58,367 bases of DNA from an uncultured SAR86 cluster bacterium (GTDB lineage: Bacteria; Pseudomonadota; Gammaproteobacteria; Magnimaribacterales; AG-339-G14): positions 96,530 through 154,896 of the forward strand of contig CABYXE010000002.1 in assembly GCA_902522825.1 (NCBI GenBank), in the 5' to 3' direction. A program made the position numbers and the translations under genes. Under the pieces are notes generated by a model, which was given only the letters and a program-made list of their open reading frames with translations, was not told the DNA's origin and searched no databases. This document shows, piece after piece, positions 1-58,367 of this stretch. How positions within the stretch are numbered: the first letter of the stretch is position 1; each line of letters starts with the position of its first letter.

Positions 1-600
1 TGGGCATTTGCCACATTCTGGGTTTGTCGGAGTGCATATCAAAGATCCTAAATCCATAATACCTTGAGAATAAGAATTGAAATTTTCCTTAGGAAGTAAT
101 TCAGTTGCGAACTTTTTTAGATCTTTTTGCGTCTTAGAAAGATTGACAGGTGATTTATTTCCCGAATTTCTTAGTAAAACTCTTTTAACGTTACCATCTA
201 AGATTACTCCTGATTTATCAAAAGCCAAGCTCATAATAGCGCCGGCAGTTGATTCCCCTATACCAGGCAGATCAAGGAGCTCATGATAATTATCGGGAAT
301 AGATCCGTTATGTTTTTCAAGAATAATTTTTGATGAAAGATAGATATTTTTAGCTCTGTTGTAATAACCAAGTCCAGACCAATGAGCCAGAACATCATCC
401 AAATTACTTTTAGCCAAAAATCTCACAGATGGAAAAGAATTAATAAATTTATGAAAATAAGGAATCACAGTTTTAACTTGAGTTTGCTGCAACATTATTT
501 CGGAAATCCAAACATGGTATGGACTTTTTGTTTGCCATGGCAAATTATTTCTTCCATTAATTTTTTGCCAGGAAATAATTTTTTTTGAGAATGAAGACAT
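1..600 (-). CDS. mutY: A/G-specific adenine glycosylase MutY, 5' part (runs off left edge)
   Basis: MutY removes adenine mispaired with 8-oxoguanine or guanine in base excision repair. The 200 visible codons start at an ATG on the minus strand (position 600) and stay open to base 1. Visible: the N-terminal LPWQ motif, the [12 protein letters not shown] helix with the catalytic Glu (about residue 34), the helix-hairpin-helix [12 protein letters not shown] (111-122) and the catalytic Asp in LDGNVKRVL (about 135). Three of the four Fe-S cluster cysteines (189, 196, 199) fall just before the edge. The C-terminal MutT-like domain would lie outside the window. Family known; cofactor and role inferred from these motifs. 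It is divergent from hisB across a 52-base gap. Confidence 0.96.
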
Positions 601-628
601 CTTATTTATTTTAACCTTTTACGTCCGC

Positions 629-634
629 TATAAT
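629..634 (+). promoter_or_regulatory. Probable -10 element for hisBHAF
   Basis: A perfect TATAAT lies 18 bases before the hisB ATG, between the divergent mutY and hisB starts. A start point about 7 bases downstream would give a leader of roughly a dozen bases containing a GAGG ribosome site. No convincing -35 hexamer is seen at 16-18 bp spacing, and no his leader peptide or attenuator fits in the gap. Confidence 0.4.
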
Positions 635-652
635 ATATTCTTTGAGGAAAAA

Positions 653-1240
653 ATGAGAAACGCTAGCATCGAGAGAAATACTAAAGAAACACAGATTTCT
701 ATAAATCTTGAACTAAATGGTTCAGGAAAAAGTTTACAGGCAGTAGAACTTCCTTTTTTTGCTCATATGCTTGATCAAATAGCAAAACATGGTTGTTTTG
801 ATATAGATTTAAAAGCAACTGGCGATTTAGAAGTGGACGCTCATCACACTGTTGAAGATATAGGAATTACCTTAGGAGATGCTTTCAATCAAGCTCTCGG
901 AGATAAAAAAGGGATTACTAGATATGGACATGCATATGCACCTTTAGACGAAGCTCTTTCGAGAGTAGTGATAGACTTTTCTGGTCGACCTGGGCTTCTG
1001 TGGGATGTTAAATTTACCAAGCAAACAATTAATGATTTTGATTTGCAACTATTACGAGAATTTTTTCAAGGCTTCACTAATAAATCCTTAGCTACTATTC
1101 ACATAGACAATTTGAAGGGCGAAAATGCTCATCATCAAGCAGAAACTATTTTTAAAGCTTTTGCTTTAGCTTTGAAACAAGCATGCTCTATAGATGAGCA
1201 GAAATTAGATCAAATCCCTTCCACGAAGGGAAGTTTGTAG
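653..1240 (+). CDS. hisB: Imidazoleglycerol-phosphate dehydratase HisB
   Basis: Dehydrates imidazoleglycerol phosphate to imidazoleacetol phosphate in histidine synthesis. At 195 aa this is the monofunctional dehydratase, without the histidinol-phosphatase domain that enterobacterial HisB carries at its N-terminus. The two manganese-binding repeats are both present: HHTVED (His64, His65, Glu68) and AHHQAE (His160, His161, Glu164). An ATG preceded by GAGG supports the start. First gene of hisB-hisH-hisA-hisF, with 13 bases to hisH. The histidinol-phosphate phosphatase must be encoded elsewhere. Confidence 0.96.
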
Positions 1241-1253
1241 AAGGCATTAGAAT

Positions 1254-1871
1254 ATGAAAATAGGCGTCATTGATTATGGTGCGAGTAATATTTTTTCAGT
1301 AGATAGGGCGCTTAAAAGTCTTGGAGCCTCAACCAAAATAATTAAGACTCCAAAAGACTTTGAAAAAATTGATAAATTAGTATTTCCAGGACAAGGCTCC
1401 ATGGGAGCTTGTCTTAAAAAATTATCAGATAATGATTTAAGAGACCCTTTAATAAATGCAATTGAAAATTTACCTTTTCTAGGAATTTGTTTAGGCTTGC
1501 AAATTCTTTTTTCTGAAAGCGAAGAAAGCCAAGGAGCGAAAGGTTTAGGTATCTTTAAAGAAAGAATATGTAAATTTAGTGAGTTTAAAGATAAAAAAAT
1601 TAAAATTCCTCATATGGGTTGGAATCAAGTTGAGTTTATTCAAAATCATTTTTTATGGAACGATTTAGAATCTAATAATAATTTTTATTTCGTACATTCA
1701 TTTGTTTCAAAAAATATCAGTGAAAATGATGCCTTTTCCAAAACCTTTCATGGAGAGTTTTTCGACTCTGCTGTGGCTAAAGACAATATTTTTGCAACCC
1801 AATTTCACCCTGAAAAAAGTGGCAAGCCCGGACTAAAGCTGCTTCAAAATTTTTTAGACTGGAATATTTAA
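1254..1871 (+). CDS. hisH: Imidazole glycerol phosphate synthase glutaminase subunit HisH
   Basis: Class I glutamine amidotransferase that releases ammonia from glutamine and passes it to HisF for imidazole ring closure. Length 205 aa is typical. The nucleophile Cys79 sits in LGICLG, the oxyanion strand in FPGQGS (about 44-49), and the His-Glu pair in FHPEKSG near residue 186. Only one base separates its stop from hisA, so translation is likely coupled. HisH-HisA-HisF order is the common one. Confidence 0.96.
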   Translation: MKIGVIDYGASNIFSVDRALKSLGASTKIIKTPKDFEKIDKLVFPGQGSMGACLKKLSDNDLRDPLINAIENLPFLGICLGLQILFSESEESQGAKGLGIFKERICKFSEFKDKKIKIPHMGWNQVEFIQNHFLWNDLESNNNFYFVHSFVSKNISENDAFSKTFHGEFFDSAVAKDNIFATQFHPEKSGKPGLKLLQNFLDWNI

Positions 1872-1872
1872 A

Positions 1873-2598
1873 ATGTTACCTATACCTGCGATAGATATTC
1901 AAAATGGAAAATGCGTAAGATTGAAAATGGGCGATTTGGAAAGTACAAAAATATATTATGAAAAGCCTGTCGAAGCAGCTGAATTTTGGATAAAGAAAGG
2001 AACAAAAAGACTGCATATTGTGGATTTGGATGGAGCTTTGCAAGGTAGTTCAGTAAATCTAGAGGTTATTTTAGAAATAAGAAATGCTTTCCCCGATTTA
2101 GAAATTCAATTAGGTGGTGGAATAAGAAATTCTAAAACTATAAAAAGTTATTTTAAAAATAAAATAAATTTTCTTATTCTTGGCAGTGTTGCAATCAAAG
2201 AAAAAAATTTCTTTATTGAAGCTTGCAACAATTACCCAAATAAAATTATTTTAGGGCTTGATGCAAAACGCGGATTTGTATCCGCAGAAGCTTGGACCGA
2301 GATGTCTAATATTAAAGCTCTTGATTTAGTAAAGGATTATTCTTCATTGCCTATAAATTCAATAATTTATACAGATATAAGCAAGGATGGAATGATGGGA
2401 GGACCTAATATTGAAGAGACTTTAGAGTTAGCTAACTTCTCAAGTATCCCAATTATTGCATCGGGAGGTGTCAGAAATCTTGAAGATCTAAAACTACTAT
2501 CGGAAACTAAAAAAGTTTATGGAGCTATTTGCGGCAAATCCTTATATGAAGGAACTTTAGATTTAGGGAAAGCTTTAGATTTTTTTAAAAAAAAATGA
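1873..2598 (+). CDS. hisA: ProFAR isomerase HisA
   Basis: (Beta-alpha)8 isomerase that opens the ribose ring of ProFAR to give PRFAR, the HisF substrate. At 241 aa it has the usual size. Catalytic Asp8 is in [10 protein letters not shown]; the second catalytic Asp is in [14 protein letters not shown]. Phosphate-binding loops are GGGIRN and IASGGVRN. The last four bases overlap the start of hisF (ATGA), indicating translational coupling. Confidence 0.96.
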
Positions 2599-3353
2599 GT
2601 GTCACTATAAGAATAATTCCGTGTTTAGATGTTAGAGGCGGCAGGGTCGTAAAAGGAATAAATTTTGAGGATATTGTTGATGCAGGTGATCCTGCAGAGG
2701 CAGCACAAAGATACGATGAGGAGGGTGCAGATGAAATTTGTATGCTAGATATAGATGCCTCTTATGAAGCCAGATCAACTACGTTAGAGACTGTGGAAAA
2801 AATAGCAAATCAAGTTTTTATTCCTTTCACAGTTGGGGGCGGAATTAAAACAGTGAATGATGTTGAGGTCTTACTAAAGTCTGGCGCAGATAAGGTTTCA
2901 ATAAACACCTCAGCTATTATTAATCCCAATCTTATAAAAGAAGCTTCGAAAGAGTTTGGCTCGCAATGCATCGTTGTAGCTATAGATGCGAAATTTAATG
3001 GAGAAAACTGGAGTGTTTATACCCATGGCGGGAAAAATAAAACAGATTTGGATGCTTTATCTTGGTCTAAAGAAGTTGAGCAACTTGGCGCTGGAGAAAT
3101 TTTAATGACTTCAATGGATAAAGATGGAACTAAGTCGGGATTTGATAACAATTTAAATAGTTCTTTAGCTGAGAATCTAAACATACCGTTAATAGCTTCT
3201 GGAGGCGCAGGAAGTATTAATCATTTGGTCGATGCCGTTAAGTTAGGAAAAGCAGACGCAGTTTTAGCAGCAAGTATTTTTCACTACAAAGAAATCACTA
3301 TTAGTAAGGTTAAAGATTCTTTAAAAAACGAAGGCTTGAGTGTAAGACTATAA
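2595..3353 (+). CDS. hisF: Imidazole glycerol phosphate synthase cyclase subunit HisF
   Basis: Cyclase partner of HisH: converts PRFAR plus channelled ammonia to imidazoleglycerol phosphate and AICAR. AICAR feeds into the purine route completed by PurH, also in this window. 252 aa. Motifs: [14 protein letters not shown] with catalytic Asp12, FTVGGGIK, the second Asp in TSMDKDGT, and LIASGGAG. Its stop overlaps by six bases the 3' end of convergent gpmA. hisI/hisE, which often follow, are not here. Confidence 0.96.
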
Positions 3354-3971
3354 ATTTTCTTTTAAAAAATTTTCTTCTGAAAAACTATATAAAATTGGAT
3401 CACCAGTTCCTATCTCGAGTTTTACAATTTCCTCAGGCGATATATTTTCAAGTGACATTATCAAAGATCTAAGGGAATTCCCGTGAGCACAAATTAAAAC
3501 ACTCTTACCATTTTTTATAAGAGGTAGAATTTCAGAATCAAAATATGGAAGAACTCTTTCTGAAGTGTCTTTTAAGCTTTCGCCTCCTGGAGGAGGAACA
3601 TCAAAAGATCTTCTCCAGATATGAACTTGATTTTCGCCCCATTCTTTTCTGGCCTCATCTTTATTTAATCCAGATAAATCTCCATAATCGCGTTCATTCA
3701 AATTTTGATTTTTAACTTTTGTAAGATTTTCTTCTTCTAAGATTCTTAAGATTATTTCTCCTGTTTCTTGGGCTCTAATTAACGCTGAAGTGAAATAATG
3801 ACTAAAATTTATTTTTAGATTTTTTATTTTTTCACCTGCAATTTTAGCTTCTTCAATGCCTTTTTCCGTCAGTGGAGGATTTTTCCATCCAGTAAAAAGG
3901 TTTTTTTCATTCCATTCGCTTTGACCATGCCTTACAAGGACAAGATAAGAAATTTTTTTTTCTTTATTCAT
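3348..3971 (-). CDS. gpmA: 2,3-bisphosphoglycerate-dependent phosphoglycerate mutase
   Basis: Interconverts 3- and 2-phosphoglycerate in glycolysis and gluconeogenesis through a phosphohistidine. 207 aa, a shorter form of the dPGM family. The phospho-accepting His15 is in [10 protein letters not shown], followed by [24 protein letters not shown] and [13 protein letters not shown] are the family's substrate-site signatures, and the second active-site His is in CAHGNSLR. It is divergent from the rhodanese gene by 37 bases; a TATGAT at 3994-3999 could be a -10 for that gene. Confidence 0.94.
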
Positions 3972-4008
3972 AGTTAATAGCTTTGTTTCAGTTTATGATA
4001 CCCGTCCT

Positions 4009-4416
4009 ATGCCTTATTTTGTTCAATTTTTGATAGATAACTGGTTTATAGTCATACCACTTATTGTATCGATATCAGTCTTCCTGAGAGTTGAAAATAC
4101 GAGAAAAGCATCTATTTTAGATGCGCAACAAGTTATATTTTACTTAAATAGAAAAGACGCAGTCTTGATAGATATTAGAAATAGTAAAGAATTTTCAGAG
4201 GGTAAAATTAGCCAAGCTAATCATGTTGGACCAGATATAGATTTATGTAAAAAAGAGATTAGCAAATCTTTAGAAAAGCCAATAATTATAATTTGTCAGA
4301 ATGGAAATTATTCACTCAGGATGGCAGCAGATTTAAAAAAAGAAAATATAAACGTTTTTACTATGAAAGGAGGAATTAACTCTTGGAAAAGCGAAAATCT
4401 ACCCTTGATCTCTTAA
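4009..4416 (+). CDS. Membrane-anchored rhodanese-like protein (YibN type)
   Basis: 135 aa. One N-terminal transmembrane segment (about residues 10-28) is followed by a single rhodanese domain. The sulfur-carrying Cys96 is in CQNGNYS, and the domain ends with the usual GGINSW element. The combination matches the YibN family. In enterobacteria yibN follows a phosphoglycerate mutase gene; here it faces gpmA. Substrate not determinable; sulfurtransfer is inferred from the intact loop Cys. The last four bases overlap the 3' end of ntrC. Confidence 0.85.
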   Translation: MPYFVQFLIDNWFIVIPLIVSISVFLRVENTRKASILDAQQVIFYLNRKDAVLIDIRNSKEFSEGKISQANHVGPDIDLCKKEISKSLEKPIIIICQNGNYSLRMAADLKKENINVFTMKGGINSWKSENLPLIS

Positions 4417-5810
4417 AGATCTAATTCATTCATTTTCCTCGCTAATGTATTTCTGCCCCATCCGAGAAGATTAGCGGCTTCACTTTTTTTTCCTTTAGTA
4501 GCTTTCATGGCAACTTTAATCATAGTTTTTTCAAAAACCGGTATCGTTGAATTAAGAATATGATCATCTCCATTTGAGAGTCTCTCTGTAGCCCAAACTT
4601 CAAGTAAATCATTCCAACTCAATTCAGGACCTTTCTTCTGAATTAAAAGATCATTAGGCAGATCACTAATATTTATCTCCTGTGCAGAAGACAAAACTGC
4701 TAGTGAATGACATAGGTTTTGAAGCTGTAAAACATTTCCAGGCCATATCAAATTAGAAAAAAGATCAATCACTTCATCGGTTAAAATTTTTGTTTCTGAT
4801 TTAGTTTCTTTAGAAAATTTTTCAAAAAAGTAATTAGCAAGTAATGGAATGTCTTCTTTTCTATCTCTTAAAGCAGGCATTGGTATTCTAATAACATTAA
4901 GTCTATGAAAAAGATCTTCTCTAAAAGCTCCAATTTTTACCTTTTCATTTAAATTTTGGTTAGTAGCTGCAATTATTCTCACATCTACAGTTATTGGTTC
5001 GCTACCCCCAATCCTGTAGAACTCCCCACTTGATAATACTCTTAAAATTCTTGTCTGAGTTTCATAAGGCATGTCGCCGATTTCATCTAAAAACAACGTT
5101 GCTTTATCAGCCTGTTCAAATCTTCCTATTTTCTTTTTCTCTGCTCCAGTGAAAGCACCTTTTTCATAACCAAAAAGTTCAGACTCTAATAACTCAATTG
5201 GTATATCTGCCATATTAAGAGAAATAAGTTTTTTTTCTGACCTTTCGCTGTGCTCATAAATTGCTCTAGCTACTAATTCTTTACCCGTCCCCGACTCACC
5301 AACTAATAAAACAGTAGAATCAGAATGTGATAATTTTCCGATGGAATTGAACAAGTCTTGCATTGCTGGAGATTTACCAATGATTTTTCCTTTATCCAAA
5401 GTAATTTCATCTTCTTTGTTTCTTTTTTTTGATCTGAGTTTTCTCTCTTCTAAAGCTTTTGTTATTTTAGAAATGGCATCATTCAAGTCGAAAGGCTTAG
5501 CAATGTAATCCCATGCACCATTTTCAAAAGCGTCTACGGTGGTATCTAAATCTGAATGAGCAGTCATCATAATTACAGGAATATTAGAAAATTCATTCTT
5601 GAAAGTATCCAATAGGTCCATCCCGTCTCTTCCAGGCATTTTTAAATCAGTTAAGAGTACGTTTGGCTTATCAATGTCAAGCTGATTTACAACTTCGTTA
5701 CCGTCTTCAAAAACGGATACTTCAAAACCAGCATCAACCAAACCTTTTTCTAAAACAAATCTAATTGATTCATCATCGTCAGCAACCCATACTTTTTTTG
5801 ATTTAGACAT
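4413..5810 (-). CDS. ntrC: Nitrogen regulation response regulator NtrC
   Basis: Sigma-54-type enhancer-binding activator for nitrogen-scarcity genes. Receiver domain (1-120): acidic pocket DDD at 11-13, phospho-acceptor Asp55 in LTDLKMPG, Thr in MMTAHSD and Lys in AKPF. AAA+ domain (about 140-380): Walker A GESGTGKE, the sigma-54 contact loop GAFTGA, and Walker B FLDEIGD. C-terminal Fis-type helix-turn-helix (about 425-465) in KSEAANLLGWGRNTL. Length 465 is normal. Its start overlaps ntrB by eight bases. The intact GAFTGA loop implies that the organism keeps RpoN, although no clear -24/-12 promoter was found near glnA. Confidence 0.95.
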   Translation of the reverse strand: MSKSKKVWVADDDESIRFVLEKGLVDAGFEVSVFEDGNEVVNQLDIDKPNVLLTDLKMPGRDGMDLLDTFKNEFSNIPVIMMTAHSDLDTTVDAFENGAWDYIAKPFDLNDAISKITKALEERKLRSKKRNKEDEITLDKGKIIGKSPAMQDLFNSIGKLSHSDSTVLLVGESGTGKELVARAIYEHSERSEKKLISLNMADIPIELLESELFGYEKGAFTGAEKKKIGRFEQADKATLFLDEIGDMPYETQTRILRVLSSGEFYRIGGSEPITVDVRIIAATNQNLNEKVKIGAFREDLFHRLNVIRIPMPALRDRKEDIPLLANYFFEKFSKETKSETKILTDEVIDLFSNLIWPGNVLQLQNLCHSLAVLSSAQEINISDLPNDLLIQKKGPELSWNDLLEVWATERLSNGDDHILNSTIPVFEKTMIKVAMKATKGKKSEAANLLGWGRNTLARKMNELDL

Positions 5811-6894
5811 TTAATACCTCTGCATTTTTTGTTTTAAAGCTTTCGTCAGGAAAAGGAATTAAAATTGAAAAATTAGTTCCACTTTCGTCACTCGAACAAT
5901 CAATTGATCCGTGATGTTGATTTATTATTCCTTTTGCTATGGCAAGTCCAAGTCCAGAAGAAACTTTTTTAGTAGAAACTAAAGGGAAGAAAATAGAATC
6001 AATAAATTCTTCAGGAATACCTGGACCATTATCGATAAAATCTATTTCACAAGCAGTTTTATAAAATTTTCCATTGATAATAACTTCGGAGGCTACTCTC
6101 GTTCTTACCGTAATTTTTGTCCCAGTATTGGTTTTAATCATTGCTTCTACAGAGTTTCTAGTAAGGTTATAAAAAACTTGCATAATCAACGATGAATCAA
6201 TATTAACTAAAGGCAAACTTGGATCATAATCTCTTATAAAATTTACTTCTTTTCCATCTAACGAATTTATAAAGTCTGGCAATTTTTCCAAAACTATATG
6301 AATATTTTCTTTAGCTAAACTGAGTTGAAACTGTTTTTCAGAAACTTGATTTACAATGTTTGTAATTCGGTCTGATTCTCTTGAAATAATATTTAATAAT
6401 TCTTGGTTTTCTTTTGTTTTTAACTTATTTGATAACAATTGTGCAGCTCCTTTGATTCCACTAAGAGGATTTTTAATTTCGTGAGCTAATCCTTTTGAAA
6501 ATGCTGCTGTAACTACACCACCAGTAGATTTTCTTCTAGATTGTTTTTCTTGAATTTGCTTATCTGCATCAAAAAATTCAAAAACTATCGATTCGCTTTC
6601 TTCACCAAGATAGTAAGCAACAAAAGAGCATTTTTTTTTCAAACCCCCATCTAAGAAAAGAGTGGTTATATGTCTTTTGAGATAAGTCTTTTTTTCAAGA
6701 AGATCTAGTAATTCAAGATTATTAGTTGGCTTTTCAATAAAAACGTCATGAACTAATTTTCCTTCACATTTTTTGGAAGTAGTATTTAAAAAATTTTCTG
6801 CAGAATTATTTATAAATACGACTTTTAAATCCTTGTCAGTTATTAGTAACTTTGAGGAAATTTTCTGTAAAGCTGTTTCTAAAGATTTCTGCAT
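5803..6894 (-). CDS. ntrB: Nitrogen regulation sensor kinase/phosphatase NtrB
   Basis: Cytosolic histidine kinase that phosphorylates or dephosphorylates NtrC according to PII state. 363 aa with no membrane segment. N-terminal PAS domain (about 5-110), then the H-box GLAHEIKNPLSG with the phospho-His, N-box YNLTRNSVEAM, G1 DNGPGIP and G2 GLGLAIAKG. The PII protein is not in this window. The 132-base gap to the upstream glutamine synthetase holds only a 9-bp all-A/T inverted repeat (6929-6951), too weak to call a terminator, so ntrBC may be read through from the synthetase promoter as in enteric glnALG. Confidence 0.94.
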   Translation of the reverse strand: MQKSLETALQKISSKLLITDKDLKVVFINNSAENFLNTTSKKCEGKLVHDVFIEKPTNNLELLDLLEKKTYLKRHITTLFLDGGLKKKCSFVAYYLGEESESIVFEFFDADKQIQEKQSRRKSTGGVVTAAFSKGLAHEIKNPLSGIKGAAQLLSNKLKTKENQELLNIISRESDRITNIVNQVSEKQFQLSLAKENIHIVLEKLPDFINSLDGKEVNFIRDYDPSLPLVNIDSSLIMQVFYNLTRNSVEAMIKTNTGTKITVRTRVASEVIINGKFYKTACEIDFIDNGPGIPEEFIDSIFFPLVSTKKVSSGLGLAIAKGIINQHHGSIDCSSDESGTNFSILIPFPDESFKTKNAEVLNV

Positions 6895-7026
6895 TTCGCC
6901 TCTTTAAGAATTAATCTCAGATTCTGAAATAAAAATATTACTTATTTTTATCAGTGAATCTAAGATTAACTCATTTCACATTTTTTTAATCATATCTAAA
7001 ATATTAGACATGTTTTTCCCTAAGTT

Positions 7027-8007
7027 TTACTCAGTTAATGTACCTACAATGTGAGAAAGAATTTTGTATGGATCTGCATTAGAAGCAGGTCTTCTATCTT
7101 CCAAGTAGCCATTCCAATCATGTTCCACAGTATAAACTGGGATACGTATACTAGCTCCTCTGTCACTAACTCCATATGAGAACTCAGTAATCTTTTGAGT
7201 TTCATGAAGACCAGTAAGTCTCATATCATTATCTGATCCGTAAGCAGCAATACCTTCATCATGAACTTCACCTAATTTTTCACACATAGATTTAAAAAGC
7301 TCTTCAGAACCGCTAGATCGCATTGCTTCATTAGAAAAATTGCTGTGCATTCCAGAACCATTCCAATCTCCTGTTTTAGGCTTTGGATGAATGTTAACTC
7401 CAACACCATACTCTTCAGCAATTTTAAAAAGAAGATATCTGCTTATCCATAGATCGTCAGCAGCTTTAATTCCTTTACCAAAACATTGATACTCCCATTG
7501 ACCAAGAGCAACTTCAGCATTGGTTCCAGTAAGGGTTATTCCAAGATCAAGGCATGCCTGAAGATGGGCATCAGAGATTTCTCTTCCGACAACGTTTCCT
7601 GCACCGACTCCGCAATAGTATTCTCCCTGTTCTCTCGGAGTTCCATCTTCCCATCCCAATGGCTCACCGGATTTTGGGTCTGTGAAAAAGAACTCTTGTT
7701 CAAATCCAAACCACCATTCATCTGTTACAACTTCAGCTGCAGCAGCTCTATAGTTTGAAGGGTGGGTAGTATGATCCGCAGCTTGGACTTGTGTAAGAAC
7801 TAAGTCGTGACCATTTGGGTTAGTATAAGTTTGAACTGGTAAAAGCAAGCAATCAGAACTTCCTCCTTCAGCTTGTTCGGTTGATGAACCGTCAAATGAC
7901 CAATCTGGAGCTGTTTCCTCATCAGTTGCTTTGACTTTACTTCTCATATTAGCTTCTGGTGTATAACCATCAAGCCATATATATTCGTATGTTTTGAAAT
8001 CTGCCAT
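7027..8007 (-). CDS. Glutamine synthetase, type II (eukaryotic-type)
   Basis: Condenses glutamate and ammonia with ATP to glutamine. The short length (326 aa) and motifs mark type GSII, not the roughly 470-aa GlnA usual in this class. They are DWSFDGSSTEQAEG near residue 36, GFEQEFFFTD (metal-binding Glu), KTGDWNGSGMHSN, LTGLHET, RGASIRIP, and EDRRPASNADPY close to the C-terminus. The adenylylation loop and Tyr of GlnA type I are absent, so control by GlnE is not expected. It is the first gene before ntrB-ntrC, in the position held by glnA in enterics. ATG start with TAGGAG seven bases upstream. Horizontal or ancient acquisition is possible; composition matches its neighbours. Confidence 0.95.
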   Translation of the reverse strand: MADFKTYEYIWLDGYTPEANMRSKVKATDEETAPDWSFDGSSTEQAEGGSSDCLLLPVQTYTNPNGHDLVLTQVQAADHTTHPSNYRAAAAEVVTDEWWFGFEQEFFFTDPKSGEPLGWEDGTPREQGEYYCGVGAGNVVGREISDAHLQACLDLGITLTGTNAEVALGQWEYQCFGKGIKAADDLWISRYLLFKIAEEYGVGVNIHPKPKTGDWNGSGMHSNFSNEAMRSSGSEELFKSMCEKLGEVHDEGIAAYGSDNDMRLTGLHETQKITEFSYGVSDRGASIRIPVYTVEHDWNGYLEDRRPASNADPYKILSHIVGTLTE

Positions 8008-8064
8008 AACTTTTCTCCTATTTAATTACAGTTTTTAAACGAAAAGTAATGTTATCAAAAAAAA

Positions 8065-8125
8065 TGCAACTAAATAGTGCAAAAATTGTACTATTTTAAG
8101 GCTATAAATGCACTATTTTATAGCA
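8065..8125 (-). promoter_or_regulatory. Three NtrC-like boxes at 22-bp spacing upstream of glutamine synthetase
   Basis: Three related 17-mers begin at 8065, 8087 and 8109, exactly 22 bp apart. On the + strand they read TGCAACTAAATAGTGCA (8065-8081), TGTACTATTTTAAGGCT (8087-8103) and TGCACTATTTTATAGCA (8109-8125). The first, read on the minus strand, is TGCACTATTTAGTTGCA, close to the known NtrC consensus TGCAC-N7-GTGCA. The distal box overlaps the yqiA stop codon and lies in the loop of an 8-bp inverted repeat (GCTATAAA/TTTATAGC, 8101-8124). The nearest box is 57 bases from the ATG. NtrC binding is inferred from sequence and from the downstream ntrBC. Confidence 0.6.
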
Positions 8126-8684
8126 AAAAATCTAATATTAAGGGTATTTTTTTCTCAAATTCTTTATATTCATGAGATCCATCTTTCTCCACACATAAAT
8201 TGCTATTTTTATAATAAGAAAGCGTTTTAAAATGATTTAACACTTCATCTTCAAGTTGAATTAAAGACAGATGATTTAGAGGATATTTCAATTTTTTTAT
8301 TTTTATTTTATGAAGGTATTCATACATATCTTCACTAAATAAATAGCTTTCATCAGAGTGATAATTTTGATGATTCCCAATCAAATCTTTCATATCTTTC
8401 AAATGATTAGGAACAACAGGGTTAATATTAATAGACTTTAGGTTGTAAGTATCTGCTATGTAAGTTGAATAGAAACCTCCTAAAGAACTTCCTATTAGAG
8501 AAACTTTAAAATCACAAGATTTAGCTAAACTTAAAATATTTTTTATAGCTTCTTTGGGAGAAACAGGCAAATCAGGAAAAAAAACTTTTATACCTGAACT
8601 AACTACTAATTTAGAATTTTTAAAAATTTTAGCTTTTTTTGAATTTGACGATGAATTAAATCCGTGAAGGTATATGATTTTCAA
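8118..8684 (-). CDS. yqiA: YqiA-like alpha/beta-hydrolase esterase
   Basis: Small serine esterase of the YqiA/UPF0227 family; the physiological substrate is unknown. It opens with IIYLHGFNSSSNSKKA, has the nucleophile elbow GSSLGG, a candidate Asp in LEDEV and the catalytic His in GSHEYKEFE. I choose a TTG at 8684 because it gives MKIIYLHGFNSS, like family members, and has GGAAGG just upstream. An alternative TTG at 8702 would add six residues. The start lies inside the end of yqiB. yqiB-yqiA adjacency is also found in enterics, where cpdA and parE are nearby; these are missing here. Confidence 0.85.
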   Translation of the reverse strand: MKIIYLHGFNSSSNSKKAKIFKNSKLVVSSGIKVFFPDLPVSPKEAIKNILSLAKSCDFKVSLIGSSLGGFYSTYIADTYNLKSININPVVPNHLKDMKDLIGNHQNYHSDESYLFSEDMYEYLHKIKIKKLKYPLNHLSLIQLEDEVLNHFKTLSYYKNSNLCVEKDGSHEYKEFEKKIPLILDFLL

Positions 8685-9102
8685 GCGACCTTCCAGATTC
8701 AATACATACTGTTAAAAATTTATTCAAAAAAGAATTCCATTGAAATTTTTCATCTTTGGTAAAGCCAAATTTCTTTTGGCTTGGAAAAATAGAAACCAAA
8801 CTTTGGTGAAATCCTTGAAAACGAATTACTTCGCACATTTTTGCTTCATGATATAGACGAATTTCTATTTCAATTTTTTTTGATAATTCGGCTGAAAAAG
8901 AAATTTTGATGTCTGAAGTAAATTTAGAAACGCGACTTAACGATATAAAAACCTTATTTACTTTTAAACTCCCAAGAGGTATTCCAAAAGAAAAGCTTTT
9001 CTCTTTTTCAAAATTAGATATTAATTTAGAAAATAAAAGATAATTTTTTTCACAAAAAAAATGGAATTCTTTTAATTCTATATACTTTTCTTTATTTTCC
9101 AT
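8656..9102 (-). CDS. yqiB: DUF1249 protein YqiB
   Basis: 148 aa, uncharacterised DUF1249 family (E. coli YqiB is about 140 aa). Family hallmarks are LYHEAKMCEVIRFQG in the middle and LNKFLTVCIESGRSLE near the C-terminus; the N-terminus carries the FCEKNYLLFSKLI helix. No signal peptide, membrane segment or catalytic motif is evident. Its position immediately before yqiA is conserved in gammaproteobacteria. Function unknown. Confidence 0.85.
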   Translation of the reverse strand: MENKEKYIELKEFHFFCEKNYLLFSKLISNFEKEKSFSFGIPLGSLKVNKVFISLSRVSKFTSDIKISFSAELSKKIEIEIRLYHEAKMCEVIRFQGFHQSLVSIFPSQKKFGFTKDEKFQWNSFLNKFLTVCIESGRSLENHIPSRI

Positions 9103-9137
9103 TCTGTAAGTCTACGTTTAAATTCAAATATTTTAAA

Positions 9138-9776
9138 TCAATCATGCGAGGCCCATAGCACATTGGCTACTATCGATCTATAAGGAATCCAGGAGGAAGC
9201 TAATTCTGACATTTCCTGTTCGTTAGGCCTTGAGTCTAAGTTTTTTATTTCTTTTAATGCAGCTTGCAACCCAAGATCTTTTACTGGCCAGACATCTTTT
9301 CTTCCTAGGGCAGCTAGTAAATAGCATTCTGCCGTCCATTCTCCTATACCCTTTATCTCACACAATCTTTTTTTTAACTTTTCATCATTTAATTTGTGAA
9401 GAGAGCGAAAGGAAAGATTCCCGGAGATAATTTCATTTGCTAGGATTCTGCAGTAGTTTATTTTCGGACCACTTAAACCAGTTTTTTGTAATTTGGCAGT
9501 ACTAATTTTTAAAAATTCTTCAGGAGAAAACCTAGGAATTAGTTTTTTTATTCTTAAAAATATAGCTTTGGCTGATGCAACAGAAAGTTGTTGTTCAGTA
9601 ATCAAACGCACTAAACCCTCAAAACCTTTCGATCTTTTGAACTGAGGGAAATCTGGAAATCTCAAAAAAAGATTTTTAAGATCTTTATCTTTTTTTGCTA
9701 GATAAATGATTTCTTTTTTATTTGGATGATCTTTAAATAGACTTAAAAGGGAGGTATTTTTCTGCTTCTTTAACAT
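9138..9776 (-). CDS. DNA-3-methyladenine glycosylase II-like (HhH-GPD family)
   Basis: Base-excision glycosylase for alkylated purines, resembling the catalytic half of AlkA. 212 aa. FEGLVRLITEQQLSVASA starts the HhH-GPD fold, LCEIKGIGEWTAECYLL is the helix-hairpin-helix, and the catalytic Asp is expected in VWPVKDLGLQ. The N-terminal AlkA domain and any Fe-S cysteines are absent, so it is of the compact MAG type. Its ATG lies 44 bases inside the preceding gene, so coupling is likely. Confidence 0.88.
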   Translation of the reverse strand: MLKKQKNTSLLSLFKDHPNKKEIIYLAKKDKDLKNLFLRFPDFPQFKRSKGFEGLVRLITEQQLSVASAKAIFLRIKKLIPRFSPEEFLKISTAKLQKTGLSGPKINYCRILANEIISGNLSFRSLHKLNDEKLKKRLCEIKGIGEWTAECYLLAALGRKDVWPVKDLGLQAALKEIKNLDSRPNEQEMSELASSWIPYRSIVANVLWASHD

Positions 9777-10878
9777 ATCTTTTAATTTGAGATTCTTCTC
9801 TTAAAACAAAATCTTCTATTGCTGTTTTAAACCTTTCGTCTGCAATCCAATGAGCAGAGAAAGTTTCTACTGGCTTAAAGCCTCTTTTAATTTTGTGTTC
9901 TCCTTGAACGCCTGGATCAAATCTTTTTAATTTATTTTTTATACAAAAATCTATCCCTTGGTAATAACAACATTCAAAGTGCAGACAGTCAAATTCTTGA
10001 CGACACCCCCAATATCTACCATACAAATTTTCTTTATCTTTAAAGAATAATGATCCTCCCACTACATTTTTTGAGTTTTTTTCACTTGCCATCATTAAGA
10101 CAATATTATCTGCAATTGATGAAGGAGCTTTCAGAAAAAAATCTTTTGAAAGATATCCTTCATGACCGCTTCTTTTTAAATTTGTCGATAAGTAAAAGTT
10201 ATAAAAAGTATTCATCAAGTCTTCATTTAAATCTGATCCTGAAAAGTGACTTACAGTAAGATTCTGACTAGACAATTTCTCTCTTTCCTTTTTTACATTT
10301 TTCCTATGCCTTGCCCTAAAAGTTTCTAAATAATTATCAAAACTTTCATATTCTTCATTAAACCAAATAAATTGAGCATTTTTTCTAATGCTTAATCCGC
10401 CTTCCTGGTAGGGAGTTATTTCATCAATATTAGGAAATAAAACATGCCAGGAAGAAATATTATTTGATTCTGAAATATTTTTAATTCCCTCAATAATTAT
10501 TGGAAGAACGTCTTTGATACTATAATTATCTTTTAGAATGATTCTTGGTCCAGTAGCAGGGGTATAAGGAATTGAGCTAACTAACTTTGGGTAATAATTT
10601 ATTCCATGATGATAGAACGCATCAGCCCATGAATGATCAAAAACAAACTCACCTTGAGAATTATTTTTAAGATACAAAGGCATGCCTGCTATCAAATTAT
10701 CTTCATGTTCAAGAGTTAGATGCATAGGCACCCATCCTGAAGAAACGCCGGTTGATCCAGTAAGCTCCAGAAGTTTTAAAAACTCATACTTTAAAAAAGG
10801 ATATTCATTTTCAGGAACTAAATCGTCCCACTGATTTTTATCTACTTCGTTTATTGATTTATTAAAAATTATTTTCAA
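9733..10878 (-). CDS. FemAB/GNAT-like protein (DUF482 family)
   Basis: 381 aa, of the peptidogalycan biosynthesis/recognition family (PF04339, FemAB-like acyltransferase fold). Typical segments are the basic ARHRKNVKKERE stretch (about 200), GGSLFFKDKENLYGRYWG, and the C-terminal FDPGVQGEHKIKRGF followed by SAHWI. No transmembrane segment. Substrate unknown. The start codon is a TTG directly after the ubiA stop, with no base between them, and no ATG lies nearby in frame. Confidence 0.8.
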   Translation of the reverse strand: MKIIFNKSINEVDKNQWDDLVPENEYPFLKYEFLKLLELTGSTGVSSGWVPMHLTLEHEDNLIAGMPLYLKNNSQGEFVFDHSWADAFYHHGINYYPKLVSSIPYTPATGPRIILKDNYSIKDVLPIIIEGIKNISESNNISSWHVLFPNIDEITPYQEGGLSIRKNAQFIWFNEEYESFDNYLETFRARHRKNVKKEREKLSSQNLTVSHFSGSDLNEDLMNTFYNFYLSTNLKRSGHEGYLSKDFFLKAPSSIADNIVLMMASEKNSKNVVGGSLFFKDKENLYGRYWGCRQEFDCLHFECCYYQGIDFCIKNKLKRFDPGVQGEHKIKRGFKPVETFSAHWIADERFKTAIEDFVLREESQIKRYVKEAEKYLPFKSI

Positions 10879-11730
10879 TTAATTAAGTCCTATATAGAAA
10901 GAAAAAAAAATTAACGCTCCAATATAATTATTTTTCTTAAAAAAATTAAAAAAGGAATTTACGTTTTCTTTATCAATGATAATAATTGAATAAATTAAAA
11001 AACATCCATTTATGACAGAAATGATATAAAAGTATGAATTTATATTTTCACTTATACCGACAAAAAAAATTAAAAATAGATTTACCATACTTCCAAAACA
11101 AATTATTAACTTTTCCTTTCCTTTGATTAAAATAGCTGAGTTCCCAAGTTTTAAAAGCTGATCGTCTTCTCTATCAGTCATTGCGTATGCAGTATCATAA
11201 GACAGAATCCAAAAGAAATTAGCGAGCATTAAAACAAAAACATTCGCAGGTAAATCATTCAAAGAAGCCGCAAAAGCTAAAGGAATTCCCCCTGAAAAAA
11301 CAATACCTAAAATAATTTGAGGAATTTTTATTACTCTCTTTGCTAGCGGATAGAGAATTACTAATACTGAAAATGCAAAGGCAATAATGAAACTAAGAAA
11401 ATTTAAAAAAGTCAGCAAAATCAAAGATAAAAAAATTAATATACAAAAAATAGACAACGCCTCAGAGTTAGAAACTATCCCTGACGCAAGAGGTCTTTTG
11501 CTTGTTCTAAGAACTTTCCTATCAAAGTCTTGATCGAAGTAATCATTTATTACGCATCCAGCAGATCTCATTAAAAATGTTCCTAGGCAAAAAATGATTA
11601 GTAAATGAGTTTCAATATTTCCTTTTCCTGCAATTATTAGAGCTGTGAGAGTTGGCCATAATAATAAAAAAGTTCCGACAGGTCTGTCAGCTCTCATTAG
11701 ATGAAAATAGTTTTTAATAGAATTAATCAC
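10879..11730 (-). CDS. ubiA: 4-hydroxybenzoate polyprenyltransferase UbiA
   Basis: Integral membrane prenyltransferase that attaches the polyprenyl tail to 4-hydroxybenzoate in ubiquinone synthesis. 283 aa with about eight hydrophobic segments. N-terminal MRADRPVGTFLLLWPT; first Asp-rich motif NDYFDQDFDRKV (Mg-diphosphate binding); RTSKRPLASG; second Asp-rich motif YDTAYAMTDREDD. GTG start at 11730. UbiC is not adjacent. Divergent from rubredoxin; a TATAAT at 11738-11743 lies in the shared gap. Confidence 0.95.
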   Translation of the reverse strand: MINSIKNYFHLMRADRPVGTFLLLWPTLTALIIAGKGNIETHLLIIFCLGTFLMRSAGCVINDYFDQDFDRKVLRTSKRPLASGIVSNSEALSIFCILIFLSLILLTFLNFLSFIIAFAFSVLVILYPLAKRVIKIPQIILGIVFSGGIPLAFAASLNDLPANVFVLMLANFFWILSYDTAYAMTDREDDQLLKLGNSAILIKGKEKLIICFGSMVNLFLIFFVGISENINSYFYIISVINGCFLIYSIIIIDKENVNSFFNFFKKNNYIGALIFFSFYIGLN

Positions 11731-11773
11731 AGTGTTATATAATTTATTTTAATAGCATAACAATATTTATATT

Positions 11774-11965
11774 ATGGAAGAATTTAAAAAATGGGAATGT
11801 ATAGTTTGTGGCTGGATTTATGATGAAGAGCAAGGCTTGCCGGAAGAGGGCATTGCTCCTGGAACAAAATGGGAAGATGTTCCAGTGGATTGGGTTTGCC
11901 CAGATTGTGGGGTAGGTAAAGAAGATTTTGATATGGTGCCTCTAGAGGGCGGTAAAAGCTATTAA
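11774..11965 (+). CDS. Rubredoxin
   Basis: 63-aa one-iron electron carrier. The two iron-binding pairs are Cys9/Cys12 in CIVCGW and Cys42/Cys45 in CPDCGVGKEDF, with the usual WEDVPVDW between them. A single domain of normal length. Partner unknown; rubredoxins donate electrons to alkane hydroxylases or to oxidative-stress proteins. It lies two bases before the symporter, probably in the same transcript but without an obvious functional link. Confidence 0.96.
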   Translation: MEEFKKWECIVCGWIYDEEQGLPEEGIAPGTKWEDVPVDWVCPDCGVGKEDFDMVPLEGGKSY

Positions 11966-11967
11966 AG

Positions 11968-13209
11968 ATGTCATTTACCAAAAGAATTTTGCTAGCTATG
12001 TTCTTGGGTATTTCTTTTGGAAGCTTAACTAATAATTTTCAGAATTTTTTCTTTGCTGAATTAATTTTTGAATATCTAGTTTTAGGTTTATTTGACGTGC
12101 TAGGTCAAATTTTCATAAATCTTCTAAAGCTCCTTGTTGTGCCTTTAGTTTTTGTTTCTCTTGTTTGTGGAGTTGGGCAAGTTTCTTCAGGATCTCAATT
12201 AGGTTCAATTGGAATAAAGTCTGCACTTCTTTATCTGCTAACAACTTCTTTTGCTATATTCAGTGCTTTGCTCATTGCTTCTTTTTTTAGCCCTGGAGCA
12301 GGTATAAATATTGAAACTGTAAATACTTTTTCTGCTCCCGAGGCGCCTTCTTTAAAAGAAACCCTAATAAATATTTTTCCTACGAACCCAGTTAGCGCAA
12401 TGTCGGAAGGAAATATGTTACAGATAATTGTTTTTGCTCTTTTGTTTGGATACGGACTTTTAAAAATTGGAGAAAATGGCGAAAAGATAAAAATCTTTTT
12501 TGAAAACCTTTATCAAATAATCCTCCAAATTGTAAATATTGTAATTTTGGTTTCTCCAATAGGAGTTTTTTGTTTGATTTTTAATATATTCGCAACTTTA
12601 GGGATAGAGATAATTACAGACTTATTAGAGTACTTTTTAGTCTTAACTTTTATTCTGATTTTTCATGCTTCTTTCACTTACAGCATAATGCTAAGTCTCT
12701 CAAATTTGAATCCACTCATCTTCTTTAGAAAGATGCGAGAAACTATGTTATTTGCTTTCAGTACATCTTCTAGTAGTGCAACTATGCCAATAACTCTTAA
12801 GACAGTTGAAGAAAAACTTGGAGTAGGAAAATCAGTGAGTTCTTTTTGTGTTCCATTGGGTACGACTATAAATATGGATGGAACTGCCATAATGCAGGGA
12901 GTTGCTACAGTATTTATAGCGCAAGCATTTTCTATAGAATTGACATTCACGGAATATTTAATGGTAATTTTAACTGCAACTTTAGCTTCAATTGGAACGG
13001 CAGGTGTTCCAGGGGTAGGCCTAATAATGCTAGCAATGGTTCTCCAGCAAGTTGGATTACCTGTGGAAGGTATAGCTTTAATTATTGGTGTAGATAGATT
13101 ATTGGATATGATAAGAACAGCAGTTAATGTCTCGGGGGATGCCATGGTTTCATGTATTGTGGCTAAATCAGAAAATAAACTTAATGAAGAAATTTTCAAT
13201 AAAGAGTAA
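11968..13209 (+). CDS. Dicarboxylate/amino acid:cation symporter (DAACS family)
   Basis: 413-aa Na+- or H+-coupled carrier of the GltP/DctA/GltPh fold for glutamate, aspartate or C4-dicarboxylates. Diagnostic features are the serine-rich re-entrant loop HP1 STSSSSATMP (about 265-275), the substrate/Na site NMDGTA, the HP2 loop GTAGVPGVG, and LDMIRTAVNVSGD near the end. About eight transmembrane helices. Exact substrate not determinable from sequence; the GltP/DctA group is most likely. Confidence 0.92.
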   Translation: MSFTKRILLAMFLGISFGSLTNNFQNFFFAELIFEYLVLGLFDVLGQIFINLLKLLVVPLVFVSLVCGVGQVSSGSQLGSIGIKSALLYLLTTSFAIFSALLIASFFSPGAGINIETVNTFSAPEAPSLKETLINIFPTNPVSAMSEGNMLQIIVFALLFGYGLLKIGENGEKIKIFFENLYQIILQIVNIVILVSPIGVFCLIFNIFATLGIEIITDLLEYFLVLTFILIFHASFTYSIMLSLSNLNPLIFFRKMRETMLFAFSTSSSSATMPITLKTVEEKLGVGKSVSSFCVPLGTTINMDGTAIMQGVATVFIAQAFSIELTFTEYLMVILTATLASIGTAGVPGVGLIMLAMVLQQVGLPVEGIALIIGVDRLLDMIRTAVNVSGDAMVSCIVAKSENKLNEEIFNKE

Positions 13210-13267
13210 TCAATGAAATTGATTGCGCTTTCTGTTAAATTAGCTTTTTTTTAAGAGGAGAAGGGTT

Positions 13268-15256
13268 ATGGATTCTATGTTAATTATTCCACCAATATTT
13301 GGAATAGCAGGGCTATTAGTTGCACTTTTTTTATACCTAGTAGTACTTAGATATGATGGGGGTACAGATAAGGTCATGAAAATTGCTGACCAAATTCATC
13401 TCGGAGCAATGGTATTTATGCGAAGAGAGTATTCGTACCTTTTTCTTTTTGTTTCTGTTTTGATTGTCCTTTCTTATTTAGCATTAGGGCTTAATACAGC
13501 AATTGCCGTTACTGCAGGAGCGATATCTTCATCATTAGCTGGTTGGCTAGGTATGTTCTCTGCTACGAAAGCTAATTCTAGAACAGCTACGGCAGCTGCA
13601 AATCAAGGAGCTAAAACAGCTTTGTCTATAGCCTTTTATGGAGGATCTATTATGGGTCTTTGCGTAGCCTCATTAGGATTAGTTGGCTTAGGCGGTTTAT
13701 ATTTTTACTTTGGAGGAGATCCCGATACTGCCAGGGCAATAGAAGGATTTGGAATGGGAGCTTCATGTGTAGCTTTATTTTCAAGAGTTGGGGGAGGAAT
13801 CTTTACTAAAAGTGCTGATGTTGGAGCGGATCTAGTAGGAAAAATAGAAGCAGGAATTCCAGAAGATGATCCCAGGAATCCAGGAGTTATAGCTGATAAT
13901 GTTGGCGATAATGTTGGCGATGTGGCCGGAATGGGTTCAGATATTTTTGAATCATACTGTGGCGCCATGATAGCTTCAATTGCAATTGCTGCAACTATAG
14001 ATGATACCGGAAGAATGCTTTTACCTTTGGCTTTAGCATCAATAGGTTTAATTGCGTCTATATTAGGAATACTTATTGTTAAAGCAGTTTCTTCTTTAGA
14101 TGCAGCAACAGCATTAAGAATCGGGACAATTGGAGCAGCTGTTTTATTTATAATCGCAGCTTATTTTTTAATACAAGAATTAATTGTTGGAGAAGAAGGT
14201 CTTAAAGTATGGCAAGCAGTTTTAACTGGTGCTGTCGGAGGAGTTTTAATTGGATTGATCACTGAATATTATACCGGCAGTAAGCCTGTTGAAAATATCG
14301 CAAAATCTGGAGAAACAGGACCAGCTACAGTGATGATCACCGGTTTAGCTGTTGGAATGCAATCAGTTGTTCTTCCTATTTTAGTCCTAGCTTCTATAGT
14401 TTGGATATCTACAGAGCTTACTGGTCTTTATGGAGTAGGAATTGCCGCAGTGGGAATGCTTGCAACTGTTGGAATTACCATGGCAATTGACGCTTATGGA
14501 CCAGTAGCTGATAACGCAGGTGGAATAGCTGAAATGGCTGGAATGGGCGAGGAAACAAGAAAGATAACCGACTCTTTGGATGAAGTAGGAAATTCTACAG
14601 CAGCAATAGGGAAAGGCTTCGCTATTGGTGCCGCAGCATTAGCAGCATTAGCTATTATTGCAGCTTTTGTTGAGACTATTGCTCATAGCAGAGGAGGAGA
14701 ATTTGTTTTACTCCTTTCTGACCCCAAAGTTCTAGTAGGAATGTTTATAGGAATCTCGATTCCATTTTTAATTTCTTCTATCACAATGACTGCTGTGGGA
14801 GATGCTGCCTTTGAAATGATAAATGAAATAAGAAGGCAATTTAAAGAAATACCAGGCTTGTTAGAGGGAAATGCTGAACCCGATACTGCGAAGTGCGTGG
14901 ATATTGCAACATCAGCAGCTCTAAAGAGAATGTTATTACCAGGAGTAATCGCTGTTTCTGCTCCTGCCATAGTTGGATTTGGTCTGGGAGCAGAATCTTT
15001 AGGCGGAATGTTAGGAGGCGGATTGATTGGATGCGTTTCTATGGCACTTATGATGGCTAATGCCGGTGGCGCTTGGGACAATGCAAAGAAATATATCGAA
15101 AAAGGAAATCTTGGTGGAAAAGGAACCGACACTCATGCTGCAGCTGTAGTAGGAGATACAGTAGGTGATCCATTTAAAGATACTTCTGGTCCAGCGATGA
15201 ACATCTTAATCAATGTTATGGCAATCGTTAGTTTGGTAATCTCCCCACTTTTATAA
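13268..15256 (+). CDS. hppA: Membrane-bound ion-pumping pyrophosphatase
   Basis: Hydrolyses pyrophosphate and pumps H+ or Na+ across the inner membrane. 662 aa with about 16 hydrophobic helices. Substrate-binding DVGADLVGKIE and the Mg/PPi loop DNVGDNVGD (about residues 215-225), a second acidic cluster around AYGPVADNAGG, and a third at HAAAVVGDTVGDPFKDT. At the position deciding potassium dependence it reads GNSTAAIGKG, with Ala where K+-independent enzymes have Lys, so the K+-dependent subfamily is predicted. Pumped ion not resolved by eye. A strong GAGGAG ribosome site (13255-13260) precedes the ATG, and a terminator follows the stop. Confidence 0.95.
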   Translation: MDSMLIIPPIFGIAGLLVALFLYLVVLRYDGGTDKVMKIADQIHLGAMVFMRREYSYLFLFVSVLIVLSYLALGLNTAIAVTAGAISSSLAGWLGMFSATKANSRTATAAANQGAKTALSIAFYGGSIMGLCVASLGLVGLGGLYFYFGGDPDTARAIEGFGMGASCVALFSRVGGGIFTKSADVGADLVGKIEAGIPEDDPRNPGVIADNVGDNVGDVAGMGSDIFESYCGAMIASIAIAATIDDTGRMLLPLALASIGLIASILGILIVKAVSSLDAATALRIGTIGAAVLFIIAAYFLIQELIVGEEGLKVWQAVLTGAVGGVLIGLITEYYTGSKPVENIAKSGETGPATVMITGLAVGMQSVVLPILVLASIVWISTELTGLYGVGIAAVGMLATVGITMAIDAYGPVADNAGGIAEMAGMGEETRKITDSLDEVGNSTAAIGKGFAIGAAALAALAIIAAFVETIAHSRGGEFVLLLSDPKVLVGMFIGISIPFLISSITMTAVGDAAFEMINEIRRQFKEIPGLLEGNAEPDTAKCVDIATSAALKRMLLPGVIAVSAPAIVGFGLGAESLGGMLGGGLIGCVSMALMMANAGGAWDNAKKYIEKGNLGGKGTDTHAAAVVGDTVGDPFKDTSGPAMNILINVMAIVSLVISPLL

Positions 15257-15262
15257 TTTCTA

Positions 15263-15293
15263 ATAAAAAGCCGATTACTTATCGGCTTTTTAT
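15263..15293. terminator. Bidirectional intrinsic terminator between hppA and recG
   Basis: A perfect 13-bp inverted repeat with core AAAAAGCCGAT / ATCGGCTTTTT and loop TACTT (15276-15280). The A and T flanks provide a U-tract in both directions. It ends hppA on the + strand, and contains the recG stop codon (15290-15292) on the minus strand. It is the clearest intrinsic terminator in the window. Confidence 0.93.
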
Positions 15294-17395
15294 TGAGCAG
15301 CTATTAAATCCTGTTTGTTTCCTACCCATCTTTTCATGAGTATTTCTACTTCGTTAGGATAAGAAATAAGAATATTTGCAAGTTCTTCGGCATTATCTAA
15401 GTGATGAGCATCTCTCATAAGATCTGCAATTTTTAATTCCATCCCTCCAGACTGCTTTGTGCCTAGAATTTCTCCAGAGCCCCTTATCTTCATATCGATC
15501 TCCGATATTTTAAAACCATCATTTGTTTCTTTCATAGCGGCCATTCTAGCTTCAGCAATTTCTCCAAGTTTGCCCTGATAAAGAAGCACGCAGTGTGCGT
15601 CCATATTAGGACCTCTTCCTACTCTTCCTCTTAATTGATGTAGTTGAGACAGGCCTAGTCTCTCAGCATTTTCAATAATCATTAAACTAGCATTTGGAAC
15701 ATCCATGCCAACTTCTATAACAGTTGTACATACCAAAACATCTACTTTTCCGTTCCTAAAATTCTCTATAACCGAATCTTTTTGGGATTTATTCAACTTA
15801 CTATGTACCAAACCAACTTTAAGGTTATTACTTCTCTTTGAAATCCATTCTTTTGCAGATTCTGCTGCTTGAACATCAAGACTTTCAGATTCTTCGATCA
15901 TAGTACAAAGCCAGAAAGCTTGATTTCCTTCTGAACAAATTACCTCTAAGCGTTTCACAAGTTCATCTCTTTTATCATTAGACATTACCGAGGTAACTAC
16001 AGGATTTCTTCCAGGCGGCATTTCGTCAATTTTAGACACACTAAGATCAGCAAAAATAGTCATGGCAAGAGTTCTAGGTATCGGAGTAGCTGTCATAAAA
16101 AGTTGATGTGGTAAAAGTTCCTCTTTCGATTTTTGAAGCATTTCAAATCTTTGTTTTACCCCAAATCTTTGCTGTTCATCTACAACAACAAGAGAAAGAT
16201 TTTTCATAGAAACTCTTTCTTGGAAAATAGAGTGCGTACCTATCAAAACTTTTATTTTTCCAGAACGCAGATTTTCATCTATTTTTTCCCACTCTTTCTT
16301 TTTTGTTTTTCCTGTCAAGATTGCAATATCTACATTCTCGTTAGCAAACCAAGTAGAAAAATTTTTAAAGTGCTGCTCAGCTAATACTTCAGTTGGACAG
16401 AGAAGAACAGATTGAAGATTATTCTTTGCACAAGTTAGTATTGCCCCAGCTGCGACTAGGGTTTTACCAGATCCTACATCTCCTTGCACGAGTCTTCTCA
16501 TGGGCTTAGATTTCTTTATATCTGCTTGAATTTCTTTGATTACTCTTATTTGAGCATTGGTTAAGTCGAAGGGGACGGATTTATAAAAAGAACTTAAAAT
16601 TTTGTCGTTGGAGTCAATAACTGCTGCAACCATTTTATCTATTTTTTTTGTAGAGATTTTTACGCCAATTAGATTTGTTATTAACTCTTCAATAATCAAT
16701 CTTTTTTGAGCAGGATGTTCAAACTGTTTAATTTTTACAATATCGTCCTTAACAGACGGACTGTGGATTATTTTTAGAGCTTCTTTGATAGATAACCTAG
16801 AAATATTTTGATCAAAAAAAGTCTTATCAATATTTTGTTCATTTAAATTGGATTCATTAATTTTTTTCAGACAATTAAGAATAATTGTTCGAAGTCTATA
16901 TTGAGTTATTTTGCTTGAGCCCAATGAATATACTGGCGTCAAAGTATCATCCAGAGGAGGTCTAAATTTTGAATTAAAAATTTTATAACTTGGATGAAAT
17001 ACTTCCAGTTTGTTTCCAGTATTTCTTATAACTCCATATATTCTTACAGACAGTCCTTTTTCGAATGATTTAGCCTGTTGTTGTGAGAAGAAAAATAATC
17101 TAATTTGCAAAAAACCAGTTCCATCAGTAATTTTTGCGAAGAAAGCTCTTCTTCCTGGGTAGTAGATTTTACTTTCAATTATTTCACCCTCTACTTGAAA
17201 AGGCTGACCGGGAATCAAATCTTTAATTTGGGTGAGCTTAGTTCTATTTTCATAGCTTTTAGGAAGTAGAAATAAAGCATCTTCTACATTATTAATTCCT
17301 ATCAACTCAAGCTGAGACTTAATTTTTGGGCCAACCCCCTTGATTTCATCTATAGGTGAATTCAAAGAATTACTTTTCACTTCCTTGATACGCAA
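15290..17395 (-). CDS. recG: ATP-dependent DNA helicase RecG
   Basis: Superfamily 2 translocase that reverses stalled forks and remodels branched DNA. 701 aa against about 690 in E. coli. N-terminal wedge/OB domain (about 10-170); Walker A GDVGSGKT; DEQQ-type box II VVDEQQRFG (DEQH in E. coli); MTATPIPRTLAM; and motif VI HQLRGRVGRG, preceded by the EVGMDVPNA element. The ORF begins at a TTG (17395) overlapping the end of ridA by 26 bases; an in-frame GTG at 17380 is the alternative. Last gene of the gmk-rpoZ-spoT-ridA-recG group. Confidence 0.95.
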   Translation of the reverse strand: MRIKEVKSNSLNSPIDEIKGVGPKIKSQLELIGINNVEDALFLLPKSYENRTKLTQIKDLIPGQPFQVEGEIIESKIYYPGRRAFFAKITDGTGFLQIRLFFFSQQQAKSFEKGLSVRIYGVIRNTGNKLEVFHPSYKIFNSKFRPPLDDTLTPVYSLGSSKITQYRLRTIILNCLKKINESNLNEQNIDKTFFDQNISRLSIKEALKIIHSPSVKDDIVKIKQFEHPAQKRLIIEELITNLIGVKISTKKIDKMVAAVIDSNDKILSSFYKSVPFDLTNAQIRVIKEIQADIKKSKPMRRLVQGDVGSGKTLVAAGAILTCAKNNLQSVLLCPTEVLAEQHFKNFSTWFANENVDIAILTGKTKKKEWEKIDENLRSGKIKVLIGTHSIFQERVSMKNLSLVVVDEQQRFGVKQRFEMLQKSKEELLPHQLFMTATPIPRTLAMTIFADLSVSKIDEMPPGRNPVVTSVMSNDKRDELVKRLEVICSEGNQAFWLCTMIEESESLDVQAAESAKEWISKRSNNLKVGLVHSKLNKSQKDSVIENFRNGKVDVLVCTTVIEVGMDVPNASLMIIENAERLGLSQLHQLRGRVGRGPNMDAHCVLLYQGKLGEIAEARMAAMKETNDGFKISEIDMKIRGSGEILGTKQSGGMELKIADLMRDAHHLDNAEELANILISYPNEVEILMKRWVGNKQDLIAAQ

Positions 17396-17756
17396 TAGTT
17401 TCTATTTCAACGGAACTATTTTTTGGAAGTTTAGAAACTTCATAAGCAGCTCTTGCGGGATAAGGCTCTTCAAATAATCTACTCATTATTTGATTTACCT
17501 TTTCAAAATTTTCTAAGTTATCCAATAAAATATTAAGTTTTATAATATTGGAAAAATCCATATTTGCTTCTTTAAGAATTTCATTTATATTTTTAAAAAC
17601 CATTTCAATTTGATTATCTATTCCTGCTACTAATTCCATATTTTTAGGATCTAAAGGAATTTGACCAGATATAAAAAGAAAACCATTTGCAAGAACAGCT
17701 TGAGAGTAAGTTCCTATAGCTGACGGAGCTTTGTTAGTAGAAATTACTTTTTTCAT
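17370..17756 (-). CDS. ridA: RidA family reactive enamine/imine deaminase
   Basis: 128-aa YjgF/YER057c/UK114 protein that hydrolyses reactive 2-aminoacrylate-type enamines, probably as a trimer. Seen: IGTYSQAVLANG at the N-terminus, FISGQIPLDP, and PARAAYEVSKLPKNSSVEIE, whose Arg is the catalytic substrate-carboxylate ligand. Location between spoT and recG is as in pseudomonads. Its ATG overlaps the spoT stop by four bases. Confidence 0.93.
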   Translation of the reverse strand: MKKVISTNKAPSAIGTYSQAVLANGFLFISGQIPLDPKNMELVAGIDNQIEMVFKNINEILKEANMDFSNIIKLNILLDNLENFEKVNQIMSRLFEEPYPARAAYEVSKLPKNSSVEIETIAYQGSEK

Positions 17757-19921
17757 CTTGAAATGGATTCTATTTTTTGATCTTGATTATGTATTCTTAA
17801 AACAGAAATTACATGTTTTAATCTTCTCAATCTTCGCATGATTTTTGCTAGATGTTGCCTATCTTTAAGCTCTATAACAACGAACATTTGAATTGAACTT
17901 CCCGCAGGAGGGTCCATTCTAAAATTTACGATATTTGAATTTGCTTCACTTATTGATGCAGATATCTCTGCCAACAGACCAGGCCTATCGTCCGAAATGA
18001 TTTTAATCTCTACCGAAAAGTCACCCTTAACTTCGTTTTCCCATTGCACAGGAGCACAGTGAGCTGGATCTTTCCTTAAGGCAGTCATATTTTTACAACG
18101 TTCTGTATGTATAACGATCCCTTTTTGGTTAGAAAAGTGAGCAATAATATTATCCCCAGGAATTGGTTTGCAACATGCTGCGTAAGAAAGGACTAATCCC
18201 TCTGAACCACTTATTTGGATATTGGAGAACTCTATCAAATCTTTTTGATCATAATCCAGAAATTGAATTATCTGATGAGCCACAACTAGACTCGATCTTT
18301 GTCCAGATCCTATTTGTTCTAATAATTCTCTTACACTTTTTACGTTTATTGCACTAAGAAGTTTACTCATTCTTGCTTTCGGGACGTTTCTGAGCTTTAT
18401 ATGATGCGGTCTCAAGGATTGCTCTAATAAATTCTTTCCAAATTTTCGTGCCTTTGAAGCTTTTAAGTTTTTCGTAGAATTTCTAATCGCGCTTCTTGCT
18501 CTTGAAGTCCTAACAAACTCAAGCCACGTAGGGTTTGCTTGTGGATATTTATCAGTAATTATATTTATTGTTTGTCCGCTCTCCAAAGGAACGCTCAAAG
18601 GAGCTAGATTTTTATTTATTCTGCAGCCCTTACAATGGAGACCAATATCAGAATGAACGGCAAAAGCAAAATCTATTGGTGTAGAATCTTTTGGTAATTC
18701 CACAATATCTCCATTAGGTGTAAAAACATATATTTCATTTGGAACTAAACCAGTTTTTACGACATCAATAAAATCTTGAGGGTCTTCAATATTTTTTTGT
18801 ACTTCTACCAAAGTATTTACCCATCTCCTTGCCCTAGATTGAGCTGGGTTATCGGATTTGCCTGTTTTATAAAACCAATGTGCCGCAACACCAAATTCAG
18901 CCAATTCGTCCATATCATGAGTCCTAATTTGAATTTCAACAGGGAGACCGTCAAAAGTCATAATTCCAGTATGTAAAGATTGATAAGAATTGGATTTTGG
19001 AATTGCAATATAGTCCTTAAATCTTCCTTCAATAGGCTTAAAAGAGTTATGTAATATGCCTAGAACTTTATAACAGTCCATAGTATTGTCTATTGTTATT
19101 TTAAATGCATATACGTCTAAAACATCCTCTAAAGATTTGGATTGTTTTTTCATTTTTTTAAAAATCCCATACAAATGTTTTCTTCTACCCTGGACCTGAC
19201 AAGGAATTTTATTTTCAAACATTTTTTCTTTAATAGAGGATTCAATTTTAGATAGAATTTTCTTCCTTCCTTTCGTTTTTTTGTTGATAGCATTTTTTAA
19301 AACTTTACTTCTAAAAGGATTCATTACTTGAAAAGCTATATCTTCGAGTTCTCTATATATTTGATGCATTCCCAATCTATGAGCTATCGGAGCATATATC
19401 TCTAACGTCTCAAGAGAAATTCTTCTTTGCCTCTCATCACTCAGAAAATTAAGAGTTCTCATATTATGCAAACGATCTGCTAGTTTAAGAACAATAACTC
19501 TAATATCTTGTGACATTGCTAGCACCATTTTCTGGAAATTTTCAGCTTGTTCTTCTTGTTTAGAGTTTAAAGAAATCTTATCTAATTTACTTACTCCATC
19601 TACTAATTCAGCAACATTAGAATTAAATTCTTTTTTTAAAAATGATTTAGGAATCCCAGAATCTTCAATGACATCATGGAGCATTGCAGCAGTTAGACAA
19701 TCCTCATCCATCTTAAATTTGGCTAATATTTCAGCGACGGCCACTGGATGTGTAACGTATGGATCTCCACTTGATCTAAATTGACCTGAATGCGCATTAG
19801 CCGCATAAAGATAAGCCTTATTGACTTGTTCAAGCTGAGATTCATCTAAGTAAGAACTTAAATTCCTATTTAATTTTTGTAATGATTTATCATTTGCAAC
19901 CATAACTGCAAATTTTAGCAA
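17753..19921 (-). CDS. spoT: Bifunctional (p)ppGpp synthetase/hydrolase SpoT
   Basis: Makes and degrades the alarmone (p)ppGpp. 722 aa. HD hydrolase domain: His44, His58, LHDVIEDS at 81-88, so hydrolysis should be active. Synthetase domain: GRFKDYIAIPKSN (the RxKD charge type of bifunctional Rel/SpoT enzymes, not the ExDD of RelA), YQSLHT and VEIQIRT. TGS domain around VELPKDSTPIDFAFAVHS, then a C-terminal ACT domain. The frame opens with a TTG at 19921; an ATG at 19903 is equally plausible and neither has a clear ribosome site. Follows rpoZ by 21 bases. Confidence 0.95.
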   Translation of the reverse strand: MLKFAVMVANDKSLQKLNRNLSSYLDESQLEQVNKAYLYAANAHSGQFRSSGDPYVTHPVAVAEILAKFKMDEDCLTAAMLHDVIEDSGIPKSFLKKEFNSNVAELVDGVSKLDKISLNSKQEEQAENFQKMVLAMSQDIRVIVLKLADRLHNMRTLNFLSDERQRRISLETLEIYAPIAHRLGMHQIYRELEDIAFQVMNPFRSKVLKNAINKKTKGRKKILSKIESSIKEKMFENKIPCQVQGRRKHLYGIFKKMKKQSKSLEDVLDVYAFKITIDNTMDCYKVLGILHNSFKPIEGRFKDYIAIPKSNSYQSLHTGIMTFDGLPVEIQIRTHDMDELAEFGVAAHWFYKTGKSDNPAQSRARRWVNTLVEVQKNIEDPQDFIDVVKTGLVPNEIYVFTPNGDIVELPKDSTPIDFAFAVHSDIGLHCKGCRINKNLAPLSVPLESGQTINIITDKYPQANPTWLEFVRTSRARSAIRNSTKNLKASKARKFGKNLLEQSLRPHHIKLRNVPKARMSKLLSAINVKSVRELLEQIGSGQRSSLVVAHQIIQFLDYDQKDLIEFSNIQISGSEGLVLSYAACCKPIPGDNIIAHFSNQKGIVIHTERCKNMTALRKDPAHCAPVQWENEVKGDFSVEIKIISDDRPGLLAEISASISEANSNIVNFRMDPPAGSSIQMFVVIELKDRQHLAKIMRRLRRLKHVISVLRIHNQDQKIESISR

Positions 19922-19942
19922 AAAGCCAGCTTAACTAAAGGA

Positions 19943-20203
19943 TTATAAGTCTTCGTCAGAAATGAGCTGTTCGGAAAGCTCTTCCTCAAGAGCATCGAAA
20001 TTGAAGCTATCAATATTGTCAAATGTTACTGTTCCAGCAGCAATCTCTCTTAAAGCTATAACCGTAGGTTTATCATCTTCGGGATCAACAGTAGGTTCTC
20101 TGCCATCGACAGCCAATTGCTTGACTCTTTTTGCAGCAAGTTTGACCATTTCATAACGATTTGGTATTTGTTTTAAACAGTCTTCTACAGTAATTCTAGC
20201 CAT
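19943..20203 (-). CDS. rpoZ: RNA polymerase omega subunit
   Basis: 86 aa. Assembly and stability subunit of RNA polymerase that also contributes to the ppGpp binding site with beta-prime. Begins [20 protein letters not shown], with the conserved [23 protein letters not shown] and an acidic C-terminal tail. Sits between gmk and spoT as in most gammaproteobacteria. Confidence 0.96.
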
Positions 20204-20242
20204 AATTTCAAAAAGAGCACGATTCTACTCAAATTCTCTGCT

Positions 20243-20866
20243 TTAATCTAGTAAGTTCTTTAATAAATCATCAGTAACCCTAGATTTAAATTCTTTTGGG
20301 TTTAATTTTTTAAAAATAATATCCTTTAAATCCAGTAAAGCTTTTTCAAAATCATCATTAAGGATTAAAAAATCAAAAGTTAAACACTTAGAGACTTCTA
20401 TTTTAGATTCAGAAAGTCTTTTCGTGATTGTTTTATCTGTATCTAAAGCCCTACCTCTAAGTCGATTTTCTAAATCTTGATAAGACGGTGGAATTAAAGA
20501 AATCAAAATTGATTCTTTAAAGATTTTTTTTATACTTTCTGCTCCCTGCCAATCGAGCTCAAGAATTACGTCAGAAAATTTAAGCTTGGAAAAAATAAAA
20601 TTTTTATCTGTTCCATAAAAATTACCAAAAACATTAGCGCTTTCTAAAAAATCATTATTTTTTTCTTTTATTTTAAATTCATCGCGACTTACAAAAAAAT
20701 AATCTTTTCCCTCTTCATCTCCTTCTCTTTTTTTTCTTGTAGTATATGAAATAGACATAATGAGGTTTTTTGCTTTTTCATCTTCAAAAAAAGCTTTCAA
20801 TAAACTAGTTTTTCCTCCCCCTGATGGACTAGAAATTACAAAAAGTTTGTGGAGATTTTTATTCAT
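20243..20866 (-). CDS. gmk: Guanylate kinase
   Basis: Phosphorylates GMP to GDP with ATP. P-loop SSPSGGGKTSL, GMP-binding SYTTRKKREGDEEGKDYFF, FGNFYGT, and LELDWQGA. I start it at the ATG at 20866, giving MNKNLHKLFVISSPSGG. The frame extends 12 codons further to 20902 but that would overlap pyrE on the other strand, and no family member has such an extension. With this start it is 207 aa, normal for the family. First gene toward rpoZ-spoT; divergent from pyrE by 30 bases. Confidence 0.94.
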   Translation of the reverse strand: MNKNLHKLFVISSPSGGGKTSLLKAFFEDEKAKNLIMSISYTTRKKREGDEEGKDYFFVSRDEFKIKEKNNDFLESANVFGNFYGTDKNFIFSKLKFSDVILELDWQGAESIKKIFKESILISLIPPSYQDLENRLRGRALDTDKTITKRLSESKIEVSKCLTFDFLILNDDFEKALLDLKDIIFKKLNPKEFKSRVTDDLLKNLLD

Positions 20867-20896
20867 TAATGCAAAAATTCTTATAAAAGAGATTAT

Positions 20897-21451
20897 ATGC
20901 AACCTTTTCTAGAAAAAGCTATTGAATTAAATGCACTTAAATTTGGTGACTTCACCTTAAAGTCTGGCAAGAAGAGTGATTATTTTTTTGATATATCTTC
21001 TTTTTTTAAAAACGATTGTCTAAAAAACTTATCTGATTTTTATGTGGAAAAAATAATTGAAGAGAAAATAAATTTTGATGCTATTTTTGGGCCAGCCTAT
21101 AAGGGTATTCCTTTAGCAACTGCAGTAGGCATAACTTATTTTGAAAAGACCAATAAGAAAGTAGATCTAATTTTTGATAGAAAAGAAACTAAAGATCATG
21201 GCGAGGGCGGAAGACTAATTGGCTCTTTGCAAGGTAAAAAAGTCCTTATAATCGATGATGTACTTACTGCTGGAACTGCAATTACAAATAGTATGGAAAT
21301 TATAAAGAAAGAAAAGGCAGAACTTTCTGCTGCAATTGTTGCTTTAGACAGGGAGGAGAAAGATGAAAATAATAATTTTTACAAGACAAATTTAATAAAT
21401 CAAGGTCTTCAAATATTTTCTATTGCAAAAATTTCAGATTTAAAAAAATAA
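20897..21451 (+). CDS. pyrE: Orotate phosphoribosyltransferase PyrE
   Basis: Adds PRPP-derived ribose phosphate to orotate, giving OMP in pyrimidine synthesis. 184 aa, somewhat shorter than E. coli PyrE (213). FTLKSGKKSDYFFD near the N-terminus, FGPAYKGIPLA, catalytic loop FDRKETKDHGEGG, and the PRPP motif VLIIDDVLTAGTA. A TATAAA at 20882-20887 could be the -10, leaving an almost leaderless mRNA. No pyrE attenuator is visible. Four bases to the riboflavin synthase gene. Confidence 0.94.
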   Translation: MQPFLEKAIELNALKFGDFTLKSGKKSDYFFDISSFFKNDCLKNLSDFYVEKIIEEKINFDAIFGPAYKGIPLATAVGITYFEKTNKKVDLIFDRKETKDHGEGGRLIGSLQGKKVLIIDDVLTAGTAITNSMEIIKKEKAELSAAIVALDREEKDENNNFYKTNLINQGLQIFSIAKISDLKK

Positions 21452-21455
21452 TCAT

Positions 21456-22049
21456 ATGTTCACCGGAATAATTCAATCAAAATCTATAAAATCAAAAATA
21501 ACAAAAAAAAATTTTGGTGCTGAAATATCAGTTTTTGTTGATAAAGGTTTTACAAAAGGTTTAAAAAAAGGAGACAGCGTTGCTGTAAACGGAGTTTGTC
21601 TTACAGTATGTTCATTCTCAAAAGACAATATTAAATTTGAAATTATTCACGAGTCTTTAAAGTTAACCAACTTAGTTAAAAATTTATTAATCCCTTTAAA
21701 TTTAGAAAGATCTTTAAAAATAGGAGATGAAATCGGCGGTCATCTAGTCTCAGGCCATGTGCATGGCATGGGCAAAGTAAAAGAATTTAAAAAAGGAAAA
21801 GAGAAAGTTTTAACTATTTCAAAACCTTCTGCTGTAAAGGATTACATTTTTCAAAAAGGATATGTTGCAGTAAATGGCATTAGTCTTACAGTATCAAATT
21901 CCACTAAGACCCATTTTAGTGTTTCTTTAATTCCAGAAACAATTGAAAGAACCAACTTATCAAGTATTAAAAAAGGAGACTTAATAAATATTGAGGCAGA
22001 TCAACAGACTATAGCCATAGTCGAAACTGTTAAAAATATAAAGAAATAG
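21456..22049 (+). CDS. ribE: Riboflavin synthase alpha subunit
   Basis: Dismutates two 6,7-dimethyl-8-ribityllumazine molecules to riboflavin. 197 aa with the expected internal duplication: MFTGIIQ and VNGVCLTV in the first barrel, GHLVSGHVHG at the junction, then VNGISLTVS in the second. Some databases call it ribC. The rest of the riboflavin pathway is not nearby. Its stop is separated from convergent yqeY by one base. Confidence 0.95.
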   Translation: MFTGIIQSKSIKSKITKKNFGAEISVFVDKGFTKGLKKGDSVAVNGVCLTVCSFSKDNIKFEIIHESLKLTNLVKNLLIPLNLERSLKIGDEIGGHLVSGHVHGMGKVKEFKKGKEKVLTISKPSAVKDYIFQKGYVAVNGISLTVSNSTKTHFSVSLIPETIERTNLSSIKKGDLINIEADQQTIAIVETVKNIKK

Positions 22050-22050
22050 T

Positions 22051-22500
22051 CTAGCTTAGGGCTTTTTTTACTTCAGAGCTTACAAAACCTGAATCAGCTT
22101 TTCCTGAGGTAAACTCCTTTAGCTTTCCCATCACTGTTCCCATATCTTTCATGGACTGTGCATTAGTTTCCGAAATAACTTTATTCACTAACTTAATTAC
22201 TTCCTCTGTACTCAATTGCTCAGGCATAAATTCTTTAATTATGAGAATTTCATCTTTTTCCTTCTGTGCAAGTTCTTTTCTTCCTGCAGCTTCAAATTGA
22301 GTTATGGAGTCTTTTCTTTGTTTGATCATCTTTTCTAAAATTACTATGCACTCCTTATCTTCTAAATCTATTTTTTTATTTATTTCTTCAACTTGAAAAG
22401 ATGAAACGATTAATCTCAGAGTTGTAGTCCTAAATTTATTTCCCTCTTTCATAGAAAGAGAAACTTCATGCTTAATTGAAGCTTTAATATGGTTTGACAT
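22051..22500 (-). CDS. yqeY: GatB/YqeY domain protein
   Basis: 149-aa helical protein of the YqeY family, related to the C-terminal tRNA-binding tail domain of GatB. Family markers: FRTTTLRLIVSSFQ, KQRKDSITQFEAAGRKEL, IIKEFMPEQLS, and MKDMGTVMGKLKEF. Possible role in tRNA handling, but not demonstrated. It follows rpsU directly (eight bases), as in many proteobacteria. Confidence 0.92.
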   Translation of the reverse strand: MSNHIKASIKHEVSLSMKEGNKFRTTTLRLIVSSFQVEEINKKIDLEDKECIVILEKMIKQRKDSITQFEAAGRKELAQKEKDEILIIKEFMPEQLSTEEVIKLVNKVISETNAQSMKDMGTVMGKLKEFTSGKADSGFVSSEVKKALS

Positions 22501-22508
22501 TTTAATTT

Positions 22509-22727
22509 CTAGAATCTTGCCCTTAGAGGAGGCATGGTTCCCATTTTTCTTTTTTTGGAAGCTCTTTTTACCGCTGCTGCTGCTTTTCTTTTTCGAACAG
22601 CCGTTGGTTTTTCATAAAACTCTCTTTTTCTAACTTCAGCAATAATACCTGCTTTGTCACAAGATCTTTTAAATCTTCGCAACCCCGCATCAAATGACTC
22701 TGTTTCTTTTAACTTAATTATTGGCAT
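22509..22727 (-). CDS. rpsU: 30S ribosomal protein bS21
   Basis: 72-aa basic protein at the 30S platform near the anti-Shine-Dalgarno end of 16S rRNA. Starts [20 protein letters not shown], then [20 protein letters not shown] and a C-terminal tail RARF. The frame is open back to 22820, but the ATG at 22727 gives the universal bS21 N-terminus. Divergent from tsaD as in E. coli. A promoter at 22747-22775 implies a leader of only about a dozen A-rich bases with no Shine-Dalgarno match. Confidence 0.96.
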
Positions 22728-22746
22728 ATTTTTTTTAAAGATGTCA

Positions 22747-22775
22747 ATTCTAGCTATGATTAGAATTTTTTGCAA
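22747..22775 (-). promoter_or_regulatory. Sigma-70-type promoter of rpsU
   Basis: On the minus strand, TTGCAA (22775-22770) is followed after 17 bp by TAGAAT (22752-22747). These match the -35 at 4 of 6 and the -10 at 5 of 6 positions. The predicted start lies near 22740, about 12 bases before the rpsU ATG. Confidence 0.55.
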
Positions 22776-22814
22776 AATATTTAGAAGTCTATTTCTATCT
22801 GTTAATATTTTGTT

Positions 22815-23831
22815 ATGCAAATATTGGGAATCGAAACTTCGTGTGATGAAACGGGAATAGCTTTGTTTGATAACAAATCAAATAAATTTATTTTTGAATC
22901 TCTTTATAGCCAAGCCGAAAAACATAATTTATTTGGAGGAGTTGTCCCAGAATTAGCCGCACGAGATCATGTAAATAAGTTATTACCTTTGATAGATGAA
23001 GAACTTAAAGCAAAAAAGATTAACTTAGAAGATATCGACGTAATTGCATATACAGAAGGGCCAGGCCTGAGAGGACCATTAATGGTTGGAACTGCCTTTT
23101 CCAAAGCCCTTGCTTTTAGTTTGGGTATTCCCACAATCCCAATCCATCATATGGAAGCTCACTTAATAATGGCTAAATATGAGTCTGATAATTTACTTTA
23201 CCCATTTATGACTTTATTAGTATCTGGAGGACACACTTTGTTAGCCAAAGTAAATTCACCAAATAATTATGAAATAATTGGAGAATCAATAGACGATGCA
23301 GTAGGCGAAGCTTTCGACAAAACTGCTAAATTACTTGGCTTTAATTATCCTGGAGGACCAGAAATAGAAAAAAATGCATTGAAAGGTAATTCATCTAGTA
23401 TAGAGTTTCCAAGACCGATGATTAATTCTCTGGATTTAAATTTTAGTTTTAGCGGATTAAAAACAGCTGTTTTGTATGAAGTAAAGCGCCTTAAAATAGA
23501 GAAAAAATTCAATAATCAAACAAAGTATGACATTGCTTTAGCTTTTCAAGATGCTGCAATAGACTGCTTAGTTAAAAAATCTATAAAAGCTATGAGACGA
23601 GAAGATTGTAACCAACTAGTTCTTTCTGGGGGTGTCGCAGCTAATAAAGCTTTACGAGAAAAATTCAAAGGTGAAATTAATGAAAAAAATATTTATTATC
23701 CAGATCTTTCTCGCTGCACGGATAATGGAGCTATGATTGCTTTTGCAGCAAGTGAAAAATTAAATTTTAGAAATGATCATTTGATTGAAGTAAAGCCGAG
23801 GTGGAGCTTAGAGGACATAAATAATGGATAA
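22815..23831 (+). CDS. tsaD: tRNA N6-adenosine threonylcarbamoyltransferase TsaD
   Basis: Transfers the threonylcarbamoyl group onto A37 of ANN-decoding tRNAs, working with TsaB and TsaE. 338 aa. ASKHA-fold motifs: [12 protein letters not shown], the metal-binding HMEAH (about residue 110), [29 protein letters not shown] and CTDNGAMIA. Divergent from rpsU and overlapping folB by eight bases. The tRNA-Ile2 in this window would be one of its substrates. Confidence 0.96.
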
Positions 23832-24171
23832 AGTTTTTATAAAAGATCTGGAAATAGAAACAATAATTGGTATTTTTGGATGGGAGAGAGAAGTAAAGCA
23901 AATTGTCAGAATAAGCTTGGAAATGAGCTTCGATATTTCTAAAGCAGGTAAGTCAGATCTAATAGAAGATGCTTTGGATTATAAAAAAATTGGTAAGTCG
24001 ATAGTAAACTTAGTAGAGAATTCGTCTTTTTTCTTAGTAGAAAAGATGGCAGAAGAAATTGCTAAATTAGTTCTTAAAAATAAACAAATTAAAGATATTT
24101 CATTAAAAGTTGAAAAGCCTGGAGCTCTGAGAGGCTCAAAATCTGTTGGAGTTAATATTTTTAGAAAATAA
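23824..24171 (+). CDS. folB: Dihydroneopterin aldolase FolB
   Basis: Cleaves dihydroneopterin to 6-hydroxymethyl-dihydropterin in folate synthesis. 115 aa. Motifs: IETIIGIFGWEREVKQ at the N-terminus, DYKKIGKSI, FLVEKMAEEIA (substrate Glu), and the C-terminal VEKPGALRGSKSVGV with the catalytic Lys. Start overlaps tsaD; stop overlaps the folK ATG by one base, so the three genes are translationally linked. Confidence 0.94.
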   Translation: MDKVFIKDLEIETIIGIFGWEREVKQIVRISLEMSFDISKAGKSDLIEDALDYKKIGKSIVNLVENSSFFLVEKMAEEIAKLVLKNKQIKDISLKVEKPGALRGSKSVGVNIFRK

Positions 24172-24650
24172 TGACGAGCGAAATTACCATAAGTTTAGGC
24201 AGTAATGTCAATCCAAGAGATAACCTTAAAAGAGCAGGCGATTTAATAAAAAATAGATTTAATCTTCTTAAGTCTTCAAAAATTTATTCTAGTAAGTCGA
24301 AGGGTTTTGTGGGGGAGGATTTCTTAAATCAAGTGATTCTCTGCGATACAGAATTAACATTTGAAAATGTAATTAAACTCCTAAAAGGTATTGAAGTCAG
24401 CATGGGTAGAAAGAAGGAAAAATTAAAATTTTCTGATAGATTGATTGATTTAGATCTTTTAACTTTTGGGGAGGAAATCATAAAAAAGAACAATCAGGAA
24501 GTTCCTCATAAAGATATTGAAAAATACTCTTTTGTTTTAGTACCACTTACAGAAATTTGTCCAAGCAAAATACATCCTTTAAATGGATTAACTTTCAAAG
24601 AAATGTTGATAGAGAAAAATAATTTTTATAAAGAAGTTAAAGTAATTTAA
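24171..24650 (+). CDS. folK: HPPK, 6-hydroxymethyl-dihydropterin pyrophosphokinase FolK
   Basis: Next step after FolB: transfers pyrophosphate from ATP to hydroxymethyl-dihydropterin. 159 aa. SLGSNVNPRDNLKRA at the N-terminus, FLNQVILCDTEL, then FSDRLIDLDLLTFG, whose two Asp bind Mg, and VPHKDIEKYSFVLVPLTEI. Its stop abuts the convergent MFS gene with no spacer and no terminator is visible. Confidence 0.94.
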   Translation: MTSEITISLGSNVNPRDNLKRAGDLIKNRFNLLKSSKIYSSKSKGFVGEDFLNQVILCDTELTFENVIKLLKGIEVSMGRKKEKLKFSDRLIDLDLLTFGEEIIKKNNQEVPHKDIEKYSFVLVPLTEICPSKIHPLNGLTFKEMLIEKNNFYKEVKVI

Positions 24651-26237
24651 TTAGCAAATCTCTCCTAATTCTCTAGCTCTATCAAATTTACTTTTTTCCT
24701 CAAAAGGAAGATTTTTTACAGCAAAAAAGAGAAGCGTAAGACTAATTAAAAAAACAATCGAAAGCGTTTGCATTGACAAACTCAACGCTTCAGCTGTTGA
24801 GTTACCATAAGAGATGTAAATGTCTGCAACTTTTCCAACTGTATAAGGTCCTAAGGCAAGGCCAACAACAGAAGCCATTAAAATGAAATAAGCTGATGCC
24901 ATGCCTCTCATTCTTGGCAAAGCAAGGTCAGTTGCAGTTGCAACACATAGACCTACCCAAAACGTTGATACAAAAGACCAAATAATATGGTGAACATAAA
25001 ATAAAAACAAAGTTTCAGCGTGAAGAGCAAGTATTAAAAATATAGGAGACAAGACGACTGATATCATTCCCACAACCAGTCTTCCGTTAGCGTATGACTT
25101 CCTTAAATAATCAGAGAAAACTCCCCCAAATAATAAACCTAGAAAACCAAAGATTGCACTTTGTAGTCCTAAATTTCTTCCAGCTATAGTTTTAGATACT
25201 TCGAAAGTTTCCATGAAATAGGTAGGCAAAAAAGCACTAACTGCATATCCCATAAAACTGAACAAAGGAAAGGCTACCATTATCAAATTCATTGTCTTTG
25301 ATTTAAAAACAATCTCATAAGAAACTGGATCTTTAATTTTTACTGTTTGAATCCAACTAAATAGGGCATATAGACCTAGCCCGAAAGCAGACCATTGCAT
25401 CCAGTCTGAAGTCAAAACACCCATTACAAAAATTAATAAAAATATTCCTAATTTGAAAGCTAGTTGCAAATATATTTCTTTTTTATCTGAACCATCTTTA
25501 TAAAGATTAATTATCGAAGCAAAGGGTATTATCCCAGCAAGCATTTTCCCTGCTTCTTTGAAAGGCTTGTCTACTTTTTTTATTTCGACATCTTCAGTAT
25601 GTCCTCTAAGAGGCTCTTTAATTGTTAGCACAAGCAAAGCAACAATTAAACCTGGAAGACCAACCGAAATAAATGCTATTTGCCATCCCGCAAAACCAAA
25701 AGGAGCTAATTCGCTAATTGGATAGGCCGCATTCCAAGAATCAGCAATCCATCCACCTAAAAATATTCCAATGCCTCCACCAATGTAAATACCACTAGCA
25801 TATATTGAGTAAACTGTAGTTTTTATTCTATCTGAAAAGAAATCTGCCAAGAGAGAGTAGGCAGCAGGGCTTGCGCTTGATTCTCCTACACCAACTCCTA
25901 TTCTACAAAAAGCTAGACCGATAAAACCTCTTGCTAATCCTGATGCAGCTGTCATGAAACTCCATAAACCGACTCCAATACTAATTAATTTTGTTCTATT
26001 CCATGAATCTGCTAACTTTGCTAATGGAACGCCCATAATTGCGTAAAAAATTGCAAAAGCAGTGCCATAAAGAAATCCTAGATCTCCTAATGAAATGCCT
26101 AGATCCTTTTGAATATCAGGGGCAAGAATAGCGATTATTTGTCTATCTAAAAAATTGAAAATGTAGACTAGTAGCAAAAGCGACAAGACATAATATGAAT
26201 AGCCGCTATCTAATTTAGGCTTATATTCTGAACTCAT
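24651..26237 (-). CDS. MFS transporter, spinster-like
   Basis: 528-aa carrier with about 12 transmembrane helices. It starts YVLSLLLLVYIFNFLDRQII, and the loop between helices 2 and 3 reads GVPLAKLADSWNRTKL. GVGVGESSASPAAYSLLAD in helix 4-5 is typical of the spinster-like MFS group, many annotated as putative sphingolipid or carboxylic-acid carriers. A long hydrophilic insert (about residues 205-250) sits in the central loop region. Substrate unknown; co-location with MaoC and phosphotransferase genes suggests an acyl or lipid-like compound (inference). Last gene of the lptD-headed convoy. Confidence 0.85.
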   Translation of the reverse strand: MSSEYKPKLDSGYSYYVLSLLLLVYIFNFLDRQIIAILAPDIQKDLGISLGDLGFLYGTAFAIFYAIMGVPLAKLADSWNRTKLISIGVGLWSFMTAASGLARGFIGLAFCRIGVGVGESSASPAAYSLLADFFSDRIKTTVYSIYASGIYIGGGIGIFLGGWIADSWNAAYPISELAPFGFAGWQIAFISVGLPGLIVALLVLTIKEPLRGHTEDVEIKKVDKPFKEAGKMLAGIIPFASIINLYKDGSDKKEIYLQLAFKLGIFLLIFVMGVLTSDWMQWSAFGLGLYALFSWIQTVKIKDPVSYEIVFKSKTMNLIMVAFPLFSFMGYAVSAFLPTYFMETFEVSKTIAGRNLGLQSAIFGFLGLLFGGVFSDYLRKSYANGRLVVGMISVVLSPIFLILALHAETLFLFYVHHIIWSFVSTFWVGLCVATATDLALPRMRGMASAYFILMASVVGLALGPYTVGKVADIYISYGNSTAEALSLSMQTLSIVFLISLTLLFFAVKNLPFEEKSKFDRARELGEIC

Positions 26238-26240
26238 TTA

Positions 26241-26654
26241 TTAAAATGATGCCTTAGCGCTTCCTGTAATAACAGGAACATTATTTTGATTTTCGGTAAT
26301 TACCTCAAAAGTTATTTGCGTCTTATCAGAAATAGTCTCTATCGACTTCACTTCTGCCTTAGTAGTTAAAGTATCTCCAGGCCAAACCTGGTTTGTAAAT
26401 CTAACGCCAAAATTTTTTAAATTTCCATCACCAACTAGATTGGTTATCATTTTGCCAGTCATACCCATTGTCAACATCCCGTGAGCAAAGACAGAAGGAT
26501 AGCCTGCAACTTTAGTAGCAAAAATTTCATCAGTATGAATAGGATTATAATCTCCTGACACTCCTGCATATTGAACGATTTGTGTTCTCGTTAAGTTATT
26601 TACTATTTCTTCACTGAAAATATCCCCAATCTTAATTTTATTAACATCAATCAT
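26241..26654 (-). CDS. MaoC-like (R)-enoyl-CoA hydratase
   Basis: 137-aa single hot-dog domain. The hydratase-2 motif is clear in VSGDYNPIHTDEIFATKVAG, with the catalytic Asp and His, followed by FAHGMLTMGMTGKMI. Predicted to hydrate a trans-2-enoyl-CoA-type substrate. It follows by 12 bases a second MaoC-like gene, so the two probably form a heterodimer equivalent to the fused double hot-dog enzymes. Confidence 0.88.
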   Translation of the reverse strand: MIDVNKIKIGDIFSEEIVNNLTRTQIVQYAGVSGDYNPIHTDEIFATKVAGYPSVFAHGMLTMGMTGKMITNLVGDGNLKNFGVRFTNQVWPGDTLTTKAEVKSIETISDKTQITFEVITENQNNVPVITGSAKASF

Positions 26655-26666
26655 GATTAACCTCTT

Positions 26667-27161
26667 CTAATTTTCTACTACTTTTTCTGTAACAACGCCT
26701 ACAGATCTTGCCGTAATAACCAGCTCATCATCTTGGTTATAGTATTTAGTTATACTTTCGCTAAATTTTAGAAGTCCAGCTCTTTTGCTCTCTTTTTCCC
26801 ATTTTTCTCCCTCTGAAACTTGAGGAGTTAAAGTATCTCCAGGCTTTAAAGGTAGGTGGTATTCAAAATGTTGCTCTGCGTGAAGGATATTTGTACTGGT
26901 AGAACTTTCTGTTTTATTTTTGCTTTTTTCAATACCCGTTGGATTCTTGCCTGATCCAAACCAAGGTTTTCCAATTTTTGGTCTCAGGAAATAGTCAGGG
27001 TCGAATTGAGCAGAAGATTGAGTGAAAGTAGGCGGGGCTATAATCCCGCCTGTTTTTTCTGAAGCATAATTTTCATCAGAATAAATTGGATTCTCGTCTC
27101 CAATTGCTCTTGCGAACATCATTATGTGGCCTTTTTCAATAGGCATATTTTTTTTACTCAT
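26667..27161 (-). CDS. MaoC-like dehydratase, N-terminal-type hot-dog subunit
   Basis: 164 aa, resembling the MaoC_dehydrat_N / FAS1-like domain. FARAIGDENPIYSDENYA corresponds to the hydratase motif but has Tyr-Ser in place of the catalytic His, and GGIIAPPTFTQSSAQFD follows. This pattern is seen in the non-catalytic, acyl-binding half of two-subunit MaoC hydratases. Partner is the next gene. Role in acyl-CoA side-chain oxidation is inferred. Confidence 0.82.
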   Translation of the reverse strand: MSKKNMPIEKGHIMMFARAIGDENPIYSDENYASEKTGGIIAPPTFTQSSAQFDPDYFLRPKIGKPWFGSGKNPTGIEKSKNKTESSTSTNILHAEQHFEYHLPLKPGDTLTPQVSEGEKWEKESKRAGLLKFSESITKYYNQDDELVITARSVGVVTEKVVEN

Positions 27162-27179
27162 TCTCCCTCCTTTTTTAAA

Positions 27180-28232
27180 TCACTTTTGAACAAATACCCA
27201 ACCTAGTTCAGCCAATGATATTGTTTGCTCAAAAAACTTATCTGCATCTTTTCCAGCCGCTGTTCCGTCCCTAACTCTTCCTGTAATTCCCTGAGCTATC
27301 GCAGCTAATTTGAACATACTAAAACCCATGTATGTATTCCATTCGCTTTCGCTTATTTCAAATTCCGAATTTTCCATATACATATCACGATATGAGTTTA
27401 TATCAGGGATATTTAATTCTTTGCATTTTTTTGCGTCTGACAAAACAGGATTAATAAAGTATTGCAAACAGTGATAACTAAAATCTGCAATCGGATCACC
27501 TAACGTAGAAAGTTCCCAGTCTAAAATTGAAGCAATTTTATTAGTTTCAGGATTAACAATTACATTGGTTAAACTGAAATCACCATGAACTAATCTAGTA
27601 GGTTTCTCAGAAGGCAGGTTTTTAGGCAACCAATCAATTAATTTATTCATAGAAGGAATTTCTGCGGTTTCTGAATCTCTGTATTGCTTAGTCCATCTTG
27701 ACACTTGACGTGCAACGTAATTTCCAGGTTTTCCAAAATCCTCTAATCCAATTTTAAAAGGATCAACCGAATGCAAACTTGCCATGGTTTCATTCATTGA
27801 TGAATAAATCTGATATCTATCTTCATTAGTTCCATGAGGAATATCAGATTCCCAAATAACTGTTCCATCGACATATTCCATAACAAAGAATTCTGTTCCT
27901 ATTAAACTCTCATCTGCGCAATGAAGGTATGCTTTAGGAACAGGCACTTCAGTTTTATTTAATGCAGAAATTACTTTGAATTCTCTATCTACAGCATGAG
28001 CAGTTTTCAAGAGAACACCTGGAGGCTTTCTTCTTAAAACATATAACTTCTCTCCGGCTTTTAAAAAGTATGTAGGGTTTGATTGGCCACCTATAAATTC
28101 CTTAATTTCTAAAGGACCACTAAAATCAGTTACGTTTTTTTCTAAGAAAGGAGTAAGAATCTCCGGATCAATAAAATGCTTTTCCGACATCTCTTTTGTT
28201 CCATTGAATTGACTTTCAAATTTTTTAATCAT
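27180..28232 (-). CDS. Phosphotransferase of the ACAD10/11 (APH-like) type
   Basis: 350-aa kinase-fold protein. FIGGQSNPTYFLKAGEKLYVLRRKPPG is the nucleotide-binding loop of the ACAD10/11-associated group. The catalytic loop is LVHGDFSLTNVI (Asp and Asn), and the metal-binding motif is ILDWELSTLGDP. Homologous kinase domains of ACAD10/11 phosphorylate 4-hydroxyacyl-CoAs to permit their beta-oxidation (family knowledge). With two MaoC genes downstream, a role in hydroxy-acyl-CoA catabolism is reasonable but unproven. ATG start 26 bases after the SDR gene. Confidence 0.85.
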   Translation of the reverse strand: MIKKFESQFNGTKEMSEKHFIDPEILTPFLEKNVTDFSGPLEIKEFIGGQSNPTYFLKAGEKLYVLRRKPPGVLLKTAHAVDREFKVISALNKTEVPVPKAYLHCADESLIGTEFFVMEYVDGTVIWESDIPHGTNEDRYQIYSSMNETMASLHSVDPFKIGLEDFGKPGNYVARQVSRWTKQYRDSETAEIPSMNKLIDWLPKNLPSEKPTRLVHGDFSLTNVIVNPETNKIASILDWELSTLGDPIADFSYHCLQYFINPVLSDAKKCKELNIPDINSYRDMYMENSEFEISESEWNTYMGFSMFKLAAIAQGITGRVRDGTAAGKDADKFFEQTISLAELGWVFVQK

Positions 28233-28258
28233 GTTAAATTAATTGGCATTTCTCTATC

Positions 28259-28978
28259 TTAATTAAGAGACCTTCCTCCATCAACTCTTAAAATTTGCCC
28301 GGTTATGTATTTATTTTTTGATAAATAAAAAACTGCCGAAGCTATATCTGCTTCAGTGCCCAAACGACCTAATGGAATTTTTGATAATAATAAATCTTCG
28401 TTTGCGGATCCGTCGGATGGAAGAAGAATTGCACCTGGCGCAACACCATTAACTGTTATATTTGGAGCTAAATCACGAGCTAACGATTTTGTAAGAGTTT
28501 CTAAGCCCCCCTTTGCAGCAGAGTAAATCGAATAATCTTTCATTCCTCTTATTACCATAGCATCTGTAATGTTTATTATGGTGCCATTATTTTTACTGAT
28601 TGTTTCTTTTAAAAAAGATGAAATAAGAAACGGTCCTCTTAAATTAGAATTATGCAAAATATCCCAATCTTTTTCTTGATAATCATTAAGAGGGGAAGAA
28701 TAAAAAGCAGAAGCATTATTTATTAATATGTCTATTGACTCATATAGACTTTTTACTTTTTTTATAAAATCTGGATATTTATTAATTTCGTTCAAATCAA
28801 ATTGAATTAATTCACAAGAGCCTTTTCTAATTTGGTTTAACTCTTCTGAGAGCTGATTTGCGAAATTATTTGAGGAATTGTAATGACAAATTACATTAAA
28901 ACCTTCTTGATGAAATTTTTTACAAATTTCTTTACCAATTCTAATGGCACCCCCAGTGATAAAAATTGTTTTATTCAT
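28259..28978 (-). CDS. Short-chain dehydrogenase, pteridine-reductase-like (FolM type)
   Basis: 239-aa NAD(P)H-dependent SDR. The cofactor loop is TGGAIRIG, close to the TGGARRIG of bacterial pteridine reductases; NNAS is in LINNASAFYSS and the YxxxK active site in YSIYSAAKGG. The usual catalytic Ser position reads NITDA, with Thr. Context supports pterin reduction: folB-folK lie just across the MFS cluster, and in other gammaproteobacteria such SDRs accompany fol genes. Generic SDR activity is the alternative. Overlaps cca by eight bases. Confidence 0.75.
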   Translation of the reverse strand: MNKTIFITGGAIRIGKEICKKFHQEGFNVICHYNSSNNFANQLSEELNQIRKGSCELIQFDLNEINKYPDFIKKVKSLYESIDILINNASAFYSSPLNDYQEKDWDILHNSNLRGPFLISSFLKETISKNNGTIINITDAMVIRGMKDYSIYSAAKGGLETLTKSLARDLAPNITVNGVAPGAILLPSDGSANEDLLLSKIPLGRLGTEADIASAVFYLSKNKYITGQILRVDGGRSLN

Positions 28979-30038
28979 TTAAATAATTTCCAAGAATGTT
29001 AAGTCTTGTATTATAGATTTCTTTTTTTATGAGTTCTCCATTTTCTGAAAAACCTTTATTAACACTTACTGAGTTTAATTCCGAAAGCAAATTATCCCAA
29101 TCTAAATTTAGAGAAATTAGAGCAGAATTTAACTTATTATTATTTTGAAGAAAAATAACAATTTGCAAAGCTAATTTTTTATCTCTGAATGCATTAATTT
29201 TCATCAAAGCTTCCAACAGAATTTTTTTTGAAATATCTAAAGCTAGAGTTTCTTTAAAATCTCTTGAATATTTTACAAACCTTAAAAACCTTTTTGGAAT
29301 AGGCAAATCATCAAGAGTTTTATTATCAAGGTTTAGTGCGGCCCATTTTTCTTCCTCTTTACTATCTTCATTTAATTCTTTTAAAGAATTAACCGACTTT
29401 GAAAAATTTTCTTCTATTTCAGGAAAAACAAATAGAGCATTTACATTATTTAAAATCTCAAAAAAAATATGAGTATTTTTCATTTTCAAAACTTTTTCTG
29501 TCTCTTGCCAGATTCTTTCAAACGATAAATTTTCTATCTCTTTTTTAGGAATAGATTTCATTAAGGCTATAGTCGATTTATCTACCTCAAAATTTAAAGC
29601 GAAAAACTTGGTTGCAAATCTAGCTACTCTAAAAATTCTTAAAGGATCCTCAGAAAAGGCTGGAGATACATGTCTAAGTATTTTTTCTTTTAAATCTTTC
29701 TGCCCGCCAAAAGGGTCAATTAAATTTCCTTTTTCATCTTCTGCAATTGCATTTATAGTTAAATCTCTCCTTGAAAGATCCTCTTCTAACGTAACAGTAT
29801 TATCAGTTTCAAAAGAAAATCCCTGATGACCTATAGCTATTTTCTTTTCTTTTCTTGCTAATGCATATTCTTCTTTTGTTTTAGGATGCAGGAAAACAGG
29901 AAATTTTTTTCCAACAGAAATAAAACCTTTTTCGAGCATAGATGCTTCTGTTTCACCTATTACAACAAAATCTTTTTCTGAGAACGATAAATTAAGCAAT
30001 CTATCTCTAATAGCTCCACCAACCAAATAGCATTTCAT
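28971..30038 (-). CDS. cca: CCA-adding tRNA nucleotidyltransferase without HD domain
   Basis: Adds or repairs the 3' CCA end of tRNAs. 355 aa. The head domain is intact and E. coli-like: YLVGGAIRDRLL, the catalytic pair in SEKDFVVIG, FPVFLHPKTKEEYALAR, DLSRRDLTINAIA, DPFGG, and the template-like EDPLRIFRVARFA. After FPEIEE (about 215) the E. coli enzyme has an HD phosphohydrolase domain; here neither HTLM nor HDLGK is found, and the remaining sequence is short and divergent. So only nucleotidyltransfer is predicted. Confidence 0.92.
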   Translation of the reverse strand: MKCYLVGGAIRDRLLNLSFSEKDFVVIGETEASMLEKGFISVGKKFPVFLHPKTKEEYALARKEKKIAIGHQGFSFETDNTVTLEEDLSRRDLTINAIAEDEKGNLIDPFGGQKDLKEKILRHVSPAFSEDPLRIFRVARFATKFFALNFEVDKSTIALMKSIPKKEIENLSFERIWQETEKVLKMKNTHIFFEILNNVNALFVFPEIEENFSKSVNSLKELNEDSKEEEKWAALNLDNKTLDDLPIPKRFLRFVKYSRDFKETLALDISKKILLEALMKINAFRDKKLALQIVIFLQNNNKLNSALISLNLDWDNLLSELNSVSVNKGFSENGELIKKEIYNTRLNILGNYLNE

Positions 30039-30043
30039 TTCTC

Positions 30044-30871
30044 TTAAATTTTTTTTATTTGAAATCTTTTATTATCTTCTAGTCTCATAATAGTAAGTTT
30101 ATCTCCCCAAACACATCCTGTATCTAATCCTAAAATATTCTTTTTTTCAGTTTTTCCTTTAATTGCAGCCCAATGTCCAAATATTAACTGTGAGTTTTTA
30201 TTTGTGAAGCTATTTCTAAAATTGAACCAAGCATCATATTTTTTAGGCACTTGGCTAATCTTACCTTTATACTTAAAATCAATTTTTCCCTTTTGATTAC
30301 AGATTCTTATTCTCGTCAAAGCATTTGTAAAAAAAACTAATTGATCTATTGAGCTCATTGTCTTGGAAAATTCAGAAAAAGAATTAGAAAATATTTTTTT
30401 TAAAATTTTCTTTGGATTTTTCTTTATAGCAATTTGAAAATCTTTATTCAAGTTAAAGCATTTCGCTAAGGATAAATTAGGCGGAATTCCGGCATGAACC
30501 ATTATTATTCTCTTAGATTTATTTTGATATTCTATTTTTTTTTGAAAAATTAAAGGTTGTTGAATCAAAAATTCTGCATATTTTTGGGATTTTTTCGTTG
30601 TGATAAGTTTTGAGAGAGTATCCGTTTTTGATAATTCTCTTTGTCCATATAAACAGGATAAGAAATGTAGCTCGTGATTTCCCAAAACAATGTGAGCTCT
30701 CTTCCTTATTTTATATAAATATTTTATGAGCTTTAACGAATCAGGGCCTCTATTAATTAAGTCACCAACCAGCCATAAATAATCATTTTCGATATCAAAA
30801 TTTACTTTCTTCAAAGCTAAGCGAAATTCTTTATAACAGCCCTGAATGTCACCGATAGCGTAGTTAGCCAT
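30044..30871 (-). CDS. apaH: Symmetrical bis(5'-nucleosyl)-tetraphosphatase ApaH
   Basis: Hydrolyses Ap4A to two ADP. 275 aa. Metallophosphatase motifs in order: GDIQGCYKE (normally GDxHG, here Gln for His), VGDLINRGPDS, VLGNHELHFL, and HAGIPP. Downstream HWAAIKG and LGLDTGCVWGDKLT match the family. The GDIQG form is standard for ApaH. Overlaps rsmA by eight bases. No apaG is present between rsmA and apaH, unlike E. coli. Confidence 0.94.
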   Translation of the reverse strand: MANYAIGDIQGCYKEFRLALKKVNFDIENDYLWLVGDLINRGPDSLKLIKYLYKIRKRAHIVLGNHELHFLSCLYGQRELSKTDTLSKLITTKKSQKYAEFLIQQPLIFQKKIEYQNKSKRIIMVHAGIPPNLSLAKCFNLNKDFQIAIKKNPKKILKKIFSNSFSEFSKTMSSIDQLVFFTNALTRIRICNQKGKIDFKYKGKISQVPKKYDAWFNFRNSFTNKNSQLIFGHWAAIKGKTEKKNILGLDTGCVWGDKLTIMRLEDNKRFQIKKI

Positions 30872-31649
30872 TTTTAAAATTTAATTTTGTTAAAGAGATA
30901 TAATCCTCGAGACTAAGTTGGTCCGGCCTTAAATTGAAGTCAATACTTAGCTTTGACAACTCTTCTTCAGAAAATAGTTCTTTAAGAGTTTTTAATATTT
31001 TTTTTCTTTTTTTATTGAATAACTTATTTAAAAGAATATTTAAACTATTTAATTCTTTTGCATTTGTTTCACTTATTTTAGGTTCAAATTTTAGAAAAGT
31101 ACTATCAACTTTAGGTACTGGATCGAAATAAGACTTATCTATATCAGTCAAAATTTTTACCTCACAAAAATAATTACAAATTACACTAAGTTTTCCATAT
31201 GATTTCGTATTTTTATTTCCTGCACATCGGTGAGCAAATTCTTTTTGAAACATAAAATGCATATCTTTAATGAGATGAATATTTTTAAAACACCAATCAA
31301 GAATTGGACTGGACATGTTGTAAGGCAGATTGCCTACCAGTCTTATTTTGTTATCTTTACTAGCGAAATCATTTAAATCTATGTCTAAAATATTTTTATT
31401 TATTATTTCAAAATTTTTCTCCTTTTTAAATTTTTCTTTCAATAGATCAATCAAATCTCTGTCAAATTCAATAGCTGTAAATTTTTTTGACGTACCAGTG
31501 AACATTTCTGTCAAGTTTCCAGAACCAGGGCCAATTTCTAAAAATAGATCTTTTGGAGATGGATTTATGAAATTCATAAGTGCGCTGAGAATAAATTCAT
31601 CAGATAAAAAATTTTGACCAAATTTTTTTTTCTTAAATATTTTACTCAC
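30864..31649 (-). CDS. rsmA: 16S rRNA dimethyladenosine methyltransferase RsmA (KsgA)
   Basis: Dimethylates two adjacent adenosines in helix 45 of 16S rRNA during 30S maturation. 261 aa. KKKFGQNFLSDEFIL at the N-terminus, SAM motif I FLEIGPGSGNLTE, catalytic motif IV LVGNLPYNMSSPIL, and FDPVPKVDSTFLKF in the C-terminal part. GTG start at 31649, four bases after the pdxA stop. Order pdxA-rsmA-apaH is conserved. Confidence 0.95.
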   Translation of the reverse strand: MSKIFKKKKFGQNFLSDEFILSALMNFINPSPKDLFLEIGPGSGNLTEMFTGTSKKFTAIEFDRDLIDLLKEKFKKEKNFEIINKNILDIDLNDFASKDNKIRLVGNLPYNMSSPILDWCFKNIHLIKDMHFMFQKEFAHRCAGNKNTKSYGKLSVICNYFCEVKILTDIDKSYFDPVPKVDSTFLKFEPKISETNAKELNSLNILLNKLFNKKRKKILKTLKELFSEEELSKLSIDFNLRPDQLSLEDYISLTKLNFKNG

Positions 31650-31653
31650 AGTA

Positions 31654-32610
31654 TTATGAGGAAAACTCTAAAGCTAATTCCATAGCTTTTTTGAAACTAG
31701 ATGAGTCTGCCTTATTTTTCCCTGCTAGTTCATATGCTGTGCCATGATCAACAGATATTCTTGTGAAAGGTAATCCTAAGGTAATGTTTACTGAATCTCC
31801 AAAACCCATTGATTTTAAAACAGGAAGCCCCTGATCATGGAACATTGCTAAATACGCATCATATTTTTTTAATCTTTCATCTAAGAAGGCAGTATCGGCA
31901 GAAAGGGGACCATCGACATTTATGTTTTTTCTTAGCAAAGCATTAACCGCAGGTTCAATTACTTCCATTTCTTCTTCGCCCATAAAACCTCCTTCCCCAG
32001 CATGAGGGTTAAGACCAAGAATACATATTTTTGGATTTTTAATTTTCCAAAGATTTTTTAAGCTATCGTTAAGAATCATTGTTGTTTCTATGATTTTTTC
32101 AGTTGTAATTGTTTCAGGTACTTTGCTCAACGGAATATGAGTAGTTAATAAAGCAACTCTTAATTTTGAATTAGCTAGAAGCATAACCACATTCTTGGTA
32201 TTTGAAATATCGGCTAAAAACTCTGTATGACCAGAAAATTCAAAACCATAATCATTAATAATTTTTTTATTAATTGGGCCTGTGACAAGAGCAGAGTAAT
32301 CTTTATTAAGTGTTCCTAATGAGCCAGCAAGTAAGACGTCTAGTGTATATTTTGAATTTTTAATATTAGGCGATCCTAAAATTACTTCAGAACTTAAAGG
32401 GATATTTTTTACTAGAATGGCATTCTCTTTATTTATAGTTTCTTGAAAAGATAAATCTAAATTCAGATCTCTAGATAATTTTTTATAAAAATTAATATCT
32501 CCTATTAATTCAAAATTTGAAAGGCAATCTATATTCTCACTTAGAGATCTTAAACAAATTTCTGGACCGATTCCTGCAGGATCTCCAGGACTCAGAGCAA
32601 TTCTTTTCAT
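31654..32610 (-). CDS. pdxA: 4-hydroxythreonine-4-phosphate dehydrogenase PdxA
   Basis: NAD-dependent oxidation step in the DXP-dependent pyridoxal phosphate pathway. 318 aa. SPGDPAGIGPEI at the start, TGPINKKII, GHTEFLAD (metal His), LGLNPHAGEGGFMG, and MFHDQGLPVLK with a further metal His. Overlaps surA by four bases. Confidence 0.95.
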   Translation of the reverse strand: MKRIALSPGDPAGIGPEICLRSLSENIDCLSNFELIGDINFYKKLSRDLNLDLSFQETINKENAILVKNIPLSSEVILGSPNIKNSKYTLDVLLAGSLGTLNKDYSALVTGPINKKIINDYGFEFSGHTEFLADISNTKNVVMLLANSKLRVALLTTHIPLSKVPETITTEKIIETTMILNDSLKNLWKIKNPKICILGLNPHAGEGGFMGEEEMEVIEPAVNALLRKNINVDGPLSADTAFLDERLKKYDAYLAMFHDQGLPVLKSMGFGDSVNITLGLPFTRISVDHGTAYELAGKNKADSSSFKKAMELALEFSS

Positions 32611-33854
32611 ATTTTAATTTTTATATCTACGTATGATTCAGCTCTTAATTCTTGCAGTGTTCTTTCAAGCTGTTCTTCGTACTTTCTTTCAAATATTATC
32701 CTAAATGCTTTATCTTTTTGTAATTCACTTGAAACATCTTTTTCCCTTCTGTCCATTACTTCGAGAATATGAAACCCAAAAGAACTTTTAAAAACATCAC
32801 TAACCATATTAAGGTTTGATTCATCGATAACTTTCTTGAACGTTGGATCATATTTATCAGAAGTAGACCAACCTAGATTTCCTCCATCTAATTTTGATCC
32901 AGGATCATCTGAATATAATCTAGCTAAAACTCGAAATTCTTCTCCTGCAATTACTCTATCTTTAATTTCCTTAATTAACTCTTCAGCTTGTTTATCACTT
33001 CTTATTTCCGAAGTTTGCACAAGAATGTGTCTAACCAAATCTTGTTTTTCAATTTTTACAGTATCTCCTTTTTTATCTTCTAGTTTGATCAAATAGTATC
33101 CAGCTCCGCTTTTAAGAGCCTCTGAAAAATCATCGATCTGCATATCTTTTGCAATATTAAATAAAGAGGGTAATTCAGAAATTTTTTGCCATTTAGGAAT
33201 TTCATCATCATTGCTTTCATCATATTCTTTTTTAAGTTCGTTAAAATTTTTTCCATCAGAAAGTTTTTGATAAACTTCATCAGCAAGATTTTTTGATTTC
33301 ACTAAAATTTGATTTATTTTATATTCTACCAAGATAGAGTTTTGACCGTCCGTTGATCCAATATAATTTTTTATTTCTTGATCGGATATAAATACTTTAG
33401 GCCTTACAAGACCTCTTTGCACTCTTTGAATAATAAGATTGTTTCTCAAATCTTTTCTAAAATCTTGAAAATCTCCCTCGGTAGAAACTTTATTTATAAA
33501 TTCATCTAGGCTTAAATTATTACTAGACGCTAGACGCTCCATATAGTCATTTAGTTCTTGATCGCTAATTCTTACACCAAACTTTTTAGCTTTTTGAAAA
33601 AGCAATTCTTCAATTATAAGATTTTCCAAAATTTGTTTCTTTAAAAAACTTTCAGGAGGTAATGGTTGATTAGGGTTTTGTTTTGAAAATTCTTGAATAT
33701 ATCTGTTAAATTTAAAATTAAATTGTGACTCTAAAACAACACCATCTCCAACAATAACTGCAATTTTATCTAGAACTTCTTTAGCCGCAGTTGCATTTAA
33801 AGAAAAGAATATAAAAAAGAGAATAAATTTTTTTAAAATCTTTGAAAATATCAT
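32607..33854 (-). CDS. surA: Periplasmic chaperone SurA
   Basis: Escort chaperone for outer-membrane beta-barrels, including LptD encoded directly upstream. 415 aa. Signal peptide (about 1-23, cleavage after ATAA). The N-terminal chaperone domain starts DKIAVIVGDGVVLESQF. Two parvulin PPIase modules follow: a degenerate one at about 160-255, and a better conserved second one (about 265-370) with VRHILVQTS, DDPGSKLDGGNLGW and FGFHILEV. Overlaps lptD by four bases. Confidence 0.94.
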   Translation of the reverse strand: MIFSKILKKFILFFIFFSLNATAAKEVLDKIAVIVGDGVVLESQFNFKFNRYIQEFSKQNPNQPLPPESFLKKQILENLIIEELLFQKAKKFGVRISDQELNDYMERLASSNNLSLDEFINKVSTEGDFQDFRKDLRNNLIIQRVQRGLVRPKVFISDQEIKNYIGSTDGQNSILVEYKINQILVKSKNLADEVYQKLSDGKNFNELKKEYDESNDDEIPKWQKISELPSLFNIAKDMQIDDFSEALKSGAGYYLIKLEDKKGDTVKIEKQDLVRHILVQTSEIRSDKQAEELIKEIKDRVIAGEEFRVLARLYSDDPGSKLDGGNLGWSTSDKYDPTFKKVIDESNLNMVSDVFKSSFGFHILEVMDRREKDVSSELQKDKAFRIIFERKYEEQLERTLQELRAESYVDIKIKI

Positions 33855-35920
33855 TGTAATAAGCTTTTCTCTGTATATTGATTAATTTTTCTTCCTAAAG
33901 ACCCTAAACCCTTTAATTCGAAATAAATTCTAAAACTTTCTTGATTATATTCATTATAAGTATTTTCATTTATCAATCTAAACCAATCTAATTCATTAGA
34001 TTCTATCAGAGCCAGCCCATAAACAAGACCAGGGTTTTCGTATTCTATTCCTAAAACCAAATTAGATAAATTTGAATTCTTCAAGTCATACTCAATTTTA
34101 GAATGAAGAGTTATTTTTTCGTTAACATAAAATCTATTTGTATTTTCTAAAAATTTAATGTTCCTTCTCTCATTATTTTCAAAAATGTATGCATTTACAT
34201 TTCTTATCCAAGTGAAATTTGTACTTGTATAGAATTTATTTTGTAATTTTTTGTTAAATCCTATGTTAAAAGAATCATAGTCTCTATTTGAATCTTTAGT
34301 TATGGAGCTAAAAAGATTTAATGTTTTATCATTTTTATAACTTAATTTCATTTGATAGGGCTCAGGTAAATTTATGACTTCAATGTCAGTTCTTAAAAAT
34401 CTTTTCCCTAATCCAAAAAGTTTAGAAAAAGAAATACTAAATTTATTTTTTCCTTCGTAAAGTGAATAATCAGCTCCAATCAAAATATCTCTTCGCATAG
34501 GGATATAGCTATCACCGGAAACAATATCTTTTGAAAAACTTCTTGAATCTAAGAAAAATCCAGAATTAATATTTGGTAAATTTTCTTGATTTTTATTCTT
34601 GGCATAAATAAAGCTAAAAAATGGCGATAATAATGCAATTTTATCATTCTTATTTTTTACAAAGTCTTTACTAAGTTTTAACTCTGCTTTTGGCAAAATT
34701 CTAGACTTTTTATTTTTTTCTAAGTAAAAATTTTCAAAAGTATAGTTAATCTTTATCATTGAATTTATTTGGGAAAAGTTTTTAAAAAATAATATCTCAG
34801 GCTCTAATTTTAATTTTTCTACTCTGTCTTTTGAATTTTCAAAAAAAGAACCACCTTTTCTATACGATTGATATTTAGTCCTAAGCCTAAAATCAAAACT
34901 TTCATAATTAAAAAAATAATTTAATTTAATCTCTGGAACCTCTTGATATTGATTTATTCCTAAAGGACTTGTTAATTTAAATGCGTTCACCAGCAGTCCA
35001 AACTCATAATTTTCTCCAAAATTTGCAACTGTTATCTTTTGTGGAACAAACAAATGATCAGATCGACCACTAAAGCCTCCGCCAAAATCTCTCAAAAAAA
35101 GACTATCCCCTAAATTAGAATAATTGATATTAAGAAAATAATTATTTAAAAATTTTGCATTATGAACAAAATTTAAAGACCATCTAAATGATTCATTATC
35201 ATTTTGATTAACATTGTTGCTATTTTCTGAGAGAAAAGAAGTTTTGATATAACCATTATAATTTTTAGATAAATATCTAAATTCGGAAAAGCCTCCTTCA
35301 CCACGCTTTGAAATATACCTTGGCTCAAAAGTGAAATCGTAGTTATTTGCTAAATTAAAATAGTAAGGAATTGAAATATCTGTACCCGATTTATTAGATG
35401 CTGATATTTCTGGAAGCAAAAAACCACTTCTTCTTTCTCCTGAAGCAGGGAAGGACCCTCTGGGAAAGTAAAACACGGATCTATCATTTATTTTTAATTT
35501 TCCCCTTTCAAAAGAAATATTATTCTCTATGATATCTAAATCTACTTCATCCGCTTCAATCCACCATATTTTCTCTTCACATGGACATAAAGAAAACTTT
35601 GCTTTTTGGAAAGATATTTTGCTTTTCGACGCAGTGCCTTTTTCTGCTTCACCCCAAACAAATTGATCTTTGACTTTGAAAGACAGAGATTCTAATTTTA
35701 AAATTTCAGATGTTTGATCAAGTTCTGCTTTCTCCGCATTAAAAATGAATTCTTCAAAATTTAAGGTTACATTCCCTTCAAAAAAAAGAGAGTTTTTTTC
35801 AGAATCTAAAAGGAACTTATCTGAACTATAGCTAAACTCTTGGCTATTGATGTAAGCAGATAAAAAAATTAATCCGCTCATTGTTAAGAGGTTTAAATAA
35901 GAGGATAAAATCTTTTTCAT
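33851..35920 (-). CDS. lptD: LPS assembly outer-membrane protein LptD
   Basis: Outer-membrane barrel of the Lpt machine that, with LptE, inserts lipopolysaccharide into the outer leaflet. 689 aa (E. coli 784). Signal peptide about 1-26, OstA/LptA-like jellyroll (about 30-150), then the barrel, with the family element GFLLPEISASNKSGTDISIPYYFN. The only cysteines are Cys112 and Cys114 (CPC). The N-terminal Cys and the C-terminal Cys-Cys pair used for disulfide rearrangement in E. coli are absent; the corresponding segment reads YENPGLVYGL. Heads the eleven-gene minus-strand run. Confidence 0.93.
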   Translation of the reverse strand: MKKILSSYLNLLTMSGLIFLSAYINSQEFSYSSDKFLLDSEKNSLFFEGNVTLNFEEFIFNAEKAELDQTSEILKLESLSFKVKDQFVWGEAEKGTASKSKISFQKAKFSLCPCEEKIWWIEADEVDLDIIENNISFERGKLKINDRSVFYFPRGSFPASGERRSGFLLPEISASNKSGTDISIPYYFNLANNYDFTFEPRYISKRGEGGFSEFRYLSKNYNGYIKTSFLSENSNNVNQNDNESFRWSLNFVHNAKFLNNYFLNINYSNLGDSLFLRDFGGGFSGRSDHLFVPQKITVANFGENYEFGLLVNAFKLTSPLGINQYQEVPEIKLNYFFNYESFDFRLRTKYQSYRKGGSFFENSKDRVEKLKLEPEILFFKNFSQINSMIKINYTFENFYLEKNKKSRILPKAELKLSKDFVKNKNDKIALLSPFFSFIYAKNKNQENLPNINSGFFLDSRSFSKDIVSGDSYIPMRRDILIGADYSLYEGKNKFSISFSKLFGLGKRFLRTDIEVINLPEPYQMKLSYKNDKTLNLFSSITKDSNRDYDSFNIGFNKKLQNKFYTSTNFTWIRNVNAYIFENNERRNIKFLENTNRFYVNEKITLHSKIEYDLKNSNLSNLVLGIEYENPGLVYGLALIESNELDWFRLINENTYNEYNQESFRIYFELKGLGSLGRKINQYTEKSLLQ

Positions 35921-36014
35921 AAAATTTTTTCTTAATAAACAACCATTCTAATGATATTAATTTGATTTGGGGGGTAAAATACCTTTTTGAATCACAATAA
36001 AATATGGAGATAAG

Positions 36015-36875
36015 ATGACTAAATTAGCTAATAAAACTCTTTTTATATCAGGAGCAAGTAGAGGTATTGGATTAGCAATAGCAAAAAGAGCAGCTCAAGA
36101 TGGAGCTAATATAATTTTGGCAGCAAAAACTGCAGAACCTCACCCAAAACTTCCAGGAACAATTTACACGGCAGCTGAGGAAATTGAAGAAGCAGGAGGA
36201 AAAGCATTTCCTTTAGTTTGTGATATTAGATCTGAGGAACAAGTAGAAGATTGCGTTGAAAAGGGCGCCGAACATTTTGGAGGTATAGATATCTGTGTTA
36301 ACAATGCAAGTGCTATCCAACTAACCAATACACTCCAAACAGATATGAAAAGATATGATCTCATGAATCAAATAAATGCTAGGGGTACTTTTTTAACATC
36401 AAAAAAATGTCTTCCACATCTTCTAAAATCTGAAAATCCTCATATTATGAATTTATCTCCACCCTTAGATATGAATCCAAAATGGTTCTCTGGTCATGTT
36501 GCTTACACAATAGCTAAATATGGAATGAGTCTATGTGTTTTAGGAATGGCAGATGAGTTTAAAGAACAAGGCGTTGCTGTAAATGCCCTTTGGCCTAGAA
36601 CAGCTATTTCAACTGCTGCAGTTAAAAATGTCTTAGGAGGTGAAGAAATGGCAAACATTTCTAGAACTCCTGAGATTATGGCAGATGCAGCATATGTAAT
36701 TTTAACAAAGCCCTCAAAGGAATTTACCGGTAATTTTTGTATAGATGATAATCTTTTAGCAGAAAACGGAGTAACTGATTTTTCTAAATATGCTTCTGTG
36801 CCATTTGATCAACTGGCTCCAGACTTCTTTGTTCCAGACGATATTTTGCCTCCAGAGGCTGCAAAGAATAGCTAG
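36015..36875 (+). CDS. SDR oxidoreductase, hydroxysteroid dehydrogenase-like 2 type
   Basis: 286-aa short-chain dehydrogenase. NADP-type loop ISGASRGIGLAIAKRAA, then AAKTAEPHPKLPGTIYTAAE, a signature of the HSDL2 group. VNNASAI and the active site YTIAKYG (YxxxK) are present, with MNLSPP at the catalytic Ser. The C-terminus resembles the family (TGNFCIDDNLL). Substrate unknown; HSDL2 homologues are linked to fatty-acid or lipid metabolism. It stands between lptD and amgK, which are normally adjacent and divergent. ATG preceded by GGAG. Confidence 0.88.
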   Translation: MTKLANKTLFISGASRGIGLAIAKRAAQDGANIILAAKTAEPHPKLPGTIYTAAEEIEEAGGKAFPLVCDIRSEEQVEDCVEKGAEHFGGIDICVNNASAIQLTNTLQTDMKRYDLMNQINARGTFLTSKKCLPHLLKSENPHIMNLSPPLDMNPKWFSGHVAYTIAKYGMSLCVLGMADEFKEQGVAVNALWPRTAISTAAVKNVLGGEEMANISRTPEIMADAAYVILTKPSKEFTGNFCIDDNLLAENGVTDFSKYASVPFDQLAPDFFVPDDILPPEAAKNS

Positions 36876-36880
36876 AAACT

Positions 36881-37900
36881 TTGATAGAAAAGCTTTCCAA
36901 TATTCAGTCAGAGTGGCTTCTAAAGCAACTAAAATTGATTGAAAAAAATGGTATTGAAGGCTCTTCTAAACTGAGACTTGAGTCAAGCCAGAGAGATTTT
37001 TATAGAATTTTTTTTTCAAACGAAACCTCAGTAATTTTAATGGTTGTCCCACCAGGAATTGAAGAAAGCGTATCTTCTTTTTATGAGAAAGCTAAAATCT
37101 TTGAGAAAAAACAAGTAAATGTCCCAACTATTTTCTCTAAGAACGAAGAATTAGGTTTGCTATTAGTCGAAGATTTTGGAGACAAACTATACCAATTCAA
37201 TTTGTCTGACGAAAATGCAGATCTATATTATGATCTTGCCATTAATGAGTTGGTTAAAATTCAAAGCCTGGAATTAGATAAAAATATTTTTAGTCACTTT
37301 GACGATAAATTGCTTTTGCATAATTGGAATTTGTTTGAAGAATTTTTCTTAAATGAATTTTTAGAAAATAAGGTCGATAATCACGCAACAAAAACTTTAA
37401 GAAAAGTTTATGAACAAATTTCTTTGAATTTATTTAATCAACCCAAAGTAATTTGTCATTATGATTTTGAATGCAGAAACTTAGTATATAAAGAAAATAA
37501 AACTGGCGTACTAGATTTCCAAGATGCTTTGATTGGACCAATTGGTCTAGATTTAGCTTCCTTGTTTAAAGACTTATATTTTTTTTGGCCCGAAGAAAAA
37601 ATTTTTACTTGGTATGAAAATTACCAAAGAAAAATTGATTTTCATTTAAATTTAAAAGTACCGATGATTAAATTAATTGAATATATAGATTATTGTAGCA
37701 TTCAGAGGCAATTTAGAATCTTGGGAAAGTTATCTAAAGTTTATTTAGATTTAAATAGAACAAATAGAATAAATGATTTTCCAATTTTGCTTAATTATAT
37801 GATTGATACCTCTGGCAAGTACGAAGAACTAAAACCAATTTCTAAAATTTTGTCGCCTTTAACTGAAATATTAATAAAAAGGATTGCTAAAATAAATTGA
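36881..37900 (+). CDS. amgK: N-acetylmuramate/N-acetylglucosamine kinase AmgK
   Basis: Phosphorylates MurNAc at C1 for the MurU-dependent peptidoglycan recycling route. 339 aa APH-like fold: LLVEDFGDKLY, catalytic loop VICHYDFECRNLVY (Asp, Asn), metal motif GVLDFQDALIGPIGLDLASL, typical of AmgK. TTG start at 36881; the next in-frame ATG would delete the N-terminal lobe. Immediately followed by murU, as in Pseudomonas (lptD-amgK-murU region). Confidence 0.88.
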   Translation: MIEKLSNIQSEWLLKQLKLIEKNGIEGSSKLRLESSQRDFYRIFFSNETSVILMVVPPGIEESVSSFYEKAKIFEKKQVNVPTIFSKNEELGLLLVEDFGDKLYQFNLSDENADLYYDLAINELVKIQSLELDKNIFSHFDDKLLLHNWNLFEEFFLNEFLENKVDNHATKTLRKVYEQISLNLFNQPKVICHYDFECRNLVYKENKTGVLDFQDALIGPIGLDLASLFKDLYFFWPEEKIFTWYENYQRKIDFHLNLKVPMIKLIEYIDYCSIQRQFRILGKLSKVYLDLNRTNRINDFPILLNYMIDTSGKYEELKPISKILSPLTEILIKRIAKIN

Positions 37901-37901
37901 T

Positions 37902-38570
37902 ATGAAAGCTTTTATTCTTGCCGCTGGATTAGGTACTAGATTAAAAGACCTAACAAAAGATCTTCCGAAACCGCTATTGAAAGTTAAAGGAAAGTCTTTA
38001 ATCGAATGGAATATTTTAAAATTAAAAAGGGCGGGCTTTGAACACATAATTATAAATACTCATTATCTTGGAGATCTAATAGAAGACCATATTGGAAATG
38101 GTGAAAAATTTAATTTAAAAATTAGTTACTCTCGCGAAGAAGAGATTCTCGGAACAGGAGGTGCGCTCATAAAAGCAAAAAATTTAATTGGTAGAGATAC
38201 ATTTTTAATTTTGAGTGGAGATCTTTGGACTGATTATCCTTTTTCAAGGCTAATAAATTACGATTCGAAAAAAAAAGCTCATTTAATTTTGCTTAAAAAA
38301 GGCAAAGAAAAAGAGGCTGATATGAATTTAAAAAATGATTACATTTTTGTAGACAAAAATTCTAAAGAACTAACCTATTCTGGAATAGGACTAATAAATC
38401 CCAAAATCTATGAAGGAATTAAGGTTGATAAACTTAAATTATGGAAAGATCTTCTTCTGCCATTTGTATCCAAACAAGAGATTTCTGGAGAAGTCTATAA
38501 TGGGTTAGCCTTAAATATAAATTTAAAGAAAGATCTAGAGGAATTAGACGTTGTTATCAGTGAAGGGTAA
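37902..38570 (+). CDS. murU: N-acetylmuramate alpha-1-phosphate uridylyltransferase MurU
   Basis: Converts MurNAc-1-phosphate to UDP-MurNAc, bypassing MurA/MurB and de novo fosfomycin-sensitive synthesis. 222 aa nucleotidyltransferase: MKAFILAAGLGTRLKDLTKD, PKPLLKVKGK, LGTGGALIKA and LSGDLWTDY (metal-binding Asp). One base after amgK. The pair's order and motifs make the function likely. Confidence 0.9.
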   Translation: MKAFILAAGLGTRLKDLTKDLPKPLLKVKGKSLIEWNILKLKRAGFEHIIINTHYLGDLIEDHIGNGEKFNLKISYSREEEILGTGGALIKAKNLIGRDTFLILSGDLWTDYPFSRLINYDSKKKAHLILLKKGKEKEADMNLKNDYIFVDKNSKELTYSGIGLINPKIYEGIKVDKLKLWKDLLLPFVSKQEISGEVYNGLALNINLKKDLEELDVVISEG

Positions 38571-38579
38571 AATTCTAAA

Positions 38580-39248
38580 ATGCCAAAACTACCAAATATA
38601 GTTGCTCCTTCAATCTTATCCGCAGATTTTTCAAAACTGGGCCAAGAAGTAAAAGAAGTTCTTTCGGCTGGTGCAGATTGGATTCACTTTGATGTCATGG
38701 ATAATCATTTTGTTCCAAATCTAACGGTAGGACCAATGGTTTGTAAATCTTTAAGGGATGCTGATATAGATTGTCCAATAGACGTTCATTTAATGGTTGA
38801 ACCTGTAGATGATCTTATAAAAATGTTTGCCGATTCAGGGGCAACCTCTATAACTTTTCATCCGGAGGCTTCAAAAAATATAGAGCAATCTATTCAGTTG
38901 ATTCAAGATCTTGGATGCAAACCTGGGCTAGTTCTTAATCCAGATGTTTCTTTGAAAGTTTTAGAGCCCTTCTTACAGGAACTTTATATGGTTTTATTGA
39001 TGAGTGTTTTCCCAGGTTTTGGAGGTCAGGATTTTATACCAGAAACTATTTCGAAGATTTCAAGTCTAAGAAAAATTATCGACGAAATGCAAAAAGATAT
39101 TCGATTAGAAGTCGATGGAGGAATTAAAGAGTCAAATATTTTTGATGTATCCTCTGCAGGAGCAGATACTTTCGTAGCTGGCTCTGCTATTTTTAATAAA
39201 TCTAGTTATGTCGATGCTATACAAAGTCTTAAAAATAATTTTAATTAG
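38580..39248 (+). CDS. rpe: Ribulose-phosphate 3-epimerase
   Basis: Interconverts ribulose-5-P and xylulose-5-P in the pentose phosphate pathway. 222 aa TIM barrel. [30 protein letters not shown] (metal His and catalytic Asp), [14 protein letters not shown], and EVDGGI with the second catalytic Asp are intact. The phosphate-loop segment reads [10 protein letters not shown] where the family has MSVNPGFGGQ. In pseudomonads rpe-gph-trpE are consecutive; here gph is missing and a DUF192 gene takes its place. Confidence 0.94.
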
Positions 39249-39642
39249 TTTTTTTTCAATTAACTTTTGTGCTTTTGAAATAGAAAATTTTAAGTGCGAT
39301 GTTGATTTTGAGTCTATCTCTGAAAAAAAAATTTGTATTAGAAATCTAGAAAATAATGAAGAAAGAAAAGTTGGATTAATGAATACAGAAAAGCTTTCCA
39401 AATTTCATCAAGTTAATTTTATTTGGAAAGATAAAAGAAAAATAAGATGCATGTGGATGAAAAATACTTCTATACCTTTGGACATTTTATTTGTGGATAG
39501 AAATAAATACGTAATTGAAAAAGGCGAGCCATTTTCAGAAAAAAAATTGTGCCATCCAGCTTTAAAAGTTATTGAGGCAAATAGGGGTGAATTATTAACA
39601 GAATATAAATTGATTGATTCTTCTTTAAAATATGAAAATTAA
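39208..39642 (+). CDS. Secreted DUF192 protein
   Basis: 144 aa. N-terminal signal peptide (about 3-22, hydrophobic [14 protein letters not shown]) followed by a DUF192 domain: [14 protein letters not shown] and the hallmark [17 protein letters not shown], then a C-terminal VIEANRGE. Function unknown. Starts within rpe (41-base overlap) and overlaps trpE by 11 bases, so it is firmly embedded in this transcript. ATG at 39208 or at 39214, two codons later. Confidence 0.82.
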
Positions 39643-40981
39643 AAAAGCCTTTTTTAAAGAAATAACTGGAGAATTAGATTCTCCTTTAGAAATTTATTTG
39701 AAATTTGAAAATGAAAAAAACTCATATTTTTTTGAGTCAGTTGAGGGCGGAGACAAGTGGGCAAGATATTCTATTATCGGTCTGCCAACAGACAAAAAGA
39801 TTTCTTTATCCAAAAATCCTTTAGATCAAATAGATAATTTTTTAAAAAACATACAAGTTGAAAAAAATAAATTACTTCCCGAATTTCATGGAGGTTTGGT
39901 TGGTTATTTTAGTTACGAAACTATTCGAGAAATAGAAGGCAAATTAAAACAGTCCTCGAAACCAAAATTGAAATACGATGAAATATCCTTGATGATTTCT
40001 GATGAAGTAATTATTTTTGATAACATAAAAAAATCATTATTTATTGTGGTGAATGGCCTTGAACAAGAGGAAACTGCATGCTTATCTAGAATAGATGAGA
40101 TTCATAATAAACTTTTAGAGCCCTATAAAGATGAAGATCAAAACCCAAAAAATAAAATAACTTTTTCTTCATCTGTTTCTAAAGAAGAATATTTGGACTC
40201 AATAAAAAAAATAAAGGACTATATTGTCGAAGGCGACGTAATGCAGGTAGTTTATGGTCAGGAGTTTACAACACCTTTTGAAGGCTCTCCGATCAATCTT
40301 TACAAATCATTAAGAAAATTAAACCCAAGTCCATATATGTATTTTTTAAAGATAGATGATTTACACATTGTTGGGGCTTCGCCAGAAATTCTTGTTAGAT
40401 TACAAAATAATGAAGTTACGGTGAGGCCAATCGCAGGAACAATTAAAAGAGGAAAGAACGAAAATGAAGACAATGAGTTAGCTTTTAAATTAAAAAATGA
40501 TCCCAAAGAAATTGCAGAACATTTAATGCTTATTGATTTAGGTCGAAATGATGTAGGAAGAATTGCAAAAATAGGATCTGTAAAGACAACTGAACAAATG
40601 AAAATAGAAAAATATTCTCACGTTATGCATCTTGTATCGAATGTAATTGGTGAATTAGAAAAAGGATATTCTTCTATTGATGTATTGAAAGCTACTTTCC
40701 CAGCAGGGACTTTATCTGGAGCACCAAAAGTTAGAGCTATGGAAATAATTGATGAACTTGAGCCAGATCGAAGGGGAGTTTATGGTGGCGCAATCGGTTA
40801 TTTATCTTGGACAGGAAATATGGATTTAGCGATCGCAATAAGAACAGCTGTTATTCGAGAAAAAGAGCTTAGTGTTAGGGCTGGCGGCGGAGTAGTTTAT
40901 GATTCTGACCCTGAAGCAGAGTATCAAGAATCTCTTAATAAAGCCCAATCAATTATTAAAGCAATAGAGGACATGGATTAA
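39632..40981 (+). CDS. trpE: Anthranilate synthase component I TrpE
   Basis: With TrpG converts chorismate and glutamine to anthranilate. 449 aa, shorter than the usual 490-520. SVEGGDKWARYSIIG marks the regulatory N-terminal part, with FFESV where the tryptophan feedback-site motif is LLES. Catalytic core: GRNDVGRIAKIG, YSHVMHLVSNV, FPAGTLSGAPK, RRGVYGGAIGYLSWTG, and AIAIRTAVI. No leader peptide or attenuator is possible because the gene is internal to the transcript. Confidence 0.94.
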   Translation: MKIKKAFFKEITGELDSPLEIYLKFENEKNSYFFESVEGGDKWARYSIIGLPTDKKISLSKNPLDQIDNFLKNIQVEKNKLLPEFHGGLVGYFSYETIREIEGKLKQSSKPKLKYDEISLMISDEVIIFDNIKKSLFIVVNGLEQEETACLSRIDEIHNKLLEPYKDEDQNPKNKITFSSSVSKEEYLDSIKKIKDYIVEGDVMQVVYGQEFTTPFEGSPINLYKSLRKLNPSPYMYFLKIDDLHIVGASPEILVRLQNNEVTVRPIAGTIKRGKNENEDNELAFKLKNDPKEIAEHLMLIDLGRNDVGRIAKIGSVKTTEQMKIEKYSHVMHLVSNVIGELEKGYSSIDVLKATFPAGTLSGAPKVRAMEIIDELEPDRRGVYGGAIGYLSWTGNMDLAIAIRTAVIREKELSVRAGGGVVYDSDPEAEYQESLNKAQSIIKAIEDMD

Positions 40982-41547
40982 TGTTATTGATGATAGATAA
41001 TTATGATTCTTTCACTTATAACTTGGTTCAATACTTTGGCGAGCTAGGGCAAGAGGTTAAGGTGTTCAGAAATGACAAGGTTACAATTCAAGAAGCAGAA
41101 AATTTAAACCCAGAGTATTTAGTGATTTCTCCAGGACCTTGTTCGCCGAAAGAAGCGGGAATTTCGATAGATATAATTAAACATTTTAAAGAAAAAATTC
41201 CAATTTTAGGCGTATGTTTAGGACATCAAGCTATTGGAGAAGCATTTGGGGCAAAAATCGTAAAGGCTAGAAAACCTATGCATGGAAAAATTTCCAATAT
41301 TGAGCATGATTCAAACTTCATATTCAAAGACATTAAAAACGATTTGCCTGTCACAAGATATCATTCTTTAATAATTGAACCTAAATCATTACCAAAAGAG
41401 ATAATTGTGAATGCGAGGACATCAAACGGAACAATTATGGGTATTCAGCACGCTACATTCAATATAACTGGAGTTCAATTCCATCCAGAATCGATAATGA
41501 CTGATGAAGGAAAAAAAATGCTTTCAAATTTTTTAAAAATTAAATGA
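40981..41547 (+). CDS. trpG: Anthranilate synthase glutaminase component TrpG
   Basis: Glutamine amidotransferase subunit of anthranilate synthase; may also serve aminodeoxychorismate synthase, as in other bacteria with a single copy. 188 aa. NYDSFTYNLVQYF, oxyanion SPGPCSPKEAG, nucleophile Cys in GVCLGHQAIGE, and FHPESIMTDEG with the His-Glu pair. Overlaps trpE by one base and trpD by four. Confidence 0.95.
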   Translation: MLLMIDNYDSFTYNLVQYFGELGQEVKVFRNDKVTIQEAENLNPEYLVISPGPCSPKEAGISIDIIKHFKEKIPILGVCLGHQAIGEAFGAKIVKARKPMHGKISNIEHDSNFIFKDIKNDLPVTRYHSLIIEPKSLPKEIIVNARTSNGTIMGIQHATFNITGVQFHPESIMTDEGKKMLSNFLKIK

Positions 41548-42575
41548 ATTCAGAAGAAATTATTAATAAAGCTTCTTTAAAAAATTTAACTCAAGAAGAA
41601 ACTTCTTCAGTTATGGAAGATATTTTTTTAGGCCATATATCCGATCAGAAAATAGAAGACTTTTTGTTAAATCTCTCAAAAAAAGGAGAAACATCAGATG
41701 AGCTAACTGGTGCGGTGAAGGCAATGAGAAATTTTTCTTTAAAAGTAAAGGTTAATTTCCAAGATCATTTAGTAGATTGTTGTGGTACCGGAGGACTAGG
41801 AAAAAGTATGATGAATGTTTCTACAACAGCAGGACTTATTGCTGCATCGGCAAAAGTTAAAATTGCAAAACATGGTAATAGAACATCTACTGGAAAAAGT
41901 GGAAGCGCTGATGTTTTAGAAGCAGCAAAAGTAAATTTAAATCTTGATCCAAGTCAGGTTGCAAGATGCATTGAAAAAATTGGAATTGGGTTTATGTTTG
42001 CTCAAAACTTTCATCCTGGAATGAAATATGTCATGCCTGCTAGAAAAAGAATTGCGGATAAAACTATATTAAATTTACTCGGTCCTCTAACTAATCCAGC
42101 AAATGCAAAAAAGCAAAGCTTGGGAGTATATGATTCAAAGTGGGTTTTGCCAGTTGCAGAAACTTTAAAAAATCTGGGAGCTCATAAAGCCTTAGTTTTT
42201 CATTCTTATGATGGTCTTGATGAAATTAGTTCAGTGGATAAAACACAAGTTGCAGAGCTAGATAAAGGCAAGATAACTGAATTTGAAATAGATCCAAAAT
42301 CCTTTGATATTTATCAAGAGAATTTGAAAGATTTAGAAATAGGTTCACCGGAAGAAAGCTTAAAACTCATAAAAGCAACCTTGCAAAATGACGGCTTTAT
42401 TCCAGGGGAAAATATAGCTGCTTTAAATGCAACAGCAGTTATATATGTTTCTGGCTTGGTAGGTAGCTTTGAAAAAGCATTTGAAATTGCAACTGATAAT
42501 ATAAAATCAGGCGCGGCTTTAAAAAAGTTAGAAGAATTATCAATTTTCTCAAATCAATTCAATGAATCAACTTGA
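41544..42575 (+). CDS. trpD: Anthranilate phosphoribosyltransferase TrpD
   Basis: Attaches phosphoribose from PRPP to anthranilate. 343 aa. PRPP loop DCCGTGGLGKSMMNVST, KHGNRTSTGKSGSADVLEA (family usually KHGNR-S-SSKSGSADVLE), FAQNFHPGMKYVMPARK, and LLGPLTNPA. The GLDE segment (DGLDEISS) is intact. Stop overlaps trpC by 14 bases. Confidence 0.95.
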   Translation: MNSEEIINKASLKNLTQEETSSVMEDIFLGHISDQKIEDFLLNLSKKGETSDELTGAVKAMRNFSLKVKVNFQDHLVDCCGTGGLGKSMMNVSTTAGLIAASAKVKIAKHGNRTSTGKSGSADVLEAAKVNLNLDPSQVARCIEKIGIGFMFAQNFHPGMKYVMPARKRIADKTILNLLGPLTNPANAKKQSLGVYDSKWVLPVAETLKNLGAHKALVFHSYDGLDEISSVDKTQVAELDKGKITEFEIDPKSFDIYQENLKDLEIGSPEESLKLIKATLQNDGFIPGENIAALNATAVIYVSGLVGSFEKAFEIATDNIKSGAALKKLEELSIFSNQFNEST

Positions 42576-43341
42576 CGTAATTATAGAATCCACTAAAGAA
42601 ACTGTTAAAAAGTCAATTTCTTTTAGATCAATTGCTTCCTTAGAGGAAGATTTTGAAAAATATAATAAAAGAGGGTTCGAGGATGCAATTATGAGCAGGG
42701 TCTCTAAAAAAGAGACTGCAATAATAGCGGAAATTAAAAAGGCATCTCCCAGCAAAGGTCTTATTAGAGAGGATTTTGAACCAATAAAAATTTCTAAAGA
42801 GTATGAAGAAGGTGGCGCCACTTGTTTAAGCATTCTTACGGATGAACCTTTTTTTCAAGGAAAACTTGAATACTTAGATAACGTAAGAAGTTCATGTGAA
42901 TTACCAATTTTAAGAAAAGACTTTATGATTGATCTTTATCAAATTTATGAAACAAAGGCTTATGGAGGAGACTGTATACTTTTAATCGTTGCCGCATTAG
43001 ACATAATCCAGCTAAAAGACTTTTCTCAGCTGGCAAGAGAACTCAATTTAGATATTCTGATAGAAGTCCACTCAGAAGATGAATTGAATGAAGCCTTATC
43101 AATTAATTCCAAATTGATAGGAATAAATAACAGAGACCTTACAACATTTGAAGTGGATAAAAATTTAGCTATAAAACTAGCTAGGCAAATACCAAAAGAC
43201 GTGATTGTTGTTTCTGAAAGCGGAATTAGTTCAAGAGAAGACATTTTATCTTCCAAAGAGCATGGTATTCACAGTTTTCTTATTGGTGAAAGTTTTATGA
43301 GAAAGCCAAATCCAGGTAATGCATTAAAAGATATTCTGTAA
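42562..43341 (+). CDS. trpC: Indole-3-glycerol phosphate synthase TrpC
   Basis: Ring closure to indole-3-glycerol phosphate. 259 aa monofunctional TIM barrel, not fused to TrpF. IAEIKKASPSKGLI (catalytic Lys), LSILTDEPFFQG, LRKDFMIDLYQIYE (second Lys), INNRDLTTFEV and VSESGIS. Last gene of the trpEGDC run; trpF, trpB and trpA must be elsewhere. Eleven bases separate it from convergent purD, without a terminator. Confidence 0.95.
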   Translation: MNQLDVIIESTKETVKKSISFRSIASLEEDFEKYNKRGFEDAIMSRVSKKETAIIAEIKKASPSKGLIREDFEPIKISKEYEEGGATCLSILTDEPFFQGKLEYLDNVRSSCELPILRKDFMIDLYQIYETKAYGGDCILLIVAALDIIQLKDFSQLARELNLDILIEVHSEDELNEALSINSKLIGINNRDLTTFEVDKNLAIKLARQIPKDVIVVSESGISSREDILSSKEHGIHSFLIGESFMRKPNPGNALKDIL

Positions 43342-43352
43342 AAATAAAAAAA

Positions 43353-44618
43353 TTACTGATTCCTTTTTCCGATATCTTTTCTGTAAAAAGCACCATTCCA
43401 GCTTATTTTCGAAATTGCTTCATAAACTTTTTCAAAAGCACTATTTAAGTCACTGCCTAATCCAGTTACGCAAAGAACTCGACCTCCGTTTGAAAGAATC
43501 TTATCTGCTTCTTTTTTAGTTCCACAATGGAATATTTTTATAGCCTCATTCTCTTCATTGATGCCAGAAATTGGAAAACCTATTTCATATTTTTCAGGAT
43601 AGCCTTTTGATGCCATGACAACACCTAGAGCAAATCTATCATCCCACTCAATTTGTTCTCCTTTCAATTCTTGTTCTGCTGCTTTTAAGCATAAGTCAAG
43701 AAAGTCACTTTTCATTCTCATTAATATTGGCTGAGTTTCTGGATCACCAAATCTGCAGTTGTATTCCAAGACTTTAATTTTTTGCTCATTTATCATCAAG
43801 CCAGCATATAAAAAACCTTTGTAGTCTATGCCTCTGCGTTTTAATTCATCTAAAGTTGGAAGAATTATTTCTCTCATGATTTCTTCATTTAGCTCTTCAG
43901 TAATAAGAGGAGTAGGGGAATAAGCTCCCATTCCACCTGTATTAGGCCCCATGTCATTATCATCTCTTTGCTTATGATCTTGTGAGCTTGCCAGGGGAAG
44001 CACATTTTCACCGTCACACAAAACTATGAAACTAGCTTCTTCACCTTTTAGAAATTCTTCAATAACAAGATTGTCTCCCGCAGATCCAAGTTTTTGCTCT
44101 ACCATTAAAGAATTAAGCCCTTCTAAAGCTTCTTCGCGAGAAAAAGCAACGATTACACCTTTTCCACCTGCAAGCCCATTTGCTTTGAGGACAATTGGAA
44201 TGTCGCACTTTTTTAGAAATTCTCTTGCACGTTCAGCATCCGAAAATACTTCATAGGTTGCGGTTGGAATATTTCCTTTTTTTAAAACATCTTTCATGAA
44301 TATCTTTGAGCCTTCCATTTGCGCAGCAAGTCTTTTAGGACCCAAACATAGCAAATTATTTTTTTCGAAAAGATCAACTAAACCTAAGACTAAGGGAGCC
44401 TCCGGGCCGACAATTGTAAGATCTATGTCATTATTTTTTGCAAAATCCAATAGACCATCAATATCTTCAACATCTAGTTCAACGTTTTCTGCTTTTGGCT
44501 CATCAGCCGTACCGGCATTTCCAGGAGCAACATATACTTTTTCACACAGATCGCTTTGAGCAAGTTTCCAAACAAGCGCATGTTCTCTCCCACCAGAGCC
44601 TATTACCAAAACTTTCAT
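43353..44618 (-). CDS. purD: Phosphoribosylamine-glycine ligase PurD
   Basis: ATP-grasp enzyme making GAR, the second purine step. 421 aa. IGSGGREHALVWKLAQ, IVGPEAPL, KANGLAGGKGVIVA, QDHKQRDDNDMGPNTGGMGAYSP and YNCRFGDPETQPIL are all in place. Two bases after purH; fis-purH-purD order as in pseudomonads. Confidence 0.96.
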   Translation of the reverse strand: MKVLVIGSGGREHALVWKLAQSDLCEKVYVAPGNAGTADEPKAENVELDVEDIDGLLDFAKNNDIDLTIVGPEAPLVLGLVDLFEKNNLLCLGPKRLAAQMEGSKIFMKDVLKKGNIPTATYEVFSDAERAREFLKKCDIPIVLKANGLAGGKGVIVAFSREEALEGLNSLMVEQKLGSAGDNLVIEEFLKGEEASFIVLCDGENVLPLASSQDHKQRDDNDMGPNTGGMGAYSPTPLITEELNEEIMREIILPTLDELKRRGIDYKGFLYAGLMINEQKIKVLEYNCRFGDPETQPILMRMKSDFLDLCLKAAEQELKGEQIEWDDRFALGVVMASKGYPEKYEIGFPISGINEENEAIKIFHCGTKKEADKILSNGGRVLCVTGLGSDLNSAFEKVYEAISKISWNGAFYRKDIGKRNQ

Positions 44619-44620
44619 TA

Positions 44621-46183
44621 TTAATGTCTGAAGTGACGCATGCTGGTGAAAAACATTATCATATCTGCTTCATTAGCTGCTGCAATAACTTCCTTATCTC
44701 TTATTGATCCTCCAGGTTGAATAACACATTGGATTCCATTTTTTGCAGCCTCATCGATACTGTCACGAAAAGGAAAGAATGCATCCGACGCCATAGTAGC
44801 TCCTTTAAGATTAAATCCAGCTTTTTTGGCTTTACTGACAGCAATTTCTGCACTGTCAATTCTACTCATCTGACCTGCTCCTATACCGAGAGTCATATTA
44901 TTTTTAGCATAAACGATTGCATTAGATTTCACATATTTGCCAACGCGCCAGGCAAACAAAGCATCGTTAACTTGTTTAGGCGTTGGTTTTTTCTTTGTTA
45001 CTATTTTTAAATCTTTTTTTGATATAACTCCATCATCAATATCTTGAACTAAAATACCTTGATTGATAGTCAATGTTTTAAAGCCGGTCGGTTTGCCAAA
45101 TAAGTCCTTGATTAATAAGAGACGAACATTTTTTTTTGTAGCAATTATTTTTTTTGCAGCAGGATTTATAGCTGGAGCAGCAATTACTTCTACAAATTGA
45201 TTTTCAATAATTTTTTTTGCCGTATATTTATCTAAGGGTTTATTTAGCGAAATTATGCCACCAAACGCAGAAGTTTCATCGCATGAAAAAGCTTTTTCGT
45301 ATGCTTCTAGTAAAGTTTTTCCAGATGCAACGCCACAAGGATTTGCATGTTTTACGATTACACAAGACGGTTTTTCAAAATTTGACACACATTCTATTGC
45401 TGCATCAGTATCGGCAATATTGTTATAAGAAAGCTCTTTGCCTTGAATCTGTTCTGCTGCGGTTATACCTGCTCCATCCAACCCTGAATTTATATAAAAA
45501 TTTGCAGATTGATGAGGATTTTCACCATACCTTAATTCTTGTTTGAGCTTATGACTAGTGAAAAAGTTTTCTGGTACTTTATCGTCAAATCTTGATAAAA
45601 AATTAGCAATTGAAATATCATAATTTGCTACATGTTCAAAAGCTTTTAAAGATAACTTTCTTCTATCTTCATAAGAACACTTGCCTGAACCACTCTTTAG
45701 ATTTGAAATGAAATCTTTATAAAGGCTTGAAGAGGAAATGACAGCGACATGAAAAAAATTCTTTGCTGCAGATCTAAGCATTGTAGGTCCACCAATATCG
45801 ATATTTTCTATGGCTTCTTCAATAGAAATATTCTTTTTCTTGATTGTCTCTTCAAAGGGGTAAAGATTTACTACGACCAGATCTATCTCTTCGATACCAT
45901 GTTTTTTTACTTCTTTTTTATCTTGATTTCGTCTGGAAAGAATCCCACCATGAACTTTAGGATGTAAGGTTTTTACTCTTCCTCCCATCATTTCAGGAGA
46001 TCCTGTAAATTCTGAAATGTCTTTTGCTCTTATATTTTTTTCTTTTAAAGCTTTAAGGGTTCCTCCAGTTGATATAATTTCCACTCCTAACTTTTTTAGG
46101 TTTTTTGCAAATTCAGCAAGACCGGTTTTATCGGATACACTAATTAGAGCTCTTCTTATCTTAATAGATTTATTTTTCGCCAT
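44621..46183 (-). CDS. purH: Bifunctional AICAR formyltransferase/IMP cyclohydrolase PurH
   Basis: Last two steps to IMP. 520 aa. N-terminal cyclohydrolase: SVSDKTGLAEFAK, STGGTLK, MMGGRVKTLHPKVHGGIL. C-terminal transformylase: VIVKHANPCGVASG with the catalytic Lys-His, TLGIGAGQMSR, ASDAFFPFRDS, IQPGGSIRD, and the terminal MRHFRH. It also consumes AICAR made by HisF/HisH. Confidence 0.96.
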   Translation of the reverse strand: MAKNKSIKIRRALISVSDKTGLAEFAKNLKKLGVEIISTGGTLKALKEKNIRAKDISEFTGSPEMMGGRVKTLHPKVHGGILSRRNQDKKEVKKHGIEEIDLVVVNLYPFEETIKKKNISIEEAIENIDIGGPTMLRSAAKNFFHVAVISSSSLYKDFISNLKSGSGKCSYEDRRKLSLKAFEHVANYDISIANFLSRFDDKVPENFFTSHKLKQELRYGENPHQSANFYINSGLDGAGITAAEQIQGKELSYNNIADTDAAIECVSNFEKPSCVIVKHANPCGVASGKTLLEAYEKAFSCDETSAFGGIISLNKPLDKYTAKKIIENQFVEVIAAPAINPAAKKIIATKKNVRLLLIKDLFGKPTGFKTLTINQGILVQDIDDGVISKKDLKIVTKKKPTPKQVNDALFAWRVGKYVKSNAIVYAKNNMTLGIGAGQMSRIDSAEIAVSKAKKAGFNLKGATMASDAFFPFRDSIDEAAKNGIQCVIQPGGSIRDKEVIAAANEADMIMFFTSMRHFRH

Positions 46184-46185
46184 TT

Positions 46186-46431
46186 TTATTTAATTTTATA
46201 GCGTTTAAGCTTTTTTCTTAAGGTACCGCGATTTATACCTAAAATTTTACAAGCTTCAGACTTATTTCCATTACAAAAATTCATCACCTCTTCAAGCATC
46301 GGACCTTCTACTTCATTCATAACCATTTGATAGACTTCTGAAGCCTTATTTCCATCAAGCTCCTTAAAATATCTCCTCAAAGATATCCCAACTTGATACC
46401 TCAAAGTTTTTCTTTCTTGATTACTTACCAT
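46186..46431 (-). CDS. fis: Nucleoid-associated regulator Fis
   Basis: 81 aa, shorter than E. coli Fis (98) because of a trimmed N-terminus. The C-terminal helix-turn-helix NKSEACKILGINRGTLRKKL is well conserved, followed by the basic KRYKIK end. ATG start; the preceding gene is a histidine phosphatase, not dusB as in E. coli. Two bases to purH. Confidence 0.93.
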   Translation of the reverse strand: MVSNQERKTLRYQVGISLRRYFKELDGNKASEVYQMVMNEVEGPMLEEVMNFCNGNKSEACKILGINRGTLRKKLKRYKIK

Positions 46432-46435
46432 CTTA

Positions 46436-46993
46436 TTAATTTAATTCAGTTTGAAGTTCAGCACCTATGCTTATTAATTCAATCTTCCCACTCGCACTTT
46501 TTGAGAGAGTTGTAATGGAGCAATTATCAGGATAAAAACTGACTACAAAATCATTTTTAGTTAAGTGACTAACTATAATATTAATCACCATAAAATGTGA
46601 AAAAATGATTGTAGGCTTTGTTAAGTTTTCTACTTCAGAGATAATTTCCTCTTTCCATTTTCTTTGAGGAGCCTCTAAGTCTTTTAATTTCATTTTGAAT
46701 ATTTTTCCTAACCATTCCTTTCTTTCAGATAAGTTAATCCCGGGAGAAGGTATTTCAGCAAAATGGGAATTTATAGTAACTAATTTGGCTATTTTTTCAG
46801 ATAATGGTTTAGCGGTAGCTTGTGCCCGGTTCAAAGGGCTTGATATTAAATCGAATGTATTTATTTTTTCTAAGTTGAATAATTTATTAGCACATTCTTC
46901 AGCTTGTAAATTTCCAAGATCGCTTAAACTTGGATCAGCTGATTCTTCCCAAGAAGAAGAAGCCTCGCCATGTCTTACTAAAATTATTTTCAT
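46436..46993 (-). CDS. Histidine phosphatase family protein
   Basis: 185 aa of the phosphoglycerate-mutase-like superfamily. Active-site RHG in ILVRHGEASSSWEES, SSPLNRAQATAKPL, and the second His in IFSHFMVINII. It lacks the gpmA-specific segments, so it is a phosphatase of unknown substrate rather than a mutase; SixA or CobC-like roles are possible. No signal peptide. Head of the run into fis-purH-purD. Confidence 0.82.
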   Translation of the reverse strand: MKIILVRHGEASSSWEESADPSLSDLGNLQAEECANKLFNLEKINTFDLISSPLNRAQATAKPLSEKIAKLVTINSHFAEIPSPGINLSERKEWLGKIFKMKLKDLEAPQRKWKEEIISEVENLTKPTIIFSHFMVINIIVSHLTKNDFVVSFYPDNCSITTLSKSASGKIELISIGAELQTELN

Positions 46994-47036
46994 CTAGAGT
47001 ATCAATTTTTTTTTAAAATAATGTACGATTTATGTA

Positions 47037-47750
47037 ATGAGAATACCACGAATATTTTATCCTTTTGAGCTGGAAGAAAAAAATTCTATTAAATTAGATA
47101 TTTCTTCTTCTCATCATCTAAATGTGATTAATGTAAAATTAGAACAGGAAGTGGAGTTATTTAATGGTGTAGGTGACTCATTTAAAGCAAAAGTTTTAGA
47201 AAAAAACAAAAAAAATATCTCTTTAGAAAAAATATCTGAAATAAAATCCAAAAAAAAACAAATTCCCTCCATTAATATTGCAGTAGCAGAGATTAAAAGT
47301 TTTGATAAGGTTGTTAGAGAGTCTTGTCAATTAGGGGTGAATTCAATAAATAGCCTGATGACAAAAAGAACTAAATCATCAAATTTAGCTGGAGAAAAAA
47401 AAATCCAAAGATGGAAGGTCATTGCTTCAAACTCTTGTGAGCAATGTGGACTAAATTGGGTGCCCGATATTAAATCTTCTTCATTAGAAGACTGGATATC
47501 TTCATCAAAATCAAAAAATAAAATTTTTTTAGATCCTAAAAGTCATAATAAAATTCAAAAATTAGATTTCCTACCTTCAATAGATTTAGCAGTAGGTCCA
47601 GAAGGCGGTTTTACAGAGGATGAAAAAGATCTTTTTAAGAAAAATAATTTTAAAAGTATTTCTTGTGGTAATTTGATTTTTAAGACAGAAACAATGCCAA
47701 TTGTAGTTTTATCTATGATTCAAGCTTTGTATGGAGAAAAAAAGTTATGA
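47037..47750 (+). CDS. rsmE: 16S rRNA m3U1498 methyltransferase RsmE
   Basis: SPOUT-class methyltransferase for U1498 in 16S rRNA. 237 aa. N-terminal PUA-like part with SHHLNVINVKLEQEVELFNG; C-terminal SAM knot with AVGPEGGFTEDEKDLF and the final LIFKTETMPIVVLSMIQA (family LRTETAxxxAL). Overlaps gshB by four bases. rsmE-gshB adjacency is common in this class. Confidence 0.93.
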   Translation: MRIPRIFYPFELEEKNSIKLDISSSHHLNVINVKLEQEVELFNGVGDSFKAKVLEKNKKNISLEKISEIKSKKKQIPSINIAVAEIKSFDKVVRESCQLGVNSINSLMTKRTKSSNLAGEKKIQRWKVIASNSCEQCGLNWVPDIKSSSLEDWISSSKSKNKIFLDPKSHNKIQKLDFLPSIDLAVGPEGGFTEDEKDLFKKNNFKSISCGNLIFKTETMPIVVLSMIQALYGEKKL

Positions 47751-48682
47751 AAATAGCTGTTGTAATGGATCCTATTGCAGAAATTAATTTTAAAAAGGAT
47801 TCTACGCTTCTTTTGATTAATGAAGCTCAGCTTAGAAATCACGAAGTCTTTTATATAGAACCAAAAAATTTATTTTTTCTTGGAAAAGAGCCTTGCGCTT
47901 TGTGCTCTAAAATTTCAGTCAAAATGGACTCGAATAAATGGTTTTTTCTAAAAGAAGAAAATCAAATATATTTGAAAGATTTGGATGTGATATTTATGAG
48001 GCAGGATCCTCCATTTGATATGGAATATATTAATAATACTTATGTTCTAGAAGCGGCTGAAAAAGAAGGGGTTAAAATTTTCAATAAACCTTCTTCGCTA
48101 AGGAGCTTTAATGAAAAAATTTCTATTTTAGAGTTTTCCGAATTTTGTACAGAAACTATTGTCACTTCAGATAAAAAAATAATCTTAAAATTTATAAATA
48201 AATACAAAGAAGTTGTTTCAAAACCCTTAAATTTAATGGGGGGACAAGGTATTGAAAAATTAAATTTAGACCAAGACGATTTAGCCGAAAGATTGACTAA
48301 AAGTACGAAAAATTTTACAGAAAAAATCATGGTTCAAAAATTTATTGAAAAGGTCTATGAAGGCGATAAAAGAATTTTGATCATAAATGGCGAACCGTCA
48401 GAATATGCTGTTGTCAGAACTCCTGCACAAGGTGAATTCAGAGGCAATTTAGCTGTTGGAGGAAAAGCATCTATAGAAAAAATAACTCAATTAGAATTTA
48501 ATATAGCTTCTAGCATAGCTCCTAAATTAATAGAAAGAGGCATTCTCATAGCCGGAATAGATATCGTTGGCGAATATTTGACTGAAATAAATATTACCTG
48601 CCCAACCTGTTTTAGAGAGCTTTTAGATCAAAAAGGAATCAATTTAATGCATAAAGTTTTTGATTGTATTGAATCTATATAA
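47747..48682 (+). CDS. gshB: Glutathione synthetase GshB
   Basis: ATP-grasp ligase joining gamma-glutamylcysteine and glycine. 311 aa. VVMDPIAEINFKKDST, FMRQDPPFDMEYI, NKPSSLRSFNEK, KPLNLMGGQGI, GDKRILIINGEP and the C-terminal EINITCPTCFRELL (E. coli has TSPTCIRE). Complete, so glutathione synthesis is expected if gshA is present elsewhere. Confidence 0.95.
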   Translation: MKIAVVMDPIAEINFKKDSTLLLINEAQLRNHEVFYIEPKNLFFLGKEPCALCSKISVKMDSNKWFFLKEENQIYLKDLDVIFMRQDPPFDMEYINNTYVLEAAEKEGVKIFNKPSSLRSFNEKISILEFSEFCTETIVTSDKKIILKFINKYKEVVSKPLNLMGGQGIEKLNLDQDDLAERLTKSTKNFTEKIMVQKFIEKVYEGDKRILIINGEPSEYAVVRTPAQGEFRGNLAVGGKASIEKITQLEFNIASSIAPKLIERGILIAGIDIVGEYLTEINITCPTCFRELLDQKGINLMHKVFDCIESI

Positions 48683-48685
48683 ATA

Positions 48686-49243
48686 ATGACTATTCGTTTC
48701 AACTTCTTCTTGCTTATCTCTCTAGGACTTCATCTTTTTTTAATTTTTTTTCTATCTTTCCAAGCAAGAGAAGATGTAAAACTTAAAGAATATACAAGTA
48801 GTATTAATTTAGAGTTTTCAAGTTATCAAAGGTTTGATAGACCGATTGATTCAGATCTATACCAAACAGCAAATAAACAAGGATTAATAAAAGAAGTTTA
48901 TTCAAAAAAATTACAGACAGAAAAAAAAGAGAACAACGAAGCCAATAAATATGTAAGTGCTTGGCAAAGAAAAATAGAAACAATTGGTAATTTAAATTAT
49001 CCAGATTTCATAGATTCCTCTTCCTCAAGAAAATTAACTTTATCGGTAACAATTGGTAAAGACGGGGATTTATTGGATTATGCTCTAATAAGAGCGTCGG
49101 GAGACCAAAGGTTAGATAAAGCAGCAATGGAAATAATAGAATTAGCCTTTCCTTTTAAAGAATTCCCAGAAGAAATGGCGAAGATTTCTGAAATAACAAT
49201 AATTCGAGATTGGAATTTCGGAAACCAAGAAAATCTAAAATGA
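48686..49243 (+). CDS. tonB: TonB-type energy transducer
   Basis: 185 aa, anchored by one N-terminal helix (about 5-25, LISLGLHLFLIFFLSF). C-terminal TonB domain: RKLTLSVTIGKDGDLLDYAL, ASGDQRLDKAAMEIIELAFPF, and the IIRDWNF end. The proline-rich spacer of classical TonB is missing; the middle (about 40-90) is Lys/Glu-rich and shorter. Between gshB and ruvX as in pseudomonads, but yqgE is absent. Confidence 0.85.
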   Translation: MTIRFNFFLLISLGLHLFLIFFLSFQAREDVKLKEYTSSINLEFSSYQRFDRPIDSDLYQTANKQGLIKEVYSKKLQTEKKENNEANKYVSAWQRKIETIGNLNYPDFIDSSSSRKLTLSVTIGKDGDLLDYALIRASGDQRLDKAAMEIIELAFPFKEFPEEMAKISEITIIRDWNFGNQENLK

Positions 49244-49650
49244 ATATTTTAGGAATAGACTATGGATTAAAAAATGTAGGATTTGCAATTGGCGAACAGG
49301 TAACAAATAATTGTTCAACTTTTTTTTCTGAAAAATACAAAAATAAAAAAGAATTAATAAAAAAAATTAAACATTTAATCAGTGAATGGGATATAAAAAC
49401 AATTGTTATAGGCTTGCCTCTAAATATGGATAATAGTGAAAGTGAAATGTGTTTAGAAGTTAGAGATTTTTCAAAAAAATTAGGGGATGTTATTGACATA
49501 AAAATAAATTTTGTTGATGAAAAGTTAACAACCTATGAGGCAAAGCAAATATTGAAAAACTTAAAGAGAAGCAAAAGAGAAATTGAAAAAAACAATCATG
49601 GCTTGGCAGCCAAGCTTATAGTGGATACCTATCTAAGCGAAAAAAATTAA
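49240..49650 (+). CDS. ruvX: RuvX/YqgF pre-16S rRNA nuclease family protein
   Basis: RNase H-fold protein that in E. coli processes the 5' end of 16S rRNA. With an ATG at 49240 it is 136 aa, begins MNILGIDYGLKNVGFAIG and overlaps tonB by four bases; an upstream in-frame ATG at 49210 would add ten unrelated residues. IDYG holds the first acid, IGLPLNMDNS follows, and FVDEKLTTYEA holds the second region. At the last acidic position (VDxxAA in the family) the sequence is NHGLAAKLI, so that Asp is not conserved. Confidence 0.9.
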   Translation: MNILGIDYGLKNVGFAIGEQVTNNCSTFFSEKYKNKKELIKKIKHLISEWDIKTIVIGLPLNMDNSESEMCLEVRDFSKKLGDVIDIKINFVDEKLTTYEAKQILKNLKRSKREIEKNNHGLAAKLIVDTYLSEKN

Positions 49651-49652
49651 TT

Positions 49653-51422
49653 ATGGCAGCTTTTATTCCAGATGAGTTTATCCAAAGATTACTTGATGAA
49701 ACAGATATTGTTTCATTAGTAGATTCGCTAGTCCCTCTTAACAAGAAAGGAAAAGATCATTGGGCATTATGTCCTTTTTGCGATGATGGAAATAAACCAT
49801 CATTTAGTGTCAGCCAACAAAAACAATTTTACTACTGTTTTAGATGCCGCGCTTCTGGCAATGCAATAGGATTTTTAATGAATTTTCAGTCTCATGATTT
49901 TCAAGGGGCAATCGAGATTTTAGCCAATAATGCTGGCTTAGAAATTCCAAAAAGCGGAAATAATAAAAACTATGAAAAAAATAAAAAAATATTTGATTTA
50001 AATACTCTAGCAGCTAATTTTTATGTAAAAAATTTAAATGAAGGCAGCGAGGCATTGGAGGTAAAGAATTACCTATTGAAGAGAGGTATTGCCGAAGAAA
50101 TAATAAAAAACTTTCAAATAGGCTTTGCTCCGAAAGGATGGAATAATCTCACAAGTTTTTTTGAGAGTAATTTAAGCGCTGACTTAAAAAAAGTTGATGC
50201 AGGACTTCTAAAAATAAGCGAAAAAAATAATAACGTATATGACGTTTTTAGAAATAGAATCATTTTTCCCATCAAATCACATCGTGACCAAATAATTGGT
50301 TTCGGAGCTAGAGTGATTGATCCAAATGATAATCCAAAATACTTAAACTCTTCAGATTCGGAAGTTTTTAAGAAAGGCCGAGAGTTGTATGGCTTAAGCG
50401 AAATCTTAAAAAATAAGAAAAATTTAAATAGAATTATCGTAGTTGAAGGCTATACAGATGTTTTATCACTTTTTTCAAAGGGTATAAATTATGCTGTAGC
50501 AACACTAGGCATAGCGACCAGCAAAGTGCATATCGACAAAATATTTACGCACGTAGATGAAATAATTTTTTGTTTTGACGGAGATAACGCAGGTGTAAAA
50601 GCTGCTGAATCTGCGTTAAGTATTTGTCTTTCAGTTTTAAGAGATGGCAAAAAAGTAAAATTTTTATTTTTGCCAGAAGGAGAAGATCCTTCCAGCCTTC
50701 TAGAAAAAGAGGGCAAAGATGAATTTGAAAATAGAATTGAAAATGCAAAAGTTCTATCGGAATATTTATTTGAGAAAATTCTTATTAAATATGATGAGTC
50801 TATTGAATCAAAGGCATCGGCATCGAAAGAATTTTTAGAAACAGTAAAAATAATGCCAACTAGTAATTTTAAAAAAATTCTATTTAGAGAGTTTTCAAAA
50901 AAATTAGGAATTGAATTAATTGAATCAGAGCAACCGCAAAAAATAAATAAAGCCAAGACTCGAAAAGATATTACAGAAGAAAAAGATGAAAAAATTGAAT
51001 TAGATAAAGTTTCAAAAAGTGTCATCAAAGTATTGATGGATAGTCCAGATCTTTCAAAATTACCTGCATTAGATTTTTTTCTAGACCAAAAATCTTTTAT
51101 TAATGATTTTCTTAATTTTTTGAGAAGCAAAGAAAATTTAACTTTTCCAATGATTCTCCAGGCCTTTGAAGGAAAAAAGCAGTTTCTAATTGATTTGGCT
51201 GATGACGAAAATTTGATAGCTCCAAATGAATCAGAGGCTTATCTAATTCAAGCAGTTAATTTTTTAAGAAACAGTAATAAAGAAAATTTACTTTCTCAAT
51301 TGAAAGAAAGATTTGAAAATGATTCCATATCAAATCAAGACAAGATTGAGTTAAAAAAACTTTTAATGAATAAGTTTGAGGATCTTAATGATCAAGAACT
51401 TATCCTATTAAAAAAAATCTAA
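49653..51422 (+). CDS. dnaG: DNA primase DnaG
   Basis: Makes RNA primers at the replication fork. 589 aa. The zinc domain has Cys40, Cys43, Cys62 and Cys65: most DnaG proteins have Cys-His-Cys-Cys here (CPFH), this one CPFC. Catalytic core with RNRIIFPIKSHRDQIIGFGAR; Toprim motifs IIVVEGYTDVLSL and FCFDGDNAGVKAAE. The C-terminal DnaB-binding region is more divergent. Two bases after ruvX. rpsU, its usual partner in the macromolecular synthesis operon, is about 27 kb away. Confidence 0.95.
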   Translation: MAAFIPDEFIQRLLDETDIVSLVDSLVPLNKKGKDHWALCPFCDDGNKPSFSVSQQKQFYYCFRCRASGNAIGFLMNFQSHDFQGAIEILANNAGLEIPKSGNNKNYEKNKKIFDLNTLAANFYVKNLNEGSEALEVKNYLLKRGIAEEIIKNFQIGFAPKGWNNLTSFFESNLSADLKKVDAGLLKISEKNNNVYDVFRNRIIFPIKSHRDQIIGFGARVIDPNDNPKYLNSSDSEVFKKGRELYGLSEILKNKKNLNRIIVVEGYTDVLSLFSKGINYAVATLGIATSKVHIDKIFTHVDEIIFCFDGDNAGVKAAESALSICLSVLRDGKKVKFLFLPEGEDPSSLLEKEGKDEFENRIENAKVLSEYLFEKILIKYDESIESKASASKEFLETVKIMPTSNFKKILFREFSKKLGIELIESEQPQKINKAKTRKDITEEKDEKIELDKVSKSVIKVLMDSPDLSKLPALDFFLDQKSFINDFLNFLRSKENLTFPMILQAFEGKKQFLIDLADDENLIAPNESEAYLIQAVNFLRNSNKENLLSQLKERFENDSISNQDKIELKKLLMNKFEDLNDQELILLKKI

Positions 51423-51482
51423 CCTATTGAAATAAGTTACTTAAATTATAATTAAATATTATGATTAAGTACTACAAAGTTA

Positions 51483-51488
51483 TATAAT
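51483..51488 (+). promoter_or_regulatory. Possible -10 element for rpoD
   Basis: A TATAAT lies 25 bases before the rpoD ATG in the 91-base gap after dnaG. No good -35 is found at 16-18 bp spacing, and the gap is so AT-rich that chance matches are expected. The rest of the gap shows no hairpin or other recognisable element. Confidence 0.3.
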
Positions 51489-51513
51489 TCCCAACCTTTT
51501 TTAGATAAATAAT

Positions 51514-53295
51514 ATGTACGACGAAGATATTGAAAATAATGGCCTCAGAGAGCTTATAGAGAAAGGCCGCGAACAAGGTTTCATTACATATGCTGATATA
51601 AACGATTATCTTCCTGATGATGTTTCTGACCCAGATCAACTTGATGAAGTGATCCAAATGGTAAACGATCTAGGTTTGCAAGTTTTAGAAAATGCTCCGG
51701 AAGAGGGATCAGATTTTTTGGCTAATGCTGCACAAAATGCTCAACCAGCGATCACAGAAAATGAAATGGGTACGATTGAGTCCGAAGTTGGAAGAACGAC
51801 TGATCCTGTCAGACTATATATGAGAGAAATGGGATCGGTAGATTTGCTTACAAGAGAGGGCGAAATAACAATAGCAAAAAGTATTGAAGAAGGCGCTAGA
51901 GACCTTTTGTATGCTTGCGCTCACTTTCCTGGAATTATTGAAGAAATCTTATTGGAATATGCTTTGATAAAGAAAGAAGATAAAAGAATTTCAGACTTAG
52001 TTGTAGGGTTTATGGATGAAGAGGAAGAAGTTCTTCCTGGTCCACAGGCTGGAGAACAATCTGATGACGAAGAAGAAAATACTGGAATAGACCTCGAAGA
52101 GCTCAACAAAAGATTTTCAGCTGTTAAGCGTTTATATAATAAAGCTGAAAAAGCAATTACTTCAAAAGGCAGAACTAGCCCTGAAGCAATAAAAGAATTA
52201 AATAAGCTAGGAGAGACCTTTAAATTTCTTAAGTTGTCTCCTAAAAAATTTGAAGTTATCTCATTAAAACCAAGAATTATGGCTAGGCGAGTTAGACAAG
52301 CTGAAAGAGAAATTTACAATTTATGCGTTCAGAAAAGCAAAATGCCTAGAAAAGAATTTCTTGACGCTTTCAAAGAAAATTCAACAAATTTAAAGTTCTT
52401 AGATCCGATCTTTAAAAGTAAAAAGAATTATGTTGGTGAATTAGTTGACTACAAAGATGACATAAAAACAATTCAAAATCGAATCAAAGGAATAGAGAAA
52501 GAAATAGGAATGTCTGTTTCGGAGTTAAAAGAATTAGCCGCTAAAATGACAAAGGGAGAAACTAAAATAAGGCGAGCTAAGAAAGATATGATTGAAGCTA
52601 ACTTGAGATTAGTAATTTCAATTGCAAAAAAATATACCAACAGAGGTCTGCAATTCCTCGATTTAATTCAAGAAGGAAATATTGGCTTAATGAAAGCAGT
52701 GGATAAATTTGAATACAGAAGAGGTTATAAGTTTTCTACTTATGCTACTTGGTGGATTAGACAAGCAATCACTAGATCAATCGCTGATCAAGCTCGAACC
52801 ATTAGAATTCCCGTTCATATGATTGAAACAATAAATAAACTTAATAGAATCTCTAGACAAATGCTTCAAGAAAATGGAAGAGAGCCTACCCCAGAAGAAT
52901 TAAGTGTAAGAATGGAAATGCCAGAAGATAAAGTAAGAAAAGTTTTAAAAATTGCTAAAGAACCTATCTCAACGGAAACACCTATTGGCGACGAAGACGA
53001 TACTACCTTGGGCGATTTTATAGAGGATCCTCTATTAGATTCTCCAATAGACTCAGCAACAGAATCAAATCTTATTGAAGCTACTGGAGGTGTTCTTGGA
53101 AGTCTTACAGCAAGAGAAGCTAAAGTATTAAGAATGAGGTTCGGTATTGGTATGAACACTGATCATACACTTGAAGAAGTAGGCAAACAATTTGACGTGA
53201 CAAGAGAGAGAATAAGACAAATCGAAGCTAAAGCTTTAAGAAAATTAAGGCATCCTTCTAGGTCTGGTCATTTAAAAGGTTTCTTGGACGAATGA
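51514..53295 (+). CDS. rpoD: RNA polymerase primary sigma factor RpoD
   Basis: Housekeeping sigma-70. 593 aa. Region 1.1 (1-80), region 1.2 with [21 protein letters not shown], the acidic non-conserved insert (about 165-195), then region 2 with [20 protein letters not shown] and [20 protein letters not shown] (-10 recognition), region 3 [13 protein letters not shown], and region 4 [20 protein letters not shown] and [15 protein letters not shown] (-35 recognition). A tRNA gene begins five bases after the stop. Confidence 0.97.
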
Positions 53296-53299
53296 TTAA

Positions 53300-53376
<77 letters not shown>

Positions 53377-53391
53377 ATTCAAAATAAATTA

Positions 53392-54084
53392 ATGAAAAAA
53401 AACGTATCTCTAATATATGGTTCGACGGGCTTTATAGGCTCTATAGTTATTAAGTATCTAGAAAAATATAATGGGTCTATTATTGCAATCAATAGAAGAC
53501 AAAAATCAGATTTTGGAGACCAAGTTAATCAAATTATTTCAAAGAACTTTTCTTTAGATGATATTGAGCTTCCCAAAGTAAATCACGTCTATATTTGCTT
53601 AGGCACGAAGCTTAGGGCCTGGGAGCTTCTTCTAATGAGTAAAGAAAAAAAAGATATATTTATCGAAGAAGATTTTAAATTAATAGTTAACGCAGCAAAA
53701 AAAGCTAAGGCTTCAGGTGCTGAAACAATTTCTCTCATATCAGCAGTGGGAGTTAAAGAGGGATCTATAAATACGTATATGAATTTAAAAGGAAAAGCAG
53801 AAAATGAGATAATTAAACTGGGATTTAATTCAACTAACTTTTTTAGGCCCGGACATCTTCAAGGAAAAGCTCCTGATGAAAAATGGGATACCAGTTTTGC
53901 AGATTTCTCCTCCAAAATTGCAGATAATTTCCTTTTAGGTCCCTTCTCAAAATTTAAGAGTATAGATGGAAATTCAGTAGCAAAAGCAATGGTTCTAGAA
54001 ACCAAAAAGAGCAAATCTGGAATCAACTATTTTTATTTTAATGAAATGATCCAATCATTAATTAATGCAACACCTTCTGAGTGA
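53392..54084 (+). CDS. NAD(P)-binding oxidoreductase, TIP30/HTATIP2-like
   Basis: 230-aa Rossmann-fold protein of the atypical/extended SDR group. IYGSTGFIGSIVIKYL is the dinucleotide loop, VYICLGTKLRAWE and ISAVGVKEGS follow, the active-site YMNLKGKAE carries YxxxK, and FFRPGHLQG matches the HTATIP2 family. Substrate unknown. Follows the tRNA by 15 bases. Its 3' end overlaps the convergent diheme gene by 52 bases. Confidence 0.8.
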   Translation: MKKNVSLIYGSTGFIGSIVIKYLEKYNGSIIAINRRQKSDFGDQVNQIISKNFSLDDIELPKVNHVYICLGTKLRAWELLLMSKEKKDIFIEEDFKLIVNAAKKAKASGAETISLISAVGVKEGSINTYMNLKGKAENEIIKLGFNSTNFFRPGHLQGKAPDEKWDTSFADFSSKIADNFLLGPFSKFKSIDGNSVAKAMVLETKKSKSGINYFYFNEMIQSLINATPSE

Positions 54085-55058
54085 GTTAGTTTTCTTCCTG
54101 ATTCAGGCATCATAACTCCAGGATCTAAAGAATCCATTCTATACAGTAAAATTGACTCTTCTGGTTTGCCTGGAACTATAGAAAATTTCATTCCTTCACT
54201 AGCTCTTCCAGCGGCAACTGGTTTTTTATATATACCTATTTTTCTGTTTTCGGTCTCTGTAAGGTTTAAATTTAACCCTGTTGTATCAGCTGACCCACCG
54301 GGCATGTGACAGTGACCGCAATTAATATCTAAATAGGCGCGAGCTTTTGCATAAAGTGGAGCGGCTTCGTCAGACCAATTTACTATTAAATCCAAGGGCA
54401 TATGACTTTCAACTATTTCTTTTTCCATCCAATATGATATTTGATTAGCAACTTTCTCTTGGAATTGAATGCTGAAATTTAAGTTTCTTGATTTCGGGCC
54501 TATAGGCATTATTACGTCGCTTTTTAAGTGACATTCTTTGCATTGATTTTGATTAGGGACTCTGTAATCAATATATTTTTTTTCTCCATCCACAAAATAC
54601 ATCATTGCTTCATGAGTATGGCCTGTAACCTTAAGATAAGCTTCAGTCTGATCCTTATTCCAGACATAAGTATGTGCCATCCACCCTGATTCTTGATTAA
54701 GTAATAATCTGGTTTCTAATAACATTCGACTGCCATTTAAAGCTTGAGGGTAAGAAAAAGTTTTTACTAAAGCTGAACCTACTGGGAAATCATAGACTTC
54801 ATTCGGAACAAATTTTGCTTTTTTTCCTTTAGGCACATAAACAAATCTATGTTTGTCTGCATAATCAGAAAATAGTGCTGAATGAAGAATATAAGGATAA
54901 ACATTTTTATTTGGTATTTGAGCTATAGCATCTTCGAAAAGCTCATAGTCAGAAAGCTTTTTTTCTGGTTTTTTTGAAAGAATCGCATCTTCATTTACTG
55001 CACTTATCCAGACAGAAAAAAATATTAAAAGAAAAAGGCAAACCTTTTTTAATTCCAT
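54033..55058 (-). CDS. Secreted diheme-cytochrome-like protein (TIGR03806/HNE_0200 family)
   Basis: 341 aa with a signal peptide (about 1-20). Two haem-c motifs: CKECH (Cys173, Cys176, His177) and CGHCH (Cys247, Cys250, His251). Met-rich segments MPIGPKS and VMMPESGRK could supply axial ligands. It resembles the conserved hypothetical HNE_0200 family, known to co-occur with the beta-helix family encoded directly upstream. Periplasmic electron transfer or oxidation is inferred; no substrate can be named. Overlaps the beta-helix gene by ten bases. Confidence 0.82.
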   Translation of the reverse strand: MELKKVCLFLLIFFSVWISAVNEDAILSKKPEKKLSDYELFEDAIAQIPNKNVYPYILHSALFSDYADKHRFVYVPKGKKAKFVPNEVYDFPVGSALVKTFSYPQALNGSRMLLETRLLLNQESGWMAHTYVWNKDQTEAYLKVTGHTHEAMMYFVDGEKKYIDYRVPNQNQCKECHLKSDVIMPIGPKSRNLNFSIQFQEKVANQISYWMEKEIVESHMPLDLIVNWSDEAAPLYAKARAYLDINCGHCHMPGGSADTTGLNLNLTETENRKIGIYKKPVAAGRASEGMKFSIVPGKPEESILLYRMDSLDPGVMMPESGRKLTHSEGVALINDWIISLK

Positions 55059-56269
55059 TTTAATATTTCAGGTAAATTAATTATTGAACCTTTAAATTCG
55101 TTTTTATCTCTTGAAGGAGAATGAAAAAAGGGTAAGGCAACATACCAAAATACATCCAAGTCTAAAAATTTGGTTTCTTTAACTTCTTCTATAATTATTT
55201 TTTCATTATCAGGTTGGCCAAATAATAATTGGCTTACTGGCAGAAGACCGTCCCAAATAATATCAGGCATATCTCCATTAGCTATATCTACTAGAATTGG
55301 AGAAAGGTCTCCTCTCGAAAGATCAGGATTTTTACCAACATTAGAATATTGATTATTGTGAATTTGAACACCTTTAGGATAGGGATCATAATTTTCATCT
55401 CCTGATTCTAATTCTCCTGCAACAACAGCAATATGAACAGTTTGGTTGTTATCAAAACTATTTTCAAATACCTCCACATTTCTATTGGCCATAATAATAA
55501 GGCCAGTTCCACTAGGAACTAAGCCTACAATATTTCCCTCAGGAGCAAAGTTTTCAGTATTATTATTAAAAGATTTATTTTGAAAAACTCTTACAAATTT
55601 TCCTCCTTGTTTGGGTAAATTCGGAAGATCAAAAATGAGAATTCCTCCTGTATTATTAGTTGCAATATTATTGTAAACATCTGCATGATAAGAGTTTTCT
55701 ATTTCTATGCCAGCCACGTTATATTCTGCCCTAGTGTTTCTAACAATTATTTGTTCAGACTGACCAACATAAACTCCAGCATCTGAAGCGCCAATTGCTA
55801 CACATCCATCAATTAAGACGCCAATAGATTCAACAGGGTAGAGCCCATAGGCCCCATTTTTTGAATTTGGACCATTAGTCCATTCGGTTCTTACTTTGAT
55901 AAAGCTTATATTTTTGACGCCTTTCGATTTAATTGCATCTCCTTTTGCGTTTTCTACAGCAAAATCCTGCATTAAGACATTATCTGAAGTTATTAGTAAA
56001 CCTTGAGCCCCAGTTTCTTGGCCACTAAAATCTAAAATGGTTTCATACATGCCTGCACCTTTTATTGAAACATTGTCAACGTCAAGTGAAAGTCCATGAT
56101 TTAATTTATAGATACCTTTTGAAAGAAGCACCGTATCACCAGGCTCTGCAAGAATAAGGGCTTCTTGTATCTCATCTTGAGCAACAGGACTTGGTTCGAT
56201 TTTCCAATCTTGAGAAAGACTCAATGCAGAAAACATGATAAAGAGAAAAGATAATTTTGAAAGTTTCAT
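55049..56269 (-). CDS. Secreted parallel beta-helix repeat protein (TIGR03805 type)
   Basis: 406 aa, signal peptide about 1-19. Starts IEPSPVAQDEIQEALILAEPGDTVLLSKGIY, the usual entry into a right-handed beta-helix, then repeated turns such as VSIKGAGMYETILDFSG, GVYVGQSEQIIVRN, YNVAGIEIENSYHADVYNN and GGILIFDLPNLP. About residues 70-320 form the repeat region. Such folds often bind or cleave polysaccharides, but no catalytic site is recognised. Always-paired behaviour with the downstream diheme family suggests a common periplasmic process. Confidence 0.82.
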   Translation of the reverse strand: MKLSKLSFLFIMFSALSLSQDWKIEPSPVAQDEIQEALILAEPGDTVLLSKGIYKLNHGLSLDVDNVSIKGAGMYETILDFSGQETGAQGLLITSDNVLMQDFAVENAKGDAIKSKGVKNISFIKVRTEWTNGPNSKNGAYGLYPVESIGVLIDGCVAIGASDAGVYVGQSEQIIVRNTRAEYNVAGIEIENSYHADVYNNIATNNTGGILIFDLPNLPKQGGKFVRVFQNKSFNNNTENFAPEGNIVGLVPSGTGLIIMANRNVEVFENSFDNNQTVHIAVVAGELESGDENYDPYPKGVQIHNNQYSNVGKNPDLSRGDLSPILVDIANGDMPDIIWDGLLPVSQLLFGQPDNEKIIIEEVKETKFLDLDVFWYVALPFFHSPSRDKNEFKGSIINLPEILKWN

Positions 56270-56297
56270 AAGAAAGGAATAAAGATTTGTGTAATCT

Positions 56298-56327
56298 ATT
56301 GTAATAAAACTTTCTTGAAAGATACAA
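56298..56327 (-). promoter_or_regulatory. Candidate promoter of the beta-helix/diheme operon
   Basis: On the minus strand TTGTAT (56327-56322) and TACAAT (56303-56298) are separated by 18 bp. The -10 matches at 5 of 6 positions, the -35 only at 3 of 6. It starts two bases from the edge of the Fur box that controls the divergent iron transporter. Confidence 0.35.
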
Positions 56328-56347
56328 TGAGAATGATTATCATTCTT
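56315..56347 (+). promoter_or_regulatory. Fur box overlapping the promoter of the iron transporter
   Basis: A perfect 17-base palindrome AGAATGATTATCATTCT (56330-56346) sits in a 19-base site (56329-56347) that matches the classical Fur consensus at about 15 of 19 positions. A promoter overlaps it: -35 TTGAAA (56315-56320), 17-bp spacer, -10 TATCAT (56338-56343) inside the box. Iron-loaded Fur bound here would block RNA polymerase. Repression is inferred from this geometry and the gene it precedes. Confidence 0.88.
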
Positions 56348-56363
56348 TCTCTAAATTTAAAGA

Positions 56364-57404
56364 ATGTTATTTATGCTAAAAAAAATTAAGTATATTTTAT
56401 TGCTTTTGGTTACCATTCTGGGTTCTGAATTGAGCTTTGCTTCTGAGGTTAACCTTTATACTTCTAGACACTATGACACTGACGATGCTTTGTATGAAGA
56501 ATTTACCAAGCAAACAGGAATTAAAGTCAATGTAATTTCAGCAAAAGGAAAAGCGCTTATCGAAAAGATAAAATCCGAAGGCGAAAGGTCTCCAGCTGAC
56601 ATCTTTATTACTGTCGATGCAGGAAATTTATGGAAGCTCCAAAAAGACGGTTTTTTTCAAAGTTTTGAATCCTCAAAAATAAAAGCAACTGTTCCAACTA
56701 GATTAAGGGGACCAAACGATGAATGGGTTGGTTTAGCAAAAAGGTCGAGAGTAATATTTTATAATCCAGATAGAGTAACTAAAAGTGAATTGCAGAATTT
56801 ATCTTATGAAGATCTATCTGATGCAAAGTGGAAAGGCAGAATAGTCATTCGAAGCTCAAATAATTTATATAATCAGTCATTAGTTGCATCATTGATTTCT
56901 CATCATGGAATAGAAGAAACAGAAAAATGGGCAAAATCATTTGTAAGTAACTTTGCAAGAAAGCCTCAAGGAAATGATAGAGCACAAATTATGGCAGTAG
57001 CAAATGGAGAAGCTGATATTGCAATAGCCAATAGTTATTATATTGGGTTAATGTTGTCTGGAAAAAAAGGAACTGCTCAAAAAAATGCAGCTGAAAAGGT
57101 AAAACTTTTATTTCCTAATCAAAATGGAAGGGGAACCCACATAAATATTAGCGGTGCAGGAATACTTAAATCATCACAAAATAAAGAAAATGCAGAAAAA
57201 TTAATAGAGTTTCTTTTATCAAGGTCTGCACAAAGCCACATAGTGAATAATACTTATGAGTATCCAATACTTTCAGACGTCAAGCCAAACATAAACATTC
57301 TAAAATTCGGAGATGGATTTAAGGAAGACCAACTGTCCGTTTCGAATTATGGAGAATTTAATCCAGAAGCAGTCAAACTCATGGATAGGGTAGGATGGGA
57401 ATAA
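56364..57404 (+). CDS. Iron(III) ABC transporter substrate-binding protein (FbpA/FutA type)
   Basis: 346 aa periplasmic binding protein. Signal peptide (about 4-26, ending SFAS), then VNLYTSRHYDTDDALYEEF with the N-lobe iron Tyr, SPADIFITVDAGNLWKLQKDG, GRIVIRSSNN, QGNDRAQIMAVANGEADIAI, and the tandem Tyr ligands in ANSYYIG. These are the features of FutA/IdiA-like ferric-ion binders. ATG at 56364 or 56373. Preceded by a Fur box and followed by its permease gene. Confidence 0.93.
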   Translation: MLFMLKKIKYILLLLVTILGSELSFASEVNLYTSRHYDTDDALYEEFTKQTGIKVNVISAKGKALIEKIKSEGERSPADIFITVDAGNLWKLQKDGFFQSFESSKIKATVPTRLRGPNDEWVGLAKRSRVIFYNPDRVTKSELQNLSYEDLSDAKWKGRIVIRSSNNLYNQSLVASLISHHGIEETEKWAKSFVSNFARKPQGNDRAQIMAVANGEADIAIANSYYIGLMLSGKKGTAQKNAAEKVKLLFPNQNGRGTHINISGAGILKSSQNKENAEKLIEFLLSRSAQSHIVNNTYEYPILSDVKPNINILKFGDGFKEDQLSVSNYGEFNPEAVKLMDRVGWE

Positions 57405-57425
57405 AACTATACATTTAGTTTTTTT
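57403..57425 (+). terminator. Weak hairpin with T-run between binding protein and permease genes
   Basis: AAAACTA (57403-57409) pairs with TAGTTTT (57416-57422) around a six-base loop, followed by three more T. It overlaps the last two bases of the binding-protein stop codon. The stem is almost all A-T, so termination is expected to be partial, which would favour more binding protein than permease. Confidence 0.4.
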
Positions 57426-57454
57426 CTATAAGGAAGAGTTTGATATATTAAATT

Positions 57455-58367
57455 GTGTTTTTTAAGCAAATTTTTTTTAATCCATGGGTTATTTTCCCAT
57501 TTCTAATTTTTTTAGTTTTTTTATCACCTCTTTTGGTAGTTGTAGCAAGTCTCTTTGGTAATTATTCTGATAATTGGAATCATCTTTTAACCTATGTTTT
57601 GAGTAGTTATGTCTTTAATTCACTTTTCTTGATCTTTGGAGTATCGATAATTGCTTCGATTTTAGGAGTTGGAAGCGCATGGATAGTTTCAAATTATAAT
57701 TTCTTAGGAAAAAGTTTTTTTGAATGGGCTTTGATTCTTCCATTAGCAGTTCCTCCTTATATATTGGCATATACATTTACAGGATTATTTGACTCTTACG
57801 GAAGTGCTAATAACTTAGTAAGAGAACTGTTTTCCCTAAACTCAAATTATATTTTTTTTCCAAATATTAGAAATATTTATGGAGCAATAATTGTTTTTTC
57901 TTTTACTTTGTATCCTTATATTTATCTAGCAACTCGAATGGCTTTAATCAATCAATCTCGATCTATTTTAGAAGTGGGAAAAACTCTCGGACTTAATAAA
58001 TTAGGCATTGTATTTAAATTAGCTTTACCCATGATAAGACCAGCTATTATTGCTGGTTTAATGCTAGTGATTATGGAAACACTTTCTGATTTTGGAGCAG
58101 TAGAACATTTTGCTATTCCTACTTTTACAACAGGAATATTTAGGACATGGTATGGACTCTATGATTTGCAAACGGCTATGCAGCTATCGTCTTTACTTTT
58201 GATATTTGTAACTTTTTTTATATTCATAGAAAGGCTTTCAAGAAAAAATATTTCTTATACTTCTGGATCTCCTATTTATGGAGAAATAATTAAAGTTAAA
58301 CTAAAGGGATATAAAAATATTTTGGCTTTTCTTATTTGCTTAATTCCTCTACTGGTAGGGTTTGTCT
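57455..58367 (+). CDS. Iron(III) ABC transporter permease (FbpB type), 5' part
   Basis: The frame stays open from a GTG at 57455 to the right edge (304 codons visible). A stop codon two codons upstream excludes a longer N-terminus. Hydrophobic throughout, about seven membrane segments: WVIFPFLIFLVFLSPLLVVV, LILPLAVPPYILAYTFTG, YGAIIVFSFTLYPYIYLATR. The EAA-type loop that contacts the ATPase reads EVGKTLGLNKLGIVFKLALP. FbpB-like permeases have two such halves (about 540 aa), so the second half lies outside the window. A possible AGGA is 20 bases upstream, rather far. Confidence 0.9.
   Translation, partial: MFFKQIFFNPWVIFPFLIFLVFLSPLLVVVASLFGNYSDNWNHLLTYVLSSYVFNSLFLIFGVSIIASILGVGSAWIVSNYNFLGKSFFEWALILPLAVPPYILAYTFTGLFDSYGSANNLVRELFSLNSNYIFFPNIRNIYGAIIVFSFTLYPYIYLATRMALINQSRSILEVGKTLGLNKLGIVFKLALPMIRPAIIAGLMLVIMETLSDFGAVEHFAIPTFTTGIFRTWYGLYDLQTAMQLSSLLLIFVTFFIFIERLSRKNISYTSGSPIYGEIIKVKLKGYKNILAFLICLIPLLVGFV

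Follow-up and report, generated by a model that had tools for sequence, protein, structure and literature searches.

The three palindromic boxes upstream of the glutamine synthetase gene of an uncultured SAR86 bacterium probably form an NtrC operator array at a promoter that would serve the housekeeping (sigma-70 type) polymerase and not the sigma-54 form. Across the bacterium's family, this array and an extended -10 element downstream of it keep a fixed register, and we infer that NtrC activates rather than represses the gene. SAR86 bacteria are abundant in the ocean, and a search of the full-text literature, with subscription papers outside its coverage, returned nothing relevant pairing SAR86 with NtrC or rpoN.

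The boxes lie in a stretch of 58,367 nucleotides (the window) from a 1.11 Mb draft genome, 88.9% complete, whose nearest glnII loci are those of SAR86. The synthetase gene is followed by ntrB and ntrC, and in every SAR86 locus compared a yqiA-like gene precedes glnII. The features concerned, all on the minus strand, are as follows.

4413-5810, minus strand: ntrC, 465 aa (TIGR01818 above cut-off, and a residue table)
5803-6894, minus strand: ntrB, sensor kinase (NF008293, E=1e-68)
7027-8007, minus strand: glnII, glutamine synthetase type II (NF041605 GlnII, E=2e-107)
8049-8057, minus strand: predicted extended -10 element of housekeeping type, TGaTAACAT, with the start predicted near 8042
8065-8081, minus strand: putative proximal NtrC box (box 3), TGCAACTAAATAGTGCA, 12/15 core positions, centre about -31 from the predicted start
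8087-8103, minus strand: putative middle NtrC box (box 2), TGTACTATTTTAAGGCT, 12/15 core positions, centre about -53
8109-8125, minus strand: putative distal NtrC box (box 1), TGCACTATTTTATAGCA, 13/15 core positions, centre about -75
8118-8702, minus strand: yqiA-like esterase gene (NF008291, E=1e-37)

An earlier sequence-only reading had named the gene downstream of the boxes a glutamine synthetase, which is correct, with the refinement that the enzyme is of type II (GlnII); no second glutamine synthetase was found in the draft genome. As a separate observation, SAR86 GlnII is 88-91% identical to that of SAR11 (window 7027-8007; loci L003-L082), and a GlnII tree intermixes the SAR86 families f1 (the window's own) and f3 with SAR11, which suggests exchange of the gene between the two groups. 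By inference, family f1 resembles RedeBAC7D11 and its sister family, f2, the Magnimaribacteraceae of a published study (PMC11582366).

Boxes were scored by their matches at the 15 core positions of GCACTAWWWTAGTGC. The three conserved boxes follow the NtrC palindrome GCAC-N7-GTGC (12-13/15 core positions) and are alone within 200 bp in scoring at least 12; the whole window holds four such sites. The three related 17-mers noticed from the letters do begin at 8065, 8087 and 8109, and a chance origin is ruled out by dinucleotide shuffling, as none of 20,000 shuffles held three sites of at least 12 (or at least 11) at 22+22 bp and 0/20,000 held evenly spaced triples of any period. The nearest box does lie 57 bases from the ATG, which begins at 8007, and the yqiA stop codon (8118-8120) falls inside the distal box, both as first described. 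The 22-bp phase, for which comparison with related genomes had been proposed as a check, is kept in 28 related loci, with spacings of 22/22 in genera g1, g2 and g3 and 22/21 in g4, while the distance of the array to the ATG varies among the 28. The TGCACTA half of box 3 is invariant in seven representatives.

The same reading had set the 22-bp period against the wider spacing of the enteric glnA enhancer, which is half right: sites 1 and 2 of Escherichia coli glnA are indeed 32 bp apart, but a spacing of about 22 bp also occurs at NtrC promoters. The right halves of the presumed weaker downstream sites of E. coli glnA are 21 and 23 bp apart (hand count), and spacings of 30+22 bp are frequent in SAR86 relatives that bear sigma-54. 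The window promoter resembles enteric glnAp2 in having palindromic NtrC boxes upstream of a glutamine synthetase gene with ntrBC downstream, and in the period of about 22 bp of the weaker E. coli sites. It differs in that glnAp2 is a sigma-54 promoter with a strong pair of sites at 32 bp, whereas here there is no sigma-54 and no -24/-12 element, the boxes are all centred no farther than about 75 bp from the predicted start, and the enzyme is of type II.

A scan of the genome returned 12 sites with at most three mismatches to the NtrC pattern, and none for a reversed control pattern. A perfect box precedes gltB, and a box with 15 of 17 matches, among the next best, precedes amtB. Since the best other sites in the genome precede these two genes, the three 17-mers before glnII are very likely real NtrC boxes; their conservation in related genomes and the coherence of the regulon (gltB, glnII and amtB) support the NtrC-like identity first proposed for them. 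Boxes of another regulator were set aside, as the best genome-wide matches lie at these same genes. In g1, all three genes have NtrC boxes at promoters without -24/-12 elements, and the gltB and amtB boxes are centred near -62 from the predicted sigma-70-like promoters TCGACA-N17-TAATAT and TTGCAT-N16-TAAAAT, respectively (hand count). A pair of boxes 22 bp apart stands near -42/-64 from TGnTAAAGT at g3 amtB (hand count), and the g4 amtB boxes are even closer to a TATAAT-like element than the proximal glnII box is to its own -10. No NtrC boxes were found before gltB and amtB of family f3 in the stretch scanned, so that a promoter switch is untraceable there. Separately, a conserved leader with repeated GTGATGCATATCACATGCATTAAAAGTGACGC precedes gltB (L138 at about 1335-1440, minus strand; L224-L229, L238, L239), with no Rfam match and no significant fold.

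The window's lineage has no detectable working sigma-54. A profile search of the window genome found no sigma-54 core-binding domain (PF04963), and thus the boxes cannot be an ordinary sigma-54 enhancer. The sole PF04552 match (residues 102-159 of 160) falls within an ORF of 75 aa which holds the RpoN box, leaves no room for region I and matches solved RpoN C-terminal domains (2o8k/2ahq, E=5e-8). This ORF, here called mini-RpoN, occupies the canonical rpoN place: it follows lptC-lptB and shares four bases with mgtE. In an order-wide survey of RpoN, all ten matches in f1 were open frames of 78-91 aa, compared with mostly 413-461 aa in f2 and f3, and none of the 40 f1 genomes held a full-length sigma-54. 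It is highly improbable that the window merely shows an ordinary NtrC-sigma-54 enhancer whose sigma-54 gene was missed in an incomplete draft, even with the intact GAFTGA loop of its NtrC: the rpoN place is assembled and holds the RpoN box only, the sensor-II Arg of NtrC is gone and the promoter has no TGGCA-N6-TTGC, and on the family-wide survey this possibility was rejected.

The mini gene is present in ten genomes, all of genera g1 and g2, and wherever a pair gave an estimate, dN was lower than dS, which was often saturated; we propose that it may be a leftover DNA-binding domain still under selection. In g4 (L162, L163), mgtE directly follows lptB, while in g3 and genome G128 convergent genes follow lptB and no RpoN box was found; the reading of these g3/G128 neighbours covers seven of ten lptB loci, with g4 outside it. 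The g3 genomes (L185-L190) gave no mgtE match anywhere, including after lptB.

At the glnII promoter itself, a motif TGnTA(n)3T lies exactly 11 bp downstream of box 3, with the TG, the TA and the final T present in 28/28 f1 loci. No -24/-12 element (TGGCA-N6-TTGC) is found at the window promoter, where the place reads TTGCATTTTTTTTGATA, matches to a leftover sigma-54 promoter in the window are at chance level, and no good -35 hexamer is seen. Family f1 carries TTGCA/TAGCA ... TGnTA(n)3T where the -24/-12 element stands in f3 relatives; the f3 genera g10, g14, g15 and g22, which have full sigma-54, show a canonical TGGCAT-N5-TTGC after the boxes, and a canonical element at glnII was seen only in relatives with full sigma-54. 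Box 3 occupies the position of the -24 region of g10 sigma-54 promoters, in exact register with the TGGCA of L021-type loci. Full sigma-54 does not always go with such an element: in f2 (L251-L263), sigma-54 is full, GAFTGA and the sensor-II Arg are kept, and glnII has NtrC boxes and TGnTA-type motifs without -24/-12, and f3 genus g6 (L029, L031, L042, L061) has full sigma-54 and no clear TGGCA-N6-TTGC at glnII. Because f2 keeps sigma-54 and yet has a TGnTA-type glnII promoter, the promoter change need not stem from the loss of sigma-54, and the idea that box 3 and the extended -10 grew directly from a -24/-12 element at that loss is weakened, despite the exact g10 register.

No glutamine riboswitch was found at the glnII promoter in the window. 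Glutamine riboswitches (RF01739) do precede glnII in five other loci (L043, L075, L077, L079 and L080), in tandem in four of the five (e.g. L075:4798-4921); these SAR86 loci have no ntrBC adjoining glnII and no detected sigma-54, and there the predicted riboswitches replace NtrC control by other means. The window's own genome also has a glutamine riboswitch at L141:1510-1646 (near C1:235720-235860), divergent in sequence and carrying a long insertion, about 0.35-0.5 kb downstream of a second amtB gene.

The sigma-54 machinery of NtrC decays in step with sigma-54, while the receiver and the checked HTH residues persist. The window NtrC keeps GAFTGA, Walker A and B, the Arg fingers, the receiver Asp, Thr and Lys and both HTH residues checked, and its sensor-II Arg is replaced by Leu. 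This Arg, in the GNVR motif, is kept in 16/16 f3 and 8/8 f2 loci read and is Leu in all 22 AAA+ NtrCs of f1; no variation was seen at the receiver residues, even in the form that lacks AAA+, or at the two HTH positions checked. At loci with full sigma-54 the loop reads GAFTGA or GSFTGA, and within f1 it is GAFTGA in the mini-RpoN genomes, GAFKGA in g3 and GAFAGA in L041 and G128. In g4, NtrC is a protein of 256 aa whose AAA+ domain was apparently cleanly deleted, in frame, and no AAA+ NtrC was found in that genus. In most cases, a change at the central Phe or Thr of GAFTGA does away with sigma-54 activation (PMC3162934). In g1-g3 the family has NtrC as its own sigma-54 activator; the one extra match comes from a genome with 3% contamination. 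The tree joins L041 to the GAFTGA-bearing g1 sequences as their sister and leaves g2 outside; as L041 thus branches inside the clade with mini-RpoN and GAFTGA, and G128 also has GAFAGA, the loop was lost independently at least two times. The mini gene and GAFTGA co-occur in 10/10 genomes where the mini gene was seen, and in f1 GAFTGA is retained only by genomes that carry mini-RpoN or in which the locus for it is unassembled. No mini gene was detected in G035 and G114, both with GAFTGA, but the mgtE match of G035 breaks off at residue 26, seemingly where a contig ends, and G114 gave no lptB or mgtE match; these two genomes, and likewise G105 (the L041 genome), carry no information on the rpoN locus.

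The sequence-only reading had also suggested that boxes so near the gene might act by repression or through another form of the polymerase. The polymerase half is well supported, given that no working sigma-54 is detectable and that the boxes abut a conserved extended -10. Repression appears rather unlikely: NtrC would then cover the -35 region of a housekeeping glnII promoter and exclude polymerase, as at the E. coli glnAp1 and governor sites. The proximal box centre near -31 would suit this, as would the still closer g4 amtB boxes and the resemblance of the 22-bp arrays to the weaker E. coli glnA sites, and E. coli NtrC does negatively regulate glnAp1 and binds governor sites of low affinity at glnAp2 (PMC3870243). 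However, phosphorylated NtrC silencing the sole glutamine synthetase found, under nitrogen limitation, makes little physiological sense, the hand-counted positions at g1 amtB/gltB and g3 amtB are classical for activators, and glnII offers no good -35 hexamer to cover.

The co-occurrence of mini-RpoN with GAFTGA raises a different possibility, which we regard as quite unlikely, that the mini protein is the working partner of the GAFTGA NtrC, binding DNA or the AAA+ loops while ATP binding by NtrC drives the housekeeping polymerase. The ten shared genomes fit it, as do the low dN, the independent loop losses and the states seen when an assembled rpoN place lacks the mini gene (GAFAGA in G128, GAFKGA in g3, no AAA+ found in g4); yet the mini protein is without region I, the known target of GAFTGA, no TGGCA stands at glnII where the protein exists, the independent events are few, and the two could have decayed jointly in lineages under relaxed selection. 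The broader proposal that a stand-alone RpoN-box protein of 75-91 aa, derived in place from sigma-54, became a non-sigma co-regulator acting with GAFTGA NtrC at housekeeping promoters, its loss making first GAFTGA and then the whole AAA+ domain dispensable, is in our view unlikely.

Under activation from a housekeeping promoter, the reading we prefer, NtrB would phosphorylate NtrC upon nitrogen limitation, and phosphorylated NtrC would fill the three-box array along one face of the helix. The proximal dimer would then replace the -35 element and recruit or hold polymerase at the extended -10, and the boxes before amtB and gltB would be read likewise. Several points count against this: box 3, at -31, stands closer to the -10 than is usual for class II (about -42), a placement that would fit a repressor as well, extended -10 motifs are easily met in A+T-rich DNA, the f2 and g6 loci combine full sigma-54 with no clear -24/-12, and GAFTGA is intact in the window NtrC.

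A comparable layout is known from the pho-box promoters of PhoB, where the activator box stands in for the -35 element and lies about 10 bp ahead of the -10. PhoB differs in its OmpR-type HTH and direct repeats, and for the window boxes the analogy extends to layout only. Regulators of the RegA/PrrA/ActR type consist of a receiver and a Fis-type HTH. The 256-aa NtrC of g4 has this layout, but it is derived from NtrC by apparent in-frame deletion and still lies beside ntrB and glnII. The NtrC proteins of Rhodobacter capsulatus and Caulobacter have no GAFTGA and work at sigma-70 promoters (PMC10274813), and f1 resembles them in having an NtrB-NtrC pair on nitrogen genes with a housekeeping polymerase, the latter predicted here. 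Their L1 loops carry deletions, whereas the f1 forms range from an intact GAFTGA, by way of GAFAGA/GAFKGA, to a protein with its AAA+ domain entirely deleted; the sigma-54 contact loop is damaged in R. capsulatus NtrC and lost in g3, g4 and L041/G128, but intact in the window. Unlike the R. capsulatus type, f1 has lost the sensor-II Arg throughout, together with all or most of sigma-54. These findings bear on the conversion of enhancer-dependent promoters to ordinary ones in streamlined genomes, and on the role of the AAA+ domain and of GAFTGA without sigma-54.
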